Below are positions 1 through 64,000 of a DNA stretch of 64,000 nt, one piece after another. Under the pieces are notes generated by a model, which saw only the letters and a program-made list of their open reading frames with translations, did not search any database and was not told the DNA's origin. Every line of letters begins with the position of its first letter. Positions within the stretch are counted from its first letter, which is position 1. The stretch lies in the NCBI RefSeq assembly GCF_003633755.1, contig NZ_RBIL01000002.1:1674001-1738000 (forward strand). Direction: 5' to 3'. Position numbers and translations under genes: made by a program. Origin of the DNA: Solirubrobacter pauli (GTDB lineage Bacteria; Actinomycetota; Thermoleophilia; Solirubrobacterales; Solirubrobacteraceae).

Positions 1-18
1 CCGAATAGGTTCGCCCCC

Positions 19-333
19 GTGGCCGCGATGACCATGTGCCCGCAGTGCGGGTCCACCTTCCTGCAGCCCTTGCGCTGCGAGGCCAAGGGCTCCGACGTCC
101 TGCTCGTCGAGCTGCGCTGCTCCGAGTGCCAGACGTGGACCAAGGCGCCGCACACGCGCGCCGACATGAAGGAGCTGGACCGCCAGCAGGCCGAGTTCCG
201 CGCCACGATCGTCGACGGCTACGAGCGCTCGGTCGCCGAGAGCATGGAGGCGCTCGCCACCTGCTTCGGGCACGCGCTCGAGCTCGACCTGGTCACGGCC
301 GACGACTTTCGGCCGCGCACAGCCTCGGCCTAG
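19..333 (+). CDS. Small zinc-ribbon protein
   Basis: A 104-residue protein with two CxxC pairs (CPQC near residue 7 and CSEC near residue 35) spaced like a zinc ribbon. A charged, probably helical tail of about 60 residues follows and ends in a DDFRP motif. I do not recognise a function. A second window gene (43973-44338, minus) has the same plan: CxxC, then LRC-x-EC, then a helical tail ending in ADFARP, so the two are paralogues. The start could be the GTG at 19 or the ATGs at 28 or 34; nothing upstream in the window decides this. Codon use is typical of the window. No operon partner is visible at the window edge. Confidence 0.75.
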   Translation: MAAMTMCPQCGSTFLQPLRCEAKGSDVLLVELRCSECQTWTKAPHTRADMKELDRQQAEFRATIVDGYERSVAESMEALATCFGHALELDLVTADDFRPRTASA

Positions 334-391
334 ACCGTATGGACCGTCGTCCTGAGCGGCGGTCCTGTCCGGGTCGGGTGTGAGGGTCGGC

Positions 392-414
392 ACCCGCGCA
401 TGAGATGCGCGGGT
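392..414. repeat. Perfect 10-bp inverted repeat, 3-nt loop
   Basis: Arms acccgcgcat (392-401) and atgcgcgggt (405-414) are exact reverse complements around GAG. A weaker 7-bp hairpin follows (gtcgagg 420-426 with cctcgac 434-440). Both lie between the zinc-ribbon gene and the IS110-type remnant. They could be the left-end structured region of that element or a terminator for the upstream gene; there is no T tract, so I favour neither strongly. Confidence 0.6.
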
Positions 415-429
415 TGACCGTCGAGGATT

Positions 430-612
430 GAGCCCTCGACGGGGACCGCAATCCTGGGGGTGCCCGGCAGCGACGACGCGGTGGCGTTCGCGGCCAGTCT
501 GGGTGGGTCGGTGCGCGCGATGTATGAAGCCGGGCCGACCGGGTTCGTGTTGGCGCGCAAGCTGGCAGCTACGGGCGTGGATTGCCTGGTCTGTGCACCG
601 GGACTGATTCCG
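430..612 (+). pseudogene. IS110-family transposase remnant
   Basis: The plus-strand frame covering about 430-612 reads through a stretch typical of IS110-family (DEDD) transposases: VRAMYEAGPTGFVLARKL, then TGVDCLVCAPGLIPR. In intact members this motif follows the first catalytic Asp region and leads into a KTDRRDA motif. Here the match ends right after LIPR, the upstream DEDD start is absent (an in-frame stop lies at 415), and nothing like the C-terminal Ser domain follows. This is a short decayed or recombined fragment, not a functional gene. The frame stays open to 1413, but that downstream part overlaps the minus-strand exported-protein gene and looks like shadow coding. Confidence 0.6.
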
Positions 613-753
613 CGGAGGCTGGACGTCGTCGATCTCCGTCCATCAACGTCCGTGGGCAGATCACGTGGGGCGGCGTCCAGCGCGCGGCGCTGGTCTCCCC
701 GCGTGTCGCGCGAGTGCCCCAGCGTCGCGGCCGGGACACTCGCGCCCCCAGGC

Positions 754-1398
754 TCAGCCTTCGGTCGTGGCGCTCGAGACCGTCCCCCACCGCGAGAGCT
801 TCGCGTCCTTCGGAAGCGAGCTGAGGGGCATCAGAGCCAGGTCCGTCGACGTTCCGGCGATGACGTAGCGCACGCTGGCGGCCTCCGCCGGCGAGTGCCA
901 CACGTTGCCCTGGACGGCGTGGGAGACGACCGAGCCGTCGGTCAGCGTGAACTCCACCTCTTTGACGGAGTCGGGCACCACGCCGAACGAGCTGCCGTAG
1001 GTCAACGTCGGGCTGCAGGTGATCCCGCCGGAGCCGTTGCCGAACTGGGTCACAAGACACGGCGTGGTCGACGATGGCACGATCGCCACCGAGCGCGTGT
1101 CGTCGCGATACACCACCCGCGCGTCCTCGAACCTGAGGCTCGGGTCCATTCCTGGGCCCTGCAGCCGGCGCGCCGCGGCCGGCGTGGCCCATCGCGAGAT
1201 GTCGTCGTCCGGCGTGGCCGGACGCTCCAGGACGGAGTAGCCATCCGCCGCCGCGGAGGCCGCGTTCCCGGCCCCCGCCGACGCCGCGGCGACCACGCGC
1301 GGCGCCGAGGCCGGACCGAGCAGAAAGTAGAGCGCCAGCAGCACGGCCAGGCCGACGGCCGCGCCCGCGGCACGTGTGAAGGAGTGCGAAGCGGTCAT
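754..1398 (-). CDS. Exported or membrane-anchored protein, unknown
   Basis: A 214-residue protein with a short basic N-terminus and one hydrophobic segment (about residues 9-32, rich in A/L/V), then an Ala/Gly linker and an extracytoplasmic domain. I do not recognise the domain. It has two Cys (CLVTQF near residue 117 and CSPTL about 14 residues later) that could form a disulfide. The ATG at 1398 gives a sensible signal-anchor start; an in-frame start at 1425 would overlap the upstream gene. It lies 5 bp downstream of the small exported protein at 1404-1817, so the two are probably cotranscribed. A role is not inferable. Confidence 0.7.
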   Translation of the reverse strand: MTASHSFTRAAGAAVGLAVLLALYFLLGPASAPRVVAAASAGAGNAASAAADGYSVLERPATPDDDISRWATPAAARRLQGPGMDPSLRFEDARVVYRDDTRSVAIVPSSTTPCLVTQFGNGSGGITCSPTLTYGSSFGVVPDSVKEVEFTLTDGSVVSHAVQGNVWHSPAEAASVRYVIAGTSTDLALMPLSSLPKDAKLSRWGTVSSATTEG

Positions 1399-1403
1399 CT
1401 TGA

Positions 1404-1817
1404 TCACCAGTAGTAGATCGCCCAAGTGAAGTTGTCGTACGTCGTGCTGTTCGGGTTGTAGACAGCCCCGTGCCTCGAGGACGACGGGCCGTTGACGTTG
1501 TGCCAGAAGACGGTCTGGTTGCCTTGCGTGTAGCCGCAGACGGCATAGGTCATGCTGTTACCGCCGGAGAACGGCGTGGACGTGTAACCGCCCCAGCCGA
1601 GCCCGTATCCCGGACAGGCGGTGTGGTCGACGTCTGCGCCGCTGGACGAGATGTTCGTGTGCGCGGACGCGGACGCGTACGCGTTGCCGGCCGACAGTCC
1701 CTGGACACCCATGTAGGTGTCGAACGCCGCGGAAGCCGGAGCCGCGGCGACCACGGCCAGCAACGCCGAGGCGACGGCCGTGACGAGTACAGCTCGAAAG
1801 GGTGATAGCTGCGACAT
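1404..1817 (-). CDS. Small secreted protein, unknown
   Basis: A 137-residue protein with a clear Sec signal peptide: basic SPFR, a hydrophobic AVLVTAVASALLAVVAA core, and an ASA cleavage site near residue 30. The predicted mature part is about 107 residues, rich in G, S, Y, N and W, with two Cys (near residues 68 and 93) suitable for one disulfide, and it ends in a WAIYYW aromatic cluster. I do not recognise the family. Its size and Tyr/Trp-rich composition resemble small exported structural or antimicrobial-type proteins, but no immunity or processing gene is visible. It is first in a likely two-gene unit with the exported protein downstream. Confidence 0.75.
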   Translation of the reverse strand: MSQLSPFRAVLVTAVASALLAVVAAAPASAAFDTYMGVQGLSAGNAYASASAHTNISSSGADVDHTACPGYGLGWGGYTSTPFSGGNSMTYAVCGYTQGNQTVFWHNVNGPSSSRHGAVYNPNSTTYDNFTWAIYYW

Positions 1818-2123
1818 GTGTTGTGGGGCCTCGTTCTCAGTAGGAAGGAAACCTGGCGACGCCGCGTCCTCCTCGACGCGCCGTCCTGGACCAAGTCAGG
1901 AGACATCGGTCGCGTTGGGTTGTGCCGGGTGCCGCGTCGGGCGGGGCTCGTGGGTGTGAGCGAGCCCGCTCGACTCCCGCCTAACGACCGAAGGACGTCG
2001 TCGCATATAGGCGAAGAGTCCCGAACGAGAACTTTGTGACCATTACTTTGTCGAGATCGGACCATTCAGTCGGATCTGCCGTTTGCCTTGCTCACCTGCG
2101 TTGATGCGCCGACCCTCCGGCGG
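1818..2123. other. Gene-poor stretch, about 300 bp
   Basis: I see no convincing gene here. GC is lower than in the neighbouring genes between about 1990 and 2090. On the minus strand a TATATG element (plus-strand catata at 2003-2008) could be a -10 for the secreted-protein gene at 1404-1817, giving a long leader; no good -35 is visible. The rest looks like 3' flank of the anti-sigma gene. Confidence 0.4.
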
Positions 2124-3284
2124 TCAGCGACGAGGAATCAAGATCGTCCCCCTCCCGTCGGTTGCCAGCAGCTCGATTCGTCCGCCGGCCGGCCCGGTTC
2201 CCGCGAGGACGTTCGCCGTCGGGTACACGCGCTCCGGAGAACCGCCGGCGCGGGGCACGAGCGCTCCGGTCACCGCATCGGGCACCAGCGCGAAGAAGTC
2301 CCGAGAGCCGCCCTCGCGGCTCTGCGTCGTGACCACCAGGGGCGTCCTCGGATCCGCGGCCTGCGAGATCGTCGAACAGCCCATGACGCCACCGCTGCCG
2401 CGGGAATGCCAGAGGCACACCTTCTGCTTGCCCCACGCGACGTACACCGTGTCGCTGCCGGCTTGGAGCGCGACCCGGATCTCGGCGAACCGGTCCTGCG
2501 CGACACGTGCCATGTTCTCGCGCAGACGATCTGCTTCGCGGCTGGCCGTCGTCGGCAGCTGAGCCACGCGGGAGAAGACCCGTACCGGATCCGGCGTCGT
2601 GTCACTGCGCGTGACGCCCTCCCAGCGCACGGTGACTTGCTCAGCCACCGGGGAGGCGACGAACGTGTTCTCGAGCACGGGGACCACGACCCGGGATCCG
2701 TCGTCGGCCGAGATGGCGACGCCCGCGACCCCGTCAGGGGCAAGGCCGATCAGGGTCGACGCGTCGCGGCCGGGCAGACGGAGGGTGAGCGCCTCTGCAG
2801 CCGCCTCCGCGACACCCTTGCACGCGAACTCCGGCGACTCCCCCGTGACCGTTGCCAAGAGGCAGATGTGCCCGTCTCGGGCAGGCGCCACGTAGATGTC
2901 CGGGCTCCCCGTGCGAGACGCGACGCGGAGCTCGTCCCAGGCGACGTCCAGGTGTTTGAGACCAGCGTCTGCGCGCAGTGCGGCGATGAGCGACGGCGTT
3001 GCGTGGCTCGAGGCGTCCGACAGCACGCCGAACGACGGCAGCGGCACGTCACGCGGAGACACACGGATGCCTTCGTCTCGTGGACCGGCCGACCGCTCTT
3101 CCGCGGGACCGACGTTCCCTCCCATCAGCGTGGTGCCGACGACCGCCAGGGTGGCGGCGACGAACGCGAGGAAGGCGGTGGCCCCCCGAGCGCCCGGTAG
3201 CGGAGAACGCGCGTACCGCAGACGGCTGGGCCGTGCCGCGGCCTGGACCAGCTCGCGCTCGAGCCTCGTCCGGAAGTCAGCCAT
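2124..3284 (-). CDS. Membrane anti-sigma-like protein
   Basis: A 386-residue protein with a short cytoplasmic N-terminus (MADFRTRLERELVQAAAR), a basic stretch, one transmembrane helix near residues 40-62, and a large extracytoplasmic domain with four scattered Cys. The start ATG (3284) overlaps the end of the ECF sigma gene, so translation is coupled. A GGGGGA element about 8 nt upstream supports this start over the ATG at 3293. Position directly after a sigma factor and the one-helix topology make it the likely cognate anti-sigma or sigma-linked sensor. The canonical zinc HxxxCxxC motif is not present, so the binding mode is unclear. The extracytoplasmic domain is unrecognised. Confidence 0.7.
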   Translation of the reverse strand: MADFRTRLERELVQAAARPSRLRYARSPLPGARGATAFLAFVAATLAVVGTTLMGGNVGPAEERSAGPRDEGIRVSPRDVPLPSFGVLSDASSHATPSLIAALRADAGLKHLDVAWDELRVASRTGSPDIYVAPARDGHICLLATVTGESPEFACKGVAEAAAEALTLRLPGRDASTLIGLAPDGVAGVAISADDGSRVVVPVLENTFVASPVAEQVTVRWEGVTRSDTTPDPVRVFSRVAQLPTTASREADRLRENMARVAQDRFAEIRVALQAGSDTVYVAWGKQKVCLWHSRGSGGVMGCSTISQAADPRTPLVVTTQSREGGSRDFFALVPDAVTGALVPRAGGSPERVYPTANVLAGTGPAGGRIELLATDGRGTILIPRR

Positions 3285-3837
3285 CTCGATCATCCCCCAG
3301 TTGGGCTCGAAGCTGGGCGAGCCCGCGGCTGACACGCTTGCGGATCGTCGCCTCGGGCACGCCCTGCTCAACGGCGATCTGCTGGTAGCTCCGCTCGTCG
3401 AGCACGCGCGATCGAACCGCGTCACGTTGGTCCTCGGGAAGCTGCCCGAGCAGCGTCACGGCCACCGGCTCCGTCGCGAGCCGCTCGATCGCCGCGAGCT
3501 CGTCGTCGTCGAGCGCGTGGCGCTCCATCGCCAGGCGCTTCTGCGCGCGGCGCGAGACGCGTCCCCGCTTCCAGTACGCGTGCACCTGGTGGTTGACGAT
3601 GCCGAACAGCCAGGCGTTGGGGACGCTCTTCGCCAGATCGAGCCCTGGAAGCGCGATCAGGGCGCGCGCGAACGCCTCGGCAGCGAGGTCCGCCACGAGC
3701 TCCGGATCCTCGACGCGTCGCGAGAGGAACGCCATGACCCAATCGATGTGGCGGCGATAGAACTCGCCGAACGCCTCCGGCTCGCTGCGCGCGCGGCGCA
3801 GCAGAGCGCGGTCGATCTCGAGGTCTGAATCGCCCAT
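3277..3837 (-). CDS. ECF RNA polymerase sigma factor
   Basis: A 186-residue ECF (group 4) sigma factor. Region 2 covers about residues 10-85, with FGEFYRRHIDWVMAFL, the LVADLAAEAFARAL helix and the NAWLFGIVNHQV stretch that contacts the -10. Region 4 covers about residues 120-180 with LPEDQRDAV and the helix-turn-helix RSYQQIAVEQGVPEATIRKRV. It redirects RNA polymerase to a small regulon. The start ATG at 3837 sits just after GAGGTG; an in-phase GTG at 3840 is adjacent. It overlaps the downstream membrane protein gene, forming a classic sigma/anti-sigma pair. The inducing signal is unknown. Confidence 0.92.
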   Translation of the reverse strand: MGDSDLEIDRALLRRARSEPEAFGEFYRRHIDWVMAFLSRRVEDPELVADLAAEAFARALIALPGLDLAKSVPNAWLFGIVNHQVHAYWKRGRVSRRAQKRLAMERHALDDDELAAIERLATEPVAVTLLGQLPEDQRDAVRSRVLDERSYQQIAVEQGVPEATIRKRVSRGLAQLRAQLGDDRDG

Positions 3838-3940
3838 CACCTCGAAGTGTCCCGACGAGCCCGTTTGTGACCTGAGCCGGCGGGCCTCGAAGTCGTTGGG
3901 TGACGCGCCCTCCGCAGGTGCGCGCCACCCGACCTGAGCT

Positions 3941-4834
3941 CTACGCCGCTCGCGTCGCGGCGGGCAATACGCCCGCCGCCCGGAGCGCGGACACGATCGC
4001 CCGCGTCGCCGGAGAGCGGTTGAGCGTATAGAGGTGCACCCCCGGCGCGCCCTCCCCCAGCAGCTCGGCGGCCTGCGCGGTGGCGTAGGCCACGCCGAGC
4101 TCGGCGACGGCGCGCGGGTCGTCCTGGCGGGTCTCGAGCTCGCGGCGCAGCGCCGGCGGGATGGTGGCACCGCACAGGGCGGTGATCCGCTCGACCTGGC
4201 CGATGCTCGTGATCGGGATGATCCCCGGGAGGACGGGCACGTCGACGCCGCCCGCGCGCAGGCCGTCGACGTAGCGGCGGTAGTCGTCGTTGTCGAAGAA
4301 CAGCTGCGTGACGAGCACGCGGACGCCGGCGTCGACCTTCGCGCGCACGTGCGCGAGGTCGTCGGCCCAGCCGCGCGAGTCGGCGTGGGGCTCCGGGTAC
4401 GCCGCGCCGAGCACGCACAGGCCCGCCGCGGCGGCGAGCTCGGTCAGCTCCAGCGACGACTTCACACCGCCCTCGGGTGCGCGCCAGGTCGTCTCGCCGC
4501 GCGGCGGGTCGCCGCGCAGCGCCAGCACGTTGTCCGCGCCGCCCGCGGCGGCCTCGGCCAGCAGCGCGACGAGCTCGTCGCGCGTGAAGCCGGTCGCGGT
4601 GACGTGCGGGACCGCTTCCAGCCCGCGCTCGTGCGCCAAGCGGCGGACGACCGCGAGCGTCAGGTCACGCGTGGAGCCGCCCGCGCCGCAGGTGACCGAC
4701 ACGAACGCCGGCTCGAGCGCCGCGAGCTCCTCGATCGCCGTCCAGAACGCGAGCTCGGCCTCGACCGAGCGCGGCGGGCCGAACTCGAACGAGACGATCG
4801 GCTCGGTCCCCAGCTGCTCGTCGATGCGGGTCAT
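3941..4834 (-). CDS. metF: 5,10-methylenetetrahydrofolate reductase
   Basis: A 297-residue MTHFR: FAD-dependent reduction of 5,10-methylene-THF to 5-methyl-THF, the methyl donor for methionine synthesis. Motifs match the TIM-barrel family: SFEFGPPR near residue 16, SVTCGAGGSTRD, DNVLALRGDPP near 100, and QLFFDND near 182. The length is normal for the bacterial catalytic domain. The ATG overlaps the cysO stop by 4 bases (ATGA), so it is the third gene of a thrC-cysO-metF unit. The SAM-sensing leader upstream of thrC therefore probably also governs metF, which fits feedback by the end product of the methyl cycle. Confidence 0.95.
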   Translation of the reverse strand: MTRIDEQLGTEPIVSFEFGPPRSVEAELAFWTAIEELAALEPAFVSVTCGAGGSTRDLTLAVVRRLAHERGLEAVPHVTATGFTRDELVALLAEAAAGGADNVLALRGDPPRGETTWRAPEGGVKSSLELTELAAAAGLCVLGAAYPEPHADSRGWADDLAHVRAKVDAGVRVLVTQLFFDNDDYRRYVDGLRAGGVDVPVLPGIIPITSIGQVERITALCGATIPPALRRELETRQDDPRAVAELGVAYATAQAAELLGEGAPGVHLYTLNRSPATRAIVSALRAAGVLPAATRAA

Positions 4835-5106
4835 CCGCCCGCCACCGCCGGGAGGATCGTCACCTCGTCGCCATCGGACACCGACGTGTCCAGGCCGTCG
4901 AGGAAGCGGATGTCCTCACCCTTGAGGTAGACGTTGACGAAGCGCCGGAGCGAGCCGTCGCCGTCGGCGATCCGCTCACGCAGCTCGTTGTGCTCGGAGT
5001 AGAGCCCGTCGAGCGCCTCGCCGACCGTGCCCCCTTCGACCGTCACCGAGGTGTTGCCGCCGGCCGCGTCGCGCAGCTGCGTGGGGAGCTTGACCGTGAC
5101 CGCCAT
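4831..5106 (-). CDS. cysO: CysO-like ubiquitin-fold sulfur carrier protein
   Basis: A 91-residue MoaD/ThiS-family beta-grasp protein ending in a bare Gly-Gly, the site of thiocarboxylate formation. The segment RFVNVYLKGEDIRF and the tail DEVTILPAVAGG closely resemble mycobacterial CysO, which donates sulfide to CysM for cysteine synthesis. CysO there is exposed after removal of extra residues by Mec; here the protein already ends at GG. It sits between thrC and metF, only 3 bp after the thrC stop. A MoaD-type carrier next to threonine synthase recurs in Actinobacteria. Whether its acceptor is a CysM enzyme elsewhere or another sulfur-transfer step cannot be told from here. Confidence 0.85.
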   Translation of the reverse strand: MAVTVKLPTQLRDAAGGNTSVTVEGGTVGEALDGLYSEHNELRERIADGDGSLRRFVNVYLKGEDIRFLDGLDTSVSDGDEVTILPAVAGG

Positions 5107-5109
5107 GGC

Positions 5110-6339
5110 TTACACCCCCACCGGAGCGAAGTGCTCGTCGAAGGCGTCGATGTCCGCCGGGATCGTGGTGACCTCGAACGTGTCGCGGACGGCGTCGATC
5201 GTCTTCAGGCCGTCGCCGGTGACCATCGCCACCACGCGCTCGTCCGCGCCGATGTCGCCGCGGGCGGCGAGCTTCGCCAGCGTCGCGATCGTGACGCCGC
5301 CGGCGGTCTCGGTGAAGATGCCGGTCGTCTCCGCGAGCAGGCGGATGCCGGCGCGGATCTCGTCGTCGGTGACCGAGTCGATGCTGCCGCCGGTGCGGCG
5401 CGCGAGCTCGACCGCGTACGGGCCGTCGGCCGGGTTGCCGATCGCGAGCGACTTGGCGATCGTGTCCGGCTTGACCGGCTTGCAGACGTCGGTGCCCGCC
5501 TCGAAGGCCGTGGCCACGGGCGAGCAGCCCAGCGCCTGGGCGCCGTTCATCGTCGGCACCTCGCCCTCGACCAGCCCGGCGTCGATGAACTCCTGGAAGC
5601 CGCGCGCGAGCTTGGTGAACTGCGAGCCGGACGCGATCGGGCCGACGACGCGGTCCGGGAGCTCCCAGCCGAGCTGCTCGACGGTCTCGAACGCGAGCGT
5701 CTTGGAGCCCTCGGCGTAGTACGGCCGCATGTTGATGTTCACGAACGCCCAGCCCGGCCGCTCGCCCGAGACCTCGGTGCAGAGCCGGTTGACGTCGTCG
5801 TAGTTGCCCTTGACGGCGACGATCTGCGCGCCGTAGGCGCCCGTGGCGAGGATCTTCTGCTCCTCGAGGTCGTGCGGGATCAGCACGTAGGCGGGCAGGC
5901 CGGCGGCCGCGGCGTGCGCGGCGACGGCGTTGGCGAGGTTGCCGGTCGAGGCACACGCGAGCGTGTCGAAGCCGAGCTCCTTGGCACGCGCCAGGGCGAC
6001 GGACACGACGCGGTCCTTGAACGAGTGCGTCGGGTTCGCCGTCTCGTTCTTGATGTAGACCTCGCGCAGGCCGAGCTTGGCGGCGAGGCGGTCGGCCTTC
6101 ACGAGCGGCGTCCAACCCGTCGGCAGCGCGCTGCGCGCCGGACCCTCGAGCGGCAGGAAGTCCGCGTAGCGCCACATCGTGTGCGGCCCGGCCTGGATCT
6201 TGCGGCGCAGCGACTCCGGGTCCCCCTCGGGCAGCGTGTAGCTGACCTCGAGCGGACCGAAGCAGCGCTCACAGACGAAGCGCGCCTCGAGCGGGTACTC
6301 GGTCTTGCATTCCTTGCACTTCAGGGCATCAGCCGGCAT
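5110..6339 (-). CDS. thrC: Threonine synthase
   Basis: A 409-residue PLP enzyme converting O-phosphohomoserine to threonine. It has an N-terminal zinc-ribbon-like segment (CKECKTEYP then CERCFGP, residues 8-30), the PLP-lysine motif PTHSFKDR with Lys near 108, the phosphate-binding ASTGNLANAVAAH, and a serine/glycine-rich PLP loop. The start ATG at 6339 is chosen because GGAGG lies about 11 nt upstream; an in-frame ATG at 6393 would put coding sequence into the riboswitch expression platform. It is the first gene of the thrC-cysO-metF unit. Because homoserine feeds both threonine and methionine, control of this enzyme by SAM would bear on flux partition. Confidence 0.95.
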   Translation of the reverse strand: MPADALKCKECKTEYPLEARFVCERCFGPLEVSYTLPEGDPESLRRKIQAGPHTMWRYADFLPLEGPARSALPTGWTPLVKADRLAAKLGLREVYIKNETANPTHSFKDRVVSVALARAKELGFDTLACASTGNLANAVAAHAAAAGLPAYVLIPHDLEEQKILATGAYGAQIVAVKGNYDDVNRLCTEVSGERPGWAFVNINMRPYYAEGSKTLAFETVEQLGWELPDRVVGPIASGSQFTKLARGFQEFIDAGLVEGEVPTMNGAQALGCSPVATAFEAGTDVCKPVKPDTIAKSLAIGNPADGPYAVELARRTGGSIDSVTDDEIRAGIRLLAETTGIFTETAGGVTIATLAKLAARGDIGADERVVAMVTGDGLKTIDAVRDTFEVTTIPADIDAFDEHFAPVGV

Positions 6340-6350
6340 GTGATTTGAAT

Positions 6351-6374
6351 CCTCCGCCCGGGTGTGCGGCGGAG
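6351..6374 (-). promoter_or_regulatory. RBS-masking hairpin (riboswitch expression platform)
   Basis: In the minus-strand RNA, CTCCGCC (6374-6368) can pair with GGCGGAG (6358-6352). The 3' arm contains the thrC Shine-Dalgarno GGAGG (6355-6351), which lies about 11 nt before the start codon. No U-rich run follows, so this looks like translational rather than transcriptional control. It lies directly downstream of the SAM aptamer. Confidence 0.7.
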
Positions 6375-6407
6375 TCTTCTTCGGCAGATGCACCGGGTGA
6401 ACCCCAA

Positions 6408-6528
6408 CCGCATCTCCCAGGCTTTCTCGTTGGAGCCTGATGGAATTGCCACCTTCTTCCCGGCGTGCGACCGGGAGCAGGTTGGCGGGGGTTCATAGGG
6501 CCAATCCCTCCCCCCCTCTGGATGCGTC
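6408..6528 (-). ncRNA. SAM-I (S-box) riboswitch aptamer
   Basis: Read on the minus strand, the leader contains the hallmark SAM-I core in order: GAGGGA-UUGGCCC, AUGAACCCC, a CCAACC segment, a variable P3 hairpin, then AAGGUGGCAAUUCC, and a P4 hairpin from AGGCUCC to AAGCCU. The closing helix P1 pairs GCAUC (6526-6522) with GAUGC (6414-6410). In the family these conserved blocks form the kink-turn and the SAM pocket. It lies upstream of thrC-cysO-metF, with an RBS-masking hairpin between aptamer and start codon. A TACGCT element (minus, 6549-6544) could be the -10 of the leader. SAM-I/IV-type variants cannot be told apart by eye. Confidence 0.85.
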
Positions 6529-6622
6529 CAGCTATGTGTCGGAAGCGTAGCGAATTTCCTTGAGCCGCGAAGTAGACTCTGGGAAATGCTGCCCCCGACC
6601 GACGATCCGCTCAGTCCCGGCT

Positions 6623-7615
6623 ATGCCGAGCCTGCCCAGAAGCCCGTTCGGTCGCCGGGGTCGCGCGACCGCTGAGGTCACCCCCGAGCGCACCGAGCCG
6701 CGCGTCGAGATCATCGAGTCCCCCGGCCTGCGCTGGTTCAACGTCGAGCGCCCGCGCTCGCTCGAGCAGGCGTGGCTGGAGGAGCACTTCGACTTCCACG
6801 CCCTCGACCTCGAGGACATCCGCTCGCGCAACCAGCGGCCGAAGGTCGACGAGTACGACGAGTACCTGTTCATCGTGCTCCACTTCCCGCGCTACGACAA
6901 GAAGGTCTCGCGGCTCAACGCGGCCGAGGTGGACATCTTCGTCGGCCCGGACTTCCTGATCACGATCCCGAACGAGCCGCTGGACCCGATCAGCTACCTG
7001 TTCGAGCGCTGCCGCACGAACGAGGAGTTCCGCGACCAGCTGTTCTCCAAGGGCTCCGGCTACCTGCTGTACAAGATCGTCGACGACTGCGTGGACGCCG
7101 CCTTCCCGATGCTGGGCAAGATCGGCAACAAGCTCGAGCGCATCGAGGAGGCGATCTTCGAGGACGGCGAGGCCGAGGACGTCGTGCGCGACATCTCCAA
7201 CGCCAAGCAGGAGATCATCAACTTCCGCAAGATCGTCCGGCCGCAGCGCGTCGCCTTCCGCGACCTCGAGCGCAACAAGGCGCGCTACCTCGCCGAGGAC
7301 CTGGACATCTACTTCGACGACATCATCGACGCGTCCGAGCGCGGCTGGGACATGCTCGAGAACTTCAAGGAGGTCGTCGAGGGCCTCGAGGCCACGAACG
7401 AGTCGGCGATCGCCCACCGCACCAACCAGACGTTCCAGGTGCTGACCGCGATCTCGCTGATCTTCCTGCCGCTGACGCTGATCGCCAGCTTCTTCGGCAT
7501 GAACGTGCACCTGCCGTTCGAGGACTCCCAGTACGCGTTCTGGATCATCATCGCGGCCATGCTCGCGATCGTGGTCGGCGTCGCCGCGTTCTTCAGACGG
7601 CGCGGATGGCTCTAG
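6623..7615 (+). CDS. CorA-family divalent metal transporter
   Basis: A 330-residue CorA-family channel for Mg2+ or related divalent ions. The long cytoplasmic alpha/beta and helical N-terminal funnel is followed by two C-terminal membrane helices. The signature GMN at the end of the first helix is present as FFGMNVHLP, about 40 residues from the C-terminus. The basic tail FFRRRGWL fits the family. I start at ATG 6623; an in-frame TTG at 6560 would add 21 residues that look unlike coding. It overlaps the downstream lipid kinase gene by 10 bp. The true substrate (Mg, Co, Zn or Ni) cannot be set from sequence. Confidence 0.92.
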   Translation: MPSLPRSPFGRRGRATAEVTPERTEPRVEIIESPGLRWFNVERPRSLEQAWLEEHFDFHALDLEDIRSRNQRPKVDEYDEYLFIVLHFPRYDKKVSRLNAAEVDIFVGPDFLITIPNEPLDPISYLFERCRTNEEFRDQLFSKGSGYLLYKIVDDCVDAAFPMLGKIGNKLERIEEAIFEDGEAEDVVRDISNAKQEIINFRKIVRPQRVAFRDLERNKARYLAEDLDIYFDDIIDASERGWDMLENFKEVVEGLEATNESAIAHRTNQTFQVLTAISLIFLPLTLIASFFGMNVHLPFEDSQYAFWIIIAAMLAIVVGVAAFFRRRGWL

Positions 7616-8547
7616 CCGAGCCCGCCGCGCGGCGGCGGATGCTCGTCGTCATCAACCCGGTCGCCTCGAAGATGAACGACCGGATCAAGAGCCTGGTCGT
7701 CTACGCGCTGCAGGGCCGCTACGACGTCACCACCGTCGAGACGCGGGCCAAGGGCGACGGGATCGAGCTCAGCCGCCAGGCCGCGGCGGACGGCTACGAC
7801 GTCGTGCTCGCCTTCGGCGGAGACGGCACGGTCAACGAGGTCGCCAACGGCCTGCACGGCACCGGCACCGCCCTCGCCTGCCTGCCCGGCGGCAACAACA
7901 ACGTCGTCGCCAAGCTCCTCGGCATCCCGACCGACCTGGTCGACGCCACCGAGCACCTGCTCGGCCTCGCCGACGACTGGGCGCCGCGCCGCGTGGACCT
8001 CGGCACGGTGAACGGCCGCCTGTTCACGTTCGCCGCCGGCATGGGCCTGGACGCCAGCGTCGTCGAGCGCGTCGACCGCAATCCGCGCCTGAAGAAGCGG
8101 TTCGGGCCGTTCTACTACGTGCAGTGCGCGGTCACGACGTTCCTGCGCAAGTACGTCGTCAACCCGCCGCGGCTCGAGGTCGAGGTCGACGGACGCGCCG
8201 TCGGCGGCGTCAGCCTCTTCATCCAGAACGCCGAGAACTACACCTACTTCCACCAGCGCGCGGTGCCGCTCGTCGAGGGCGCCCGGTTCGACTCCGGCAG
8301 CCTGGCCGGCGTCGTCCTCACCCGTGCGCGCCCGTACGACGTGCCGACCGTCACCTTCCGCGCCCTGTCCGGCGCGGCGCGGATCGCCAAGCACAAGGGC
8401 GTCGACGCCTTCGGCGCCTTCCACGAGGCGGTCGTGCGCTCCACCGACGGGCGGCCGATCCCGATCCAGGTCGACGGCGACCACATCGACGACGTGGACG
8501 AAGCGCGCTTCGGCGTCCTGCCGGGCGCGCTCACCGTCGTCGCCTGA
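7606..8547 (+). CDS. Diacylglycerol/lipid kinase family protein
   Basis: A 313-residue DAGK-catalytic-domain protein. It has the nucleotide-binding motif VLAFGGDGTVNEVANGL near residues 66-82, LPGGNNNVVAKLLG in place of the usual LPxGTxND loop, and a C-terminal beta domain ending in a glycine-rich IQVDGDH segment typical of YegS/DgkB relatives. These kinases phosphorylate diacylglycerol or other lipids at the membrane surface. The GTxND-to-GNNN change is unusual and may affect lipid specificity. The start ATG lies inside the end of the CorA gene, so the two are coupled; a GTG/ATG further in (7640) is less likely because it would remove little. A strong two-way terminator follows. Confidence 0.88.
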   Translation: MALAEPAARRRMLVVINPVASKMNDRIKSLVVYALQGRYDVTTVETRAKGDGIELSRQAAADGYDVVLAFGGDGTVNEVANGLHGTGTALACLPGGNNNVVAKLLGIPTDLVDATEHLLGLADDWAPRRVDLGTVNGRLFTFAAGMGLDASVVERVDRNPRLKKRFGPFYYVQCAVTTFLRKYVVNPPRLEVEVDGRAVGGVSLFIQNAENYTYFHQRAVPLVEGARFDSGSLAGVVLTRARPYDVPTVTFRALSGAARIAKHKGVDAFGAFHEAVVRSTDGRPIPIQVDGDHIDDVDEARFGVLPGALTVVA

Positions 8548-8555
8548 ACGACGAA

Positions 8556-8591
8556 GGGCCGCCGACCGCACGCAGGTGCGGCCGACGGCCC
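8556..8591. terminator. Bidirectional terminator-like hairpin
   Basis: A 16-bp stem with two mismatches (8556-8571 with 8576-8591) and a GCAG loop lies in the 60-bp gap between the convergent ends of the lipid kinase gene and the giant secreted-protein gene. It is GC-rich without a T run, like many actinobacterial terminators. Confidence 0.7.
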
Positions 8592-8607
8592 CGGTCACCG
8601 CACGTCG

Positions 8608-11600
8608 CTAGCGGCGCAGGGTGATCGTCTTCGTGCGCGTGGTCGCGGGCTTGCCCCAGTCACGCATCTGCACCGACACCGTCAGCTTCACGCTCTTCGG
8701 GCCACCCTTGCGGGCGAGCGCCTTGGCGATCGTCGAGGACGGCTTGAGCGTGACCTGCACCGAGTGCGGGCCCCAGCACTTGACGCTCTCGCTGTCGATC
8801 GTCGTGCGCTTGAGCTTGAGCCGCTTGCGCGTGGCACTGGAGACGGTCAGCTTCGCCGAGCCGTCCATCGCGCCCGTGCAGGCCACCGGGATCTTCACGC
8901 CGCGCTTGGCGAACGTCGCGCGGGTCACGCGCGAGGTCACCGAGCCGAGGCGGTAGGTCGCCGGCGTGTCGATCATCGGCGGCAGCAGCGTGCTCGTCGG
9001 CGCGAGCGGCAGCGGCTGCGGCGTCGCGCCACCGGCGCCCGGCGCGACCGAGTCGCCGATCTCGACGTCGAACGTCTGGCGGGACACGTTGCCCGCCTCG
9101 TCGGTCGCGCGCACCTCGACGGTGTGCGGCCCGACGCCCGCGACCTCGAACTCGCCGGTCGCGTCGCCGGCCTTCGGCTTGCCGGCCGACAGGTCCTCGA
9201 TCGTGACGTTGCGGTACTGCATCCGGTCGTCGCCGCCGTGGTTCTGCAGGCCGATGAAGCCGCGCGTGAACTGCCGCAGCGTGGTGTTCGGGTCACCGGC
9301 ACGGTCGGAGCTGAGCCCCGGCGCGTTGTCCCACTCGTTGATGACCTCGTCGTTGCGGCTGATCTTGTAGTGCTGACCGACGACCTCGATCTCGTAGTCC
9401 TCCCACGAGCCGCGCTTCGGGACGCCGATGTCCTCGATGCCGTTGTTGTCGAAGGTGTAGACCGAGCCGGTCTTGCGCGTCTCGCCGGACTCGCCGTCGT
9501 AGAGCTGGATCTCGTGGCCGCAGTTGATCGCGACCCACGCGGGGTCGTTCGCCGCGGCGCCGACCTTCGAGCACTCGTGGGTGCGCGGGGTCTGCTCCGG
9601 GTTCGGGAAGCGCACGAACACGCCGCCGTTGGAGTCACCCTCCGCGCGGCCCTCGCGGAACTGGAGCTTCAGGCGGAAGTCGCCGAAGTCCTGTGCCTTG
9701 AACCACAGCATGCCCAGCGAGTCGCTCGGGGTCGGCGAGATGCCGTCCGACCCGTCGTCGAGGCGCTCGAAGCCACCGGCGCCGGCCTGCTTCCACAGCG
9801 CGAGCGAGCTCTCGCTCGCGTCGAGCAGCACGCGCTCGTCCGTGGCCGCGTACGTCGTCCACGGGCCACCGTCGACGCGGTACTCGGTCAGCACCGTGCC
9901 CGACCCGGCGTCGCCGTCGGGCGTGTCGAGCGACACCGTCAGCGGGCCCGTGCCCTCGTCGCCCTCGTAGCTGGCGTCGATCGCCGGGGCCGCGGTGTCG
10001 ACGCGGAACAGGTACCGCTTGGCGGTCTCGACGTTCCCGGCCTTGTCGGTCGCGAAGTACTCGACCACGTGGTCGCCGGGCGTGTCGACCGTGAACGGAC
10101 CCTCGTAGGTGCGCTGCGCGCCACCGTCGACGCTGTAGGTCACCTTGTCCACGGCGCCACGCGTGCCGTCGTTGGCGTTGAGCGCGAGCGTCGGAGCGCC
10201 CGTCCACCAGCCGAGCTGGCCCTGCTGGCCGCCGGTCGTCTCGACCGTCGTGCGCGGGGCGACCCGGTCCGAGCAGTCCACGCGGAACCAGTCGAACCCG
10301 GCGTAGTGCTCGGAGTCGGCGCCGTTGGAGACCTTCAGGCCGACCTTGATCGTCTCGGGGTCGCCCAGGTTGGTGATGTCCGGCCCGATCTGCTGCCAGC
10401 TCTCGCCGTTGGTCGAGCCTTCGGCGATGTAGGTGCCGTCGCCGTCCGAGCTCACCCGCAGGTACACGTCGCCGTCGGGCGCCGAGATCTGCGGACCAGC
10501 CTGGATGTCGCTGGAGTTGTTCCGGGTCGCGACCCACTCGTACTGGGAGAACGAGCCCTTCGAGATGTACGTGATCTTCGCGAACGTGTTGTTGCCGCCC
10601 GCGTCCTTCTCGCTCTGCCAGAGCACGAGACCGGCCTGCTCGCCCGAGTCCGTGAGCGTGGAGACGTCCACCTTGGTCTGCGCCTGCCAGCTGCCCGACG
10701 GCGCGTCCTTGAGGAGGACGTTCTGCGCCGTGGCTTCGTCGCCGATCATGTCGCCCTTGCGGACCTTCAGCCGCAGCGCGCCCTCCTCGAACGACTGCGC
10801 GGCGGTGTTCTCGCGCCGCACCGTCCACTGGGCCGTGTTCAGCGGCCCGGCGTTGAACTCGTCGTTGAGGTCCGGCACGCAGTTGTTCGCGGGCTTGATC
10901 TCGAAGGCGACCGACTTGACGTCCTCGACGTTGCCCGTGCGGTCGGTCGACTGGAACTCGACCGTGTACAGGCCCGCCTGCTGGCGGCGGATCGGCGCGG
11001 AGTAGCCGGTCCAGTCACCGCCGTTGATCCGGTACTCAGTCTTCTCGACGCCGCTGCCGCCGGCCGGATCGGCCGCGGTGAGCGTGAGGGTCACCGGACG
11101 CCGGTAGACGTTCGGGGCCTCATCCGGCGCGGACGGGCTGAGCGTCGCCGTCGTCACCGGCTTGGCGTCGTCCTTGCCCGAGAGCACGTCGACGTCGACG
11201 GTCTTGGTGTCGGTGCCGCCGTCCGCGTAGGTCACCTTCAGCGTCGCCGTGTAGCGCTTGGCGTCGGCGTACTTGTGCGTCGGGTTGGCCTCGGTGGACT
11301 TGGGCGAGCCGTCGCCGAAGTCCCACTCGAACGACTTGCCGCCCGAGCCCGCGGACGAGAAGCGGGCGCTGAAGTCGCCGATCGGGAACGCGCGCGGGTT
11401 GGCACCCGGGGTCGGCGCGCCACCGACGTAGTCGTAGCGGTAGATGCCGATCGCCGTGCCGGCGCGGAAGAACCCGTCGTAGGTCTGGACGTAGAGCGCG
11501 CCGTCAGGCCCGAACTTGGAGTCCATGTACGAGCCGCCCCACGACAGCGTGTCGCGCAGCGAGTCGGCCCACACCGGCAGGCCGGCGTTCTGGTCGGTGT

Positions 11601-14049
11601 CCGGGTCCAGCAGCAGGCCGTGCTTGACCGACGGGCCGCCGTTGTTGTGCAGGAACCAGCGGCCGTCCCAGTACTCGGGCCAGCGGCGCGAGTTGTCGTC
11701 GGTCGTCTTGTAGCGGTAGACCGGGCCGTTCATCACGGTCAGGCCCTCGTTGCGCACGAACGGGCAGCCCTGGGTCGGCGTCGCGCCGTAGTCGGGCGCC
11801 GCGACCTTGCCGTCCGGAGCGGTCGCCGAGCGCGGGAACTGCGGGCAGCCGTCGTTGCCGCCCTTGTTGCCGCGCGACCACCAGAGGTTGTTGCCGCGGA
11901 CCTTGCCGGCGTCGGCGCCGGTGCCGGTCGTGTGCGGGAACTTCTTCAGGCCCGTGTTGTTGGGCGAGTCGTTGCGCAGGTTGTCGCAGTCGTACCAGCC
12001 GTTGGTGCCACCGGACGCCGGGCCGCCGGGGACGTAGCCCTCAGGGTTGTCCGTGCGCGGCGCGCCGTTGCTGAGGCGGTCGCGGTAGGCCTGCTTGGAG
12101 CCCATGCAGTAGGGCCAGCCGTAGTTGCCGGCATGGGAGATCTGGGCCGCGTTCTCGTACGTCGACGGGCCCCAGAGCGCGTCCGGCTCCTGGGCGTCCG
12201 GGCCGACCCACGCCGTGTACGGCGTATCCGTCTCCGGGTCGATCGACAGGCGGCTCGGGTTGCGCAGCCCCATCGCGTAGATCTCGGGCTTGGTCTTGCC
12301 GCCCTCGCCGTCCTCGGTCTCCTTGCCGTCGAACAGGTTCGGGCCGTTCGGCGACTGCGCGGTCGGCAGGTCGTAGGTGGTGCCCACGCCCGGATCAGCG
12401 CCCGCGGGGATGTCCTCGCGCGGGTTGAACCGCAGCATCTTGCCGTTGTAGTCGTTGGTGTTGCCCGCGGTGCGGCGTGCGTCCTGGTAGGAGTACTTCG
12501 CCTGGCCGCAGTGCGCGCTCGAGGCCTCGGTCGCCGGGCCCTCGGGGCACGTGGCGATCGGGTTGTTGCCCGAGTAGCCGAGCGGGCCGGTCACGGCCGG
12601 GTCGCCCGCGTTCTGCGAGGAGTTCGTGTCACCCGTGGTGACGTAGAGGTTGCCCTCGCTGTCGAAGCCCATGCCGCCGCCGACGTGGCAGCAGCTGTAG
12701 ATCTGGGCGTCGTACTTGAAGATGATCCGCTCGGAGTCCAGGTCGAGCTGCTTGGTCTCGCGGTTGATCGTGAAGCGCGAGATGCGCGGCTGCGACATCT
12801 TCGAGATCCGGCGCTCGACCGGCAGGCCCTTCGGCTTGGTGTTCTCGTTGAAGGTCGGGAAGTACTGCAGGTAGACGTAGCCGTTCTCGGAGAACTTCGG
12901 GTCGGCGGCGATGCCGATCAGGCCGTACTCCATCTTGTGGTTGCCCTCGTCGGTGCGCTCACCGCCGGTGCCGCCGTCGCCGTAGACGGCGAGCGTGCCG
13001 GCGCGCGTCACGCCGCTGTTCTCGGCGCCCGTGTACTGCTTCGGGTCGAAGATGTGCACGCTGCCGCAGCCGATGCCCACGTTGGGGTCCGCGTGGCTGA
13101 ACACGCGCGCGAACGACGGGACGTTGAGCAGGCGGCCACGCTCGGCGTCGGTGCGGCAGTCGCCGCGGCCGATGTACATGACCCAGCCGTTGTCGGCGAT
13201 CGACAGGCCGTGCGACTCACCGCTGGTGGCGAGGCCGGTGACCGTCGCGCCGGAGCTGAGCAGCTTGGTGCCCTTGTAGTTGGCGTTGATGGTCGCCTTG
13301 CAGTCGGCCCGGACGAGGCCCGCGGTCCACTGGATCGCGCCGAGCACGTGCTTGGTGACGTTCGCGTCGGCCCAGGCGCCCTCGGTCCGGCCCATGCCCA
13401 TGTAGAAGGAGCGGCCGCCGCGGTAGTCGCGGCACCAGGAGATCGGGTGGTCGGTGCCGCCGACGGACGTGCCGTCGCCGGCCGCCGCGTTGGTCGCGCG
13501 GTACCGCGCGACGGTGTGGACCTGACCCGTCGGACGGGTCTGCCACGTGTACCAGAGGTCGGAGCGGTTGACCTGGAGCGGGAGCTCGCGGGTCGCCGGA
13601 TGCACGCGGTCGCCGGCGACGAGCGTCTTCGTCTCCGCGTCGGTCGGGTTGTTGCTCGGGCGCGCGCCGATCAGCCCGTTGACGAAGCTCGAGCCCGGCT
13701 CGACCGTCGCCGTGGAGCCGATGCCGAGGAAGCCGTTGCCCGCCTCGACGTAGGCCTGGAGCGCGTTCTCACCCGCGGAGTCGAGGACGTCGCCCGCGAC
13801 GTTGACGAAGATCAGGGACTGGTAGCCCGCGAGCTTGGTCGAGTTGATGTCCGCGACGACGGCGTCCTCGGCGGTGAAGCCGTTGGCGGTGCCGAGCGAC
13901 TTGATGGCGGCGACCGCCGCCCGGTTCGTGGCGTCGTCGGCGCCCTTGAGCACGAGCACCTTCGGCCCGGACTGGGCGTGTGCGGTCCCCGTCCCCAGCA
14001 CCGCCAGCGCGAGCGTGAGCAGCAGTGCCCACAGCCAGCGTCCCCTCAT
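8608..14049 (-). CDS. Giant secreted ThuA / sugar dehydrogenase / DUF1080 protein
   Basis: An 1813-residue exported protein. Approximate layout: Sec signal peptide 1-24 (cut after AHA); ThuA-like domain 26-246; PQQ-type glucose/sorbosone dehydrogenase beta-propeller 255-880 (YGLIGIAADPKF, CCHVGGGMGFDSEGNLYVTTGD); PKD domain 880-965 (WDFGDGS); Ig-like OmpL47-type repeat 970-1053; DUF1349-like lectin-type beta-sandwich 1056-1260; further Ig-like repeats to 1400; DUF1080 (3-keto-glycoside-hydrolase-like) 1403-1621; and a C-terminal two-Cys module 1697-1813. It probably binds and oxidises or cleaves carbohydrate outside the cell; the substrate is unknown. ATG 14049 has GGGGAG upstream; ATG 14076, overlapping the previous stop, is an alternative. 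Confidence 0.88.
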   Translation of the reverse strand: MRGRWLWALLLTLALAVLGTGTAHAQSGPKVLVLKGADDATNRAAVAAIKSLGTANGFTAEDAVVADINSTKLAGYQSLIFVNVAGDVLDSAGENALQAYVEAGNGFLGIGSTATVEPGSSFVNGLIGARPSNNPTDAETKTLVAGDRVHPATRELPLQVNRSDLWYTWQTRPTGQVHTVARYRATNAAAGDGTSVGGTDHPISWCRDYRGGRSFYMGMGRTEGAWADANVTKHVLGAIQWTAGLVRADCKATINANYKGTKLLSSGATVTGLATSGESHGLSIADNGWVMYIGRGDCRTDAERGRLLNVPSFARVFSHADPNVGIGCGSVHIFDPKQYTGAENSGVTRAGTLAVYGDGGTGGERTDEGNHKMEYGLIGIAADPKFSENGYVYLQYFPTFNENTKPKGLPVERRISKMSQPRISRFTINRETKQLDLDSERIIFKYDAQIYSCCHVGGGMGFDSEGNLYVTTGDTNSSQNAGDPAVTGPLGYSGNNPIATCPEGPATEASSAHCGQAKYSYQDARRTAGNTNDYNGKMLRFNPREDIPAGADPGVGTTYDLPTAQSPNGPNLFDGKETEDGEGGKTKPEIYAMGLRNPSRLSIDPETDTPYTAWVGPDAQEPDALWGPSTYENAAQISHAGNYGWPYCMGSKQAYRDRLSNGAPRTDNPEGYVPGGPASGGTNGWYDCDNLRNDSPNNTGLKKFPHTTGTGADAGKVRGNNLWWSRGNKGGNDGCPQFPRSATAPDGKVAAPDYGATPTQGCPFVRNEGLTVMNGPVYRYKTTDDNSRRWPEYWDGRWFLHNNGGPSVKHGLLLDPDTDQNAGLPVWADSLRDTLSWGGSYMDSKFGPDGALYVQTYDGFFRAGTAIGIYRYDYVGGAPTPGANPRAFPIGDFSARFSSAGSGGKSFEWDFGDGSPKSTEANPTHKYADAKRYTATLKVTYADGGTDTKTVDVDVLSGKDDAKPVTTATLSPSAPDEAPNVYRRPVTLTLTAADPAGGSGVEKTEYRINGGDWTGYSAPIRRQQAGLYTVEFQSTDRTGNVEDVKSVAFEIKPANNCVPDLNDEFNAGPLNTAQWTVRRENTAAQSFEEGALRLKVRKGDMIGDEATAQNVLLKDAPSGSWQAQTKVDVSTLTDSGEQAGLVLWQSEKDAGGNNTFAKITYISKGSFSQYEWVATRNNSSDIQAGPQISAPDGDVYLRVSSDGDGTYIAEGSTNGESWQQIGPDITNLGDPETIKVGLKVSNGADSEHYAGFDWFRVDCSDRVAPRTTVETTGGQQGQLGWWTGAPTLALNANDGTRGAVDKVTYSVDGGAQRTYEGPFTVDTPGDHVVEYFATDKAGNVETAKRYLFRVDTAAPAIDASYEGDEGTGPLTVSLDTPDGDAGSGTVLTEYRVDGGPWTTYAATDERVLLDASESSLALWKQAGAGGFERLDDGSDGISPTPSDSLGMLWFKAQDFGDFRLKLQFREGRAEGDSNGGVFVRFPNPEQTPRTHECSKVGAAANDPAWVAINCGHEIQLYDGESGETRKTGSVYTFDNNGIEDIGVPKRGSWEDYEIEVVGQHYKISRNDEVINEWDNAPGLSSDRAGDPNTTLRQFTRGFIGLQNHGGDDRMQYRNVTIEDLSAGKPKAGDATGEFEVAGVGPHTVEVRATDEAGNVSRQTFDVEIGDSVAPGAGGATPQPLPLAPTSTLLPPMIDTPATYRLGSVTSRVTRATFAKRGVKIPVACTGAMDGSAKLTVSSATRKRLKLKRTTIDSESVKCWGPHSVQVTLKPSSTIAKALARKGGPKSVKLTVSVQMRDWGKPATTRTKTITLRR

Positions 14050-14075
14050 GGCCTGATCTCCCCTCAGGTGGTACA

Positions 14076-16121
14076 TCACGACTTCCCCTTCAACGTCACG
14101 GTCTGCGTGTCGACCCGCGCACCCGTCATGCGCAGCGTCAACTTGACCCGCACGGACGACTTCGTCCGCGAGAGGGCCCTGCGAATCGCGGCGGAGGGCC
14201 GCAGCGACACGGTCGCGCGTCCCTCCTCGCCGCAGTCGAGCGAGCGCTTGGCGAGCGTGCCCGACTTGAGCTTGAGCTTGCGGGCCACCGAGCGGGTGAC
14301 CGTCGCGGTGAGCGTGCCGCGCGTGACGCCCTGGCAGCTCACGTTCACCTTCAGGCGCCCGCCGCGCAGCGCGGACAGCGTGCGCAGCCGGGTGGCGACG
14401 TCCTCGAGCGCCGCGAACGGCTGCGGCGCCGCCGTGGACGGCGCCTGCGTCTGCGGCGCCTGGAGCACGGTCGGCCCACGGACCGAGAACCGCGCGGTCT
14501 TGTAGTTCTCGACGTTGCCGACCTGATCGACCGAGCGGTAGTCCACGCGGTAGATCAGCCGGTCCGTGAGGTCGAACGCGCCCTCGTAGTCGGTCCACTC
14601 GCCCCCGTTGACGCGGTACTCGGTGGCCACCGCGCCGGAGCTGTCCTCGCCGTCGGTGCGGTCGAACGCGACGCGCACGGCGTTGACGTAGTCCGCGACC
14701 GGAGCGGCGCCGTTGAGGCGCACGGTCGTCGTCGGCGCGGTCACGTCGACGCGCACGTCGACCGACTTGGGCGCCTCGGCGTTGCCGGCGTTGTCGGTGG
14801 AGCGGTACTGCACCGACTGCGTGCCCGAGCCGCCCACGTCGAACGTGCCGGTGTACGGGGTCCAGGCGCCCGCGGCGCCGACGCGGTACTCGGTCGACGC
14901 GACGCCGGAGCCCGAGCCGTCCTGCACGCGCAGCGTGACCGCGACCTCGCTGTCGCTGAAACCGCTCGCCGGCAGCTCGGCCGGGTACGTGGCCACGGTG
15001 GTCGCCGGCGCGGTCGCGTCGATCTTGGCTTTGATGCTCTTGAAGGCGCCCGGGTTGCCGGCGCGGTCGTACGCGCGGTACTCGATGTTCAGATCGCCCT
15101 CGTCCGTGATCGCGACCGTGTCGGTGTACGTGCGCGCCGCGCCGCCGTTGATGCGGTACTGGATGCGCTCGACGCCCGAGCCGCCCGCCTCGTCCTCGGC
15201 GGTGATCGTGATCCGCGGCGGGTCCACGAACCAGCCGCTGGCCGTCGGCACGCCCTCGAGCGTCGCCGACGCGGTCGGCGCGCCCGTGTCCGTCGGGTAC
15301 GGGTCGACGCCGTCGAGGTACGGCATCCGGAACGTGGAGCCTTCCTCCTCGAGCGTCAACGCCATCAGGTAGGCGCGGATGACGCCGCCCCCGGTCGTGC
15401 CCGTCGGCAGCTTGACCGCCTTGAGCACGCGGTCGGGATGCGGGTTGTCCACCGGCCGGTGGAAGATCGAGCATGGCGCGCCGTCGTCGCCGGTCCGCGT
15501 GTAGCGGCCCGGGATCGGCCCGATCGCGATGTGCGAGCCGGCCGAGGGGCCCTGGCACCAGTCGGCGAAGCTGACGTTGACGGTCTCGGTCGAGTCGTCG
15601 GCGTAGATCAGCGTGAAGTCGCCGCCACCGGCGCCGTCGGCGGTGGTGCCGAAGAAGTGCAGCTTGGTGTACCGGCGCTGCATGCCGCTCGCGAGCTCGA
15701 GCGTCTGCCCGTTGAAGCCCGCGAAGTTGTCGACGGCGCCGGTGGTGTCCGGCATCCGCAGCGGCACGTCGTCCACCGTGTCGTTCGGCCCCTCCGTGAC
15801 GCTCTTGGAGGCGGGCATGAGGTCGCCCTTGAACGAGTACCCGCCGTTGATGTCGCTGCCGGCCCGGGTATCGGGGCGGGTGATGCCGATCGTGTCGAAC
15901 ACGTTCGTCGCCACGACCGCCGCCTGGCGGACGCCGACGCACGACGCTGGCGAGAAAACACTCGATCCTGTCTGGTGAATTACCGAGTCGTCAAGGCGAC
16001 AATTCGCCTCATTGGACGTCCCTGCCCCCTGCTGCGAGGCGTTCGCGGTACCCGCCGAACCGACCGCCGCGCACAGCAAAACGACCACTCCCAGAGCACG
16101 CGTAGTCCGTATGGACCGCAT
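14076..16121 (-). CDS. Secreted Ig-repeat (OmpL47-like) protein
   Basis: A 681-residue exported protein with a signal peptide (basic MRSIRTTR, hydrophobic core, ANA cut near residue 28). An N-terminal domain of about 220 residues, of beta-sandwich character and unrecognised, is followed by three repeats of about 90 residues. Each repeat carries the pattern SGV-x-x-x-x-YR-x-x-GG, a -YR-x-x-D-x-x-GN ending and a TAP-TT linker, as in OmpL47-type beta modules. The last 105 residues form a two-Cys module like that of the giant protein downstream. The ATG at 16121 is preceded by GGAGGGGGA. Its stop overlaps a possible start of the giant protein gene, so both are one operon and may act together at the cell surface. 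Confidence 0.85.
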   Translation of the reverse strand: MRSIRTTRALGVVVLLCAAVGSAGTANASQQGAGTSNEANCRLDDSVIHQTGSSVFSPASCVGVRQAAVVATNVFDTIGITRPDTRAGSDINGGYSFKGDLMPASKSVTEGPNDTVDDVPLRMPDTTGAVDNFAGFNGQTLELASGMQRRYTKLHFFGTTADGAGGGDFTLIYADDSTETVNVSFADWCQGPSAGSHIAIGPIPGRYTRTGDDGAPCSIFHRPVDNPHPDRVLKAVKLPTGTTGGGVIRAYLMALTLEEEGSTFRMPYLDGVDPYPTDTGAPTASATLEGVPTASGWFVDPPRITITAEDEAGGSGVERIQYRINGGAARTYTDTVAITDEGDLNIEYRAYDRAGNPGAFKSIKAKIDATAPATTVATYPAELPASGFSDSEVAVTLRVQDGSGSGVASTEYRVGAAGAWTPYTGTFDVGGSGTQSVQYRSTDNAGNAEAPKSVDVRVDVTAPTTTVRLNGAAPVADYVNAVRVAFDRTDGEDSSGAVATEYRVNGGEWTDYEGAFDLTDRLIYRVDYRSVDQVGNVENYKTARFSVRGPTVLQAPQTQAPSTAAPQPFAALEDVATRLRTLSALRGGRLKVNVSCQGVTRGTLTATVTRSVARKLKLKSGTLAKRSLDCGEEGRATVSLRPSAAIRRALSRTKSSVRVKLTLRMTGARVDTQTVTLKGKS

Positions 16122-16153
16122 TCCCCCTCCGATCTCCCCCTGCGTCATTCAGC

Positions 16154-16167
16154 TACGACTTGTCGTA
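16154..16167. promoter_or_regulatory. Palindrome in divergent promoter region
   Basis: TACGAC-TT-GTCGTA is a perfect 6-bp inverted repeat with a 2-bp centre, flanked by AGCT on both sides. It lies midway in the 150-bp gap between the two giant-protein genes (minus) and the cupredoxin operon (plus), so it could be a shared operator. No regulator gene is adjacent. Confidence 0.4.
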
Positions 16168-16273
16168 AGCTACCACCCAATTGGAGCCGGAGTCACCGCT
16201 TTGGTTTCATAGGTGGCGGAAGTGCCTCACCGAACGGGCAGGATTTGGGGGGAGATCGGTGTCGGAGGAGAAA

Positions 16274-17092
16274 ATGGTTCAGGGAAGGCGGCGTGTTGCT
16301 CGCGCCGCGGCGGGGGTCGCGCTGGCCGGAGCGCTCGTGGGCTCGGTCGGCGTTGCAGGGGCTTTCGGAGAACGCGCAGCGGACCAGCGGATCACGGTGC
16401 TGGGAAGCACCGAGTGGGACAAGAAGATTGTCAGCGTGGAGACCGGCGACACGGTCACCTGGAGCTGGCAGAACACGGCGCTGCCGCACAACGCGCGGGG
16501 TGCCTCAGGCCCGGACACCGACCCCAACTGGGTCGGCCAGGACACGGGGATCGACACCAGCGGGGAGCTGGTCTACACGTTCACGAAGCCGGGTGAGTAC
16601 CACTTCATCTGCGACGTGCACCCGCAGGCCATGACCGGCACGGTGACCGTCACCGGTGACCCGATCGAGGCGACGCCGACGCCGATCCGCACCCCGACGC
16701 CGACGCGTACCCCGACGCCGGTTCCCACGACGCGGCCGGGTGGCGCGGCCACCCCGACGCCCGCCCCGGGCATGTCGGACCGCGTGACGCCGGCGCCGCG
16801 CGGCGCCGTCCGGGCGGACACCGTGGCCCCGGCGATCACCGGCCTGAAGGCCAAGGCCCGGACCCGCGGCGCGAAGGTCTCCTTCAAGCTGTCGGAGTCG
16901 GCGTCCGTGACGTTGCGCCTCAAGCACGCCAAGCGGACGGTGAAGACCGTGCGTGGCTCGTACCGCGCCGGTGCCGGCTCGGTGACGCTGCGTCGGATGG
17001 CACGCGGGACCTACCGCGTGGAGATCGAGGCTCGTGACGCGCGCGGCAACCGCGCCGCCGTCCAGCGCAAGACCGTGAAGGTGACCCGTTGA
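16274..17092 (+). CDS. Exported cupredoxin with C-terminal Ig-like module
   Basis: A 272-residue secreted blue-copper-type protein. A signal peptide at the N-terminus is followed by a plastocyanin-like domain (about residues 37-132) with the ligand pattern ALPHN for the first His and YHFICDVHPQAM for Cys, His and Met. A Thr-Pro-rich linker (135-175) leads to an 85-residue C-terminal Ig-like module (VSFKLSESASV, then EARDARGNRAA). It probably carries electrons to or from the multicopper oxidase encoded next. ATG 16274 has GGAGG 5 nt upstream; GTG 16259 after GGGGGGAG is a real alternative and would add 5 residues. Its stop overlaps the next start (TGATG). Confidence 0.9.
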   Translation: MVQGRRRVARAAAGVALAGALVGSVGVAGAFGERAADQRITVLGSTEWDKKIVSVETGDTVTWSWQNTALPHNARGASGPDTDPNWVGQDTGIDTSGELVYTFTKPGEYHFICDVHPQAMTGTVTVTGDPIEATPTPIRTPTPTRTPTPVPTTRPGGAATPTPAPGMSDRVTPAPRGAVRADTVAPAITGLKAKARTRGAKVSFKLSESASVTLRLKHAKRTVKTVRGSYRAGAGSVTLRRMARGTYRVEIEARDARGNRAAVQRKTVKVTR

Positions 17093-18600
17093 TGGCTCCG
17101 AAGCAGCCGCCTCTCGACGCCGGCGGCAGCCGGCGCGACTTCATGCGCAACGGCTTCGGCTCGTTCGCGCTCGTCTGCACGTTCGCGGCGCAGAGCTCGC
17201 TGCGCGGCTCCGAGGTGACGAAGTCCAGCGCGCCGGCGACGTCCGCGGGGCGCCGCTTCCAGGCCGCGTCGCCGTTCACGCCGTTCACGCGTGACCTGCC
17301 GATCCCGCCGACCGCCGTGCCGGTGTCGACCAAGCAGGGCGTCGACGTCTACTCGATGGACATCACCGAGGGCATCGCCGAGATCCTCCCCGGGTTCGAG
17401 ACGCCGATCTACGGCTACGAGGGCGTCTACCCGGGCCCGACGATCCGCGCGACCAAGGGCCGCCCGACGATCGTCCGCCAGACCAACAAGCTCGCGTTCG
17501 ACTCGAACGTCCACCTCCACGGCGGCTACGTGCCCTCCGCGCACGACGGCCACCCGATGGACGTGATCCTGCCGGGCAAGAGCTTCGACTACACGTACCC
17601 GAACAAGCAGGACGCGGCGACGCTCTGGTACCACGACCACGCGCACGGCCGGACGGCGCACACGCTCTACTACGGCCTCGTCGGCACGTACCTGTTGTCG
17701 GACGACCGTGAGGAGGAGCTCGGGCTCCCGACCGATCCCGAGTTCGACCTCCCGCTCGTCCTCGCCGACCACGCCTTCAACAAGGACGGCTCGTTCCGGT
17801 ACGCCGAGAACGTCGACCTCGGCTTCCGCGGCGACACGATCCTCGTCAACGGCGCGGTCTCGCCGCGGATGAGCGTCAAGCGTCGCCTCTACCGGCTGCG
17901 CTTCCTCAACGCGTCCAACGCGCGCTCCTACAACCTCAAGCTCGGCAACGGCCGGACGATGCTGCAGGTCGCGTCCGACGGTGGCCTGCTCGAGCGTCCG
18001 GTGTCCCGCTCGACGGTGCTCATCCACCCGGCCGAGCGCGTCGAGCTGCTGCTCGACTTCCGCGGCTTCCGGCCCGGGTCGGAGATCGTGCTCCAGAACG
18101 TCGACGGCGAGTCGGCCGGCACCAAGAACGTGCTGCGGTTCGACGTCGAGCGCGGCGGTGGCGCCGAGGAGTTCCGCGTGCCGCGGGGCCGGATGCGCAC
18201 GCTCGAGAAGCTGCCCGCGCCCAACGCCAGCCGGCGCTGGGACCTGGGCCTGTCGACGTCGAACGGCGTGCAGTGGCGGATCGCGGACCGGGGCTACGAC
18301 CCCGACCGCATCGACGTCCGGCCGCGCCTCGGCACGTCCGAGCTGTGGCAGTGGCACAACCCGTCCAACCGCGTGCACCCGATGCACCTGCACGGGATGC
18401 TGTTCCGGATCGTGGAGCGCTCGACGGGCGTCGTCCACCCGGCCGATCGCGGCTGGAAGGACACGATCGGCGTGCTGCCGGGCGAGACCGCCACGGTGCA
18501 GCCGTGGTTCACGCCCTACACGGGCCGCTACGTCTTCCACTGCCATGCGCTCGAGCACGGCGACAAGGCGATGATGCTGCAGCTGGAGGTCGAGCGATGA
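17092..18600 (+). CDS. Multicopper oxidase
   Basis: A 502-residue three-domain multicopper oxidase that couples one-electron oxidation of a substrate to reduction of O2 to water. All copper motifs are present: HLHGG near residue 141, WYHDHAHG near 181, HPMHLHG near 425, and the HCHALEHGDKAMM box near the C-terminus holding the type 1 Cys and Met. The N-terminus SRRDFMRNGFG resembles a Tat signal, consistent with export after folding with copper. The order of motifs and length fit CueO/bilirubin-oxidase/SpoCotA-type enzymes. It is the middle gene of a translationally coupled operon between two cupredoxins. The physiological substrate (Cu(I), Mn, phenolic or other) is not evident. Confidence 0.93.
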   Translation: MAPKQPPLDAGGSRRDFMRNGFGSFALVCTFAAQSSLRGSEVTKSSAPATSAGRRFQAASPFTPFTRDLPIPPTAVPVSTKQGVDVYSMDITEGIAEILPGFETPIYGYEGVYPGPTIRATKGRPTIVRQTNKLAFDSNVHLHGGYVPSAHDGHPMDVILPGKSFDYTYPNKQDAATLWYHDHAHGRTAHTLYYGLVGTYLLSDDREEELGLPTDPEFDLPLVLADHAFNKDGSFRYAENVDLGFRGDTILVNGAVSPRMSVKRRLYRLRFLNASNARSYNLKLGNGRTMLQVASDGGLLERPVSRSTVLIHPAERVELLLDFRGFRPGSEIVLQNVDGESAGTKNVLRFDVERGGGAEEFRVPRGRMRTLEKLPAPNASRRWDLGLSTSNGVQWRIADRGYDPDRIDVRPRLGTSELWQWHNPSNRVHPMHLHGMLFRIVERSTGVVHPADRGWKDTIGVLPGETATVQPWFTPYTGRYVFHCHALEHGDKAMMLQLEVER

Positions 18601-19313
18601 AGCGCGCGCTGATGGCGGGTCTCGGGTGCGTCGTCGCGCTGGTCGCGGCCGCGCCCGCCCACGCCGGCAACGTCGACGTGTTCGCGGTCGACGCGGGCGA
18701 GAAGTGGGACAAGTCCACGGTCAACATCAACCCCGGCGACACGGTGACCTGGCGGTTCGACAACACGGCGCTGCCGCACAACGTCGAGGCCGAGGGGACG
18801 AGCCCTGACCCGGCCTGGACCCCGACCGCGTTCAAGACCACGCCGCTCGTCGCCTCACCGCCCTCGCCCCCGTTCCAGTTCAACACGCCCGGCACCTACA
18901 CGTTCGTGTGCGAGGTCCACCGCACGACGATGCGGGGCACGGTCGTCGTGGGCAATCCGGCGCCGGTCGTGGTGCCGTTGAGCGAGCAGAGCTTCGCCAA
19001 CGACGCCGCGACGCCGGTCGCGCTCGAGAAGGTGGAGCTGGACAAGGCCAAGCCGAAGCTCTCGAAGGTGTCGGCCAAGCGCGTGGCGCGCGGCTCGGTG
19101 CGCGTGCGCTTCCGGGTGAACGAGGAGTCGACCGTGCTGGTCTCGCTCAAGCGGGGCGGCAAGACGGTCAAGAAGGCCGAGTACGAGGGCACCGGTACGC
19201 GCTCGGTCACGCTCAAGGGCGCGAAGGCCGGCCGCTACAGCGTCCAGGTGCGGGCCACCGACATCGCCGGCAACCGCTCCTCGCTGAAGAAGACGAGCAT
19301 CACCGTCCGCTAG
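18597..19313 (+). CDS. Exported cupredoxin with C-terminal Ig-like module
   Basis: A 238-residue secreted protein: signal peptide 1-22 (AHA cut), plastocyanin-like domain with the ALPHN His and a Cys/His in FVCEVHRTTM, and a C-terminal Ig-like module (VRFRVNEESTV, then RATDIAGNRSS). It has the same plan as the first gene of this operon but lacks the long Thr-Pro linker. All four type 1 copper ligands appear to be kept (His, Cys, His, Met). ATGA overlap with the multicopper oxidase shows coupled translation. Its 3' end overlaps the convergent stress-protein gene by 14 bp. Confidence 0.9.
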   Translation: MKRALMAGLGCVVALVAAAPAHAGNVDVFAVDAGEKWDKSTVNINPGDTVTWRFDNTALPHNVEAEGTSPDPAWTPTAFKTTPLVASPPSPPFQFNTPGTYTFVCEVHRTTMRGTVVVGNPAPVVVPLSEQSFANDAATPVALEKVELDKAKPKLSKVSAKRVARGSVRVRFRVNEESTVLVSLKRGGKTVKKAEYEGTGTRSVTLKGAKAGRYSVQVRATDIAGNRSSLKKTSITVR

Positions 19314-19869
19314 CGACGACGACGGGGCAGTCGACGGTCTCCACGAGATCGTCGACCGCGCTCGTCCCCAACCGCCGGCGCAAGCCGTGGAAGCGCTCGC
19401 CGCCGGTGACGGCGAGCAGCGGCTGATCGGCCGCGGGCGCGATCGTGGCGCCCAGGGCGTCCGCCAGCGTGGTCGCCGCGTCCGCGTCTCCCCCGGCCAT
19501 CAGGCACGTGTCCCGGTCGAGCACCGGTGGGTGGCGCACGAGCACGACCGGGCACGGCGCGGTCGCCAGCAGCTCGTGCCGCAGCCGCGGCGCCAGGAGC
19601 CGCAGCGGACCGCGCAGGGGTCGCGTCCCGGCCACGAGCAGGTCGATCCGCTCGCGGCGCGCGAGCCACACGAGCTGCTCGGCGGTGCGGCCGCTGAGCA
19701 CGTGCGTGCCGGCCGGCAGCGGGATGTCGATCTCGTCCGTCGCGGGCGGGACGACGTGCGCGACGATCAGCTCCGCGCCGTCGGCGCTCGCGAGGCGCCG
19801 CGCGAACGCGAGCGCCCACAGCGACGGCAGTGAGGCGTCCCAGGCAACGCAGATGCGACGCAACGGCAT
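19300..19869 (-). CDS. Universal stress protein family
   Basis: A 189-residue UspA-fold protein. The first half carries the typical start RRICVAWDAS and the alpha/beta segment ending in CPVVLVRHPP. The second half is a shorter, diverged UspA-like repeat ending CPVVVASGR. The classic ATP-binding GxxGxx(9)GS motif is only weakly visible (GTRPLRGPLRLL), so nucleotide binding is uncertain. I start at ATG 19869, preceded by GGAGG but very close to it; ATG 19887 is possible. Convergent overlap with the cupredoxin gene leaves no room for a terminator between them. Confidence 0.8.
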   Translation of the reverse strand: MPLRRICVAWDASLPSLWALAFARRLASADGAELIVAHVVPPATDEIDIPLPAGTHVLSGRTAEQLVWLARRERIDLLVAGTRPLRGPLRLLAPRLRHELLATAPCPVVLVRHPPVLDRDTCLMAGGDADAATTLADALGATIAPAADQPLLAVTGGERFHGLRRRLGTSAVDDLVETVDCPVVVASGR

Positions 19870-20002
19870 GCCTCCAAGGTGCCGCATCCGAACCGCCGCG
19901 GCCATGTGGCGCTCACCCCATCATCGGACGTACGGCCAGCCCCAGGACCTTTGACCAGCTAGGCCTATTCCGCCTGCGGCGCGTCCGCGGGACCATTCCG
20001 GC

Positions 20003-20119
20003 ATGTCCTCCCCGAAGCCTCAGCCGAAGCTCCCGCAGGTCGTCGCGACGGCGCTCACGAAGCCGTCGGCGCACGACCGCCAGCGCGAGCTCGTCCGCGC
20101 CTCCCTGCTCTGCCGCTGA
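20003..20119 (+). CDS. Possible small protein (38 aa)
   Basis: An ATG-started frame of 38 codons, basic and Pro/Lys-rich at its start (MSSPKPQPKLPQVV), with almost every third codon position G or C, as in real genes here. It sits alone in the 284-bp gap between the stress protein and the coiled-coil repeat gene. No Shine-Dalgarno is evident. It could be chance; I see no family match. The rest of the gap (19870-20002) shows no feature. Confidence 0.3.
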   Translation: MSSPKPQPKLPQVVATALTKPSAHDRQRELVRASLLCR

Positions 20120-20153
20120 GCGAGGCTCCCCGCCGATGGCGGCGGACGAGCGC

Positions 20154-20732
20154 TTAGCGCCCGATCCCGGGGATCTTGTCGGCCAGCTCCCCGAGCGGAC
20201 CGAGCTCGGCCCGGAGCGAGTCCAGCCGCTCGATCACGTTCCGGATCAGCGGTTCCAGGTCGTCGACCGAGTGCCGCACCGCGTGCATGTCCTCGTCGAG
20301 CGGCTCGATGCCCTTGCGCACCTCGCTGATCTCCTTGATCGGCTTGACCTCCTCGCGCAGCCCGTCCAGCTTCGTGCCGAGGAGCCCCACGCCCTCGCGG
20401 ACCTTCGTGATCTCCTTGATCGGCTGCACGTCGCCGCGCAACGCGTCCAGCTTGGTCCCGAGCGTGTCGACACCGGCGCGGACCGCGCTGATCTCCTGGA
20501 TCGGCTGAACCTCCTCGCGCAGCCCGTCCAGCTTCGGTCCCAGCTGCTCCACGCCGACCCGCACCGCGCTGATCTCCGTCCGCACCATCTGCAGCTCGGT
20601 CTGCATGCTGTCGACGCGCTTGAGCACCTCGTGCTCGAGCTCGGGCAGCCGCCGCGCGGCGTCCGCGACCGCACCGAGGTCGTCGAGAAGGCGGGCAACG
20701 ATCGTGGGCGGGAACAGGCTGCTCAGGTTCAT
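20154..20732 (-). CDS. Coiled-coil repeat protein
   Basis: A 192-residue, highly charged protein predicted to be almost all helix. Residues 1-52 form a leading helix (RLLDDLGAVADAARRLPELE). Residues 53-160 are four tandem 27-residue repeats of the form EIS-x-VR-x-GV-x-x-LG-x-KLD-x-LR-x-x-V-x-PI. A last stretch (RLDSLRAELGPLGEL) continues the pattern loosely. No signal peptide or membrane segment is seen. It follows rel with a 62-bp gap on the same strand. Proteins of this look act as scaffolds or spacer rods; function unknown. Confidence 0.75.
   Translation of the reverse strand: MNLSSLFPPTIVARLLDDLGAVADAARRLPELEHEVLKRVDSMQTELQMVRTEISAVRVGVEQLGPKLDGLREEVQPIQEISAVRAGVDTLGTKLDALRGDVQPIKEITKVREGVGLLGTKLDGLREEVKPIKEISEVRKGIEPLDEDMHAVRHSVDDLEPLIRNVIERLDSLRAELGPLGELADKIPGIGR
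20253..20576 (-). repeat. Four 81-bp coding repeats (27 aa each)
   Basis: Four head-to-tail, imperfect 81-bp units encode the 27-residue repeats EIS/EIT-x-VR-...-PI of the coiled-coil protein. Units 1-3 are the closest at protein level; unit 4 is the most diverged (EISEVRKGIEPLDEDM). The pattern suggests duplication followed by drift. Confidence 0.8.
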
Positions 20733-20794
20733 CGCCCGAGGCCTTCCCGTCGCGGCGGCGGGCTATTCAGCGAGGGAGCGGCGCCGCGCCGGGG

Positions 20795-23131
20795 TCAGCC
20801 GCCCGCGGGGATCACGCGGTAGGCGTCGAAGACGCTGTCGATGGCGCGCAGGCGGTTGATCGCGGCCTTCAGGGCCTGGGTGTCACCCACCTCGATGACG
20901 AACCGGTTGCGGGTCATCGGGTGCTGGACGAGGCAACGGGCCTCGACGATGTTGATGCCCGCCTCGGCGAAGGTGCGGGAGAGGTCCTCGAGGAGGCGGT
21001 GGCGGTCCCACGCGTCGACCTGGATCTCGACCTTGAAGCCGGTCTCGTTGTCGCCGTCCCAGGAGACGGGGACGAAGCGGTCCGGGTCCTTGCGCAGGGC
21101 GGCGACGTTCGGGCAGTCGTCGCGGTGGATGGTGATGCCGCGGCCGAGGGAGACGTAGCCGACGATCGGGTCGCCGCTGACGGGGCGGCAGCACTTGGCC
21201 AGGCGCAGCGGGACGTCGCTCACGCCCTCGACGCGGATGCCGAACTTGGCCGCGTTGCCGTCCGGGCGGCGGAGCGCGGGGGCCTTGCGGCGGTCCAGCA
21301 GCAGGTCCTCGCCGGCCGTGGGCTCCTCGACGCCGGCCTCGCCCTGCTTGAGGCGCTGCAGGACCTTGTTGACGACGACCTTCGGCGAGATCTTCGCGCC
21401 GCCGAGGGCGATGTAGAAGTCGTCGGCCTTGCGGAAGCCGAGCTCGCGGATGACGTCGGCGAGCAGCGGCGAGCCGGTGAGCTTCTGGGCGGGAAGGCCG
21501 GCCTTGTTGAGGTGCTCCTGCAGCAGCTCGCGGCCGGTGTGCTCGGAGTCGTCGCGCGACTCGGCCTTGAACCAGGCCTTGATCTTGTTGCGGGCGCGCG
21601 TGGTCTTCACCAGCGCCAGCCAGTCGCGGGACGGGCCTCGCTCGCGCTTGGACGTGAGGATCTCGACGATGTCGCCGCTCTGCAGCTCGTAGTGCAGCGG
21701 GACGATCTTGCCGTTCACACGCGCGCCGACGCAGCGGTGGCCGACGTCCGTGTGGATCTCGTAGGCGAAGTCCAGCGGCGTGGCGCCGATCGCCAGCGAC
21801 TTGACCTCGCCCTTGGGCGTGAAGACGAAGACCTCGTCCTCGATCAGCTCGCCGCGGAGCTGGTCGGTGAACTCCGTCGGGTCCTCCGGGTCGCCCTGCC
21901 AGTCCAGCAGCGACTTGAGCCACTTGAGCTTCTGGTCGGTCGCGTCCAGGCGGCTGCCGCCGGCGCCCGCGTTCTCCTTGTAGCGCCAGTGCGCGGCGAC
22001 GCCGTACTCGGCCGTCTCGTGCATGTCGCTCGTGCGGATCTGGATCTCCAGCGGACGGCCTTCAGGCCCGATCACCGTCGTGTGGAGCGCCTGGTACATG
22101 TTGAACTTCGGCATCGCCACCATGTCCTTGAAGCGGCCCGGAAGGGGCTTCCACAGGGAATGGATGACGCCGACGGCGCCGTAGCAGTCCTTGACGGAGT
22201 CGACGATCACGCGCATCGCCGTCAGGTCGTAGATCTCGTTGAACTCGCGACCCTTGCGGGTCATCTTGTTGTAGATCGAGTAGAAGTGCTTCGCGCGGCC
22301 TGAGATCTCGGACTGGATGCCGAGCGCCTCCAGCTCTTTCGCCAGGTAGCCGCCGGCGCGCGCCACGTAGCGCTCGCGCTCCTCGCGCTGCTGGTTGACC
22401 AGGCCCTTGATCTCCTGGTACTTGCGCGGGTGCAGCGTCGCGAACGCGAGGTCCTCCAGCTCCCACTTGATCGCGTGGATGCCGAGCCGGTGCGCGAGCG
22501 GCGCGTAGATCTCGAGGGTCTCCTTGGCCTTCTCGATCTGCTTCTGCTTGGGCATCGCGCCGAGCGTGCGCATGTTGTGCAGGCGGTCGGCGAGCTTGAT
22601 CAGGATGACCCGGATGTCCGTGGCCATCGCGACCATCATCTTGCGGTAGTTCTCGGCCTGCGCCTCGTCGCGCGACTGGAACGTGATGCCGGTGAGCTTG
22701 GTGACGCCGTCGACGAGCGCCGCGACCTCCTCGCCGAACTGCTCGCGCACCTCGTCCAGGGAGGCGGTGGTGTCCTCGACGGTGTCGTGCAGGAGCGCCG
22801 CGCACAGCGTCTCGGTGTCCAGCCGCATGCCCGCGCAGATGCGCGCGACGCCGACCGGATGCGTGATGAAGTCCTCGCCCGACTGGCGGCGCTGGTCGGC
22901 GTGGTGCTCGCAGGCGAACAGGAACGCGGCCAGCACCTTCTGGCGGTCCACCGGCGCCGCGACCTCGTCCGCGTGCTCGGAGACGATCGCGAACAGGTCC
23001 TTCAGCAGCTCGTGCTCGAGCGGCGTCAGGTCGTCGGGGATGTCGACGGCCCCGTCGTCGGCGCAGATCGCGAGATCGACCGGCTTGTGCGGCGCGATCG
23101 CGACGACCGACCCGTCGCCGTCGGCGGTCAC
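20795..23131 (-). CDS. rel: Bifunctional (p)ppGpp synthetase/hydrolase
   Basis: A 778-residue RelA/SpoT homologue that makes and breaks the alarmone (p)ppGpp. Domains in order: HD hydrolase (HHADQRRQSGEDFITHP, HDTVEDT near residue 115), synthetase (YNKMTRKGREFNEIYDL, PKFNMYQALHTTV, EIQIRTSDMHE), TGS (VFTPKGEVKSLAIGATPLDFAY), a zinc-finger/helical region with CCRPVSGDPIVGY, and a C-terminal ACT domain. The intact HD motif and full length argue for both activities. The start is GTG; no clear Shine-Dalgarno is seen, but a 14-bp palindrome (23142-23155) lies just upstream. It follows recJ by 32 bp on the same strand. Confidence 0.97.
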   Translation of the reverse strand: MTADGDGSVVAIAPHKPVDLAICADDGAVDIPDDLTPLEHELLKDLFAIVSEHADEVAAPVDRQKVLAAFLFACEHHADQRRQSGEDFITHPVGVARICAGMRLDTETLCAALLHDTVEDTTASLDEVREQFGEEVAALVDGVTKLTGITFQSRDEAQAENYRKMMVAMATDIRVILIKLADRLHNMRTLGAMPKQKQIEKAKETLEIYAPLAHRLGIHAIKWELEDLAFATLHPRKYQEIKGLVNQQREERERYVARAGGYLAKELEALGIQSEISGRAKHFYSIYNKMTRKGREFNEIYDLTAMRVIVDSVKDCYGAVGVIHSLWKPLPGRFKDMVAMPKFNMYQALHTTVIGPEGRPLEIQIRTSDMHETAEYGVAAHWRYKENAGAGGSRLDATDQKLKWLKSLLDWQGDPEDPTEFTDQLRGELIEDEVFVFTPKGEVKSLAIGATPLDFAYEIHTDVGHRCVGARVNGKIVPLHYELQSGDIVEILTSKRERGPSRDWLALVKTTRARNKIKAWFKAESRDDSEHTGRELLQEHLNKAGLPAQKLTGSPLLADVIRELGFRKADDFYIALGGAKISPKVVVNKVLQRLKQGEAGVEEPTAGEDLLLDRRKAPALRRPDGNAAKFGIRVEGVSDVPLRLAKCCRPVSGDPIVGYVSLGRGITIHRDDCPNVAALRKDPDRFVPVSWDGDNETGFKVEIQVDAWDRHRLLEDLSRTFAEAGINIVEARCLVQHPMTRNRFVIEVGDTQALKAAINRLRAIDSVFDAYRVIPAGG

Positions 23132-23141
23132 CGGGCTGGCA

Positions 23142-23155
23142 CCGTCGATCGACGG
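23142..23155. promoter_or_regulatory. 14-bp perfect palindrome before rel
   Basis: CCGTCGATCGACGG is its own reverse complement and ends 11 bp upstream of the rel GTG, in the short recJ-rel gap. It could be an operator or chance; such GATC-centred palindromes are not rare in high-GC DNA. Confidence 0.25.
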
Positions 23156-23163
23156 CGCCTCGG

Positions 23164-25572
23164 TCAGGCCGCTTGCCGCCTCATGTTCGCGCTGGTCAGA
23201 AATTGTCTGCCGTCCTCAAGCCGTCGCTGGTAGGCCACAAACGCCGCCGAGTTCTCCAGCGCGGTGCGCTGCGGGTTCTCGGCTGCCTGGAGGCCCGGCC
23301 CATCGCGATCGAGGCTGACGAGCCCGAGCTCGGTGAGGACCCGCACCAGGCGGCCCGCGAGTGCCGCGGTCCGTGGTTGCGGTCCCTCGCCCCGAAGCAG
23401 CTGCTCGACCGCCTCACCGCCACTCACCCTGCTCGCGCGCACGGCGCGGTACATGGCGGTCAGCGGGTCGCGGAGGGCGAAGTCCCATTCGTGTATTCGT
23501 AGAGCAAAGTCTAGTTCAGGCGTACCCCACGCCAGGTGGGTCCATCCCTCTCCCGCATGGACCGTCTGTCGAGTCGGCGGGTCGATCGCGACGACGTGCA
23601 CGAACGGCTCGGCCAGCTCGGGCTCGTCTTCGAGCGCCGCCCACGTCGTGAGCGCGAAGCCGCCGACCCGCTCCGAGAGCCCGCGAACGCGCGCGGACGC
23701 GTGCGCCGCGACGGCCAGCACGGGCTCGCCGGAGGCCACGAGATCGCCCAGCAGGCCGGCGATCCCGGTGCCGCGCAGGTCACGGGTGAGCCGCGCCGAG
23801 TCGCCGCATACATACGGGGTCTCGAGGTCGCGGTCGAGCTCGCGCAGCCAGCCCTCGCTGAACGCGCCCTCGCCGAGCACGTCGATCGAGCGCGGGGCGC
23901 AGCGTTGCGCGCGCCGCAGCACGAGCTTGGGCGAGACCGCCCCGTTCCAGCGGTCGATCTCCAGCCGCACCGCCGCGTCGGCCGGCTCGTCGGGCTTGAC
24001 CGGGAGCGTGCCGCCGTTGCCGAACGCGACGCAGCGCGACTTCGCGCCGCCCGCGCTGAGCGTGAAGCGCACGTGGCGGCCCTCGCTCATCGGCTCCGGG
24101 TCGATCAGGTGCGCGGACGGGACGAGCAGCGACACGCCCGGGTTGCCCATGCCGAACGGCGCGAGCTCCTGCAGCTCCTCGGCGAGGTCCAGCGAGAGCG
24201 CGTCGCCCTGGGCGACGGCGTCGATCCGCACCTCGGGGCGCAGGTCCTCCTCCGTCAGCACCTCGTTCGCGTACGCCAGGAAGGACGCGCGGAAGGCGTC
24301 CACCTCGTCGCGGTGGATCGTGAGCCCCGCCGCCGCCTTGTGACCACCGTGGCGGAGCAGGTGCCGGGCGGAGGCGTTCAGGCCCCCGAGGAGGTCGAAG
24401 CGCGGGACCGAGCGTCCCGAGCCCGAGCCCTCGTCCCCGTCGAGCGCGATCAGGACCGCGGGCCGGTTGAAGCGCTCGACGATCCGCGAGGCGACGATGC
24501 CGATCACGCCGGGATGCCAGCCGTCGGCGGCCAGCACCAGCGCGTTGCCCGCCGGATGCTCGGCGACGAGTGCCTCGGCCTCGAAGCGGATGCGCGTCTC
24601 GACGTCCCGGCGCTCGCTGTTGACCGCGTCCAGCTCCGCGGCGACCGCGCGGGCCCGCTCGCGGTCGTCCGTGAGCAGCAGCTCGAGGCCGGCGTCGGCG
24701 CGGTAGAGCCGGCCGGCGGCGTTCAGCCGCGGACCGAGCCGGAACCCGATCGCGCTCTCGTCGAGGCCGCTCGGGTCCACGCGCGCCACGTCCATCAGCG
24801 CCCGCAGCCCGACCTTGCGCGTGCCGGCGATGGCCTTCAGCCCTTCGCGCACGAGCCGCCGGTTCTCGCCCTGCAGCGGGACGACGTCCGCGACCGTGGC
24901 CAACGCGACCAGGTCCAGGTCCTCGTCGCACAGCGCGGGGTCCTCCCCGATCGCGGCCAGCAGCGCCTGGGCCAGCTTGTAGGCGACGCCCGCGGCGCAC
25001 AGCTCCGGGCAGGGGTAGCCGTTGAGCTTCGGGTGGACGATCGGCGCGTCCGGCAGGGCTCCGTCGGCGCGCGGCGAGTGGTGGTCGGTGACGATGACGT
25101 CCATCCCGAGCGCCTTGGCCGCCGCGACCTCCTCGACCGCCGTGACCGCGCAGTCGACCGTGATCAGCAGGTTCGTGCCGCGGGCCGCGAGCTTCTCGAC
25201 CGTGTTGGCCGCCAGCCCATAGCCGTCGTCGATCCGCGACGGCAGGTACCAGTCCACGCGCGCGCCGACGGTGCGCAGCGCCCGCACGAGGATCGCCGTC
25301 GAGCAGACGCCGTCCACGTCGTAGTCGCCGTGCACGGTGATCTGCGACCCGCGCCCCACGTGGGCGATGATCCGCTCGGCCGCCTGCGCGAGCCCGGGCC
25401 ACTCCCCCAGCTCGTGCCGCACGCCGGCGGCCAGGAACGCCCGCGCGGCCTCGGGCTCGCCGAGCCCGCGCCGGACCAGCACCTGCGCCAGCACGTGCGA
25501 GCAGCTGAGCTCCGCGGACAGCCGCGCGGCCGCCGCGAACGCATAGGGAGAGACCGACAACCGCGCGTCCAC
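23164..25572 (-). CDS. recJ: Single-stranded-DNA exonuclease RecJ
   Basis: An 802-residue RecJ: 5'-3' ssDNA exonuclease used in recombination and mismatch/base excision repair. The DHH-phosphoesterase motifs are present: DYDVDG near residue 83, TVDCAV, VTDHHSPR, and the GHKAAAGL motif of the DHHA1 domain; an OB-type domain follows. It is about 220 residues longer than E. coli RecJ. The extra C-terminal part is unrecognised and contains an ACT-free alpha/beta-looking region, perhaps helicase-remnant-like. GTG start; a TAGGTT -10-like element 7 nt upstream suggests a leaderless message. Confidence 0.95.
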   Translation of the reverse strand: MDARLSVSPYAFAAAARLSAELSCSHVLAQVLVRRGLGEPEAARAFLAAGVRHELGEWPGLAQAAERIIAHVGRGSQITVHGDYDVDGVCSTAILVRALRTVGARVDWYLPSRIDDGYGLAANTVEKLAARGTNLLITVDCAVTAVEEVAAAKALGMDVIVTDHHSPRADGALPDAPIVHPKLNGYPCPELCAAGVAYKLAQALLAAIGEDPALCDEDLDLVALATVADVVPLQGENRRLVREGLKAIAGTRKVGLRALMDVARVDPSGLDESAIGFRLGPRLNAAGRLYRADAGLELLLTDDRERARAVAAELDAVNSERRDVETRIRFEAEALVAEHPAGNALVLAADGWHPGVIGIVASRIVERFNRPAVLIALDGDEGSGSGRSVPRFDLLGGLNASARHLLRHGGHKAAAGLTIHRDEVDAFRASFLAYANEVLTEEDLRPEVRIDAVAQGDALSLDLAEELQELAPFGMGNPGVSLLVPSAHLIDPEPMSEGRHVRFTLSAGGAKSRCVAFGNGGTLPVKPDEPADAAVRLEIDRWNGAVSPKLVLRRAQRCAPRSIDVLGEGAFSEGWLRELDRDLETPYVCGDSARLTRDLRGTGIAGLLGDLVASGEPVLAVAAHASARVRGLSERVGGFALTTWAALEDEPELAEPFVHVVAIDPPTRQTVHAGEGWTHLAWGTPELDFALRIHEWDFALRDPLTAMYRAVRASRVSGGEAVEQLLRGEGPQPRTAALAGRLVRVLTELGLVSLDRDGPGLQAAENPQRTALENSAAFVAYQRRLEDGRQFLTSANMRRQAA

Positions 25573-25579
25573 ACCCAGA

Positions 25580-25585
25580 AACCTA
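25580..25585 (-). promoter_or_regulatory. Likely -10 of recJ (leaderless)
   Basis: On the minus strand TAGGTT ends 7 nt before the recJ GTG, with no Shine-Dalgarno between. The same TAnnnT, 6-9 nt, start arrangement recurs across the window. Confidence 0.45.
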
Positions 25586-25612
25586 GGTCCGCGTCAGGAC
25601 GGAACGCCGTTT

Positions 25613-25637
25613 CTAAAGCGGGACTGTCCCGCTTTAG
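25613..25637. repeat. 25-bp palindrome, core GGGACTGTCCC (copy 1)
   Basis: Twelve-base arms ctaaagcgggac and gtcccgctttag flank a single T and are exact reverse complements. It is AT-richer than its surroundings. A related copy lies 48 bp further on. Both are between the divergent recJ and methyltransferase genes. Confidence 0.85.
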
Positions 25638-25684
25638 CAACCAAGACGCCGGAATGTCCGCGAAACGGCTCTGCGACGTGGGGA

Positions 25685-25715
25685 AAGATAAAGAGGGACT
25701 GTCCCCCTTTATCTT
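25685..25715. repeat. 31-bp palindrome, core GGGACTGTCCC (copy 2)
   Basis: Fifteen-base arms aagataaagagggac and gtccccctttatctt flank a single T, with one mismatch. The core is the same as in copy 1. The methyltransferase Shine-Dalgarno (GGGAG) follows directly, so the hairpin would sit in its 5' leader. The form resembles REP-type dispersed palindromes. Confidence 0.85.
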
Positions 25716-25722
25716 GGGAGTC

Positions 25723-26154
25723 ATGGACGACGGGGCGATCCAAGCGTTGCGGGACCTGTACAGCGATCTCGAGATCGACGGGCGGGTCCTGGACCTGGGC
25801 GGGCACGGCTATGAGCACTTCGAGGTGCCGCCGGACGCGCTCGTCGTCCTCGACGGCGACGAGTCGGCGCGCTTGCCCTACGCGGACGCCGAGTTCGACG
25901 ACGTCGTGCTCCTGCTCGGGCCGCCGCAGAAGAAGCCGAAGCAGCGCCTCGAGGACGTGGCGCGCGTGCTCAAGCCGGGCGGGCACCTGGTGTGCTCGTT
26001 CGTCGGCGGTGCCGACGATGCCGGGCGGGTGCGCAAGCTGCGCCAGTACTTCGACGGCTCCCCGTGGTTCTCGGGAGCCGAGAGTGACCTGCGGACGTCG
26101 CTGACGGGCAGCGGCGACCGGCTATGGGCCGTCTGGGCGACCAGACGGCCCTGA
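25723..26154 (+). CDS. Small SAM-dependent methyltransferase-like protein
   Basis: A 143-residue Methyltransf_11-type fragment of a Rossmann fold. Motif I is VLDLGGHG near residue 22, acidic motif II is LVVLDGDE, a post-II segment reads FDDVVLLLG, and the final LEDVARVLKPGGHLVCSF is the family's strand-4/5 signature. It is shorter than typical enzymes (about 200-250 residues) and the region after motif I is compressed, so activity is uncertain. ATG 25723 has GGGAG upstream. It stands alone, divergent from recJ and convergent to the small membrane protein gene. Confidence 0.75.
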   Translation: MDDGAIQALRDLYSDLEIDGRVLDLGGHGYEHFEVPPDALVVLDGDESARLPYADAEFDDVVLLLGPPQKKPKQRLEDVARVLKPGGHLVCSFVGGADDAGRVRKLRQYFDGSPWFSGAESDLRTSLTGSGDRLWAVWATRRP

Positions 26155-26170
26155 GCCAAACCCGCCCTCA

Positions 26171-26194
26171 GGCCGCCTGCGTCGGCAGGCGGCC
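26171..26194. terminator. Bidirectional terminator hairpin
   Basis: A perfect 10-bp stem (ggccgcctgc 26171-26180 with gcaggcggcc 26185-26194) and GTCG loop lie in the 64-bp gap between the convergent methyltransferase and membrane-protein genes. Confidence 0.8.
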
Positions 26195-26218
26195 GTGGCG
26201 GGATCGCACCGTTCCTCC

Positions 26219-26500
26219 TCAGTGAACGGGCGCGGTGGCCCCGGCGGCGCGCATCTGGCGCACGCCGAGCCACCACACGAAACCCATGCCCGCGAGGGCG
26301 CCGGGGATCGCTTCGAAGCCGGTCAGCAGGTTGGTGTCGTCCTCGGACGGGATGCCCAGGTTGATGAGCAGCCCGAAGACGATCGACCCCACGAGGGCAC
26401 CGCAGAACGCGCCCACGATCCCGCCCCAGAAGTTGTCCGGCAGGAAGACGGTGAAGTGCCAGAGGGCCAGGCCCACCATGGTCCAGATGAGCAGAGCCAT
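26219..26500 (-). CDS. Small integral membrane protein
   Basis: A 93-residue protein with three hydrophobic segments (residues 3-20, 24-47 and 66-83) and little outside them. It has a glycine-rich first pair (GGIVGAFCGALVGSIVFGLL) reminiscent of small transglycosylase-associated or YtxH-like membrane proteins, but no certain family. ATG overlaps the secDF stop (TGATG), so it is the last gene of the ruv-secDF unit and may be made with the Sec accessory complex. Confidence 0.75.
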   Translation of the reverse strand: MALLIWTMVGLALWHFTVFLPDNFWGGIVGAFCGALVGSIVFGLLINLGIPSEDDTNLLTGFEAIPGALAGMGFVWWLGVRQMRAAGATAPVH

Positions 26501-29460
26501 CAGCGCGGCCTCCCGTGACGCTTGTTGCGGGGCTTTCGGTCCTTCGCGTCGCCGTCGGCCGGCGGCGTGTCCGTGTCCGGCGCGGCCGACGACGGGCCCG
26601 CGGGCGGGTTCGTCGTGCCGTTGCCGGTGGTGCGGGCGCGGGCACGGCGTCCGCCGGTCGGGCGGCCACTCGTAGCGGCGGCCGCGGCCGCGGGCTGACG
26701 AGACGTCGCCTCGTCGATCCCGAGGTCCTTGACCATCTCCTGGAACTCGCTCGCCGAGACCTCCTGGCCGGCGGGCGCGGAGACGCTGCGGCGCTTGCGC
26801 TCCTTGGGCTGGACGTCGATCGGCCCGCCCTGGTCGGCGACCGCGTACGCGGGCACACGGCCGAGGCGCTCGAGGATCCGCGCGTTGCGGGCACGGAAGC
26901 CCGGCTCACGCTCCTTCCAGTGCTGGAGCACCGGCGTGGCGATGAAGATCGACGAGTACGTGCCGGACGCGATGCCCACGAAGAGGGCGAACGCGAAGTC
27001 CCGCAGGGTCTCGCCGCCGAACAGCATCAGCGCGAGGACCGGCAGCAGCGTGCAGAAGGACGTCGCCAGCGAGCGGACGATGACCTCCGACAGCGACCGG
27101 TTGACGATCTGGGAGAACGCCGCGCTCGGCATGCGAGGCACGTTCTCTCTGATTCGGTCCATCACGATGATCGTGTCGTACAAGGAGTAGCCCAAGACGG
27201 TCAAGAGCGCCGCGACCGTCGACGTCGTCACCTCCCGGCCGACGAGGGCGTACACGCCCGCCACGATCAGGATGTCGTGGAGCACCGCGATCAGGACCGG
27301 CACGGTGAACTTCGGCTCGAAGCGCAGTGCCAGGTAGATCGTGATGACGATCAACGACGCGATGATCGCGATCAAGGCCGAGTTCGCGACCGACTCACCG
27401 AAGCTCGGGCCGATCGACTCGACGCTCGGGCGCGTGTCCGCGGGGAAGCCGTACGCCTGCTCGAGGCGCTGGTTGGCTTCGTCGACGCGGCTCGGGCCGA
27501 GCTCCTCCGTGGAGATCTGCACCACGTGGTCGCCGAGGCCGCTGCCGGTCAGCGTCTGGATCTTCGCGTCGGAGAGACCGAGCGGGCCGAGCGTGTCACG
27601 CACCTGCTCGACGGTCGCCGCCTTCTCCAGCGACGCCGTGATCCGCGTACCGCCGTCGAAGTCGATGCCGAAGTTGATGCCGCGGCCCGACATGGCGAGC
27701 GCGCAGATCAGCAGGATGAGGCCGGACGCGGAGAAGAACCACTTCGCCTTGCCCATGTAGTCGATCTGGAACTTGTGCTTCTGCTCACCGGCGCCGAGCG
27801 CGGCCTTGGAGGCCAGCAGACGCGTGTTCCGGAGCGAGTACAGGATCGCCTGGGTCGCGAGCACCGCGGTCAGCAGCGACAGGATGACGCCGAGGCCGAG
27901 GGTGAAGGCGAAGCCCTGGACGCCGGAGGTGGCGAGGATGAAGAGGATGAACGCGACGAGGAACGTGACGATGTTCGCGTCCACGATCGCCGTCAGGCCC
28001 TTGCGGTAGCCCGTGACGATCGCCGTGCCGACCGATCTACCGGCCCGCACCTCCTCTTTGACGCGTTCGAAGATGACGATGTTCGCGTCGGCCGCGACGC
28101 CGAGGGTCAGCACGAGACCCGCGATGCCCGGCAGCGTCAGCGTGATCGGGATCAGCTTGACGACCGCGTAGAAGTACAGCGCGTAGATGAGCATCGCGAT
28201 CGTCGCGATGACGCCCAGCACGCGGTAGAAGACGATCAGGAAGAGGGCGACGATGATGAAGCCCGCGATGCCGGCCTTCAGGCCCTGGTCGAGCGCCTGC
28301 TTGCCGAGGGTCGCGGAGACCTGCGAACGCGAGACCTCCGTGAGCTTGAGCGGCAGGGCGCCGATCTTCAGGACGGTCGCCAGGTCCTGCGCGGACTTGA
28401 TCGTGAACGAGCCGGAGATCTGCGCGCCGGTCGAGCCGTCGATGCCGTCCGAGTTCTCGCGCCAGTTGATGTACGGCGCGGAGACCAGCTCGTTGTCGAG
28501 GGCGATCGCGAAGTGCTGCGAGGTCTGGATCGGGTCGCCGCCCAGGGCGTTGTCCGCGCCGCGCTCGGCGACGTGGCGGGTGATCGCCTGGAACGCCTTG
28601 CGGCCCTTGTCCGTGAAGTTGAAGGTCACGATCGGCTCGTTGCCGAGCGTCGTGTCGAAGGACTGCTCCGGGTCCTTGATGTCCGTGCCGGAGAGGCCGG
28701 GACGGTCCTGGATGACCCACCAGCGGTCCGGGTCCGGGTCGTCGGCCTCGGCCTTCTGCTCACGCAGCACGAGGACGCCGGCCGGCACCTCGATGAACTC
28801 GGCCTTGGCGCGCTCCTCGGCGGTCAGCGACTCCTCGGCGTCCTGGCGTGAGGCGAAGGTCTGGACGGCGCTCGTGTTGGTGCCGAACGGCTTCTTGGTC
28901 GCCTTGTCGAAGATGTACCAGCGCGGCTCGGCGCCCGCCTGGGACGGACCACCGGGTGAGTCGTCGGCGAGCGGGTCGAGGCCCGCGCCGACACCCACGT
29001 CGCGGCACTTGGACGCCTGCTCGACAGCCGCGCGCAGGCCGCTGATCGGCTGGCGCTGGTTGGCGTTCTGGTCCGGGTTGGTCTTGCAGTTCTCGTCGAG
29101 GAGGTTCGCTTCCCAGTCGTAGAAGTACAGCTGGGCGGTGGAGCCGACCTGATCGGCCGCCGCCTCGGCGTCTTCGACGCCCGGCAGGTTGACCTCGATC
29201 TGGTCATTGCCGGACTGGAACAGCTCGGCCTCGGAGACACCGAACTCGTTGACGCGCTGCTGCATGAGATCCAGCGAGCGCTGCATGGCGTCGGGTGTGA
29301 TCGGCTGCTGAGCCGTCGCCTCCGCCTTGTAGACAAGCTGTGACCCGCCCTGGAGATCCAGGCCGAGCACAGTTTCCTTCGTGGCCACCACGGCGATCGA
29401 GCCGCCTATGAGGGCGACCACGAGAAGGAGGACGAATAGAGATCGACGGCGTTCAGACAT
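26500..29460 (-). CDS. secDF: SecD-SecF fusion, Sec translocase accessory subunit
   Basis: A 986-residue single-chain SecDF. The SecD half (1 to about 520) has the first membrane helix, GLDLQGGSQLVY, a large periplasmic P1 domain, and the helix cluster VADANIVIFERVKEE. The SecF half (about 540-850) has GIDFDGGTRI and YSLYDTIIVMDRIREN. Twelve membrane helices in total use the proton gradient to pull exported chains across. A long basic, Ala/Pro-rich cytoplasmic tail (about 870-986) follows. SecD and SecF are separate genes in many Actinobacteria, so the fusion is notable. No yajC gene is present next to it. Confidence 0.96.
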   Translation of the reverse strand: MSERRRSLFVLLLVVALIGGSIAVVATKETVLGLDLQGGSQLVYKAEATAQQPITPDAMQRSLDLMQQRVNEFGVSEAELFQSGNDQIEVNLPGVEDAEAAADQVGSTAQLYFYDWEANLLDENCKTNPDQNANQRQPISGLRAAVEQASKCRDVGVGAGLDPLADDSPGGPSQAGAEPRWYIFDKATKKPFGTNTSAVQTFASRQDAEESLTAEERAKAEFIEVPAGVLVLREQKAEADDPDPDRWWVIQDRPGLSGTDIKDPEQSFDTTLGNEPIVTFNFTDKGRKAFQAITRHVAERGADNALGGDPIQTSQHFAIALDNELVSAPYINWRENSDGIDGSTGAQISGSFTIKSAQDLATVLKIGALPLKLTEVSRSQVSATLGKQALDQGLKAGIAGFIIVALFLIVFYRVLGVIATIAMLIYALYFYAVVKLIPITLTLPGIAGLVLTLGVAADANIVIFERVKEEVRAGRSVGTAIVTGYRKGLTAIVDANIVTFLVAFILFILATSGVQGFAFTLGLGVILSLLTAVLATQAILYSLRNTRLLASKAALGAGEQKHKFQIDYMGKAKWFFSASGLILLICALAMSGRGINFGIDFDGGTRITASLEKAATVEQVRDTLGPLGLSDAKIQTLTGSGLGDHVVQISTEELGPSRVDEANQRLEQAYGFPADTRPSVESIGPSFGESVANSALIAIIASLIVITIYLALRFEPKFTVPVLIAVLHDILIVAGVYALVGREVTTSTVAALLTVLGYSLYDTIIVMDRIRENVPRMPSAAFSQIVNRSLSEVIVRSLATSFCTLLPVLALMLFGGETLRDFAFALFVGIASGTYSSIFIATPVLQHWKEREPGFRARNARILERLGRVPAYAVADQGGPIDVQPKERKRRSVSAPAGQEVSASEFQEMVKDLGIDEATSRQPAAAAAATSGRPTGGRRARARTTGNGTTNPPAGPSSAAPDTDTPPADGDAKDRKPRNKRHGRPR

Positions 29461-29530
29461 GCAAAATCACGCGATGAGGGTACTCACACACGGCACGAGG
29501 CCAGTTGGCGGACGGATAGGTTTTCTGGCG

Positions 29531-29980
29531 CTACCTGGACGGCGTCAGGACGAGCAGGAGACCGCCGTCATCATCGTAGGCCGGAAACAGATCGGCTACC
29601 GCCTTCGCGGGCAGATCTCCTTCGGCGTTGACGATGACAGGCTTTCCGAGACGGCGTACTCCCCACTCCAGGGCCGTCCCGACATGATCCTCGCCTCCAT
29701 CGAAGTCGAGGCCGAGGACATCCTTCACCGGGCGCCCGATGACCTTCTCGTCGGACAGGCCGGTGAGCTCGCGAGAGCCACGGCCGCAGCCGATGATCCG
29801 GCCCTCCTTGTCACAGACGAAGAAGGCGGCGTTGGGCGCCGGGTAGTAGTCGTCCAGCAGCTCGAACAGGAAGCCGAAACCGCACTTCGAGCACCCTTTG
29901 GGCACGTTGCGGAACCCGGACGTACGCTCGTTCGCGGTCGTCCGGTTGCCGCAGTTCGGGCAGATGAACAGATGAGCCAT
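29531..29980 (-). CDS. Zinc-ribbon/PAS sensor-type protein
   Basis: A 149-residue cytosolic protein. A four-Cys zinc ribbon (FICPNCGNRT and GCSKCGFG, residues 6-36) is followed by a PAS-like domain (about 40-120) with NAAFFVCDKEGRIIGCGRGS, LTGLSDEKVIGRP and a final beta strand LLLVLTPSR. No output domain is attached, so it may pass a signal by protein contact. It lies between ruvB and secDF, the place where many Actinobacteria carry yajC. The start is ATG; a Shine-Dalgarno is not clear. Confidence 0.8.
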   Translation of the reverse strand: MAHLFICPNCGNRTTANERTSGFRNVPKGCSKCGFGFLFELLDDYYPAPNAAFFVCDKEGRIIGCGRGSRELTGLSDEKVIGRPVKDVLGLDFDGGEDHVGTALEWGVRRLGKPVIVNAEGDLPAKAVADLFPAYDDDGGLLLVLTPSR

Positions 29981-30031
29981 CAGAATCGTGAGGGTAGTCC
30001 CCGGCTTAAACGGACGCTATGGGCCGTTCGG

Positions 30032-31066
30032 CTAGAAGAGCCCGGCGGGGTCTGATGGCGGCTCGAGGCCGAGGTGGCGGAAGGCGTGCGGCGTGGCGCA
30101 GCGACCCCGCGGCGTACGCAGGATGAACCCGCGCTGCAGCAGGTACGGCTCGTAGACGTCCTCGACCGTGTCCTGCTCCTCGTGCACGGCGACCGCGAGG
30201 GTGGACAGACCAACTGGTCCGCCTCCGAACCGATCGCAGATGACGGTGAGGATCTCGCGGTCCAGTCGGTCCAGCCCCTCGTGGTCGACGCCCATCGCAT
30301 CCAGGGCGGTGTACGCGGCCGTCGCGTCCACGGTGCCGTCGCCGTGCACCTGCGCGAAGTCGCGCACGCGCTTGAGCAGCCGGTTGGCCACGCGCGGCGT
30401 GCCGCGTGAGCGCTCGGCGACCGCCCGGGCGCCGTCCATGTGGACCTGCACGCCGAGCACGTGCGCGCTGCGGGCGACGATCGCCGCGAGCTCGTCGGCG
30501 TCGTAGAGGTCCAGCCGGTGCTGGATGCCGAAGCGGTCGCGCAGCGGCGTGCTCAGCAGGCCGGCGCGCGTCGTCGCCCCGATCAGCGTGAACGGCGGGA
30601 TCGGCAGCGTGACGACCTTCGCGCCCGCGCCGACGCCGAACGTGATCGGCAGCTCGCCGTCCTCCATCGCCGGATAGAACGTCTCCTCCACCGCCCGCGG
30701 CAACCGGTGGATCTCGTCGACGAAGAAGACGCTGCGCGGCTCCAGGTCGGTCAGGAAGGCCGCGATGTCGCCCTTGCGCTCGAGCGCCGGGCCGGCGGTC
30801 TGCACGAACGGGACCTCCAGCTCCTCGGCGACGATCCGCGCGAGGCTCGTCTTGCCGAGGCCCGGCGGGCCCGCCAGCAGCACGTGGTCCAGCGCTTCGC
30901 CGCGGGCGGCCGCGGCCTTGATCGAGACGTCGAGCTGGGCCTTGAGCGCGGGCTGGCCGACGAACTCGTCCAGCCGGCGTGGCCGCAGCGACTGCTCGGC
31001 GTCGTCGTCCTCGCGGACGTGCGGCGTCTGGATCCGCTCCAGGTCGGCGCCGGGCGTGCGGATCAT
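30032..31066 (-). CDS. ruvB: Holliday junction branch migration ATPase RuvB
   Basis: A 344-residue AAA+ motor. Walker A is GPPGLGKT near residue 66, Walker B is VFFVDEIHRL near 113, sensor 1 is IGATTRAGLLSTPLRDRFG, and the C-terminal winged helix has DRFGGGPVGLSTLA. It drives branch migration with RuvA. The ATG overlaps the ruvA stop by 4 bases. Order ruvC-ruvA-ruvB is conventional. Confidence 0.98.
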   Translation of the reverse strand: MIRTPGADLERIQTPHVREDDDAEQSLRPRRLDEFVGQPALKAQLDVSIKAAAARGEALDHVLLAGPPGLGKTSLARIVAEELEVPFVQTAGPALERKGDIAAFLTDLEPRSVFFVDEIHRLPRAVEETFYPAMEDGELPITFGVGAGAKVVTLPIPPFTLIGATTRAGLLSTPLRDRFGIQHRLDLYDADELAAIVARSAHVLGVQVHMDGARAVAERSRGTPRVANRLLKRVRDFAQVHGDGTVDATAAYTALDAMGVDHEGLDRLDREILTVICDRFGGGPVGLSTLAVAVHEEQDTVEDVYEPYLLQRGFILRTPRGRCATPHAFRHLGLEPPSDPAGLF

Positions 31067-31641
31067 CGGCGCGACACCTTCAGGGCGTGGGTGATCAGCG
31101 CCTCGGGCGTGTCGCCCGCGGCGCCTTCGAGCAGCTTGTCGATCTCGGTCGGGGCGAAGCCCAGGCCGACCAGGCCGTCGCGGGCCAGGGCCCGCGGGTC
31201 GTCCGGCGTGAGCGAGGTGGCGGTCACCGCGTCCTGCACGTCCGGGATCTTCGTCTTGAGCTCCACGATGATCCGCTCCGCCGTGCGCTTGCCGATCCCG
31301 GGCACGGCCACGAGCCGCGCGGTGTCGCTCGCCGCCACAGCGGCCAGCAGCTCCCGCGGCGGGCCGCCGGAGAGCACGGCGAGCGCCATCTTCGGGCCGA
31401 CGCCCTGGACGCCGATCAGCAGCAGGAAGAGGTCTCGCTCCTCCTCGGTCGCGAAGCCCATGAGCGTCAGCGCGTCCTCACGCACGATCAGGTACGTGAA
31501 GAGCGTCACCGGCTCGCCGATCCGCGGCACGTGGCTGAGCGTCTCGGCCGACACGCCGAGCCGGTAGCCGACGCCGCCGCACGAGACGACGACATGGTCG
31601 CCGCGGCGCACCGCGACCTCGCCGGACACGAGCGCGATCAT
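31063..31641 (-). CDS. ruvA: Holliday junction DNA helicase subunit RuvA
   Basis: A 192-residue RuvA. The OB-fold N-terminus (MIALVSGEVAVRRGDHVVV) is followed by paired helix-hairpin-helix motifs (GVQGVGPKMALAVL and AVPGIGKRTAERI, residues 72-125) that bind the four-way junction, and a C-terminal UBA-like domain that contacts RuvB (LVGLGFAPTEI). ATG overlaps the ruvC stop (ATGA). Confidence 0.97.
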   Translation of the reverse strand: MIALVSGEVAVRRGDHVVVSCGGVGYRLGVSAETLSHVPRIGEPVTLFTYLIVREDALTLMGFATEEERDLFLLLIGVQGVGPKMALAVLSGGPPRELLAAVAASDTARLVAVPGIGKRTAERIIVELKTKIPDVQDAVTATSLTPDDPRALARDGLVGLGFAPTEIDKLLEGAAGDTPEALITHALKVSRR

Positions 31642-32138
31642 GCGCCCACCCGTTCCATCGCGGCCTGCAGCGGCGCCCCGTTGGCGTGGCAGATGGCCAC
31701 CGCGAGCGCGTCCGCCGCGTGGTCGGGCGTGGGCAGCTCCGGCAGCGAGAGGAGTGTCTGGACCATCCGCTGCACTTGCTCCTTCCCGGCCCGGCCGGAG
31801 CCCGTGACCGCGGTCTTGACCTGCTGGGGTGTGTAGGACGCGCACCGGATCGCCCGCTGGCCGGCGGCGAGGATGACCACGCCGCGCGCCTGGCCGACGG
31901 CGAACGCCGAGCGGGCGTTCTGGCCGAAGAACAGGTCCTCGACCGCCACGGCCTCGGGCTTGTAGGTGTCTATGAGCTCGCACACCCGGTGGTGGATGTG
32001 GGCGAGCCGCAGCCCGGCGTCCGTGCCCGCGCGCGTCTCGATCACCCCGCCGTCCAACGCGACCACGCGGCCGCGCTGGTGCGCGACTACGCCGTAGCCG
32101 GTGTTGGCGACGCCAGGGTCGATCCCGAGGACGATCAC
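31638..32138 (-). CDS. ruvC: Holliday junction resolvase RuvC
   Basis: A 166-residue RNase-H-fold nuclease that cuts Holliday junctions. Catalytic acids are visible in GIDPG (Asp 6), AVEDLFFG (Glu near 66) and PDHAADALAVA (two Asp near 139-143). I start at GTG 32138, 6 nt after GGAGG; a second GTG at 32144 abuts the same ribosome site and is less likely. First gene of ruvCAB. Confidence 0.96.
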   Translation of the reverse strand: MIVLGIDPGVANTGYGVVAHQRGRVVALDGGVIETRAGTDAGLRLAHIHHRVCELIDTYKPEAVAVEDLFFGQNARSAFAVGQARGVVILAAGQRAIRCASYTPQQVKTAVTGSGRAGKEQVQRMVQTLLSLPELPTPDHAADALAVAICHANGAPLQAAMERVGA

Positions 32139-32182
32139 GGTCACCCTCCGAATTCTGCGTGGAGGGTCGGACGCCTTCCCGG

Positions 32183-32593
32183 CTAGGTGGGTAGCGAGGA
32201 GTCCGCGAACCCGAAGAACCAGACCGCGAACGCGACGAGCGCCAGCGCGACGGAGACGATCATCACCGTGTCGAGCACGCCGCCGCGGCGGGTGGAGGTC
32301 CGCTCGGCCCGCATCGAACGCAGCCAGGTCGCCCGGTGGCGCTCCTCGTGGCGGCCGGTGAGCCTGCCGTGCAGCCGGTCCAGCCAGCCGAGGAACTTGC
32401 CGACGACCGCCATCCCGATCGGCAGCCCGAGGATGATCAGCAGGTACGGCCCGGCGCTCGGCCGGGAGGAGTCCGCGAGCTGCGAGGCCGCGTAGATCAG
32501 CCCCAGCGGGACGCCGATCCACATGAACACGGACCCGACCGCCATCAGCAGCACGAGCGCCATCGCGGGCGGCGAGTAGGGCGAGCGGAGCAT
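32183..32593 (-). CDS. Membrane protein, unknown
   Basis: A 136-residue protein with three hydrophobic segments (about 10-35, 48-68 and 107-128) and a basic cytosolic loop between the second and third (LHGRLTGRHEERHR). No family recognised. It lies 44 bp upstream of ruvC on the same strand and is divergent from the AraC-type regulator gene. Confidence 0.7.
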   Translation of the reverse strand: MLRSPYSPPAMALVLLMAVGSVFMWIGVPLGLIYAASQLADSSRPSAGPYLLIILGLPIGMAVVGKFLGWLDRLHGRLTGRHEERHRATWLRSMRAERTSTRRGGVLDTVMIVSVALALVAFAVWFFGFADSSLPT

Positions 32594-32625
32594 CGTCGGC
32601 CCTTCATGTTCCCGGAATCCGTTGC

Positions 32626-32640
32626 CACAATCGTCACGTG
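32626..32640 (+). promoter_or_regulatory. Likely -10 and leaderless start of AraC-type gene
   Basis: CACAAT (32626-32631) lies 6 nt before the GTG at 32638, with no Shine-Dalgarno between them. Confidence 0.45.
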
Positions 32641-33450
32641 TACCGCGAGGTTGCTCCCCCGCCCGACCTGGCCGAGGCGGTCGCCTGCGTGTGGTCGAGC
32701 GTCTCCCGCGGCGGCGTGATCCTGCCGGACGGCTGCGTGGATCTCGTCTGGCGCGGTGACGGCCTGGTGGTCGCCGGCCCGGCGACGAAGCCCGCGCGGG
32801 CGGGCGTGCCGGCCGGCGTGCCCGTGTTCGGCGTGCGCTTCCGGATCGGCGCGGCCGGCACCGGCCTCGGGACGCCCGCGGCCGAGCTCGCCGATCTCAG
32901 CGTCGACGCCGGAGAAGTCCTGGGTCGCGACGCCTCAGAGCGGGTGGCCGAAGGCGGGCTGCCGGCGCTGCTCGGCCTGGTGCGCGAGCGGCTCGCCCCG
33001 GTCGACCCGATCGCCCGGGCCGCGGCGCTGGCGATGGCGCGGCCGGAGACACGGGTGGCCGAGCTCGCGCGGGCGGTCGGCCTGAGCGAGCGCCAGCTCC
33101 GGCGCCGGTTCCTCGACGCGGTCGGCTACGGGCCGAAGACGCTCGGGCGCGTGTTGCGCTTCCAGCGGTTCCTCGCGCTCGCCGCGGAGGAGCGCGGCGA
33201 GGGCGCGGCCCCGGCGGGGCGCCGCGGGACGCGCCGGGACATCTCCCCCGGCACGCGGAGCGCGGTCGACCTCGCGCGGCTCGCCCTGGACGCGGGCTAC
33301 GCCGACCAGGCGCACCTCACCCGCGAAGCGCGGCGGCTGTCGGGCCGCACGCCGGCGGAGCTGCTGGCGAGCGGCGCGGGCCCGGCGGGCGAACGTGTCC
33401 GTTCCGTTCAAGCCGTCGGCGCACCGGGCGCGTACCGTCCGGCGGGATGA
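32638..33450 (+). CDS. AraC-family transcriptional regulator
   Basis: A 270-residue regulator. The N-terminal domain (about 1-120) starts YREVAPPPDLAEAVACVW and contains LPDGCVDLVW, as in the DUF6597-type sensor of many actinobacterial AraC proteins. The C-terminal part carries two helix-turn-helix motifs, RVAELARAVGLSERQLRRRF near 142 and SAVDLARLALDAGYADQAHL near 208, with a low-complexity Gly/Arg insert between them (GEGAAPAGRRGTRRD). GTG start; its stop overlaps the next gene by 4 bases, so it may regulate its own operon. Confidence 0.88.
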   Translation: MYREVAPPPDLAEAVACVWSSVSRGGVILPDGCVDLVWRGDGLVVAGPATKPARAGVPAGVPVFGVRFRIGAAGTGLGTPAAELADLSVDAGEVLGRDASERVAEGGLPALLGLVRERLAPVDPIARAAALAMARPETRVAELARAVGLSERQLRRRFLDAVGYGPKTLGRVLRFQRFLALAAEERGEGAAPAGRRGTRRDISPGTRSAVDLARLALDAGYADQAHLTREARRLSGRTPAELLASGAGPAGERVRSVQAVGAPGAYRPAG

Positions 33451-34286
33451 TCGACCGAGCTGAGGCGTACATCTGGAAGACGGCGCGCGTGCTGGAGCAG
33501 CGGCGCTTCGAGGTGCTGTTCAAGGGCGGGGACCCGGAAGCGGTGAAGGCCGCGCTGGAGCCCTACAAGACCGCTGACGGCGGCTACGGCTACGCGCTGG
33601 AGCCCGACGGGCGCGGCCCGACGAGCCAACCGCCGCACATCTGGACGGCGCTCGAGACGCTGGAGGACGTCGGCGCGACCGACGAGCGCGTGCCGGACCA
33701 CCTGCAGACGATCACCGCCTCCGACGGCGGCGTGCCCGTCGCGACGCCGAACATGCGCGACTGGCCGGTCGCGCCGTGGTGGGCGATCGGCACCGAGGGC
33801 TCCCTGCTCGCCACCGCCCTGCTGTACGCGCCGCTGTCCAAGCACCTGGAGCACCCGTGGCTCGACGGCGCCGAGGCGTTCCTGTGGCGGCAGGTCGACG
33901 GGATCGAGAAGACGCACCCGTACGAGGTCGAGGCCGCGATCACGTTCCTGGACGCGGCGCGCGACCGCGAGCGCGCGCAGGCCGCCGCGGACCGGCTGGG
34001 GCAGCTCGTGCGCGAGCAGGAGCTCGTCGGCACGCAGCCCGAGGGCTACACGGTCGGCGAGATCCACCACCCCCACGACTTCGCCAAGTCGGCGGACAGC
34101 CTCGCCCGTGCCTGGTTCTCCGACGCGGAGATCGACGCGTCGCTCGACCACCTCGCCTCCCGTCAGAACGACGAGGGCGGCTGGGACATCACGTGGGCCG
34201 TCTGGACCCCCGCGATCAAGATCGAGTGGAGCGGGCTGGTGACGATCGCAGCGCTCAAGACGCTGCGATCGTACGGGCGGGTCTAG
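33447..34286 (+). CDS. Alpha/alpha-toroid (prenyltransferase-fold) protein, unknown
   Basis: A 279-residue protein whose repeats KTADGGYGYALEPD and RQNDEGGWDITW are of the GG-x-G/W type seen in squalene-cyclase and prenyltransferase toroid folds. No DxDD or zinc ligands are evident, so enzymatic activity is doubtful. It is translationally coupled to the AraC regulator upstream, and its stop overlaps the yebC stop within a single CTAG. Confidence 0.65.
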   Translation: MIDRAEAYIWKTARVLEQRRFEVLFKGGDPEAVKAALEPYKTADGGYGYALEPDGRGPTSQPPHIWTALETLEDVGATDERVPDHLQTITASDGGVPVATPNMRDWPVAPWWAIGTEGSLLATALLYAPLSKHLEHPWLDGAEAFLWRQVDGIEKTHPYEVEAAITFLDAARDRERAQAAADRLGQLVREQELVGTQPEGYTVGEIHHPHDFAKSADSLARAWFSDAEIDASLDHLASRQNDEGGWDITWAVWTPAIKIEWSGLVTIAALKTLRSYGRV

Positions 34287-35032
34287 CCGGCCACTCGTTC
34301 CAGGACGTCCGCCGGGACGTCGAAGTTCGCGTGGATCTCGTCGGTGTCGTCGAGGTCCTCGAGGGTGTCGATCAGCTTCATCAGCTTGGTCGCTCCCTCT
34401 TCGTCGAGCGGCACCTGCGTCTTCGGGCGGTAGGCGACGGAGAACTCCGTGACCTCGATGCCGGCCTCGGCCAGCGCGCTGCGCACCGCCGTCAGGTCCG
34501 ACGGCTCGGTGAGCACCTCGAACACGTCCTCGTCGAGGACGATGTCCTCGGCGCCCGCGTCGACCGCCGGCATCAGGTCGTCCTCGGAGTAGCGCTCGCC
34601 GTCGACGAGCACGACGCCCTTCTTGTCGAACAGGTACGCGACCGAGCCGGGCTCGCCGAGGCTGCCGCCGTGCTTGCTGAACGCGTGGCGGACCTCCGAG
34701 CCGGTGCGGTTGCGGTTGTCCGTGAGCGCCTCGACGAGGATCGCGACGCCGCCCGGGCCGTAGCCCTCGTACATCACGTGGTCGTAGGACTCGGTGTCCG
34801 CACCGGAACCCGTGCCCTTGGCGATCGCGCGCTCGATGTTGTCCTTCGGCATCGAGGCGGCCTTCGCCTTCTGGACGGCCAGGCCGAGGGCCGGATTGCC
34901 GTCGACGTCACCGCCGCCTTCCTTCGCCGCGACGGTGATCGCCCGCGCGAGCTTCGTGAAGAGCTTGCCGCGACGCGAGTCGACGATCGCCTTCTTGTGC
35001 TTGATCCCAGCCCACTTGGAATGACCGGCCAT
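34283..35032 (-). CDS. yebC: YebC/PmpR-family regulatory protein
   Basis: A 249-residue YebC/PmpR protein. The family start MAGHSKWAGIKHKKA is exact, followed by RRGKLFTKLARAITVAAKEGG, NIERAIAKGTG, YEGYGPGGVA and NRNRTGSEVRHAFSKHGG. Members bind DNA, and some are now linked to relief of ribosome stalling at proline runs. yebC normally sits directly upstream of ruvC; here a two-gene plus-strand insertion and a membrane gene separate them. A TAGAAT -10 (minus, 35046-35041) ends 8 nt before the ATG and there is no Shine-Dalgarno, so the message looks leaderless. Confidence 0.96.
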   Translation of the reverse strand: MAGHSKWAGIKHKKAIVDSRRGKLFTKLARAITVAAKEGGGDVDGNPALGLAVQKAKAASMPKDNIERAIAKGTGSGADTESYDHVMYEGYGPGGVAILVEALTDNRNRTGSEVRHAFSKHGGSLGEPGSVAYLFDKKGVVLVDGERYSEDDLMPAVDAGAEDIVLDEDVFEVLTEPSDLTAVRSALAEAGIEVTEFSVAYRPKTQVPLDEEGATKLMKLIDTLEDLDDTDEIHANFDVPADVLERVAG

Positions 35033-35040
35033 GGAGGGGG

Positions 35041-35046
35041 ATTCTA
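35041..35046 (-). promoter_or_regulatory. -10 element of yebC (leaderless)
   Basis: Minus-strand TAGAAT, one base off the TATAAT consensus, is 8 nt upstream of the yebC ATG. The bases between (CCCCCTCC) are the opposite of a Shine-Dalgarno. Confidence 0.6.
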
Positions 35047-35176
35047 GAAGAGGACAAAGTCCGACACGCCTGCATTCGGGCTGCGTCATCGAGGACGACA
35101 CGCCGGTGACCCAGGGGTTGGACCCGCCCCGCCAAGACAGCACCGGCGCACCTCGACGACCAAGGAAGTGCTCCCC

Positions 35177-37219
35177 ATGCCGGCCGCTCCAGCCGGTCGC
35201 GTCCCGCTGCACGCTCGCGGCGGGGCCGATCGCCCCTGCGCCAGTACCCGCCGTGGCTTCATGCTCGGCGGCGGCGCCCTGCTCGCCTCGCTGCTCCTCC
35301 CGTCCGCCCGGGTCCCGCGGGCGCTCGCGGCCACCACCGCGCTCGACGACGCGGCCTACTGGGCCTTCGCCGACCGCATGCAGGACACGCTCGACGGCTA
35401 CTGGCGCGGCGGCATGTACCGGCCGGAGCGGTCGATGGTCAACGCGACGATGCTGCTGACGCACTCCGCCGCGGCGGTCGCCGGCCACACCGGGCCGGCG
35501 CGCCGCGACGACCGCGTGCGCGAGCTCGTCGACCGGCTGTGCAACGGACCGGCCTGGGCGAAGAGCCCCGGCACCGGCTCGCAGGGCCACCTCCCCGGCT
35601 GGAAGGACGGCCTGACCGGCGGCGGCATCCAGCACCTCGTGGTCGACACCGAGATCACCTGGGGGCTCCTGCACGCGTGGCGTGCGCGGGACGTCCTCGG
35701 CCTCGACGGCGACCTGATCGCCGACCGCATCGTCCGCACCGCCTCCGGCCAGTTCTGGCGCTGGCCCGCGCTGCGCCTGAACCAGGCCAACTGGTACGTG
35801 CGCATGTACGCGGCGGCCGCGGAGGTCGGCGGCGACACGGCCGGCTTCCACGACCAGATCCTCAAGCAGCTGCGGCGCTTCGTCGACGGCGCGAAGCGGC
35901 CGATGAGCGGCGCGACGATCTCCAACCTCGGCCCGTCCTACCGCTTCCACTACCTCCCCGGCAGCTCCGACAACCACAAGTACAACCTCGACAGCGCCGA
36001 GTACGCGAACATCGTCTGCGGCATGCTCGTCGCCTACCAGCAGGCGCGTGCCGCGGGCATGCCGGCGCTGGACGCCACGCGCACCACCGTCATCCGCAAC
36101 TGGTGCGAGCGCGTCCTCTGCGGCTACTGGACGCACAGCGGCTACCTGAACTGGGACACCGGCCTGGGCTTCAAGCGCTGGCACCAGGGCAAGAAGCTCG
36201 GCCTCTCGCAGGGCGCCCTGCTCGGCATCGCCGTCTGCGACGAGCTCTCCGACCACGGCGCCTGGGCCAAGCACATGCTCGACCGCTCGTTCGAGCTGTT
36301 CGGGCGCTGGACCGACCGCGCCAAGGGCCTGCCGCCCGCGAACGCGTTCGGCGTCCCGTCGATCGACGACAACGAGTCGAGTGCCCTGCTCGCCGCCGCC
36401 CGCGTGCAGGCCAACGCCGCCCAGGCCGCGCTGCTCGGCCTGGGCGCCAAGCGCGCCGAGGAGCCGCCGCCGCTGTACGCCTACGACCCCGACGTCGGCC
36501 GCCTGGCCGTGACCACCCCCGCCTACAACACCGCGATCGTCGCCGTCAACCGCGGTGCCTTCCCGTACGGCGGCCTGGAGCTGTCGCGCCTGTTCGACGG
36601 CCAGCAGGACGTCGCGGGCGGCGTCGGCGGGCGGCCGCCGGCCTCGTTCGGCGTGGTCGTGCGCGACGGCGGCGGGAAGATCGTCGCCGCGTCCCAGCGT
36701 GCCGTCGACCGCGAGCGCCCGCTCGAGCTGCTGTCGCCGCAGGACACCAAGCCGCCCTACGCGGGCGCGTTCTCGTCGCTGCGCGTACGCGGGAAGATCA
36801 CCCGCGGCCAGATCGCGATCACGACCACCCACACGTTCCGCGCGACCTACATCGAGACCGCGTGGACCGTCCGGGGCGCCGACGGCAAGACCGTCGAGGT
36901 GCTGTTCCCGTCCTGGGGCAAGAGCGCGAAGGTCTGGGCCGTCAACGCCGCGGGCGAGCGCTCGTCCGTGCGCGGGTCGGTGTCGCTGGACGGCGTGGAG
37001 TGGTTCCACGTCGAGAGCGAGCAGTCGGGCTACGTCGTCGTGATCCGCAGCGGCGGTGACAGGGCGACCGCCGCGGCGCGGGCGGTGGCGGCGCAGGCGT
37101 CGGCGCCCAACCCCGGGCCGACGCTCACGGTCCGGGCGAAGGGCGGGTCCGTGGTCGCGCGGGTGGCGCCGGTGCGGTCGGCGGACGAGGCGCGCGCGAT
37201 GGCCCAACGGCTCGTGTAA
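35177..37219 (+). CDS. Tat-exported toroid/beta-sandwich protein, unknown
   Basis: A 680-residue exported protein. The N-terminus has a twin-arginine signal (STRRGFMLGGGALLASLLLP, residues 27-46) ending in ALA. The next 400 residues or so are helical with repeated Trp/Tyr/His motifs (EITWGLLHAW, GQFWRWPALRLNQANWYVRM, YLNWDTGLGFKRWHQGKK), like the alpha/alpha toroid of polysaccharide lyases and related hydrolases. A beta-rich C-terminal part follows. The overall plan resembles heparinase-type or PL8-type lyases, but I cannot place it in a family. ATG 35177 has AAGGAA about 9 nt upstream; GTG 35168 is possible. It is monocistronic, ending at a strong hairpin. Confidence 0.7.
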   Translation: MPAAPAGRVPLHARGGADRPCASTRRGFMLGGGALLASLLLPSARVPRALAATTALDDAAYWAFADRMQDTLDGYWRGGMYRPERSMVNATMLLTHSAAAVAGHTGPARRDDRVRELVDRLCNGPAWAKSPGTGSQGHLPGWKDGLTGGGIQHLVVDTEITWGLLHAWRARDVLGLDGDLIADRIVRTASGQFWRWPALRLNQANWYVRMYAAAAEVGGDTAGFHDQILKQLRRFVDGAKRPMSGATISNLGPSYRFHYLPGSSDNHKYNLDSAEYANIVCGMLVAYQQARAAGMPALDATRTTVIRNWCERVLCGYWTHSGYLNWDTGLGFKRWHQGKKLGLSQGALLGIAVCDELSDHGAWAKHMLDRSFELFGRWTDRAKGLPPANAFGVPSIDDNESSALLAAARVQANAAQAALLGLGAKRAEEPPPLYAYDPDVGRLAVTTPAYNTAIVAVNRGAFPYGGLELSRLFDGQQDVAGGVGGRPPASFGVVVRDGGGKIVAASQRAVDRERPLELLSPQDTKPPYAGAFSSLRVRGKITRGQIAITTTHTFRATYIETAWTVRGADGKTVEVLFPSWGKSAKVWAVNAAGERSSVRGSVSLDGVEWFHVESEQSGYVVVIRSGGDRATAAARAVAAQASAPNPGPTLTVRAKGGSVVARVAPVRSADEARAMAQRLV

Positions 37220-37233
37220 CAGCCGGTGGCAGG

Positions 37234-37280
37234 GGGTGCGGAACGCCAGCGTCCCATACGGCAGCTGTGGTTCCGCACCC
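37234..37280. terminator. Bidirectional terminator-like hairpin
   Basis: Perfect 11-bp arms gggtgcggaac (37234-37244) and gttccgcaccc (37270-37280) flank a 25-nt loop that holds a further CAGC/GCTG pairing. The sequence TCTATT follows on the plus strand. It lies between convergent genes. Confidence 0.65.
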
Positions 37281-37325
37281 TCTATTCGGAGCGCGGTCGT
37301 GCGCGGCGGCCTCGATGGCCGTTGG

Positions 37326-37510
37326 CTACGGCGTGGCGACCGGCGACGCCGTCTCGGTCGGCGTCGCGGTCGGGGTGGCGACCGGCGTCGGCGTCTCGAC
37401 GACCGTCGGGACGGGCGTCGCGGTCTCGACCGGCGTGGGCACGGGCGTCGGCGTCTCGACCGGCGTCGCCACGGGCGTGGCCACCGGCGTCGGCACGGGC
37501 TTGAGGCCCT
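37326..37510 (-). repeat. Pro-Thr-Val repeat tail
   Basis: The last 60 or so residues of the sigma fusion are runs of the form TPVATPVETPTPVPT, encoded by degenerate 6- and 12-bp units (for example GTCGGCGTCTCGACC on the plus strand). Likely a cell-wall-spanning, glycosylatable stalk on the outer side of the membrane. Confidence 0.8.
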
Positions 37511-38738
37511 TCGGCGGCGCCGGCCGCACGGGCTTCGTGTAGGCCTGCTGGGCGAGCCGCAGCAGCGCGCTGCGGCGCGCTCGCGATCCGGGCGGGGACG
37601 CGTGGAACTTGCGCGCGCCCGCGAAGAACGCCTGCCGCTCCTCGGCGGTCGGGTTCGTGCGCATGAACGCCTGGACAGCGCGGTTGTACAGCGCGCGGTC
37701 GTCGAAGCGGCGCGGGCGGGCCGTCGGCACGCGGCGCGCCTTGGGCCGGCTCTTGGCCGTCTTGGGCTTGGTGGGCACCGCGATCCGGGCCGACTCGGTG
37801 GAGGCGGTGGACGGCGGCGTGTCGACCGCGACCACGGGCGCGGCAGGTGCCGGGGCGTGCGGGCGGCGCGGCCGCTTCGGCGCGGCGGCGTCGAGATCGG
37901 CGGGCGTGACCATCGCGACCTGAGGTGCCTCGCTCGCGTGGTGCTTGACGACCGGGACGGTCACGGCGCTGCCGCCCACGACGAGCGCGCAGCACGCGCC
38001 GACCGCGACTTTCTGGACGGTCGCCACGCCACCACCACCGACGAGCTGGGCGAGCACGCCCCACGGGCTCCAGCCGGCGAGCCGGCGCAGGCGCGAGGGG
38101 CGCTCGCGCAGCAGCGCCTGGTGCGCCCGGCAGCCGGCGCAGCTCCACAGGTGCCGGCGGGCGAGCTCGCTCGCCCGGACGCCGCTCTCGGCGGCGACGT
38201 CGAGCGCGTCACGCACCGACACGCACGAGGTCTCACGGGCCTCGGCCGTCTGGCGCAGGTTCGCGCGGGCGCGCGCCAGCAGCGAGCGGGTCGTGTCGAC
38301 GGTCGTGTCCAGCCGGACGGCGACCTCCTCGTGCGAGAGGCCGTCGAGCGCGCTCATCACGAGCACGGACTTCTGGCGGTCGGGAAGGCGGTGGATGTCG
38401 CCGAGCAGCTCGCGCGCCTCGGTGCGGTCGAGGAGCACCTCGGGGAGCTGGCCGGCGGCGGACGGGAGCGTCTCGAGCTCGACGCCGCCGACCGCGCGGA
38501 CCTTCGCGCGGCGCAGCTCGTCCAGCGCCGCGTTGCGGACCAGCCGCAGCAGCCACGCGCGCGCGTCGATCGGCACGACGCCGCCGCGCAGGGCCGCGTC
38601 GGCGCGCAGGTAGACGTCCTGGATCACGTCGTCCGGGTCATGGCCGGAGCCGCGCAACAACCGCGCCGCCTGCCGCCGCAGCACGGGGCGATGACGCTCG
38701 AACTCGGTAGCGAACGACGTGTCCTCGTGGGTGAGCAG
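37326..38738 (-). CDS. ECF sigma factor fused to zinc anti-sigma and membrane domains
   Basis: About 470 residues. Region 2 (FATEFERHRPVLRRQAARLL, then DPDDVIQDVYLRA, then RAWLLRLVRNAALDELRR) and region 4 (LPDRQKSVLVMSALDGLSHEEVA) make a normal ECF sigma factor over about the first 175 residues. It continues into an anti-sigma zinc motif, HLWSCAGC (HxxxCxxC), a transmembrane helix near 240-262, and a long Pro/Thr-rich outer part with a helical segment (FFAGARKFHASPPG). No ATG/GTG/TTG lies between the upstream stop and residue 19; GTG 38684 would delete part of region 2. CTG 38738, 5 nt after AGGAGG, is the best start. Confidence 0.85.
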   Translation of the reverse strand: MLTHEDTSFATEFERHRPVLRRQAARLLRGSGHDPDDVIQDVYLRADAALRGGVVPIDARAWLLRLVRNAALDELRRAKVRAVGGVELETLPSAAGQLPEVLLDRTEARELLGDIHRLPDRQKSVLVMSALDGLSHEEVAVRLDTTVDTTRSLLARARANLRQTAEARETSCVSVRDALDVAAESGVRASELARRHLWSCAGCRAHQALLRERPSRLRRLAGWSPWGVLAQLVGGGGVATVQKVAVGACCALVVGGSAVTVPVVKHHASEAPQVAMVTPADLDAAAPKRPRRPHAPAPAAPVVAVDTPPSTASTESARIAVPTKPKTAKSRPKARRVPTARPRRFDDRALYNRAVQAFMRTNPTAEERQAFFAGARKFHASPPGSRARRSALLRLAQQAYTKPVRPAPPKGLKPVPTPVATPVATPVETPTPVPTPVETATPVPTVVETPTPVATPTATPTETASPVATP

Positions 38739-38868
38739 GGGATCCTCCTGGGGAGCGCGGGCGGGCGGGTGGTCGACTGGGGAGACGCAGCGGTCCGGAT
38801 TGCGTGTCGCCTTTTCTTATTGCGTTCTTCGCCGCGTGTGACGGGGGGTTATCCGTACGCTCCTCGCG
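38739..38868. promoter_or_regulatory. Divergent promoter region
   Basis: This 130-bp gap between the sigma fusion (minus) and the methyltransferase gene (plus) has an AT-rich patch (CCTTTTCTTATTGCG near 38810-38825) unlike the rest of the window. It carries AGGAGG (minus, 38749-38744) for the sigma gene and TACGCT (plus, 38856-38861), a likely -10, 7 nt before the methyltransferase GTG. Confidence 0.5.
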
Positions 38869-39507
38869 GTGCGGACCGAATTGCGTACGGCCCGAGCCGC
38901 CGCCTACGAGCGGGCACGGCCGGAGATCCTCGACCACGTGCCCCTCACCGCCCGCCGGGTGCTCGACCTCGGCTGCGCCACCGGGACCACCGGGGCGGCC
39001 CTGAAGGCGCGGCAGGAGGCCGAGGTCACCGGCATCGAGATCGAGCCCGACTACGCGCGCGAGGCCGAGCCCCGCCTGGACCGCGTGCTGTGCGCCGACG
39101 CGGCGACCGTCCCCGACGACCTCCACGGTCCGTTCGACGCGCTGATCGCCGCCGACATCCTCGAGCACCTGACCGACCCGTGGACGACGCTGCGCGCGTA
39201 CGCGGACCTGCTCGCCCCGGGTGCGACCGTCGTCATCAGCCTTCCGAACGTCGCCCACTGGAGCGCGTACGCGTTCCTCGCCCGCGGGCGCTGGCCGCGC
39301 AAGCCCGAGGGCATCTTCGACGCCACGCACCTGCGCTGGTTCACCCGCCGCGACGCGCTGGACCTGCTCACCCAGGCCGGCCTGGCCCCGCACACGGTCG
39401 TCCGGCGCCGCTGGCTGCTCACGCGCGGCTCCCGGCTGGACCGGCTCGCCCCACCGTTGACGCTGTTCACCTTCCAGCACGTGATCGCCGCGAGGAAGCC
39501 CGCATGA
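38869..39507 (+). CDS. Class I SAM-dependent methyltransferase
   Basis: A 212-residue methyltransferase. Motif I is VLDLGCATGTTG near residue 27, motif II is VTGIEIEPDYA, and the motif ALIAADILEHLTDPW with NVAHWSAYAFLARGRW and HLRWFTRRDALDLL closely follows the Methyltransf_23/UbiE-COQ5-like enzymes found in polysaccharide and surface-glycan loci. The substrate is unknown; a sugar is plausible. GTG start with no Shine-Dalgarno suggests a leaderless transcript. ATGA overlap with the next gene. Confidence 0.85.
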   Translation: MRTELRTARAAAYERARPEILDHVPLTARRVLDLGCATGTTGAALKARQEAEVTGIEIEPDYAREAEPRLDRVLCADAATVPDDLHGPFDALIAADILEHLTDPWTTLRAYADLLAPGATVVISLPNVAHWSAYAFLARGRWPRKPEGIFDATHLRWFTRRDALDLLTQAGLAPHTVVRRRWLLTRGSRLDRLAPPLTLFTFQHVIAARKPA

Positions 39508-40046
39508 GCTATGACCTGCACGGGTTCCGGGTGCCGCCCGGACGCACCGTCGAGGACTGGTACGAGGACGAGGAGCGCGAGCGAGCGCTGATCGCCGCCG
39601 ACCCGACGCCCAGCGCCGAGGAACGCGCGGAGATGGAGCGGCTCGCCGCCGCGGTCCACGCCGTCGACCCGTCCGCCGAGCGCCACGACACGCGCGACCA
39701 CATCGAGTTCACGAACGCCGACGCCGTGCAGGTGTCGATCTTCCGCGAAGAAGCCGGCATCTCGGTGCCGTACTGGTACGACGGCGAGCGGGCCGAGGCG
39801 GTCATGGTCCGCATGCAGGAGTACGCCGGCGTCCTGACCGAGCTCGGCGGCTTGACGTTCTACGACCCGCAGACCGGTGAGACGGTCACCGGCCCGGGTG
39901 CGTCCGACGCGTACGACTACGGCGTGCGGGCGACGCAGGGCATCGCCGAGCGCATCGCGGCCGAGCCGCCACCACCACCGCCACCACCGCCACCAGCACC
40001 GCCGAAGAAGCGTGGGTGGCTGTCTAAGCTCACGCGCCGTGACTGA
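39504..40046 (+). CDS. Acidic protein with polyproline tail, unknown
   Basis: A 180-residue, largely acidic protein. The middle part (about 60-140) has a beta-rich look (DHIEFTNADAVQVSIF, EEAGISVPYWYDGERA, GLTFYDPQTGETVTG). A run of ten prolines plus a broken PAPP follows, then a basic end KKRGWLSKLTRRD. It resembles small actinobacterial proteins of unknown function. Overlaps the methyltransferase stop by 4 bases and the phosphohexomutase start by 8, so it is within the same operon. The proline run would need EF-P during translation. Confidence 0.7.
   Translation: MSYDLHGFRVPPGRTVEDWYEDEERERALIAADPTPSAEERAEMERLAAAVHAVDPSAERHDTRDHIEFTNADAVQVSIFREEAGISVPYWYDGERAEAVMVRMQEYAGVLTELGGLTFYDPQTGETVTGPGASDAYDYGVRATQGIAERIAAEPPPPPPPPPPAPPKKRGWLSKLTRRD
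40025..40041 (+). promoter_or_regulatory. Internal -10-like element before phosphohexomutase gene
   Basis: TAAGCT (40025-40030) is 8 nt before the GTG at 40039 and lies inside the preceding gene. It would give a leaderless message for the mutase and downstream genes. Confidence 0.35.
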
Positions 40047-41406
40047 CCTCTCCCGCATCTTCAAGGCCTACGACGTCCGGGGCATCTACGGCACCGACAT
40101 CGACGGCGACACGGCGGAAGCGATCGGCCGCGGACTCGCGCGGGCGCTGTCGGACCTCTCCGGCAAGCCCGTCGGTGACTTGAAGATCGGCCTCGGCCGC
40201 GACATGCGCCTCTCGGCCCCCGAGCTCGCGCTGCGCTACCGCGAAGGCCTGATGGCCGAGGGCGCGCACGTGGTCGACGCCGGGATGGTCGGCACCGAGA
40301 TGCTCTACTGGCTCGTCGGCAGCCGCGAGCTCGACGGCGGCCTCATGTGCACGGCCAGCCACAACCCGAAGGCCTACACGGGCGCGAAGATGGTCGAGCG
40401 CGGCTCGGTCGCCCTGTCCGGCGACCGCGGGCTGGCGGAGGTCCGAGCCCACATCGAGCACGGGCTGGGTGAAGCGCCGGGTGGCGGCTCCTTCGAGGAG
40501 GTCGACCTCTACGCCGACTTCCAGAAGGTCGCGTTGCAGGTCATCGACGCGAGCGTGATCAAGCCGCTGAAGGTCGTCGTGGACGGCGGGAACGGCATGG
40601 CGGGCCCGATGGTCGGGCCGATCCTCGACCGGCTGCCCGTCGAGGTCATCGAGACGTACTGGACCCCGGACGGCGAGTTCCCCGACCACGAGCCGAACCC
40701 GCTCCTGCCCGAGAACCGCGAGTTCATCATCAAGAAGGTGCTCGAGACCGGCGCGGACCTGGGCATCGCCTGGGACGGCGACGCCGACCGCTGCTTCTTC
40801 ATCGACGGCGAGGGCGAGTTCGTCCCCGGCGACTTCCTGACCGCGCTGCTGGCCGCGTCCGTGCTCGAGAAGGTCCCGGGCGCCGACATCCTCTACGACG
40901 TGCGCGCGTCCCGCGCGGTGCCGGACACCGTCGAGCGCCTCGGCGGCCGCGCGCTGGTCAACCGCGTCGGCCACGCGTTCTTCAAGACCCGCATGCGCGA
41001 CGAGGGCGGCGAGTTCGGCGGCGAGGTCTCCGGCCACTACTACTTCAAGGCGTTCTACAACGCGGATTCGGGCACCATCCCGGCGTTGCTGATCCTCGAG
41101 CTGCTCTCCAAGCGCTCCGCCACGCTCGCCGAGCTGCTGCGCGAATACCGCTCCCGCTACTTCATCAGCGGCGAGATCAACTCGACCGTCGCCGACCAGC
41201 AGGCCAAGATGGACGAGATCAAGGCGCTCCACGGCGAGGCCACGATCACCGAGCTCGACGGCATCAGCATCGACTACGACGACTGGCACTTCAACGTGCG
41301 CCCCTCCAACACCGAGCCGCTGCTGCGGCTCAACCTCGAGAGCCTGGTCTCGCAGGAGGACATGGAGGCCAAGCGCGACGAGGTGCTGGCCCTGATCCGC
41401 GCATGA
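40039..41406 (+). CDS. manB: Phosphomannomutase/phosphoglucomutase
   Basis: A 455-residue alpha-D-phosphohexomutase interconverting hexose 6- and 1-phosphates for sugar-nucleotide synthesis. It has FKAYDVRGIYG at the start, the phosphoserine loop TASHNPKAYTGAK (Ser near 107), metal-binding DGDADR near 247, a sugar-binding GGEVSGHYYF near 328, and the phosphate site RPSNTEP near 421. Domain order and length are standard for PMM/PGM. GTG start just inside the preceding gene. The next gene overlaps by 4 bases. Whether it prefers mannose or glucose cannot be read from sequence. Confidence 0.93.
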   Translation: MTDLSRIFKAYDVRGIYGTDIDGDTAEAIGRGLARALSDLSGKPVGDLKIGLGRDMRLSAPELALRYREGLMAEGAHVVDAGMVGTEMLYWLVGSRELDGGLMCTASHNPKAYTGAKMVERGSVALSGDRGLAEVRAHIEHGLGEAPGGGSFEEVDLYADFQKVALQVIDASVIKPLKVVVDGGNGMAGPMVGPILDRLPVEVIETYWTPDGEFPDHEPNPLLPENREFIIKKVLETGADLGIAWDGDADRCFFIDGEGEFVPGDFLTALLAASVLEKVPGADILYDVRASRAVPDTVERLGGRALVNRVGHAFFKTRMRDEGGEFGGEVSGHYYFKAFYNADSGTIPALLILELLSKRSATLAELLREYRSRYFISGEINSTVADQQAKMDEIKALHGEATITELDGISIDYDDWHFNVRPSNTEPLLRLNLESLVSQEDMEAKRDEVLALIRA

Positions 41407-42359
41407 TCCGGACCCTTCCCATCCCGACGCCGTTCCGGGTGGGGAAGGTCAACTGCTACCTGATCGAGGACGACCCGCTCACGCTCGTCGACGTCGGCCC
41501 CAACTCCGCGCAGTCGCTCGTCGCGCTGGAGGCGCGGCTCGGCGAGCACGGCCGCCGGATCGAAGAGCTCGAGCGGATCGTCATCACCCACCAGCACTAC
41601 GACCACCTCGGGCTGGTCGGGATCGTCGCCGAGCGTTCGGGCGCCGACGTCGTGGCGCTGGACCTGCTCAAGCCGGTGATCGAGGACCCGAAGCCGTACG
41701 CCAAGGCCAACGACCAGCTCGCGCAGGCGCTGATGCTCCGGCACGGACTGGACCCGGTGGTGGTCACGGCGCTGGCCGCGATGTCGGAGGCGATGCGCGC
41801 CTGGGGCGGCCACGCGCCGGTCACGCAGACGCTGCACGACGGCGGCACGCTCGCCTTCGCGAGCCGCACCTTCGAGGTGCACCACCGCCCGGGCCACTCC
41901 CCCAGCGACACGATCCTCTTCGACCCCGGCAACGGTGACCTGCTCGCCGGCGACCACCTGCTGGGCAAGATCTCCTCGAACCCGCTGATCGCCTACCCGC
42001 TCGACGGCAGCACGGAGCGCCCGCACGCGCTGCGGATGTACATCGACTCGCTGACGGCCACGCGCGCGATGCCGGTCGGCACCGTCCTGCCCGGCCACGG
42101 CGACGCGTTCACCGGCCACGCCGCGCTGATCGACGAGCGGTTCGCGATGCACGAGAAGCGTGCGCGCAAGCTGGCCGGCCTGATCGCCGAGCGGCCCCGC
42201 ACCGCCCACGAGATCGCCCAGTCGCTGTGGGGCAACGCCGCGATCACCCAGGCGTACCTGACGCTCAGCGAGGTCCTGGGGCACGTCGACCTGCTGATAG
42301 AACGCGGCGAAGTGATCGAGAACGAAGTCGACGGCGTGGTCGAGTTCAGCACCGGCTGA
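41403..42359 (+). CDS. Metallo-beta-lactamase-fold hydrolase
   Basis: A 318-residue MBL-fold enzyme with the zinc motif THQHYDHLG near residues 60-68, an Asp-bearing strand, HHRPGHSPSD near 160, a GDHLLG motif, and PGHGD near 228. A C-terminal winged-helix-like domain follows (RPRTAHEIAQSLWG), as in the LACTB2/YcbL-type group. Those enzymes act on thioesters, RNA or lactones; the substrate here is open. ATGA overlap with the mutase gene. Confidence 0.88.
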   Translation: MIRTLPIPTPFRVGKVNCYLIEDDPLTLVDVGPNSAQSLVALEARLGEHGRRIEELERIVITHQHYDHLGLVGIVAERSGADVVALDLLKPVIEDPKPYAKANDQLAQALMLRHGLDPVVVTALAAMSEAMRAWGGHAPVTQTLHDGGTLAFASRTFEVHHRPGHSPSDTILFDPGNGDLLAGDHLLGKISSNPLIAYPLDGSTERPHALRMYIDSLTATRAMPVGTVLPGHGDAFTGHAALIDERFAMHEKRARKLAGLIAERPRTAHEIAQSLWGNAAITQAYLTLSEVLGHVDLLIERGEVIENEVDGVVEFSTG

Positions 42360-42362
42360 GAC

Positions 42363-43937
42363 GTGGACGAGCTCGAAGTCATCCTCGTCGCGCTCCTGCT
42401 CGGGATCGCGGTCCTCTCGGCCGCCGCGCGGGCCATCAACGTGCCGTACCCGATCGTGCTGGTGATCGGCGGCGCCGCGCTGAGCTTCTTCCCGGGGCTG
42501 TCGGAGGTCGATCTCGACCCGGATCTGGTCCTGCTGCTGTTCCTGCCGCCGCTGCTCTACACCGGCGCGTTCTTCGCCAACCTGCGGGAGCTGCGGACCG
42601 CGATCCGGCCGATCTCGCTGCTGGCGATCGGGCTCGTGCTGGTGACGATGGTCGCCGTCGCGGTCGTCGCGCACGAGCTCGTCGACGGCATGTCGTGGCC
42701 GGCGGCGTTCGCGCTGGGGGCGATCGTCGGGCCGACCGACCCGGTCGCCGCGACGGCGATCGCCCGCCGGCTGGGCGTGCCGCGGCGGATGGTCTCCGTG
42801 TTGGAGGGCGAGGCGCTCGTCAACGACGCGACCGCGCTGGTGGCCTACCGGATCGCGATCACCGCCGCCACGAGCGCCGTCGCCTTCAGCTTCCTCGACG
42901 CCACCTGGGACTTCCTGTGGAAGGCGACGGGCGGCATCGCGGTCGGGCTCGCGGTCGGCTGGATCGTCGCCTTCGTCCGCCGGCGCCTCGACGACCCGCT
43001 GATCGAGAACACGATCGGCCTGCTGACCGCGTACGCCGCGTACGTCCCCGCCGAGCTGATGCACGTCTCGGCGGTGCTCGCCGCGGTCACCTCCGGTTGC
43101 TACGTCGGCTGGATGGCGCCGCAGATCTCCTCGCCCGCGACCCGCCTGATGGGCTTCGGCATGTGGGAGCTGCTCCAGTTCCTGCTCAACGCGTTCCTGT
43201 TCATCCTGATCGGGTTGCAGCTGCCGTCCGTGCTGGAGGCGCTGCAGGGCAGCTCGCCGGGCACGCTGATCGTCTGGGCCGCGGCCGTCAGCGCGGCGGT
43301 GGTGATCTCGCGCCTGGTCTGGCAGTGGCTGCTCGTCTACCCCATCCGCTGGCTCGCCGCGCTCGGCCTGCTCAAGACGCGTGGGCGCACGCGCTGGCAG
43401 GAGCGCACCGTCGTCGGCTGGGCGGGCATGCGCGGGGCGGTCTCGCTGGCCGCGGCGCTCGCGCTGCCCGCGGACTTCCCGTCACGTGACGAGATCCTCT
43501 TCCTCACGTTCGCGGTCATCTTCGTCACGCTCGTGCTGCAGGGGCTCACGCTCGCGCCGCTGATCAACTGGCTCGGCGTCGTCGACGACGGCTCCGAGGA
43601 GGAGCGGGAGGAGCTGACCGCGCGGCTGTACGCGACGCAGGCGGCGCTCACCCGGCTCGAGGAGCTCGGCGGCGAGGACTGGACGCGCGACGACACGATC
43701 GAGCGCATGACCGCCCAGTACGGCTACCGGCGCCGGCGCTTGAAGGCGCGCGCCGGGAAGATCGAGGACGACGGCTTCGAGGACCGCTCGACGCAGTATC
43801 AGACGGTCGTGCGGGAGGTGCTGGAAGCCCAGCGGCGGGAGATCATCCGGTTGAGGAACCACGGCACGATCTCCAACGACGTCATGCACCGGCTCGAGCG
43901 CGAGCTCGACCTGGAGGACGAGCGGCTAGAAATATGA
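42363..43937 (+). CDS. Na+/H+ antiporter, CPA1 family
   Basis: A 524-residue cation:proton antiporter. About twelve membrane helices include the ion-binding GPTDPVAATAIARRLG near residue 120, the LVNDATAL pair (Asn-Asp) near 153, and the C-terminal AGMRGAVSLAAALALP helix of NhaP-like proteins. A cytosolic, charged, coiled-coil tail of about 110 residues follows (RLYATQAALTRLEELGG). It probably controls pH and sodium. GTG start 3 bp after the hydrolase gene; last gene of the run. Confidence 0.92.
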   Translation: MDELEVILVALLLGIAVLSAAARAINVPYPIVLVIGGAALSFFPGLSEVDLDPDLVLLLFLPPLLYTGAFFANLRELRTAIRPISLLAIGLVLVTMVAVAVVAHELVDGMSWPAAFALGAIVGPTDPVAATAIARRLGVPRRMVSVLEGEALVNDATALVAYRIAITAATSAVAFSFLDATWDFLWKATGGIAVGLAVGWIVAFVRRRLDDPLIENTIGLLTAYAAYVPAELMHVSAVLAAVTSGCYVGWMAPQISSPATRLMGFGMWELLQFLLNAFLFILIGLQLPSVLEALQGSSPGTLIVWAAAVSAAVVISRLVWQWLLVYPIRWLAALGLLKTRGRTRWQERTVVGWAGMRGAVSLAAALALPADFPSRDEILFLTFAVIFVTLVLQGLTLAPLINWLGVVDDGSEEEREELTARLYATQAALTRLEELGGEDWTRDDTIERMTAQYGYRRRRLKARAGKIEDDGFEDRSTQYQTVVREVLEAQRREIIRLRNHGTISNDVMHRLERELDLEDERLEI

Positions 43938-43972
43938 CCGAGAGGGCTGCCGCCCCCTCGAGACTCCCCCGC

Positions 43973-44338
43973 TTAAGCCGGGCGAGCGAAGTCTGCCGGC
44001 TCGATGAGCCCGTGACGCAGCGCGCCGATCATGGTCTCCACCTGCTGAGCCATGTGCTCGCGGTCGAGCTTGGCCAGCGCGCGGTGGATCAGGTCGGCCC
44101 GGCGGTCGAGCTCGACGTCGAAGCGCTCCGCGACGCGGTTGGTCACCGTGACCTCGCGCCACACGTGGCACTCGCCGCAGCGGAGCTGCATCCACCACGC
44201 CTCGGGCGTGACGGGCTCCCATTCGACGGGGTTGACGTAGTCCTTGCCGCAAGCGGCGCAGTGGTGGAGGTCGTCCTCGCTCGGGCGCGAGGAGCGCTTC
44301 AGGGCGCGGGAGAGCCAGTTCGAGTCCGGGGAGTGCAT
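43973..44338 (-). CDS. Small zinc-ribbon protein (paralogue)
   Basis: A 121-residue protein with CAACGKDY and LRCGECHVW CxxC pairs about 27 residues apart, a helical tail, and an ADFARP end. It matches the plan of the protein encoded at 19-333. Function unknown; CxxC spacing fits zinc binding. Lone gene between convergent antiporter and same-strand oxidoreductase. Confidence 0.72.
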   Translation of the reverse strand: MHSPDSNWLSRALKRSSRPSEDDLHHCAACGKDYVNPVEWEPVTPEAWWMQLRCGECHVWREVTVTNRVAERFDVELDRRADLIHRALAKLDREHMAQQVETMIGALRHGLIEPADFARPA

Positions 44339-44357
44339 CGCAATCTGAGTATCGGCA

Positions 44358-44375
44358 GGAGAAGGGGTCTTCTCC
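44358..44375. repeat. 7-bp hairpin in gap
   Basis: GGAGAAG (44358-44364) and CTTCTCC (44369-44375) with GGGT loop are exact complements. The gap also has the palindrome gggctagccc (44402-44411). It lies in the 89 bp between the oxidoreductase end and the zinc-ribbon start (both minus), where a terminator or leader structure is plausible. Confidence 0.45.
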
Positions 44376-44427
44376 AGGGGTACTAGCCGAACTTATGTTT
44401 AGGGCTAGCCCTCCCGGGTGAGGTGCG

Positions 44428-45783
44428 TCACTTTGGCGCGTCGGGGAGCCACTCGAGCAGCGCGCGAGCGGCCTCGTCACCCTCCCTTACCGCGTAGTTC
44501 GTTCCCCGATCCTCCGGGAAGATCTGCGTGGTGTTGGCCAGGACGAGGCCCCTCCGCGGGGTCTTCATGGCCGGGATCTTCTCGCGGTAGCCGACGGTGA
44601 CGATCGGCTGGGCAGCCGGTTCGCGATGTGACCAGATCTGCTTGACCCAGGAGCGGTCGAACCCGGGGTTGATCGCCTTCAGGCCCGGCGTGTAGCGCGC
44701 GAGCAGGTCCTCGGGTGCGAGGTCCAGCAGCTCGTGGCCGGCCGGCAGGTAGTTGGCGACGTAGAGGAAGCGGCGACCGTCGTAGCGCTCCGGCGGGATC
44801 AGGTTCGTGTGCTCGATCAGGCCGACGAACGGCAGGTCGTCGTCGCCGATGTTCGTCCAGTAGTAGGGCGAGAACCGGCGGTCGACCTCCAGCAGCAGGC
44901 ACAGCGCCGTGAAGTACTCGATGCTCCGGGCCTTCGCCAGGTAGGCCTCCGGGAGGACGCCGGGTTCGAGCACCTGCTCGAAGACGTCGTTCGGGAGCGT
45001 GGCGAGGACGGCGTCGTACCGGGTGGGCTCGAGCGTCTCGAACTCGCGCGGGTCGTGGCCCTTGCGGAAGCTGCTGGGCGCGCCCGGCGTGACCGTGAAG
45101 TCGGCGGAGAGCTTGGCGATCGGGCGGTCGATGAAGACGTTGCCGCCACCGGCCTCGATCCGGGCCTGCAGCTCGTGGAACAGCGGCTCCCAGGAGCGCT
45201 TGGGGTAGCCGAGCTTCTCCTCGGCGGCGTCGTCGCCCCGGCGAAGCCGCAGCTTGTTCTGCAGCCAGACCATGGCGACGTCGTCGGCGCGCTCGCCGAA
45301 CTTCCCGCGCAGGAGCGGGCCCCACAGCGCGCGGTACGCGTCCTTGCCCATGTAGCGCTCGATCCACGTGCGCGCGGTGACGCGCTCGAACGGGCCGGGG
45401 GCGCCGGGACCGCGCTGGATCCCGAGCACCGCCATGCCCAGGCGGATGCGCGCCAGGGGCGGCAGCGGCTTGAAGCGCAGCAGGTCCATCGGGGTGACGA
45501 ACGGCCACTGCTTGCCGTCGGCGAAGTAGGCGACGCTGCTGCTCAGCCACTCCAGCTCGTCCGGCATGCCCAGCTCGTCGTAGAGCGCGGCGATGTGGCG
45601 GTCCGTGCTGAACAGGTGGTGGTAGTAGCGCTCGAGCAGGTGCCCGCCGCCGATGTCGATCGTCGCCGCCTGGCCGCCGAGCCCGGGCCAGCGCTCGTAG
45701 ACGTCGACGGTGTGCCCGGCCTGCGTCAGGCGCAGGCCGGCGACGAGGCCGGTCACGCCGGCCCCCAAGACAGCGATTCTCAC
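44428..45783 (-). CDS. FAD/NAD(P)-dependent amine-oxidase-like oxidoreductase
   Basis: A 451-residue flavoprotein with the dinucleotide motif MRIAVLGAGVTGLVAGLRL at the start and the glycine box GLGGQAATI, typical of protoporphyrinogen-oxidase/UDP-galactopyranose-mutase-like enzymes. A C-terminal FAD segment reads NTTQIFPEDRGTNYAV. Such genes are common beside glycosyltransferases in surface-polysaccharide loci. The coupled upstream GT2 gene (GTGA overlap) supports a cell-envelope role. Substrate unknown. Confidence 0.85.
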   Translation of the reverse strand: MRIAVLGAGVTGLVAGLRLTQAGHTVDVYERWPGLGGQAATIDIGGGHLLERYYHHLFSTDRHIAALYDELGMPDELEWLSSSVAYFADGKQWPFVTPMDLLRFKPLPPLARIRLGMAVLGIQRGPGAPGPFERVTARTWIERYMGKDAYRALWGPLLRGKFGERADDVAMVWLQNKLRLRRGDDAAEEKLGYPKRSWEPLFHELQARIEAGGGNVFIDRPIAKLSADFTVTPGAPSSFRKGHDPREFETLEPTRYDAVLATLPNDVFEQVLEPGVLPEAYLAKARSIEYFTALCLLLEVDRRFSPYYWTNIGDDDLPFVGLIEHTNLIPPERYDGRRFLYVANYLPAGHELLDLAPEDLLARYTPGLKAINPGFDRSWVKQIWSHREPAAQPIVTVGYREKIPAMKTPRRGLVLANTTQIFPEDRGTNYAVREGDEAARALLEWLPDAPK

Positions 45784-46724
45784 GGAGACGGTTCCTCGAC
45801 GTTGATGCGTTCGCCGACCACGTACAGCGGCCGGTGCTTGACCTCTTCGTAGATCCGCCCGATGTACTCGCCGATGATGCCGAGCGTGATGAGCTGGATC
45901 CCGCCGAGCAGCAGGACGATGATGATCGTGGTCGGCACGCCGCGCTCGAAGATGTTCGCGTAGCGGGCGACGACCGTCAGCGGGATCGCCAGGAAGGCGA
46001 CGATGCTGAAGAAGAAGCCGAGGAACGTCGCCCACTGCAGCGGCCGCGACGAGAAGCTGGTGATGGCGTCGAAGCTGAACCGCAGCATCTTGCGCAGCGG
46101 GTACTTCGTCACGCCCGCGTGACGCTCCTGGCGCACGAACGGCACGGCGATCTGGCTGAAGCCGATCCACACGGTCATGCCGCGCAGGAAGCGGTTGCGC
46201 TCCGGCATCGCGAGCAGCGCGTCCAGGGCGCGCCGGTCCATCAGCCGGAAGTCACCCGACTCGACGGCGAGGTTGAGCCCGGTCAGGCGGCGGAACGTGC
46301 GGTAGAAGCCCTTGGCGGTGACGCGCTTGAACGCGGTCTCCCCCAGCCGTTGCTCGCGCACCGCGTACACGACGTCGATCCCGTCCCGCCACTTGGCGAG
46401 CATCTGCGGGATGACCTCGGGCGGGTCCTGCAGGTCCCCGTCGAGCATCACGATCACGTCGCCGCGTGCGTGCTCGAGCCCGGCGGTGAGGGCCGGCTGG
46501 TGACCGAAGTTGCGCGCGAGCGAAACGACCTTCACGCGCGGATCGCGCTCCGCGGCCCGCGCCATCGCGTCCCGCGTGCCGTCCTTGGAGCCGTCGTTGA
46601 CGAGGATGAGCTCGTAGTTGAGGTGCCCGAGCGCCGAGGCGACCCGCTCCGTGAACGGGTCGACCGTGTCCTCTTCCTCGTACATCGGCGCCACCACGCT
46701 CAGCAGCTCCGGCTCGCGGTTCAT
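45780..46724 (-). CDS. GT2 glycosyltransferase, polyprenyl-phosphate type
   Basis: A 314-residue GT2 enzyme of the DPM1/GtrB/ArnC type. The catalytic domain (about 1-220) has NDGSKDGTRD, the DxD-like MLDGDLQDPPE and the acceptor motif QERHAGVTKYPL. Two C-terminal membrane helices (about 230-285) anchor it. These enzymes load a sugar onto undecaprenyl or polyprenyl phosphate for transfer outside the membrane. TACCCT lies 7 nt upstream of the ATG, and no Shine-Dalgarno is seen, so the mRNA is probably leaderless. It is divergent from the aldolase gene. Confidence 0.92.
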   Translation of the reverse strand: MNREPELLSVVAPMYEEEDTVDPFTERVASALGHLNYELILVNDGSKDGTRDAMARAAERDPRVKVVSLARNFGHQPALTAGLEHARGDVIVMLDGDLQDPPEVIPQMLAKWRDGIDVVYAVREQRLGETAFKRVTAKGFYRTFRRLTGLNLAVESGDFRLMDRRALDALLAMPERNRFLRGMTVWIGFSQIAVPFVRQERHAGVTKYPLRKMLRFSFDAITSFSSRPLQWATFLGFFFSIVAFLAIPLTVVARYANIFERGVPTTIIIVLLLGGIQLITLGIIGEYIGRIYEEVKHRPLYVVGERINVEEPSP

Positions 46725-46731
46725 GCGCGCC

Positions 46732-46749
46732 AGGGTACTGGCGTACTCT
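46732..46749. promoter_or_regulatory. Overlapping divergent -10 elements
   Basis: Minus-strand TACCCT (46737-46732) is 7 nt before the glycosyltransferase ATG; plus-strand TACTCT (46744-46749) is 6 nt before the aldolase ATG at 46756. Both would give leaderless messages, from promoters packed into a 31-bp gap. Confidence 0.55.
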
Positions 46750-46755
46750 GCGCGG

Positions 46756-47631
46756 ATGCTTCAGGGCGTCTTCGCAGCCGTGCTCACCCCGATGCGCGCC
46801 GACCTGTCGGTCGACCGCGCCGCCTACGCCGCGCACTGCCGGCGACTGCTCGACGAGGGCGCGCACGGCCTCGGGATCTTCGGCACCACCGGCGAGGCGA
46901 ACTCGCTGTCCGTGGCCGAGCGGATCGCGGCCTGGGAGGATCTGGTCGCGGACGGGATCCCCGCCGACGTGCTGCTCCCCGGCACCGGCGCGTGCGCGCT
47001 GCCGGACGCGGTCACGTTGGCGAAATCGGCGCTGGACGTCGGTGCGCCGGGCGTGCTCGCGCTGCCGCCGTTCTACTACAAGGGCGTCAGCGACGACGGC
47101 CTGTTCCGGTTCTTCGCGGAGCTGATCGAGCGCGTCGGCGACGACCGGCTACGGCTGTTCCTCTACCACATCCCGCCGATGGCCCAGGTGGGCTTCACGC
47201 CCGAGCTGATCGGCCGGTTGCTCGAGGCGTATCCGGGCGTGGTCGTCGGCACGAAGGACTCCGCGGGCGACCCGGCGCGGATCGAGCGGCTGTGCCGCGA
47301 GTTCCCCGACCTGACCGTGTTCGCGGGCTCCGAGCGGTTCCTGCTCGACACGCTGCACTGGGGCGGCGACGGCTGCATCTCGGCCACGTGCAACGTCACC
47401 GCACCGCAGTCCCGCCGCGTCTTCGACCTGTGGAGGGCGGGCGATCCCGAGGCGGCCGCCCAGCAGACGGCGCTGACCGAGGCGCGCACGTTCCTCGAGG
47501 GCTTCCCCCCGATCCCGGCGCTCAAGGCGATCATGCGCGCCCGCACGGGCGACGACGTGTGGACGAACCTGCGCCCGCCGCTCGACGCGCTCGACGACGA
47601 ACGCGCCCGCGCGGTGGTCGCCCGGCTCTGA
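46756..47631 (+). CDS. DHDPS/N-acetylneuraminate lyase family aldolase
   Basis: A 291-residue TIM-barrel class I aldolase. It has the pyruvate-binding GTTGEANSL near residue 43, the catalytic Tyr in LFLYHIPP near 137, and the Schiff-base Lys in VVVGTKDSAGD near 161. It is typical of the DapA superfamily, but the true dapA is not implied: members also cleave sialic acid, 2-keto-3-deoxy sugars or other keto acids. No partner gene of a clear pathway is adjacent. Confidence 0.9.
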   Translation: MLQGVFAAVLTPMRADLSVDRAAYAAHCRRLLDEGAHGLGIFGTTGEANSLSVAERIAAWEDLVADGIPADVLLPGTGACALPDAVTLAKSALDVGAPGVLALPPFYYKGVSDDGLFRFFAELIERVGDDRLRLFLYHIPPMAQVGFTPELIGRLLEAYPGVVVGTKDSAGDPARIERLCREFPDLTVFAGSERFLLDTLHWGGDGCISATCNVTAPQSRRVFDLWRAGDPEAAAQQTALTEARTFLEGFPPIPALKAIMRARTGDDVWTNLRPPLDALDDERARAVVARL

Positions 47632-47647
47632 TGGGTAGCGCCTCGGC

Positions 47648-47785
47648 ATGACCATGGACCCCAAGCCGGACCCCGAGGAGCAGGACCAGGACCACGACCC
47701 GCGGCAGACGTCCGAGAACCCGGGCGGTCAGGCCGAGGCCGAGGACGAGCGCGAGAACATCGACGGGGACGACTCCGCCGCCTGA
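47648..47785 (+). CDS. Possible small acidic protein (45 aa)
   Basis: An ATG-started 45-codon frame, very acidic (KPDPEEQDQDHD, then EAEDERENIDGDD), 16 bp after the aldolase gene. It overlaps the 3' end of the TRAP permease gene on the other strand by 58 bp. Base composition fits coding, but short acidic frames arise by chance opposite Ser/Arg-rich coding. No ribosome site is clear. Confidence 0.3.
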   Translation: MTMDPKPDPEEQDQDHDPRQTSENPGGQAEAEDERENIDGDDSAA

Positions 47786-49716
47786 TCGCGCGAGAAGCGG
47801 TCGCCGCCGTCTGACGGAGGCTCCTCCGGCGGGCGGCGGGTGACGAAGTGCAGCGCCAGGCCCGCCGCGAGGACGGCGAGGCCGATCAGCGTGACGGTCG
47901 GCTCCAGCCACAGCAGCAGCAGCGCGGCCACGCCGACGATCGCCCGGGCCGGCCAGGCGATCTCGCCTCTCAGCCAGCCCTCGAGGGCGAGGCCGAGCGC
48001 GATCACCGCGATGATCGAGACGACGACGGCGAACGCGATCGTCTCCAAACCGCCCTGGAGCAGCAGGCCTTCGCCCTTGGGCGCGAGCACGAACGCGAAC
48101 GGGACGAGGAACGCCGGCAACGTGTACCGGCACGTGAGCATCATCGTCTTGAAGCCGTTGCCGCCCGTGATCGCGGCGGCGGCGAAGGCTGACAGCGCGG
48201 TCGGCGGGCTCACCTCGCTGAGGACCGCGTAGTAGAAGATGAACATGTAGGCGGCGAAGTCCTCGACGCCCAGGGCGACCAGCGCGGGCGCGACGACCGC
48301 GGCCGCGATGATGAAGCTCGCCGTGACGGGCACCGCCAGGCCGAGGATGAGCACGGCGACGGCGCTCAGGACGGCGGTCAACGCGAGCGAGCCGCCCGCG
48401 AGGTCGACGATCAGGCCGGCGAGCTTGAGGCCGAGCCCGGTGAGCGAGACGACGGCGACGATCAGGCCCGCAGCGGCGGTGGTGGCGGCGATCGGCAACA
48501 CGCCACGCGCGCCGGCGACGAGCGCCTCCCAGACCTCCTTCGGCCCCATCCGGTCGCGGCGGTCGAGGAAGCTCAGCGCGAACGCGACCACGGTGGCGAT
48601 CAGCACCGACCGGAAGGCGGAGAAGCCGACCGCGAGCAGGATCACGATCAGGAACAGGCTCGAGAAGTGGTAGCCCCAGCGGGCGAGCAGCTTCAGGACG
48701 CCGGGCGTGTCGATGTCCAGTCCGTGGACGGCGTGGCGGCGGGCGTCGGCCTCGATCGCCATCAGGATGCCGACGTAGTAGAGGACCGACGGGACGAGCG
48801 CGTAGACGAGCACCTGGAGGTAGCTGACCTCGAGGATCTCGGCGATGATGAAGGCGGCGGCGCCGAGCGTCGGTGGCGAGAGGATCGCGCCGATGCCGCT
48901 CGCGGCCATGATCCCGCCGCCCTGATCCTTCGGGTACCCGGCCTTGCGCAGGAGCGGCCAGGCGACGCTCCCCAACGTCACCGTGGTCGCGACGCCCGAG
49001 CCGGACACCGTGCCGAGCAGGAAGCCGGCGAGCGCGCTGGTGCGGCCCGGCCCGGTCCGCGAGCGGCCGAAGGCGGCGAACGAGATCTCGACGAAGAAGC
49101 GGGCGGCGCCGCTGAACTCGAGCACCGCGCCGTAGATCGCGAACAGGACGATGTAGGTGGCAGCGACGTCCAGCGGCACGCCGAAGATGCCTTCCAGCCC
49201 CATGTAGGACTGGCCGACGATGCGGTCGATCCCGTAGCCCTTGTGCCCGATCTGCGTCCAGTCCGGCAGCAGCCCGCCGAAGTACGCGTAGAACAGGAAC
49301 GCGAGGCAGATCGCGGGCAGCGCCCAGCCGGTCGTCCGGCGGGTCGCCTCCAGCACGAGCAGGATCGACGCGACGCCGAAGAGCACGTCGAGCGTCTCCG
49401 GTCGTGCCGCGCGGCGCATCAGGTCGGGCGTGAAGACCGCGTAGCCGATCGCCAGCAGCGCGAGCACCGCGACCACGTAGTCGGCGACGGTCGGGCGCTT
49501 GGCCCGGCCGAAGACGATGAACGTGAGCAGCAGCGCGACCGCCAGGAACGCCGGCCGGTAGACCTGCGGCGCGAGCGGCTGGAAGACCCAGAAGATCGCG
49601 AACAGCGACAGCCCCGCGCCTCCCGCTGCGACCATCCGCGCCGGGAACCCGTCGAGCTTGCGCCCGGGCCGCTCGGCCTCGTACTCGTCCAGCAGCTCTT
49701 CGGTCTTCTGGCTCAC
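47728..49716 (-). CDS. TRAP transporter fused permease (TAXI type)
   Basis: A 662-residue fusion of the small (4-helix) and large (12-helix) TRAP membrane subunits, as usual in TAXI-type systems. Hallmarks are GTVSGSGVATTVTLGSVAWPLL, GIMAASGIGAILSPPTLGAAAF and YYAVLSEVSPPTALSAFAAAAITGG. Helices extend to the C-terminus, followed by a short polar tail. It uses an ion gradient and the separate binding protein to import a substrate (in the family, glutamate/glutamine, succinate or similar acids). GTG start; ordered SBP, DUF1850, permease. Confidence 0.93.
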   Translation of the reverse strand: MSQKTEELLDEYEAERPGRKLDGFPARMVAAGGAGLSLFAIFWVFQPLAPQVYRPAFLAVALLLTFIVFGRAKRPTVADYVVAVLALLAIGYAVFTPDLMRRAARPETLDVLFGVASILLVLEATRRTTGWALPAICLAFLFYAYFGGLLPDWTQIGHKGYGIDRIVGQSYMGLEGIFGVPLDVAATYIVLFAIYGAVLEFSGAARFFVEISFAAFGRSRTGPGRTSALAGFLLGTVSGSGVATTVTLGSVAWPLLRKAGYPKDQGGGIMAASGIGAILSPPTLGAAAFIIAEILEVSYLQVLVYALVPSVLYYVGILMAIEADARRHAVHGLDIDTPGVLKLLARWGYHFSSLFLIVILLAVGFSAFRSVLIATVVAFALSFLDRRDRMGPKEVWEALVAGARGVLPIAATTAAAGLIVAVVSLTGLGLKLAGLIVDLAGGSLALTAVLSAVAVLILGLAVPVTASFIIAAAVVAPALVALGVEDFAAYMFIFYYAVLSEVSPPTALSAFAAAAITGGNGFKTMMLTCRYTLPAFLVPFAFVLAPKGEGLLLQGGLETIAFAVVVSIIAVIALGLALEGWLRGEIAWPARAIVGVAALLLLWLEPTVTLIGLAVLAAGLALHFVTRRPPEEPPSDGGDRFSRDQAAESSPSMFSRSSSASA

Positions 49717-50138
49717 TGCTCCACCACCAGCCTGAGATGGACGGGTCCGCCGTACAGCGGGACGTGCTTGGTGCCGGCGACGAGCGTCCGCTGCCCGCGC
49801 CGGGTGGCGGCGAGCGGCATCGTGGTGAACCGCGCGGGGCGGTCCGGACGCAGGACCCACAGCGATCCCTCGCGGCTGCGGGTGCCGTCGAGCTCGTAGT
49901 AGTCGAGGACGCGGCCGTCGCGCGAGGCGATGCTGTCCAAGACGAAGCCGCCGTCGGTCGCCCGGAAGCGCTCCTCGGCGGCGGCCCGATAGACGCTGTG
50001 CCGATAGGTGAGCGCGAAGTGCCCGTCCGCGGGCAGCGCCGCGCTCGCGACCTCGCGCCCCTGCCCGTCCCGCGCCACGACCTCTGCACCGCCGCAGCCG
50101 GAGAGCGCGATCAGCCCGAGCAGCGCCATCCGTCTCAC
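49713..50138 (-). CDS. DUF1850 lipoprotein
   Basis: A 141-residue lipoprotein. The signal with lipobox LSGC (Cys at about residue 15) is followed by a beta-rich DUF1850 domain: FALTYRHSVYRAAAEERF, DGRVLDYYELDG, and the conserved GKH-like region AGTKHVPLYGG. DUF1850 genes are found next to TAXI-TRAP permeases, as here. GTG 50138 overlaps the binding-protein stop (GTGA) and keeps the basic start RR, so it is preferred over ATG 50129. Confidence 0.85.
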   Translation of the reverse strand: MRRMALLGLIALSGCGGAEVVARDGQGREVASAALPADGHFALTYRHSVYRAAAEERFRATDGGFVLDSIASRDGRVLDYYELDGTRSREGSLWVLRPDRPARFTTMPLAATRRGQRTLVAGTKHVPLYGGPVHLRLVVEQ

Positions 50139-51082
50139 TCGGCTTCCTCGTAGTAGCGCTTGGCGCCCTCGTGCAGCTGGACGGGCTCGACCACCTGCTG
50201 CGCGTCCTCGAGCGTCAGCTTCTCCGCCGACGGGTGGATCTCGGCCAGCTCGGCCTTGTGGTCGAACATGAGCTTCAGCAGGTCGTGCGCGAGCGTCGGG
50301 CTCATGTCCTCGCGCACCATCAGCAGGTTCGGGACGCTGATCGTCTTGACCGGTGGGACGCCCGGGTACTCGCCCTGCTCCACCTCCGCCTCGACGTACG
50401 CCTCGCCGTAGCGCTCGTTGAGCTTCGGCAGGTACGCGTCCAGCGGCAGCAGGACGATCTCGTCGGTGGTGGCGAGGTCGGTGATCGCTCCCGTGGGCAG
50501 GCCGCCCGACCACACGAACGCGTCGATCGAGCCCTCCCGCAGCGCCGCGGCCGACTCCCCCACGCCCAACGCGCGACGCGTCACGTCTTCGTCGGGGTCG
50601 AGCCCCGCGACCTCCAGCAGCCGCAGGCCGATCACCTCGGTGCCGGAGTTCGGCGCGCCGATCGAGACCGTCTTGCCCTCGAGGTCCTCGATCCGCTCGA
50701 TGCCGGACGACTTCAGGGCCACGACGTGCGTGAAGTTCGAGTACAGCGTCCCGAGCGCGCGCAGCGGCAGCTTCTCGCCGTGGAACGAGTCGCGGCCCTC
50801 GACCGCGTCGATCGCCGTGTCCGCCAGCGAGAACGCGACCTCCGAGTCACCGTCGGCGACGAGGAACAAGTTGTCGACCGACGCGCTGGTCGTCTCGGCC
50901 GTCGTCGGGTGGCCGTTGGCCGAGAACATCTCGGCCACGCCGCCGCCGTACACCTGGTAGACGCCGCCGGAGCCGCCGGTCGCGATCGACATGCGGCCTT
51001 CACCGCCGGGCGGGTCCTCCAGCGAGCACGAGCCCAGCACGAACGCGCACCCTGCGAGCGCCACGAGGCCTCTCCTCCTCAT
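50135..51082 (-). CDS. TAXI-family TRAP solute-binding lipoprotein
   Basis: A 315-residue binding protein with lipobox VLGSC (Cys near residue 19), then the TAXI motif SIATGGSGGVYQVYGGGVA, the IGAPNSGTEVIGLRLL segment and the DAFVWSGGLPTGAI core. It captures the substrate outside the membrane and hands it to the fused permease. It is first in the three-gene TRAP unit. Confidence 0.93.
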   Translation of the reverse strand: MRRRGLVALAGCAFVLGSCSLEDPPGGEGRMSIATGGSGGVYQVYGGGVAEMFSANGHPTTAETTSASVDNLFLVADGDSEVAFSLADTAIDAVEGRDSFHGEKLPLRALGTLYSNFTHVVALKSSGIERIEDLEGKTVSIGAPNSGTEVIGLRLLEVAGLDPDEDVTRRALGVGESAAALREGSIDAFVWSGGLPTGAITDLATTDEIVLLPLDAYLPKLNERYGEAYVEAEVEQGEYPGVPPVKTISVPNLLMVREDMSPTLAHDLLKLMFDHKAELAEIHPSAEKLTLEDAQQVVEPVQLHEGAKRYYEEAE

Positions 51083-51101
51083 GAAACCCCAGTTCCCGGT
51101 T

Positions 51102-51107
51102 TACACT
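51102..51107 (+). promoter_or_regulatory. -10 element of small membrane gene (leaderless)
   Basis: TACACT ends 6 nt before the ATG at 51114; no Shine-Dalgarno intervenes. It lies between the divergent TAXI gene and the small membrane gene. Confidence 0.5.
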
Positions 51108-51113
51108 CGGCTC

Positions 51114-51362
51114 ATGCGCCGAGCGATGCAGGTCCTCTTCGTGCTCGCGCTTCCGGGACTGGTGTTCGGGTTCCTGAACTCGGTGCGGACCGACGGCGCC
51201 GGCGTCTACGACCCGATGCTGCCACCGACGGACCCCGGCTGGCAGAGCCTCGCGGCCGCGCTGCTGCTGGTCCCGCCGGCGTTGGTCGCGGTCTACGCGC
51301 TGGTCGTCGTGGTCGAATGGCTGCTCACAGGGCCACGCCCTGGTCGGCGAGCCAAGCCCTGA
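51114..51362 (+). CDS. Small two-helix membrane protein
   Basis: An 82-residue protein with a first helix at about 5-22 (VLFVLALPGLVFGFL), a short outer loop with PPTDPGWQ, and a second helix at about 45-66. Ends in a basic tail (GPRPGRRAKP). Unknown function. Its end overlaps the convergent gene at 51325-51678 by 38 bp. Confidence 0.6.
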   Translation: MRRAMQVLFVLALPGLVFGFLNSVRTDGAGVYDPMLPPTDPGWQSLAAALLLVPPALVAVYALVVVVEWLLTGPRPGRRAKP

Positions 51363-51678
51363 CGTTCTCCGGCGGGTTGCCGTCGAACTCCGCCTTGGCG
51401 GCGTGCGCGAGGACGTGCTCGGGCGTGTTGTCGATCTCGTCGGGGCGGTGGGCGAGGTAGAGCGTGACGGCCTGGGCCATGACGATCGGGGCGTCCTCGT
51501 CGACGCCCCACATCACGCGCTCCTCGAGCCCGTCGAGGATGCCTCGCACGGGCTGGTCGGCGTCTTCGTAGCGCACGGCGAACTCCTCGACCGCCGGGTC
51601 CTCACCCGGCGGGTCGACGATCGCGACTGCGCGGCGTACGAGGTCGGCGAGGGAGATCAGGGTCCAATCCGTCGGCAT
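51325..51678 (-). CDS. Cytosolic protein of unknown function
   Basis: A 117-residue, acidic, helical protein (LADLVRRAVAIVDPPGED, then PIVMAQAVTLYLAHRP). No family recognised. ATG with AGGA close upstream. It overlaps the small membrane gene tail to tail. Confidence 0.6.
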   Translation of the reverse strand: MPTDWTLISLADLVRRAVAIVDPPGEDPAVEEFAVRYEDADQPVRGILDGLEERVMWGVDEDAPIVMAQAVTLYLAHRPDEIDNTPEHVLAHAAKAEFDGNPPENVRAWLADQGVAL

Positions 51679-51699
51679 GGATCCTGGCCTACCCAGGGC

Positions 51700-52806
51700 T
51701 CAGAACTCGATCACACTCCGGATGCCGTCCTGGTGGTGCATGAGCTCGAAGCCGTGGTTGACGTCCTCGAGCTTGATCCGGTGCGAGATGAACGGGTCGA
51801 CGTCGAGCTTGCCGTCCAGGTAGAGCTGCACGAGCTGCGGGACCTGGTCGCGGCCCTTGACGCCACCGAAGCTCGAGCCCGCCACGCGGCGGCCCGTGAT
51901 CAGGTAGCGCGGGACGACGTCCAGCGTCTCGCCCTTGCCGGCCACGCCCGTGACCGTGCACAGCCCCCAGCCCATCCGCGCCGACTCGACCGCCTGGCGC
52001 ATCACGTTGACGTTGCCGGTGGCCTCGAAGGTGTAGTCGGCGCCGAAGCCGCCGGTCTCCTCCAGGACCTTCTCGACGGTGCCGTCGCCGCCGATCCAGG
52101 TGTCAGTCGCGCCCTGGCCGCGGGCGAGCTCCAGGCGATCCTCGCTCAGGTCGACGCAGATGATGCGCTCGGCGCCCTGCAGCCGCGCGCCGGCGACCGC
52201 GCCCAGGCCGACCATGCCGGCGCCGTAGACGACGACGGTCGACCCGGCCTCGACCTTGGCCGTGAACATCGCCGCGCCCATGCCCGTCGAGAGGCCGCAG
52301 GCGAACAGCGCGGCGCGGTCCAGCGGCGCCTCGTGCGGGACCTTGGCGAGCGCGATCTCCGGCATCACCGTGTACTCGGCGAACGTGCTCGTGCCCATGA
52401 AGTGGCGGATCGGCTCACCGTCGCGGCTCAGGCGCACCGTGCCGTCGGGCAGGTGGCCGAGGTTCTGCTCGGCGCGGATCGCCATGCAGAGGTTCGTCTT
52501 CGGCGACAGGCAGTGCACGCACTCGCGGCACTGCGGCGAGAAGAGCGTGACCACGTGATCACCGACGGCGACGTCCTTGACGCCTTCGCCGATCTTCTCC
52601 ACGACGCCCGCGCCCTCGTGCCCGAGGACCGCGGGCGCGTAGCCGGACGGGTCGGCTCCGGAGGCCGTGTACATGTCGGTGTGGCAGACGCCGCACGCCA
52701 CCAGCCGGACGAGCACCTCACCGGGCTTCGGGTCCGCCAGGTCGACCTCCTGGACGACGAGCGGCTTGCCGAACTCCTCCAACACCGCGGCACGCATCTT
52801 GGTCAT
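51700..52806 (-). CDS. Zinc alcohol dehydrogenase, class III-like
   Basis: A 368-residue medium-chain dehydrogenase. Catalytic zinc ligands are in ACGVCHTDMY (Cys) and LGHEGAGVVE (His). The structural zinc loop is CRECVHCLSPKTNLC with four Cys. The coenzyme motif is YGAGMVGLGAVAGARL. The PAVLGHEGAG and TFAEYTVMPE features point to the class III group, which includes formaldehyde/S-(hydroxymethyl)thiol dehydrogenases and NDMA-dependent ones; in Actinobacteria the cofactor thiol is often mycothiol. TAGGTT 7 nt upstream of the ATG (no Shine-Dalgarno) suggests a leaderless message. Confidence 0.9.
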   Translation of the reverse strand: MTKMRAAVLEEFGKPLVVQEVDLADPKPGEVLVRLVACGVCHTDMYTASGADPSGYAPAVLGHEGAGVVEKIGEGVKDVAVGDHVVTLFSPQCRECVHCLSPKTNLCMAIRAEQNLGHLPDGTVRLSRDGEPIRHFMGTSTFAEYTVMPEIALAKVPHEAPLDRAALFACGLSTGMGAAMFTAKVEAGSTVVVYGAGMVGLGAVAGARLQGAERIICVDLSEDRLELARGQGATDTWIGGDGTVEKVLEETGGFGADYTFEATGNVNVMRQAVESARMGWGLCTVTGVAGKGETLDVVPRYLITGRRVAGSSFGGVKGRDQVPQLVQLYLDGKLDVDPFISHRIKLEDVNHGFELMHHQDGIRSVIEF

Positions 52807-52826
52807 GCGTGGGAACCTAGCGATCC

Positions 52827-53444
52827 ATGTGGGTGATCTTCGACCTCAACGGGACGCTCCTCGATCCCGCCGCGCTGCTGGACCCGCCCGAGATCCCGAT
52901 CGCCGCGCTCGACGAGGCGAACATGATGGCCATGGTCACCGTCCTGGCGGGCCGCGAGACGACGTTCAAGCCGCTGTTCGAGGCGGCGCTCCGGCGCGGG
53001 CTCGAGCGCGCCGGCCGTGAGCCGGTCGACGTCGACCTGGGCGGGATGCCCGCGTATCCGGACGTCCCGGACGCGCTGCGGTCGCTGCGCGGGGCCGGAT
53101 TCCGGCTCGCGGTCCTGACGCAGTCCGCGGTCGAGCCGAGCGAGCACGCACTGGCGAACGCCGGCATCCGCGAGCACTTCGAGCACGTCCTGTCCGCTCC
53201 GGCCCTCGGCGCCTTCAAGCCCGAGGACCTCGCCTACGAGGCGGCGCTGGAACGCCTCGGGACGACCGAGGCGTGGTTCGTCGCCGGGCACTGGTGGGAC
53301 GTGGCGGGCGCGACCTTCGCGGGCCTCAAGACGGCCTGGGTCAGCCGCACCGACATCGCCTACCCGGTCGCGATGCCCGAGCCGCACCTGCGCGGCACGG
53401 ACATCGCGGACGTCGCCGCGCAGATAAAGGCCCAGGGCCTTTAG
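52827..53444 (+). CDS. HAD-superfamily hydrolase, haloacid-dehalogenase type II-like
   Basis: A 205-residue HAD protein. Motif I is FDLNGTLLD (nucleophile Asp 6) with Asn where most phosphatases have the second Asp. Motif II is VLTQSA near 94, motif III Lys is in FKPEDLAYEAAL near 131, and motif IV is GHWWDVAGATFAGL. The missing second Asp is a feature of 2-haloacid dehalogenases (DxYGT), so this may be a dehalogenase or an inactive relative. Divergent from the alcohol dehydrogenase gene; its stop overlaps the convergent gene within TTAG. Confidence 0.85.
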   Translation: MWVIFDLNGTLLDPAALLDPPEIPIAALDEANMMAMVTVLAGRETTFKPLFEAALRRGLERAGREPVDVDLGGMPAYPDVPDALRSLRGAGFRLAVLTQSAVEPSEHALANAGIREHFEHVLSAPALGAFKPEDLAYEAALERLGTTEAWFVAGHWWDVAGATFAGLKTAWVSRTDIAYPVAMPEPHLRGTDIADVAAQIKAQGL

Positions 53445-54007
53445 ATCCGGCGGAAGAAGCGGCGCGCCGGCGGGCGGCGGAAGTTCTCCTGGGCGAGTGA
53501 GGCGTTGACCGCCACGAGGCCGACCTCCGCGACCAGATTGGCCAGGCCGATCACGTTCAGGCGGCGCTTGGTGCGGCGCTGCTGGTCGGTTGCCCTGGGG
53601 GCCGCGTGATCGCCGTCCGACAGCGGGACGGCGCCGTCCGGGGCCTGCTTGGCGAAGCGCATGCCCTGCGCCGCGCTCGCGAGGCCGGTGACGGCGACGG
53701 CGGCGACGAGGGCGTCCTTCGCGTAGGCGAGCTTGCGCTCGGTCGGCGACAGGCGCGAGTTGGCCGACTCGGCGGCGCGGGCGCCGATCCAGCCCGTGCC
53801 GATCGCCAGCAGCGAGAGCGAGTTGATCGTGCCGTAGCGGCGCCAGGCGGCGTTGACCACCTTGCCGCGCTCGGCCTCGTCGTGGATCTCGGTGACGCTC
53901 GGATGCAGGGCGAGTCGGGCGAACAGGTTGCCGCCGAGCAGGCCGGCCATGCCGACGTCGTGCGCGGCGCGGCCGAGCTTCGAAGCAGGAACGCTAGGGA
54001 CGTGCAT
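53441..54007 (-). CDS. Membrane protein of unknown function
   Basis: A 188-residue protein with hydrophobic stretches at about 17-35, 59-76, 90-112 and 148-168, and a basic end (RRPPARRFFRRI). No family identified. Start ATG lies within the soxR-like gene (14 bp overlap), so it is cotranscribed with it and may be its target. Confidence 0.65.
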   Translation of the reverse strand: MHVPSVPASKLGRAAHDVGMAGLLGGNLFARLALHPSVTEIHDEAERGKVVNAAWRRYGTINSLSLLAIGTGWIGARAAESANSRLSPTERKLAYAKDALVAAVAVTGLASAAQGMRFAKQAPDGAVPLSDGDHAAPRATDQQRRTKRRLNVIGLANLVAEVGLVAVNASLAQENFRRPPARRFFRRI

Positions 54008-54443
54008 GAACGGGCTCTACCCGTCGGGCGCCCGGACCCTCGCGTCCCAGGCGGTCGTCCGGGTTCACCAGGGCGCACTTGTCCAGTGAGAGACAGCCGC
54101 AGCCGATGCAGTCGGTGAGGGAGTCGCGCAGGCGCTCGAGCTGCGCGATCTGCTCGTCGACGCGCGCCCGCCACTGCTCCGTGAGGCGCTCCCAGTCCTC
54201 GCGCTTGGGCGTGCGCGAGGCGGGCAGCTGCGCCAGCTCGTCGCCGATCTGCTCGAGCGTGAGGCCGATCCGCTGGGCGAAGAGGATGAACGCGACGCGC
54301 CGGATCACGGGCCGCGCGAACCGCCGGTGGCCGCCGCCGACGCGCTCGGACGCGATCAGCCCGCGCTCCTCGTAGAAGCGCAGGGCGCTGGTCGCCACGC
54401 CCGTGCGCGCGGCCACCTGGCCGATCGTGAGCAACTCCGCCAC
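53994..54443 (-). CDS. soxR: SoxR-like MerR-family redox regulator
   Basis: A 149-residue MerR-type activator with helix-turn-helix LTIGQVAARTGVATSALRFYEERGL at the start, a dimer helix, and the [2Fe-2S] ligand set CIGCGCLSLDKC (CxxCxCx5C) typical of SoxR. In Actinobacteria SoxR responds to redox-cycling compounds and switches on small sets of export or reductase genes. The GTG start at 54443 is 9 nt from a TATACT element embedded in the operator, so it probably represses its own leaderless message. C-terminal 25 residues after the last Cys are Arg/Gly-rich and variable. Confidence 0.92.
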   Translation of the reverse strand: MAELLTIGQVAARTGVATSALRFYEERGLIASERVGGGHRRFARPVIRRVAFILFAQRIGLTLEQIGDELAQLPASRTPKREDWERLTEQWRARVDEQIAQLERLRDSLTDCIGCGCLSLDKCALVNPDDRLGREGPGARRVEPVHARP

Positions 54444-54474
54444 TTGAATTCAAGTATACTTGAAGTTTCACAAT
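54444..54474 (+). promoter_or_regulatory. MerR/SoxR-type promoter with 19-bp spacer
   Basis: Plus-strand TTGAAT (54444-54449) and CACAAT (54469-54474) are separated by 19 bp, the long spacer of MerR-family controlled promoters. The palindrome TTCAAGTA-TACTTGAA (54449-54464) occupies most of the spacer and matches the SoxR-box CTCAAG...CTTGAG form. It serves the reductase gene on the plus strand; the reverse -10 (TATACT, minus) within it serves soxR. Confidence 0.8.
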
Positions 54475-54512
54475 GCTCCCATGCTGTCCGATGCCTGCAT
54501 GCAGGGACGTAC

Positions 54513-55079
54513 ATGAGAGGCCACCAAGTCCTGAAGCCCCATTTCCTCCTGGGACTCGGCGGGACGATGCGGTTCGGCTCCTCGAGTGAGCGCGCGCTGC
54601 GGATCGCCATGGAGCACGCCGCGGAGCGCGGCGCCGAGACGCTGCTGATCACGGGCGCGCGCCTGGATCTGCCCACGTACGACCCGGCGCTGGACCCGAC
54701 CCCCGCGGCGGAGTACGTGATCGACGCGGTCGAGCGCGCCGACGGCGTGCTCCTCGCCTCGCCGTCCTACCACGGCGGGATGACCGGGCTGCTCAAGAAC
54801 GCGCTCGATCACCTGGAAGCGCTGCGGGACCGCCCACGGCCGTACCTGCGCGACCGGGCGGTCGGGTTGATCGCCACCGGCGACGGCTGGCAGGGCCCGA
54901 ACGCGACGCTGCAGACCCTGCGGATGACCGTCCACACGTTGCAGGGCTGGCCGACGCCGCTCGGGATCGCCCACAACGTCACCGACAGCGGCGTGGAGGC
55001 CGTGCGCCCGCAGCTGCACCTGATGGCCGACCAGGTGCTGGACTTCGCGAGCCTGCGCGCGGGTGCGGCCGTTGCTTGA
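54513..55079 (+). CDS. NADPH-dependent FMN reductase-family protein
   Basis: A 188-residue flavodoxin-fold protein with the start LLGLGGTMRFGSSSERAL (phosphate-binding loop), the FMN motif SPSYHGGMTGLLKNALDHLE near residues 84-103, and LIATGDGWQG. Such proteins reduce FMN, quinones or azo dyes with NAD(P)H. Divergent pairing with a SoxR-like gene and its operator implies induction by redox-active compounds. ATG 54513 has AGGGA upstream; several closer upstream ATGs are not in frame. Confidence 0.88.
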   Translation: MRGHQVLKPHFLLGLGGTMRFGSSSERALRIAMEHAAERGAETLLITGARLDLPTYDPALDPTPAAEYVIDAVERADGVLLASPSYHGGMTGLLKNALDHLEALRDRPRPYLRDRAVGLIATGDGWQGPNATLQTLRMTVHTLQGWPTPLGIAHNVTDSGVEAVRPQLHLMADQVLDFASLRAGAAVA

Positions 55080-55704
55080 AGTCAGCGGGCCGGAGGCGGC
55101 CGCCTATCTGGACTCGCACCTGACCGCGCCGGTCGGCGACCTCGCGGACGGCGACCGGCGACGGGCCGCGCTGCTCACGCCGAAGGGGACGTTGCTGGCG
55201 CTGCTCGACGTGCACCGCGCCGCCGGGGCGTTCCGGCTGCGCGGCGGCGACGAGACGGCCGCGCACGCGCTGACACGCGGGCGGGTCGGGTGGCGGGTCG
55301 ACCTGACGCCGCTGCCGGCCGCACCGCCCACGCTGTCCGACCTCGAACGCGTCGAGGCCCTCGTGCCCGCCTTCGGCCCCGACATCGACGAGCGCACGCT
55401 CCCGCACGAGGCCGGGCTCGTCCCCGACGTCGTCCGGCTGGACGGCGGCATCTACCCGGGCAAGATGACCGTCCTGCGCCAGGAGCGCTCCGGGACGATC
55501 CACCGGGCGCTGCGCCGGCTCGCGCTCGAGGCACCCGTCGAGCCCGGCACGCCCGTGCACGACGACGAGGGCCCGCTCGGCATGATCGGCACGGCCGTCG
55601 TCTCCCCCACCCGTGGCCCGCTCGCGCTCGCGCTCCTGCGCCGTCGCGCCACGCCGGGGAGCCGGGTGCGCGTCGCCGGGGTGTCGGGTATCGTCGAGCC
55701 GTGA
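55063..55704 (+). CDS. YgfZ/GcvT-like folate-binding protein
   Basis: A 213-residue protein with the aminomethyltransferase-type folate fold. Features are LLEVSGPEAAAYLDSHLT at the start and DGGIYPGKMTVLRQERSG, corresponding to the KGCYTGQE box of YgfZ with the usual Cys replaced. YgfZ-type proteins help Fe-S cluster enzymes in a folate-dependent way. Loss of the Cys is seen in some lineages. GTG start overlaps the previous gene; the next GTG overlaps its stop. Confidence 0.75.
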   Translation: MRPLLEVSGPEAAAYLDSHLTAPVGDLADGDRRRAALLTPKGTLLALLDVHRAAGAFRLRGGDETAAHALTRGRVGWRVDLTPLPAAPPTLSDLERVEALVPAFGPDIDERTLPHEAGLVPDVVRLDGGIYPGKMTVLRQERSGTIHRALRRLALEAPVEPGTPVHDDEGPLGMIGTAVVSPTRGPLALALLRRRATPGSRVRVAGVSGIVEP

Positions 55705-56744
55705 CGCTGACCCGCGAGCAGCTCGAAGAACACCGCCGCCACGTCGCGCGCCACAAGGAGCCCGACGCTCCGCTGACGCCGCAGCAGGAGGCGATGCTGA
55801 AGCTGCAGACAGGCGTCGGCAACGCGGCGCTCGCCCGGGCGATGCTCAACCGCCAGCTCCCGGATCTGGTTCCGCGCCTCCAGCCGCCGCAGCCGATGGA
55901 CGAGGCGGTCCGCCAGCACGTCGTCACCTACCTGGAGAAGATGCGGCTGGCGATCCAGCTGCACAACATGGAGGGCACGATCTCCATGCCGGAGCTGGTC
56001 AACCAGGTCCGCCAGAACGTGCCCGAGGCGCTCGCCGCCACGCCCTTCCAGATCGAGCTCGTGATCACCGAGATCCTCGCGGGCGACACGCCGCCGCCCG
56101 TCCGCAAGGTCGACACCAGCGACGGCCGCGCCGCGGAGGTCGAGGCGAAGATCCTCAACTCGATCCCGAAGCCGCCGAAGGAGCTCAAGCTGCACGCCGG
56201 GCCGGGCACGCTGACGTTCGCGTTCACGGGTGAGGCGAAGCTGCAGGCCGGGCCGGTCACCGCCACCGCCGACAAGGACGGCGCGTCGGTCGGCGTGTCC
56301 GGCGGCGACGCCTCCGTCACGGCCCAGGGCGCGTTCGCGGGCGACTCGTTCGGCCTGAAGGCGTCCGTCAAGGGCGTCGCGTTCGACGCGCAGATCAAGA
56401 AGGACAGCGCGACGAACCAGTGGTCGAAGTTCACGGCCAACGTGAAGATCCCGATCGCCGGCAACGAGACGGTCGAGGACCGCCCGCCGCAGGAGGAGAT
56501 CGTCGCCGCGGTCATGCAGGCCGAGGCGGCCATCAACGAGGTCGCCGCCCACCTCGCGCAGGGCGGCAGCCCGACCGACGAGGTCGTCAAGAGCAAGATG
56601 GCGCTGATCAAGCCCGCGTTCGAGAAGGTCGGCGCGGCCGTCGAGGAGCGCAAGGGACCACAGGCGAGCGTGAAGCTGAGCGTCGGGACCGACGACCCGA
56701 AGCTCGGCAGCTACGGCGTCGTGAGCCTGGTCATCGAGTTCTAG
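55701..56744 (+). CDS. Protein with eCIS-associated-type N-terminal motif, unknown
   Basis: A 347-residue protein, starting GTG and coupled to the gene before it. Near residue 33 it has LKLQTGVGNAALARAMLNRQ, matching the LQ-x-x-x-GN-x-AVAR-x-L motif that precedes DUF4157 and related proteins of extracellular contractile injection systems and other loci. After a helical part (70-130) comes a beta-rich Gly/Ala/Lys region with repeated AKLQAGPVTAT, GVSGGDASVTAQG, FGLKASVKGV strands. No HEXXH zinc motif appears. A role as exported effector or payload is speculative. Stop overlaps the convergent gene at CTAG. Confidence 0.65.
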   Translation: MTLTREQLEEHRRHVARHKEPDAPLTPQQEAMLKLQTGVGNAALARAMLNRQLPDLVPRLQPPQPMDEAVRQHVVTYLEKMRLAIQLHNMEGTISMPELVNQVRQNVPEALAATPFQIELVITEILAGDTPPPVRKVDTSDGRAAEVEAKILNSIPKPPKELKLHAGPGTLTFAFTGEAKLQAGPVTATADKDGASVGVSGGDASVTAQGAFAGDSFGLKASVKGVAFDAQIKKDSATNQWSKFTANVKIPIAGNETVEDRPPQEEIVAAVMQAEAAINEVAAHLAQGGSPTDEVVKSKMALIKPAFEKVGAAVEERKGPQASVKLSVGTDDPKLGSYGVVSLVIEF

Positions 56745-57388
56745 AGGTGCGCCTGGTCGTTCCAGGTCAACAGCGCCCAGCCGTCGTAGCGCTCGCCCTC
56801 GATGAAGTAGTCGCGGCGCTGCTGGAACAGCGTGATGCCGGTGTTGATGTGACCCATCCGGTAGAGCGCCGGAAGGTGCGCGGGTGAGAACGCCTCGCGG
56901 AAGAGCGCCCTGCCCGTGAAGTAGTGGATGAAGCCCCAGTGCGAGACGCAGAGGATGCGCTCGCTCTCGACGCGCTCCGCCAGGCGCTCCTGCACGCGAT
57001 CGACGCGCGCCAGGATCGCGTTGAAGGACTCCGAGCCCGGCTCGGCGTGGTCGGGCGGCGACTGCGGCATCCACGTGATGTGGCCCTCGCCGTCGAAGTT
57101 CGGCGAGACGGCGCGGTAGGCGTCCGACTGGACCGCCTCGTGCAGGTCCCCGTCGGTCTCGAACGGCAGCCCGAGGACCTCGCCGATGCCCTGCGCGGTC
57201 TCCTGCGCCCGCCCGTACGGCGACGCGATGATCCGCTCGATGCCCTCGCCCTTCAGGCGCTCGCCGAGCCCGCGCGCCTGCTCCCAGCCGCGCTCGGACA
57301 GGTGGTCGCCGTCTGCGGGCTCGGGCTCGCCGTTGCGCTCGGCGAGGTTGAAGAGCGACTCGCCGTGCCGCGTGAAGCAGACGATCAC
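56741..57388 (-). CDS. Histidine phosphatase family protein
   Basis: A 215-residue phosphoglycerate-mutase-like phosphatase with the catalytic FTRHGES at residues 5-11, the ASPYGRAQETA motif (second Arg), Glu near 84, and CVSHWGFIHYF (second His). Active-site set is complete. Substrate open. GTG start overlaps the pdxT stop by 4 bases, placing it last in the pdxS-pdxT unit; a link to vitamin B6 phosphate recycling is possible but unproven. Confidence 0.88.
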   Translation of the reverse strand: MIVCFTRHGESLFNLAERNGEPEPADGDHLSERGWEQARGLGERLKGEGIERIIASPYGRAQETAQGIGEVLGLPFETDGDLHEAVQSDAYRAVSPNFDGEGHITWMPQSPPDHAEPGSESFNAILARVDRVQERLAERVESERILCVSHWGFIHYFTGRALFREAFSPAHLPALYRMGHINTGITLFQQRRDYFIEGERYDGWALLTWNDQAHL

Positions 57389-57933
57389 TGCGCGGCGACG
57401 TTCTTGAGGAACAGCTCGTGCACGCGGCTCTCGCCCGCGATCTCCGGGTGGAACGAGATCACGAGCATGTTGTCCTGGCGGGCGGCGACCGGATGGCCGT
57501 CGACCGACGCGAGGATCTCGACGGCGTCGCCGTACTCGGCCAGCCACGGCGCGCGGATGAACACCGCGCGCACCGTGCCGTCGATCCCCGGGATCTCGAG
57601 GTCCTCCTCGAAGCTCCTGATCTGGCGGCCGAACGCGTTGCGCCGGCACACCGTGTCCATCACGCCGAGGTGCTCGCGGTCGAGCATGATCATCCCCGCG
57701 CACGTGCCGAGCACGGGCTTGCCCGACCGCACGAAGTCCCGCAGCGGGTCGCCGAGCCCCTCGCGCTTGATGCCGAGCGTCATCGTGGTCGATTCGCCAC
57801 CCGGCATCACCAGCCCGTCCAAGCCCTCCAGGTCGGCGGGCACGCGGACCTCGCGGACGTCCGCCCCGAGGTCCTGCAACATCTTGGAATGTGCCTCGAA
57901 GTCGCCCTGGAGGGCGAGGACGCCGACTACCAA
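57385..57933 (-). CDS. pdxT: Pyridoxal 5'-phosphate synthase glutaminase subunit PdxT
   Basis: A 182-residue class I-type glutaminase that feeds ammonia to Pdx[13 protein letters not shown] lies at the start, GGESTTM near 46, the catalytic CAGMIML (Cys near 78), and the His-x-Glu pair in [10 protein letters not shown] near 162. TTG at 57933 is the only sensible start in frame; it overlaps the pdxS stop, so translation is likely coupled. Confidence 0.95.
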
Positions 57934-58811
57934 CCGCGGTTGGCCAGGAGCTGCTGCTCGTCGAGCTTGCGCGACTCGAGCGACTGCATGGCGGAGCCCA
58001 GGCCCTCGGACGCCTTCGCGACGCGGTCCGCGTCCCGGAAGTGGGTCGTGGCCTCGACGATCGCCGCGGCGCGCGTGGCCGGGTCCTCGGACTTGAAGAT
58101 GCCCGAGCCCACGAACACGCCCTCGGCGCCGAGCTGCATCACGAGCGACGCGTCGGCCGGCGTGGCGATGCCACCCGCGCAGAACAGCACGACCGGCAGC
58201 TTCTGCTCGGCCGCGACCTGGCGGACGAGGTCCAGCGGCGACTGCAGCTCCTTCGCGGCGGTCGCGAGCTCCATGTCGTCCAGGGTGCCCAGGCGGCGGA
58301 TCTCGCTGCGGATCGCGCGCAGGTGGCGCACGGCCTCGACGATGTCGCCGGTGCCGGCCTCGCCCTTGGAGCGGATCATCGCCGCGCCCTCGCCGATCCG
58401 GCGCAGCGCCTCGCCCAGGTGGGTCGCGCCGCACACGAACGGCACCTTGAAGCCCCACTTGTCGATGTGGTTGGCCTCGTCGGCGGGCGTCAGCACCTCG
58501 GACTCGTCGATGTAGTCGACCTCGAGCGCCTCGAGCACCTGCGCCTCGGCGAAGTGGCCGATGCGCGCCTTGGCCATGACCGGGATGGTCACGGCCTCCT
58601 GGATGCCCTTGATCATCGCCGGGTCGGACATGCGCGCGACACCACCGTCACGGCGGATGTCGGACGGCACGCGCTCGAGCGCCATGACGGCCACCGCGCC
58701 CGAGTCCTCGGCGATCTTCGCCTGCTCGGCGTCGACGACGTCCATGATGACGCCGCCCTTCAGCATCTCGGCCAGACCGGCCTTCACACGGAACGTCGCT
58801 TCGTCTCTCAT
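57927..58811 (-). CDS. pdxS: Pyridoxal 5'-phosphate synthase subunit PdxS
   Basis: A 294-residue TIM-barrel synthase that builds PLP from ribose 5-phosphate, glyceraldehyde 3-phosphate and ammonia. Motifs: [78 protein letters not shown] and FVGSGIFKS. Start ATG 58811 puts [10 protein letters not shown] first; GTG 58832 would add 7 residues and overlap the previous stop. Confidence 0.97.
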
Positions 58812-58824
58812 AGCCGCAACGATG

Positions 58825-61167
58825 TTATCCACGCACGCGCCGGTGGCGGGGCTCGCGTCCGGGCGGCTGCTTCGGCTCCGGGCCCGGGTCCTCGACGTGC
58901 CACTCGCGCGTCACCGGGCCATCGATCGTCAGCGTCTCGTCGTAGTGGACGATCTCGAGCGGCTCGCCGTCCACCAGCTCGTAGGTGACGTCCTTGTGGC
59001 GGACGCGCACGCGGATGGACCTGTTCCGGTAGCGCACCCGGAACTCCAGCCGTGACAGCGCGTTGGGCAGGCGGGGACGGAAGCTGAGGTCGCCGCCGAA
59101 GTCGCGCATGCCGCCGAAGCCCGCCACGGCGGCGATCCAGGAGCCGGCGAGCGACGCGATGTGCAGCCCGTCGCGCGTGTTGTCCATGAGGTCGCCGAGG
59201 TCCATCCGGGCGGCCTCGCCGAAGTAGTCGTAGGCGAGGTCGAGGTGACCGACCTCCGCCGCGATGACGGCCTGCGCGCAGGCGGAGAGCGAGCTGTCGC
59301 GGACGGTGATCGGCTCGTAGTAGGCGAAGTCGCGCGCCTTCTGCTCGGCGCTGAACTGGTTGCCGCGCATGTACAGCGCCAGCACCAGGTCGGCCTGCTT
59401 GACGACCTGCGTGCTGTAGAGCCGGAAGTACGGCACGTGCAGCAGCAGCGGGTACTGGATGCCGTTGAACTCGAACGTCCGGTGGTGCGTGAAGCCCTCG
59501 GCCTGCGGGTGCACGCGCAGGCGCTCGTCGTACGGGATGTGGATGGCGGACGCGGCGTCGCGCCAGGCGGCGATCTCCTCGTCGTCGACGCCCAGGGCCC
59601 GCGCGTGGTCGACGTGCTTGGAGGCCACGAGCGCCGCGTGCCGCAGGTTCTGCTCGGCCATCAGGTTCGTGTAGACGTTGTCGTCGGCGACCGCGGAGTA
59701 CTCGTCCGGACCCGTGACGCCGTCGATGTGGAACCGGCCCTCGTGGTCGTGGTGGCCGAGCGAGCGCCACAGCCGCGCGGTGTGGACGAGCAGCTCCAGG
59801 CCGGTCGTGGCCTCGAACTCCTCGTCGTCGGTGGCGCGCACGTACCGGATGACGGCGTCGGCGATGTCCGCGTTGACGTGGAAGCCGGCCGTGCCCGCGG
59901 GCCAGTACGCGCTGCACTCCTGACCGCGGATCGTGCGCCACGGGAACGCCGCGCCCTTGAGCTCCAGCGTCTTGGCCCGTTCCAGCGCGAGGCCCAGCGT
60001 GGCGTGGCGCCAGCGCAGCGCGTCCGCGGCGGCGTGCGGCTGCGTGTAGGTGAGCAGCGGCAGCACGAACGTCTCCGTGTCCCAGAACGCGTGCCCGTCG
60101 TAGCCCGGGCCCGTCAGGCCCTTGGCCGGGATCGCGCGCCGCTCGGCGCGAGCGCCCGCCTGCAGCGTGTGGAAGAGCGCGAAGCGGACGGCCTGCTGGA
60201 GCTCGCCGTCGCCGTCGATCTCGACGTCCGCGTGCTCCCAGAACCCGTCCAGGTACTCGCGCTGCTGCTCGGCCAGGCGGTCCCAGCCGGTCCGCTTGGC
60301 CGACGACACGGCGGCGTCGACCTGGTCGCGCACGCTGGGCAGCGAGCGCCGGCTCGACCAGCCGTAGGCGAGGAACTTGGTGAAGCACAGCGTCTTGCCG
60401 GGCTGCAGCTCCGCGGTCAGCCAGACCCGGCCAAGGTCGTGCCCGGCCTCCGCGCCGGCGACGATCCCGTCGACCTTCTCGACCACGTGGTCCATGCCCG
60501 CGGCCATCCGCAGCTTGCTCTTGTGCGTGCGGTGGACGAGCACGACGCGCAGGTTGTTGACCTCCTGCTCCTCGGCCTCCAGCGGCGCCTCGAGCGCCGC
60601 CGCGGCCCGCGGGTCGCGCGTCTTCATCGCGTTCGGCTCGTTGGCGACGAGCTCGGACTGCGCGACGATCCGCAGCGGCTCGTCGTCGCAGACCTTGATC
60701 TCGTAGCGGATCGCGGCGACCGAGCGCTGGACGAAGCTCACCAGGCGCGTCGAGGTGATCTCCACCTCGCGCCCGCTCGGCGAGCGCCAGCGGACGTGGC
60801 GGCGCAGCACGCCGTCGCGCAGGTCCAGCGACCGGGTATGCCCGAGCAGCTCGCCGTAGCGGATGTCGAACGGCTCGTCGTCGACGAGCAGCCGGATCAG
60901 CTTGCCGTTGGTGGCGTTGACGACGGTCTGCCCGTCCTCCGGGTAGCCGTAGCCGGCCTCGGCGTACGGCAGCGGCCGCGTCTCGTAGAAGCCGTTCAGG
61001 TACGTGCCCGGAAGCCCGAACGGCTCCCCCTCGTCGAGGTTGCCGCGCAGGCCGATGTGGCCGTTGGAGAGCGCGAAGACGGACTCGGACTGCGCGAGCA
61101 CGTTGAGGTTCAGGCGCTCCTCGCTGACCGCCCACGGCTCGACGGTGAAGGCGGGATGGTCGATCAC
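58825..61167 (-). CDS. GH65 disaccharide phosphorylase family protein
   Basis: A 780-residue GH65 enzyme. Order: N-terminal beta-sandwich ([18 protein letters not shown]), linker helices, (alpha/alpha)6 catalytic barrel with [12 protein letters not shown] and the acid Glu in GVTGPDEYS, then [13 protein letters not shown] and a C-terminal beta domain. These enzymes phosphorolyse alpha-glucosides such as trehalose, maltose or kojibiose to beta-glucose 1-phosphate. The coupled beta-phosphoglucomutase gene upstream (GTGA overlap) supports a phosphorylase, not a hydrolase. Which disaccharide is not determinable. Confidence 0.93.
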
Positions 61168-61838
61168 AGCAGCTCGGACAGGTCGTCCACGACGATGTCC
61201 GCTCCGTGCGCTTTGAGGGCTTGCGCCTGGTTCGCTCGGTTCACTCCCACGACGAACCCGAAGTGCCCGGCATGGCCCGCGGCCACACCTGCGAGCGCGT
61301 CCTCGAACACGGCGGCGTGCTCGGGCGCGACGCCGAGGCGCTTGGCCGCCTCCAGGAACGTGTCCGGCGCGGGCTTGCCCTTCAGCCCCAGCTCCTGCTT
61401 GACGCCCCCGTCCACGCGCTCCTGCATGAACCGGGCCATGTCCGTGACCTTCAGGACCTCGGCGGCGTTGTTGCTCGAGCTCACGAGCGCGCGCTTGAGA
61501 CCCGCCGCCTCCGCCGCTTCCAGGTACCGCCGCGACCCCTCGTAGGCCTCCACGCCCTGCTCGCGGATCAGGCGCAGCACGAGGTCGTTCTTGACCGTGC
61601 CGATCCGCGTGATCTCGCTCTCGGGCGGGTGCACGTCGCGCGAGGCCAGGAAGTCCCTGATCCCGTCCTCGCGCGCTTTGCCGTCCACGTACTTGACGTA
61701 GTCCGTCGCGATGTCGAACGGATAGCCCTCGTCCTCGAAGGTGGCTTTCCACGCCTTGGCGTGAACCGCGGCGGTGTCGGTGAGCACACCGTCGAGGTCG
61801 AACAGGAGGGCGGTGATGCCGCCTGGCAGACCCAGCAC
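61164..61838 (-). CDS. pgmB: Beta-phosphoglucomutase-type HAD protein
   Basis: A 224-residue HAD enzyme with both catalytic Asp in LLFDLDGVLTDTAAVHAKAW, the SSSNNAAEVL phosphate motif near 119, GLKGKPAPDTFL (Lys) and FEDALAGVAAGHAG. It converts beta-glucose 1-phosphate to glucose 6-phosphate, completing the GH65 step. TAGCCT ends 7 nt before the GTG start, suggesting a leaderless mRNA. Confidence 0.9.
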   Translation of the reverse strand: MLGLPGGITALLFDLDGVLTDTAAVHAKAWKATFEDEGYPFDIATDYVKYVDGKAREDGIRDFLASRDVHPPESEITRIGTVKNDLVLRLIREQGVEAYEGSRRYLEAAEAAGLKRALVSSSNNAAEVLKVTDMARFMQERVDGGVKQELGLKGKPAPDTFLEAAKRLGVAPEHAAVFEDALAGVAAGHAGHFGFVVGVNRANQAQALKAHGADIVVDDLSELL

Positions 61839-61845
61839 GGCGTTG

Positions 61846-61851
61846 AGGCTA
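61846..61851 (-). promoter_or_regulatory. -10 element of pgmB (leaderless)
   Basis: Minus-strand TAGCCT ends 7 nt before the pgmB GTG, without a ribosome site. Confidence 0.45.
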
Positions 61852-61855
61852 AGAC

Positions 61856-62701
61856 CTACTTGAGACGGAACGCGCGGATGCGGTCGTCGTACTGCGCGCT
61901 GTCACGCGAGTACAGGCCGTACGCAAGCGCCTGCAGGATGCTCAGCAGGCCGGTGTGGCTGCGGACGAACGCCGGCGAGTTGCTCGAGTAGTAGAGGGTG
62001 CGCTCGGAGAGCTTGGCGACGTCGGAGAGCGTCGCGTCGACGATCGCCAGCGTGTTCGCGCGGCGGTGCCGGGCGATCTTCATCGCGCGCAGGACGAGCG
62101 GGTGCGGGCGTCCGGCCGAGAGGCCGATGACCAGCGTGCGCTCGTCGATCCGGCCGAGCCGGCTGAGCGCCTCCTGGGACGGGGACGCGGCGATCTCCGC
62201 GCGGACGTCGAGCAGCATCAGCAGGTGGCGCAGATAGGACGCGAAGAACGCCATCTGGTCCGTGCCCGCGATGAGGATCTTCTCTGCGGACGCGATCGCC
62301 TCGATCGCGCCGTCGACCTCGGAGCGGCTGACGTGCCGCGCCGTGTCCTCGACGTTGACGTGGTCGGCGGCGATCGCCTGCTCGAACGGCGACTGGTCGA
62401 TGCTGAACAGCGGCGCCGACGGCTCGGGCGTGGTCGTCGTGCGGTGGTGGTGGCGGTACTCGTCGCGCGCCGCCTCCTGCAGCTCCGGGAAGCCCTCGAA
62501 GCCCAGTGCCTGGCTGAAGCGCACGACCGTCGAGCTCGACGTGTTCGCGCGCCGGGCGAGCTCCTCGGCGGTGTGGAAGGCGACTTCGTCGAGATGGTCG
62601 ACGACGTACTGGGCCACGTCCTTCTGGGAGCGGGAGAACTCCTCGAAGCGCGCGGAGATGTACGTGGAAAGTGTTTGATGGCCGCGGGCGGCCGGCGGCA
62701 T
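61856..62701 (-). CDS. RpiR/MurR-family transcriptional regulator
   Basis: A 281-residue regulator with an N-terminal helix-turn-helix (QYVVDHLDEVAFHTAEELAR, then TSSSTVVRFSQALGFEGFPE) and a SIS domain that senses phosphosugars (ILIAGTDQMAFFASYL, VIGLSAGRPHPLVLRAMKIA). It is upstream of pgmB-GH65 on the same strand with a 17-bp gap and probably controls them. ATG 62701 has GAGGA 8 nt upstream; in-frame ATGs at 62719 and 62767 are possible but overlap the divergent rfbC start region. Confidence 0.88.
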   Translation of the reverse strand: MPPAARGHQTLSTYISARFEEFSRSQKDVAQYVVDHLDEVAFHTAEELARRANTSSSTVVRFSQALGFEGFPELQEAARDEYRHHHRTTTTPEPSAPLFSIDQSPFEQAIAADHVNVEDTARHVSRSEVDGAIEAIASAEKILIAGTDQMAFFASYLRHLLMLLDVRAEIAASPSQEALSRLGRIDERTLVIGLSAGRPHPLVLRAMKIARHRRANTLAIVDATLSDVAKLSERTLYYSSNSPAFVRSHTGLLSILQALAYGLYSRDSAQYDDRIRAFRLK

Positions 62702-62765
62702 CGTGGCAGTCCTCGGCATGGCGAGGCGATCTTTCGACGGTCGCTCCCTAACCTCCTCCCGACTC

Positions 62766-63323
62766 ATGCAATCCATTGCGACTCGACTCGACGGACCGGT
62801 GTTGCTCGCGCCGAAGCTGCACGGTGATGAGCGCGGCTTCTTCGTGGAGACGTTCCGCGCCGACGTTGCGCGCGAGCACGGCATCCCCACCGACTACGTG
62901 CAGGACAACCACTCGCGCTCGCGGCAGGGCACGCTGCGCGGCATCCACTTCCAGACGCATCCGGGCCAGGGCAAGCTCGTCCGGGTGGCGCGCGGTCGGG
63001 TGTGGGACGTCGTCGTCGACCTGCGGCGCGGCTCGCCGACGTTCGGCGAGTGGGAGGGCTTCGAGCTCGACGACGTGAGCGGCCGGGTCCTCTACATCCC
63101 CGTCGGCTTCGGGCACGGCTTCCTCGTGCTCAGCGACACCGCGGACTTCGTCTACAAGTGCACCAACTACTACGACCCGGCTACCGAGGCCGGCATCAAG
63201 TTCGACGACCCGGACGTGAACGTCGAGTGGCCCACGGACGAGGTCGAGCTGCTGTATTCGCAGCGTGACAAGGACGCGCCGCGCCTGTCGGAGATCGCGG
63301 ACTCGCTGCCCTTCACGGTGTGA
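62766..63323 (+). CDS. rfbC: dTDP-4-dehydrorhamnose 3,5-epimerase
   Basis: A 185-residue RmlC-type epimerase for dTDP-rhamnose. It has HGDERGFFVETFR near 19, QDNHSRSRQGTLRGIHFQ (catalytic His), and VGFGHGFLVLSDTADFVYKCTNYY. No other rml genes are in the window. ATG 62766 lacks a clear Shine-Dalgarno; TAACCT about 12 nt upstream might be a -10. It is coupled to the next gene by a GTGA overlap. Confidence 0.93.
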   Translation: MQSIATRLDGPVLLAPKLHGDERGFFVETFRADVAREHGIPTDYVQDNHSRSRQGTLRGIHFQTHPGQGKLVRVARGRVWDVVVDLRRGSPTFGEWEGFELDDVSGRVLYIPVGFGHGFLVLSDTADFVYKCTNYYDPATEAGIKFDDPDVNVEWPTDEVELLYSQRDKDAPRLSEIADSLPFTV

Positions 63324-64000
63324 AAGGGCGCTTCGCACCCTCGCCGACCGGGGTCCTGCACCTCGGGAACCTGCGGACCGCGCTGCTCGCGTGGCTGTTC
63401 GCGCGGTCGGCGGGGTCGGCGTTCCTGCTGCGGATCGAGGACCTCGACGCCGGCCGCGTGCGACCCGGGTTCGCGGAGGCGCAGCTCGAGGACCTGCGCG
63501 CGCTCGGACTCGACTGGGACGGGGAGGTCGTCCGGCAGTCGGCGCGAACCTCGCTGTACGCGGAGGCGCTGGAGCGGCTCCCGGTGTACGAGTGCTTCTG
63601 CACGCGGGCCGAGGTGTCCGAGGCCGCGTCGGCCGCGCACGGGCCGGTCGGCGCGTACCCCGGCACGTGCCGGGGGCTGAGCGAGGCGGAGCGCGCCGCT
63701 CGGCGCGCGGCCGGGCGCGTGCCGGCGTTGCGGGTGGCGGCCGACGGTCCCGTCGTCACGTTCGTCGACCGCGTGCTCGGCGAGCAGTCCGGCTTCGTCG
63801 ACGACTTCGTCGTGCGTCGCAACGACGGCGCGTTCGCCTACAACCTCGCGGTCGTGGTCGACGACGCCGCCCAGGGCGTCGAAGAGGTGGTGCGCGGCGC
63901 CGACCTCGTGGACTCCACACCGCGGCAGATCTGGCTCGGCCGTGCGCTGGGCGCGGCGGACCTGTCGTACGCGCACGTGCCGCTCGTGCTGGGCGCCGAC
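63320..64000 (+). CDS. gluQ: Glutamyl-Q tRNA(Asp) synthetase, truncated by window edge
   Basis: A GTG-started frame open for 227 codons to the right edge. The start KGRFAPSPTGVLHLGNLRTA is the class I HIGH-type motif, followed by LLRIEDLDAGRVRPGF, and a zinc set YECFCTRAEV with YPGTCRGL, as in GluQRS rather than full GltX. GluQ charges glutamate onto queuosine in tRNA(Asp). The KMSKS-like end lies outside the window. GTGA overlap with rfbC. Whether this organism has queuosine cannot be told from here. Confidence 0.88.
   Translation, partial: MKGRFAPSPTGVLHLGNLRTALLAWLFARSAGSAFLLRIEDLDAGRVRPGFAEAQLEDLRALGLDWDGEVVRQSARTSLYAEALERLPVYECFCTRAEVSEAASAAHGPVGAYPGTCRGLSEAERAARRAAGRVPALRVAADGPVVTFVDRVLGEQSGFVDDFVVRRNDGAFAYNLAVVVDDAAQGVEEVVRGADLVDSTPRQIWLGRALGAADLSYAHVPLVLGAD

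Follow-up and report, generated by a model that had tools for sequence, protein, structure and literature searches.

Introduction

In Streptomyces, MetM was described as a homocysteine synthase that converts O-phosphohomoserine (Hasebe et al., 2024, as cited in the consulted part of PMC12172450). In the same part of that source, metO of this system is annotated as a sulfur carrier and a SAM riboswitch is located upstream. It also describes a ThrC of Microcystis, 51.6% identical to MetM, that showed threonine synthase and deaminase activity in vitro, and reports that methionine did not increase (PMC12172450). Homology does not settle the function of metM-like genes.

The window, i.e. the whole 64,000 nucleotide stretch of Solirubrobacter pauli analyzed here, shares a threonine-synthase-like gene, metO and an upstream SAM riboswitch with the Streptomyces MetM-MetO system as far as it is described in the consulted part of PMC12172450. 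It differs from MetM-MetO of Streptomyces albulus in that metF is the third gene, in that it belongs to another class of the phylum and in the presence of metY-metX in the genome. The S. albulus work of Hasebe et al. from 2024 (reportedly Appl Environ Microbiol 90:e01247-24) is said to involve a MetO thiocarboxylate, with metO downstream of metM. The named Streptomyces loci compared here have the same layout as the window and encode proteins 54-57% identical to that of the window, the S. albulus MetM being matched by description.

Two further sulfur carrier systems are related. In mycobacteria, CysO and CysM function in cysteine synthesis, and the PLP-dependent partner in the CysO-CysM pair belongs to the same superfamily as MetM. 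The MetO of the window falls into the same sulfur-carrier family as the carrier of the M. tuberculosis CysO-CysM-Mec route, but its partner is ThrC-like and no cysM or mec was seen in the unit. In Wolinella, a protein thiocarboxylate reportedly donates sulfur for homocysteine, and the enzyme is said to be MetY-type and not ThrC-like. A protein thiocarboxylate donor is likewise proposed for the window, but with a ThrC-like enzyme. The Wolinella route (Krishnamoorthy and Begley, 2011) is cited in the consulted part of PMC5764234, according to which one or more routes to homocysteine still awaited discovery, with Acidimicrobium among the organisms named (Price et al., 2018).

Here, we propose that a SAM-I riboswitch in the window very probably exerts feedback control on a methionine operon, metM-metO-metF, in which MetM would make homocysteine.

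Results

A SAM-I riboswitch precedes a probable metM-metO-metF unit

To characterize the leader, the whole window was subjected to cmscan, and SAM-I (RF00162) was the sole match at the gathering score. A complete SAM-I (S-box) aptamer was found on the minus strand at 6407..6528, covering model positions 1-108 of 108 with 79.5 bits (E 4.4e-17; gathering cut-off 44.4). SAM-IV and SAM-I/IV were considered as identities and rejected, as cmscan, keeping the best family of the clan, returned SAM-I. The first-pass annotation had called a SAM-I riboswitch within 6340-6550 and quoted its S-box core strings; covariance-model scoring bore out the call, the strings are present in the window sequence, and the span contains both the aptamer and the expression platform, on the minus strand. 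In a scan of the 7.1 Mb genome this was the only copy found.

The window aptamer matches RF00162 over its full length; it differs in a platform that lacks the terminator U-run and in one P3 pair swapped to C-G. Both strings used to read this pair, (G)CAACC...GGUG(C), were found in 70 leaders including the window (5 of 75 leaders were unmatched), and the pair was C-G in the window alone and G-C in 69 of the 70 readable leaders. As both sides are altered, the swap is a compensatory change.

The riboswitch is followed on the minus strand by three genes. The first, metM-like gene (5110..6339) encodes a protein of 409 aa of the threonine synthase family (PF00291, TIGR00260) with an N-terminal CxxC..CxxC and the motif NPTHSFKDRV. 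The metO-like gene (4831..5106) begins 3 bases after the metM stop and encodes a sulfur carrier of the CysO/MoaD/ThiS family (PF02597, NF041918) with 91 aa and a Gly-Gly end, and the start of the metF-like gene (3941..4834; methylenetetrahydrofolate reductase, 297 aa, PF02219 253.9 bits) overlaps the metO stop (ATGA). This spacing agrees with the tight unit of thrC-, CysO- and metF-like genes that had been annotated before. A second methylenetetrahydrofolate reductase is encoded elsewhere, so that the window metF is one of two in the genome. No match to the window MetF was detected near metM in 74 loci of the class, 60 of the phylum and 80 of Streptomyces, with flanks that differ in length; in the 80 Streptomyces loci only the proteins P0001 and P0002 gave matches, and MetF gave none. 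Among the loci compared, metF as third gene is particular to the window.

The metM-like protein is separated from canonical threonine synthase

The closest solved sequences of the metM-like protein are threonine synthases, and it reached 294.1 bits with TIGR00260 (cut-off 167.1). Another ThrC of this genome (L003, at G000:C1:3958810) shares 40% identity with the window protein. Its gene belongs to a hom-thrC-thrB operon, the products of which scored 433, 296.7 and 205.8 bits with the respective models for homoserine dehydrogenase, thrC and thrB, all above the model cut-offs. Since the TIGR00260 scores of both copies are nearly equal, this model does not separate the two. Both proteins belong to the same superfamily and exceed the cut-off; unlike the window protein, canonical ThrC has no CxxC..CxxC, carries NPT[G/C]SFKDRGMT, is encoded beside hom and thrB and is not preceded by SAM-I. 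Judged by its sequence, the window 'thrC' is a paralogue of the canonical thrC of the genome.

To place the protein among its relatives, a tree of 64 rows was calculated, including 18 of 72 metM-like proteins of the class, 20 of 60 of the phylum, 4 of 80 of Streptomyces, all 15 canonical ThrC and all 6 other ThrC-like proteins; L054 and L109, which have broken frames, were dropped before the motif count and the tree. The canonical ThrC formed one clade (15/15, support 100/100), and a branch supported with 100/99 set it apart from the window protein, which grouped with the metM-like proteins and those of Streptomyces. Four of the six other ThrC-like rows lay on the same side of this branch as the window protein, and the placement of L306 and L307, which have long branches, is unsure.

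An N-terminal CxxC..CxxC was absent from all 15 canonical ThrC, of which 14 carry NPTGSFKDRG and one NPTCSFKDRG. Among the metM-like proteins, CxxC..CxxC and NPTHSFKDR were found in 70 and 72 of the 72 from the class, respectively, and in 80/80 each from Streptomyces. CxxC..CxxC is also present in 6/6 other ThrC-like proteins. In 60 metM-like proteins from outside the class, the histidine position held histidine in 22, glycine and asparagine in 11 each, and other residues in 16. The histidine of NPTHSFKDR is thus not general, and glycine as in canonical ThrC occurs in 11/60 outside the class.

The first-pass annotation had named threonine synthase as the first gene of the unit, which is unlikely in view of the separate hom-thrC-thrB operon and the position of the protein on the MetM-like side of the tree. 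A second genuine threonine synthase, repressed by SAM so that O-phosphohomoserine is shifted between threonine and methionine, would agree with the TIGR00260 score of the window protein, with its closest solved sequences and with the threonine synthase activity of the Microcystis homologue described in the consulted part of PMC12172450. However, a canonical thrC is already present in the hom-thrC-thrB operon of the same genome, SAM-I or T-box control and an adjoining sulfur carrier suit methionine, and repression of ThrC at high SAM would push phosphohomoserine towards methionine, which has the wrong sign for feedback; we consider this very unlikely. It is quite unlikely, too, that the enzyme is bifunctional and makes both homocysteine and threonine, in dependence on the MetO thiocarboxylate and with their sum controlled by SAM. 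The first half-reaction is common to the threonine-synthase-like family. Both activities are discussed for the Microcystis homologue in the part of PMC12172450 that was consulted, but the genome holds a separate canonical thrC and the motif differs, with NPTHSFKDR in 72/72 proteins of the class versus NPT[G/C]SFKDR in 15/15 canonical ThrC, a position that varies outside the class. A homocysteine-forming MetM is the reading we prefer.

Apart from the metM-like proteins, the ThrC-like proteins L302, L303, L304 and L305 also carry an N-terminal CxxC..CxxC and are not part of the canonical clade. Two of them, L304 and L305, form a deep branch of their own.

Sulfur carrier genes adjoin metM

A MetO-like gene adjoins the metM-like gene in 55 of 74 loci of the class and 45 of 60 of the phylum, and in the named Streptomyces loci a sulfur-carrier gene is located just downstream of metM in 80/80. 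In families f7, f10 and f11 MetO was not adjacent (17/17 loci), and a homologue was found elsewhere in all 13 of these genomes that were searched. Beyond MetO, the downstream genes of L073, L085, L091, L096 and L098 had nothing general in common: L073 is followed by NTP transferase and epimerase family genes, while the genes downstream in L085 and L091 gave no Pfam match. Two SAM-I-led metM-like genes of f7 without metO have other neighbors, as L098 is followed by aconitase- and isopropylmalate-dehydrogenase-family genes and L096 by a chorismate-mutase-family gene.

The closest solved relative of the metO-like protein is 3dwg_C (E 1.6e-22), which we take to be CysO of M. tuberculosis. This relationship would fit a CysO-like protein that serves cysteine synthesis and shares with the operon only the regulation of sulfur metabolism. 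Such a role is highly improbable, as by eye the unit contains no cysM- or mec-like gene, a second CysO homologue is encoded elsewhere in the genome, and the carrier adjoins metM in all 80 named Streptomyces loci; sulfur delivery by MetO to MetM remains our preferred reading. The second CysO-like gene is located at G000:C1:4150135-4150398, and its product is 48% identical to the window MetO-like protein.

The riboswitch is linked to metM-like genes across relatives

Among the matches listed, SAM-I was found in at least 130 of 199 genomes of the class and metM-like genes in at least 110 of 199, some of them broken or cut by contig ends. A SAM-I was located at most 400 bp upstream and on the same strand of 108 of the 110 listed metM-like genes of the class (median 79 bp), and the remaining two genes lie at contig edges, with their first base at contig position 5 and 1, respectively. 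Of 150 SAM-I places among the matches listed, 42 do not adjoin metM. Eleven of 11 PF01053 genes of the class, hand-picked as near SAM-I, start 102-135 bp after it, and in G093 a SAM-I is situated ahead of a MetH-type gene. Therefore, other targets in the class are methionine genes as well.

Of 396 genomes sampled across the phylum, 139 gave metM-like matches at E 1e-70 or better. The class of the window accounts for 31 of them; from the 108 genomes outside the class 60 loci were fetched. SAM-I was present 18-275 bp upstream in 41 of these 60 loci. Three of the other 19, from genomes of other families, harbor a T-box before metM in place of SAM-I (L202:328-626, L205:226-611 and L152:375-643), of which that in L202 scored above the gathering score and the two others below it (90.6 and 75.1 of 93 bits). 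All three T-boxes carry GAAC-AUG at the specifier place, presumably a methionine specifier as read from the model layout of L202. No recognized SAM-I or T-box leader was detected in the remaining 16 of the 60 loci outside the class. When 18 leaders without SAM-I were scanned, one cspA-type match far below the score and one CRISPR-repeat match (E 0.47) were obtained. Leaders of metM with neither SAM-I nor T-box include L155-L159 and L165-L168 (two families), with the cspA-type match in L167 (45.9 of 78 bits).

In the named Streptomyces loci, 20 of 80 were scanned and SAM-I was found in 20/20; another SAM riboswitch class in Streptomyces was thus rejected for the scanned loci. Independent support for the assignment as MetM comes from its tight association with SAM-I or with a T-box that presumably carries a methionine specifier.

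metM-like genes and other homocysteine enzymes are complementary

To analyze which genomes have other routes to homocysteine, PF01053 matches better than E 1e-30 were counted as metB/metC/metY-type enzymes, using only the matches listed. Among 156 genomes at least 90% complete, 38 had metM only, 59 both, 58 PF01053 only and one neither. Among the 79 at least 95% complete, the numbers were 19, 36, 24 and 0, a complementarity that depends on assigning matches with E above 1e-30 to other PLP enzymes. Fisher p values for these splits take no account of kinship and were given no weight. At its own cut-off (27 bits) PF01053 gave some match in at least 176 of 199 genomes of the class, and the weak matches were therefore taken as other PLP enzymes. 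Genomes without a strong metB/metC/metY-type match retain metM, which argues further against a second threonine synthase and suits a homocysteine-forming MetM.

A full-length MetX was not found in the 19 metM-only genomes (the top match reached 31.8 bits across some 50 positions; the model cut-off of 500 bits was reached by no genome, controls included). No HcyBio/DUF39 was detected in these 19 genomes, all at least 95% complete. Ten of them (families f1-f4) have ThrB, nine above the cut-off and G127 at 167.8 versus 168.25 bits, and nine of these ten have the MetH N-domain. The nine f9 genomes gave only weak ThrB matches, the best of which (G018, 56.2 bits) spans most of the model, so that a divergent kinase is possible; no MetH N-domain was found in them. 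Canonical ThrC is present in f9 where it was looked for (L294, L296 and L309). The near-complete f9 genomes G006, G012, G018, G024, G030, G036, G042, G048 and G072 thus have metM and no strong match to ThrB, MetX, PF01053 or the MetH N-domain.

The window genome itself has a pair of genes for O-acetylhomoserine sulfhydrylase and MetX with 596.7 and 366.5 bits, above the cut-offs of TIGR01326 and NF001209. This metY-metX pair is located at G000:C1:3411588-3414353 (L113:6589-9354), the genes being close together with no SAM-I before them. The pair appears to give the genome another path to homocysteine that is regulated differently. Because metY and metX are also present, the MetM route is probably one of two in this genome.

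A hairpin covers the ribosome binding site of metM

The Shine-Dalgarno sequence of metM, GGAGG (6351..6355, minus strand), sits 11 nt ahead of the ATG at 6339. It is covered by a platform hairpin at 6352..6374 on the same strand, CUCCGCC-9 nt-GGCGGAG, which forms a 7-bp G+C-rich helix with a 9-nt loop (-14.2 kcal/mol alone). In folding, the predicted unpaired probability of GGAGG was at most 0.001 for the first four bases and 0.998 for the fifth. Of 24 leaders fetched from the family, 20 were aligned with the window (A1; L040, L051, L054 and L057 were left out). In these 21 leaders the blocking helix was paired in 96.3% of cells, compared with 58.7% or less after a shift of 1-3 columns, and three pairs had changes on both sides. 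A hairpin burying the thrC GGAGG had been proposed before; it does cover the site, and both aptamer and hairpin are kept in relatives. With this and the strong covariance-model match, neither outcome that would have refuted the first-pass annotation was seen.

In the window the hairpin has no downstream U-run (GGCGGAGG-AUUCAAAUCAC-AUG), for which reason the platform is inferred to act on translation; the hairpin probably blocks translation. A U-rich stretch follows the same arm, ending just 5' of the ATG, in 9 of the 21 family leaders as seen by eye, and hairpins with U-runs are located 20-77 nt before the ATG in other families including f2, f4 and f9 (11 rows flagged). In some relatives the hairpin is terminator-like. 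No sigma-70-like promoter was found by consensus.

As a partner for opening, we propose that the P1 3' strand UGCGGU (6407..6412, minus strand) may pair with its 6-bp complement GCCGCA (6365..6370, minus strand), which overlaps the 5' arm and the loop of the blocking hairpin. Equivalent complements of the P1 strand recur among the leaders of relatives, counted in the 50 of 75 loci in which the leader finder found both strings and in the manually included window. Covariation of the UGCGGU/GCCGCA helix was weak: one pair was changed on both sides, in the window only, 27 of 500 shuffles were as high, and a slide of +2 gave a higher covariation score. In folding, the blocking hairpin persisted in the free (-99.5), P1-forced (-97.0) and P1-blocked (-95.4 kcal/mol) states, and was removed only by forcing the opening helix (-93.5, a cost of 6 kcal/mol). 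The first-pass annotation had suggested folding with and without ligand; the blocking hairpin was recovered in all three states but a switch between folds was not, and folding alone reveals no switch in the window leader.

Discussion

The operon of the window most likely belongs to a known kind, as a MetM pathway has been described for Streptomyces since 2024, and represents a well-supported further case of it. In the proposed pathway, MetM would take O-phosphohomoserine out of the threonine pathway and make homocysteine with sulfur delivered by the MetO thiocarboxylate, and MetF would contribute to providing the methyl group of methionine. At high SAM levels, binding of SAM would keep P1 closed, CUCCGCC/GGCGGAG would mask the ribosome site of metM and translation of the unit would drop. 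When SAM is scarce, base pairing between the P1 3' strand and the GCCGCA of the hairpin may free the ribosome site. Because of the paralogy with thrC, the conservation of SAM-I or T-box control and the complementarity with other routes, SAM probably shuts the methionine branch and not threonine synthesis. The earlier suggestion that SAM acts at the homoserine phosphate branch was right in direction.

These results would mend a likely misannotation, from threonine synthase to homocysteine synthase, of a protein to which TIGR00260 gives nearly the score of the true ThrC of its genome. Genes of the metM-like type occur in at least 110 of 199 genomes of the class. MetM is also a candidate for gaps in methionine pathways such as those described in the consulted part of PMC5764234 (Price et al., 2018).

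A wider reading, about as likely as not, is that in much of the class the SAM-I-controlled MetM-MetO pair may be the sole recognizable route to homocysteine, with family f9 additionally needing an unrecognized homoserine kinase or another substrate. In the window, one leader would then command the carbon acceptor, the sulfur donor and the methyl supply (metM, metO and metF) in a single transcript, and the terminator hairpin of relatives would have been turned into a blocker of the ribosome site by loss of the U-run.
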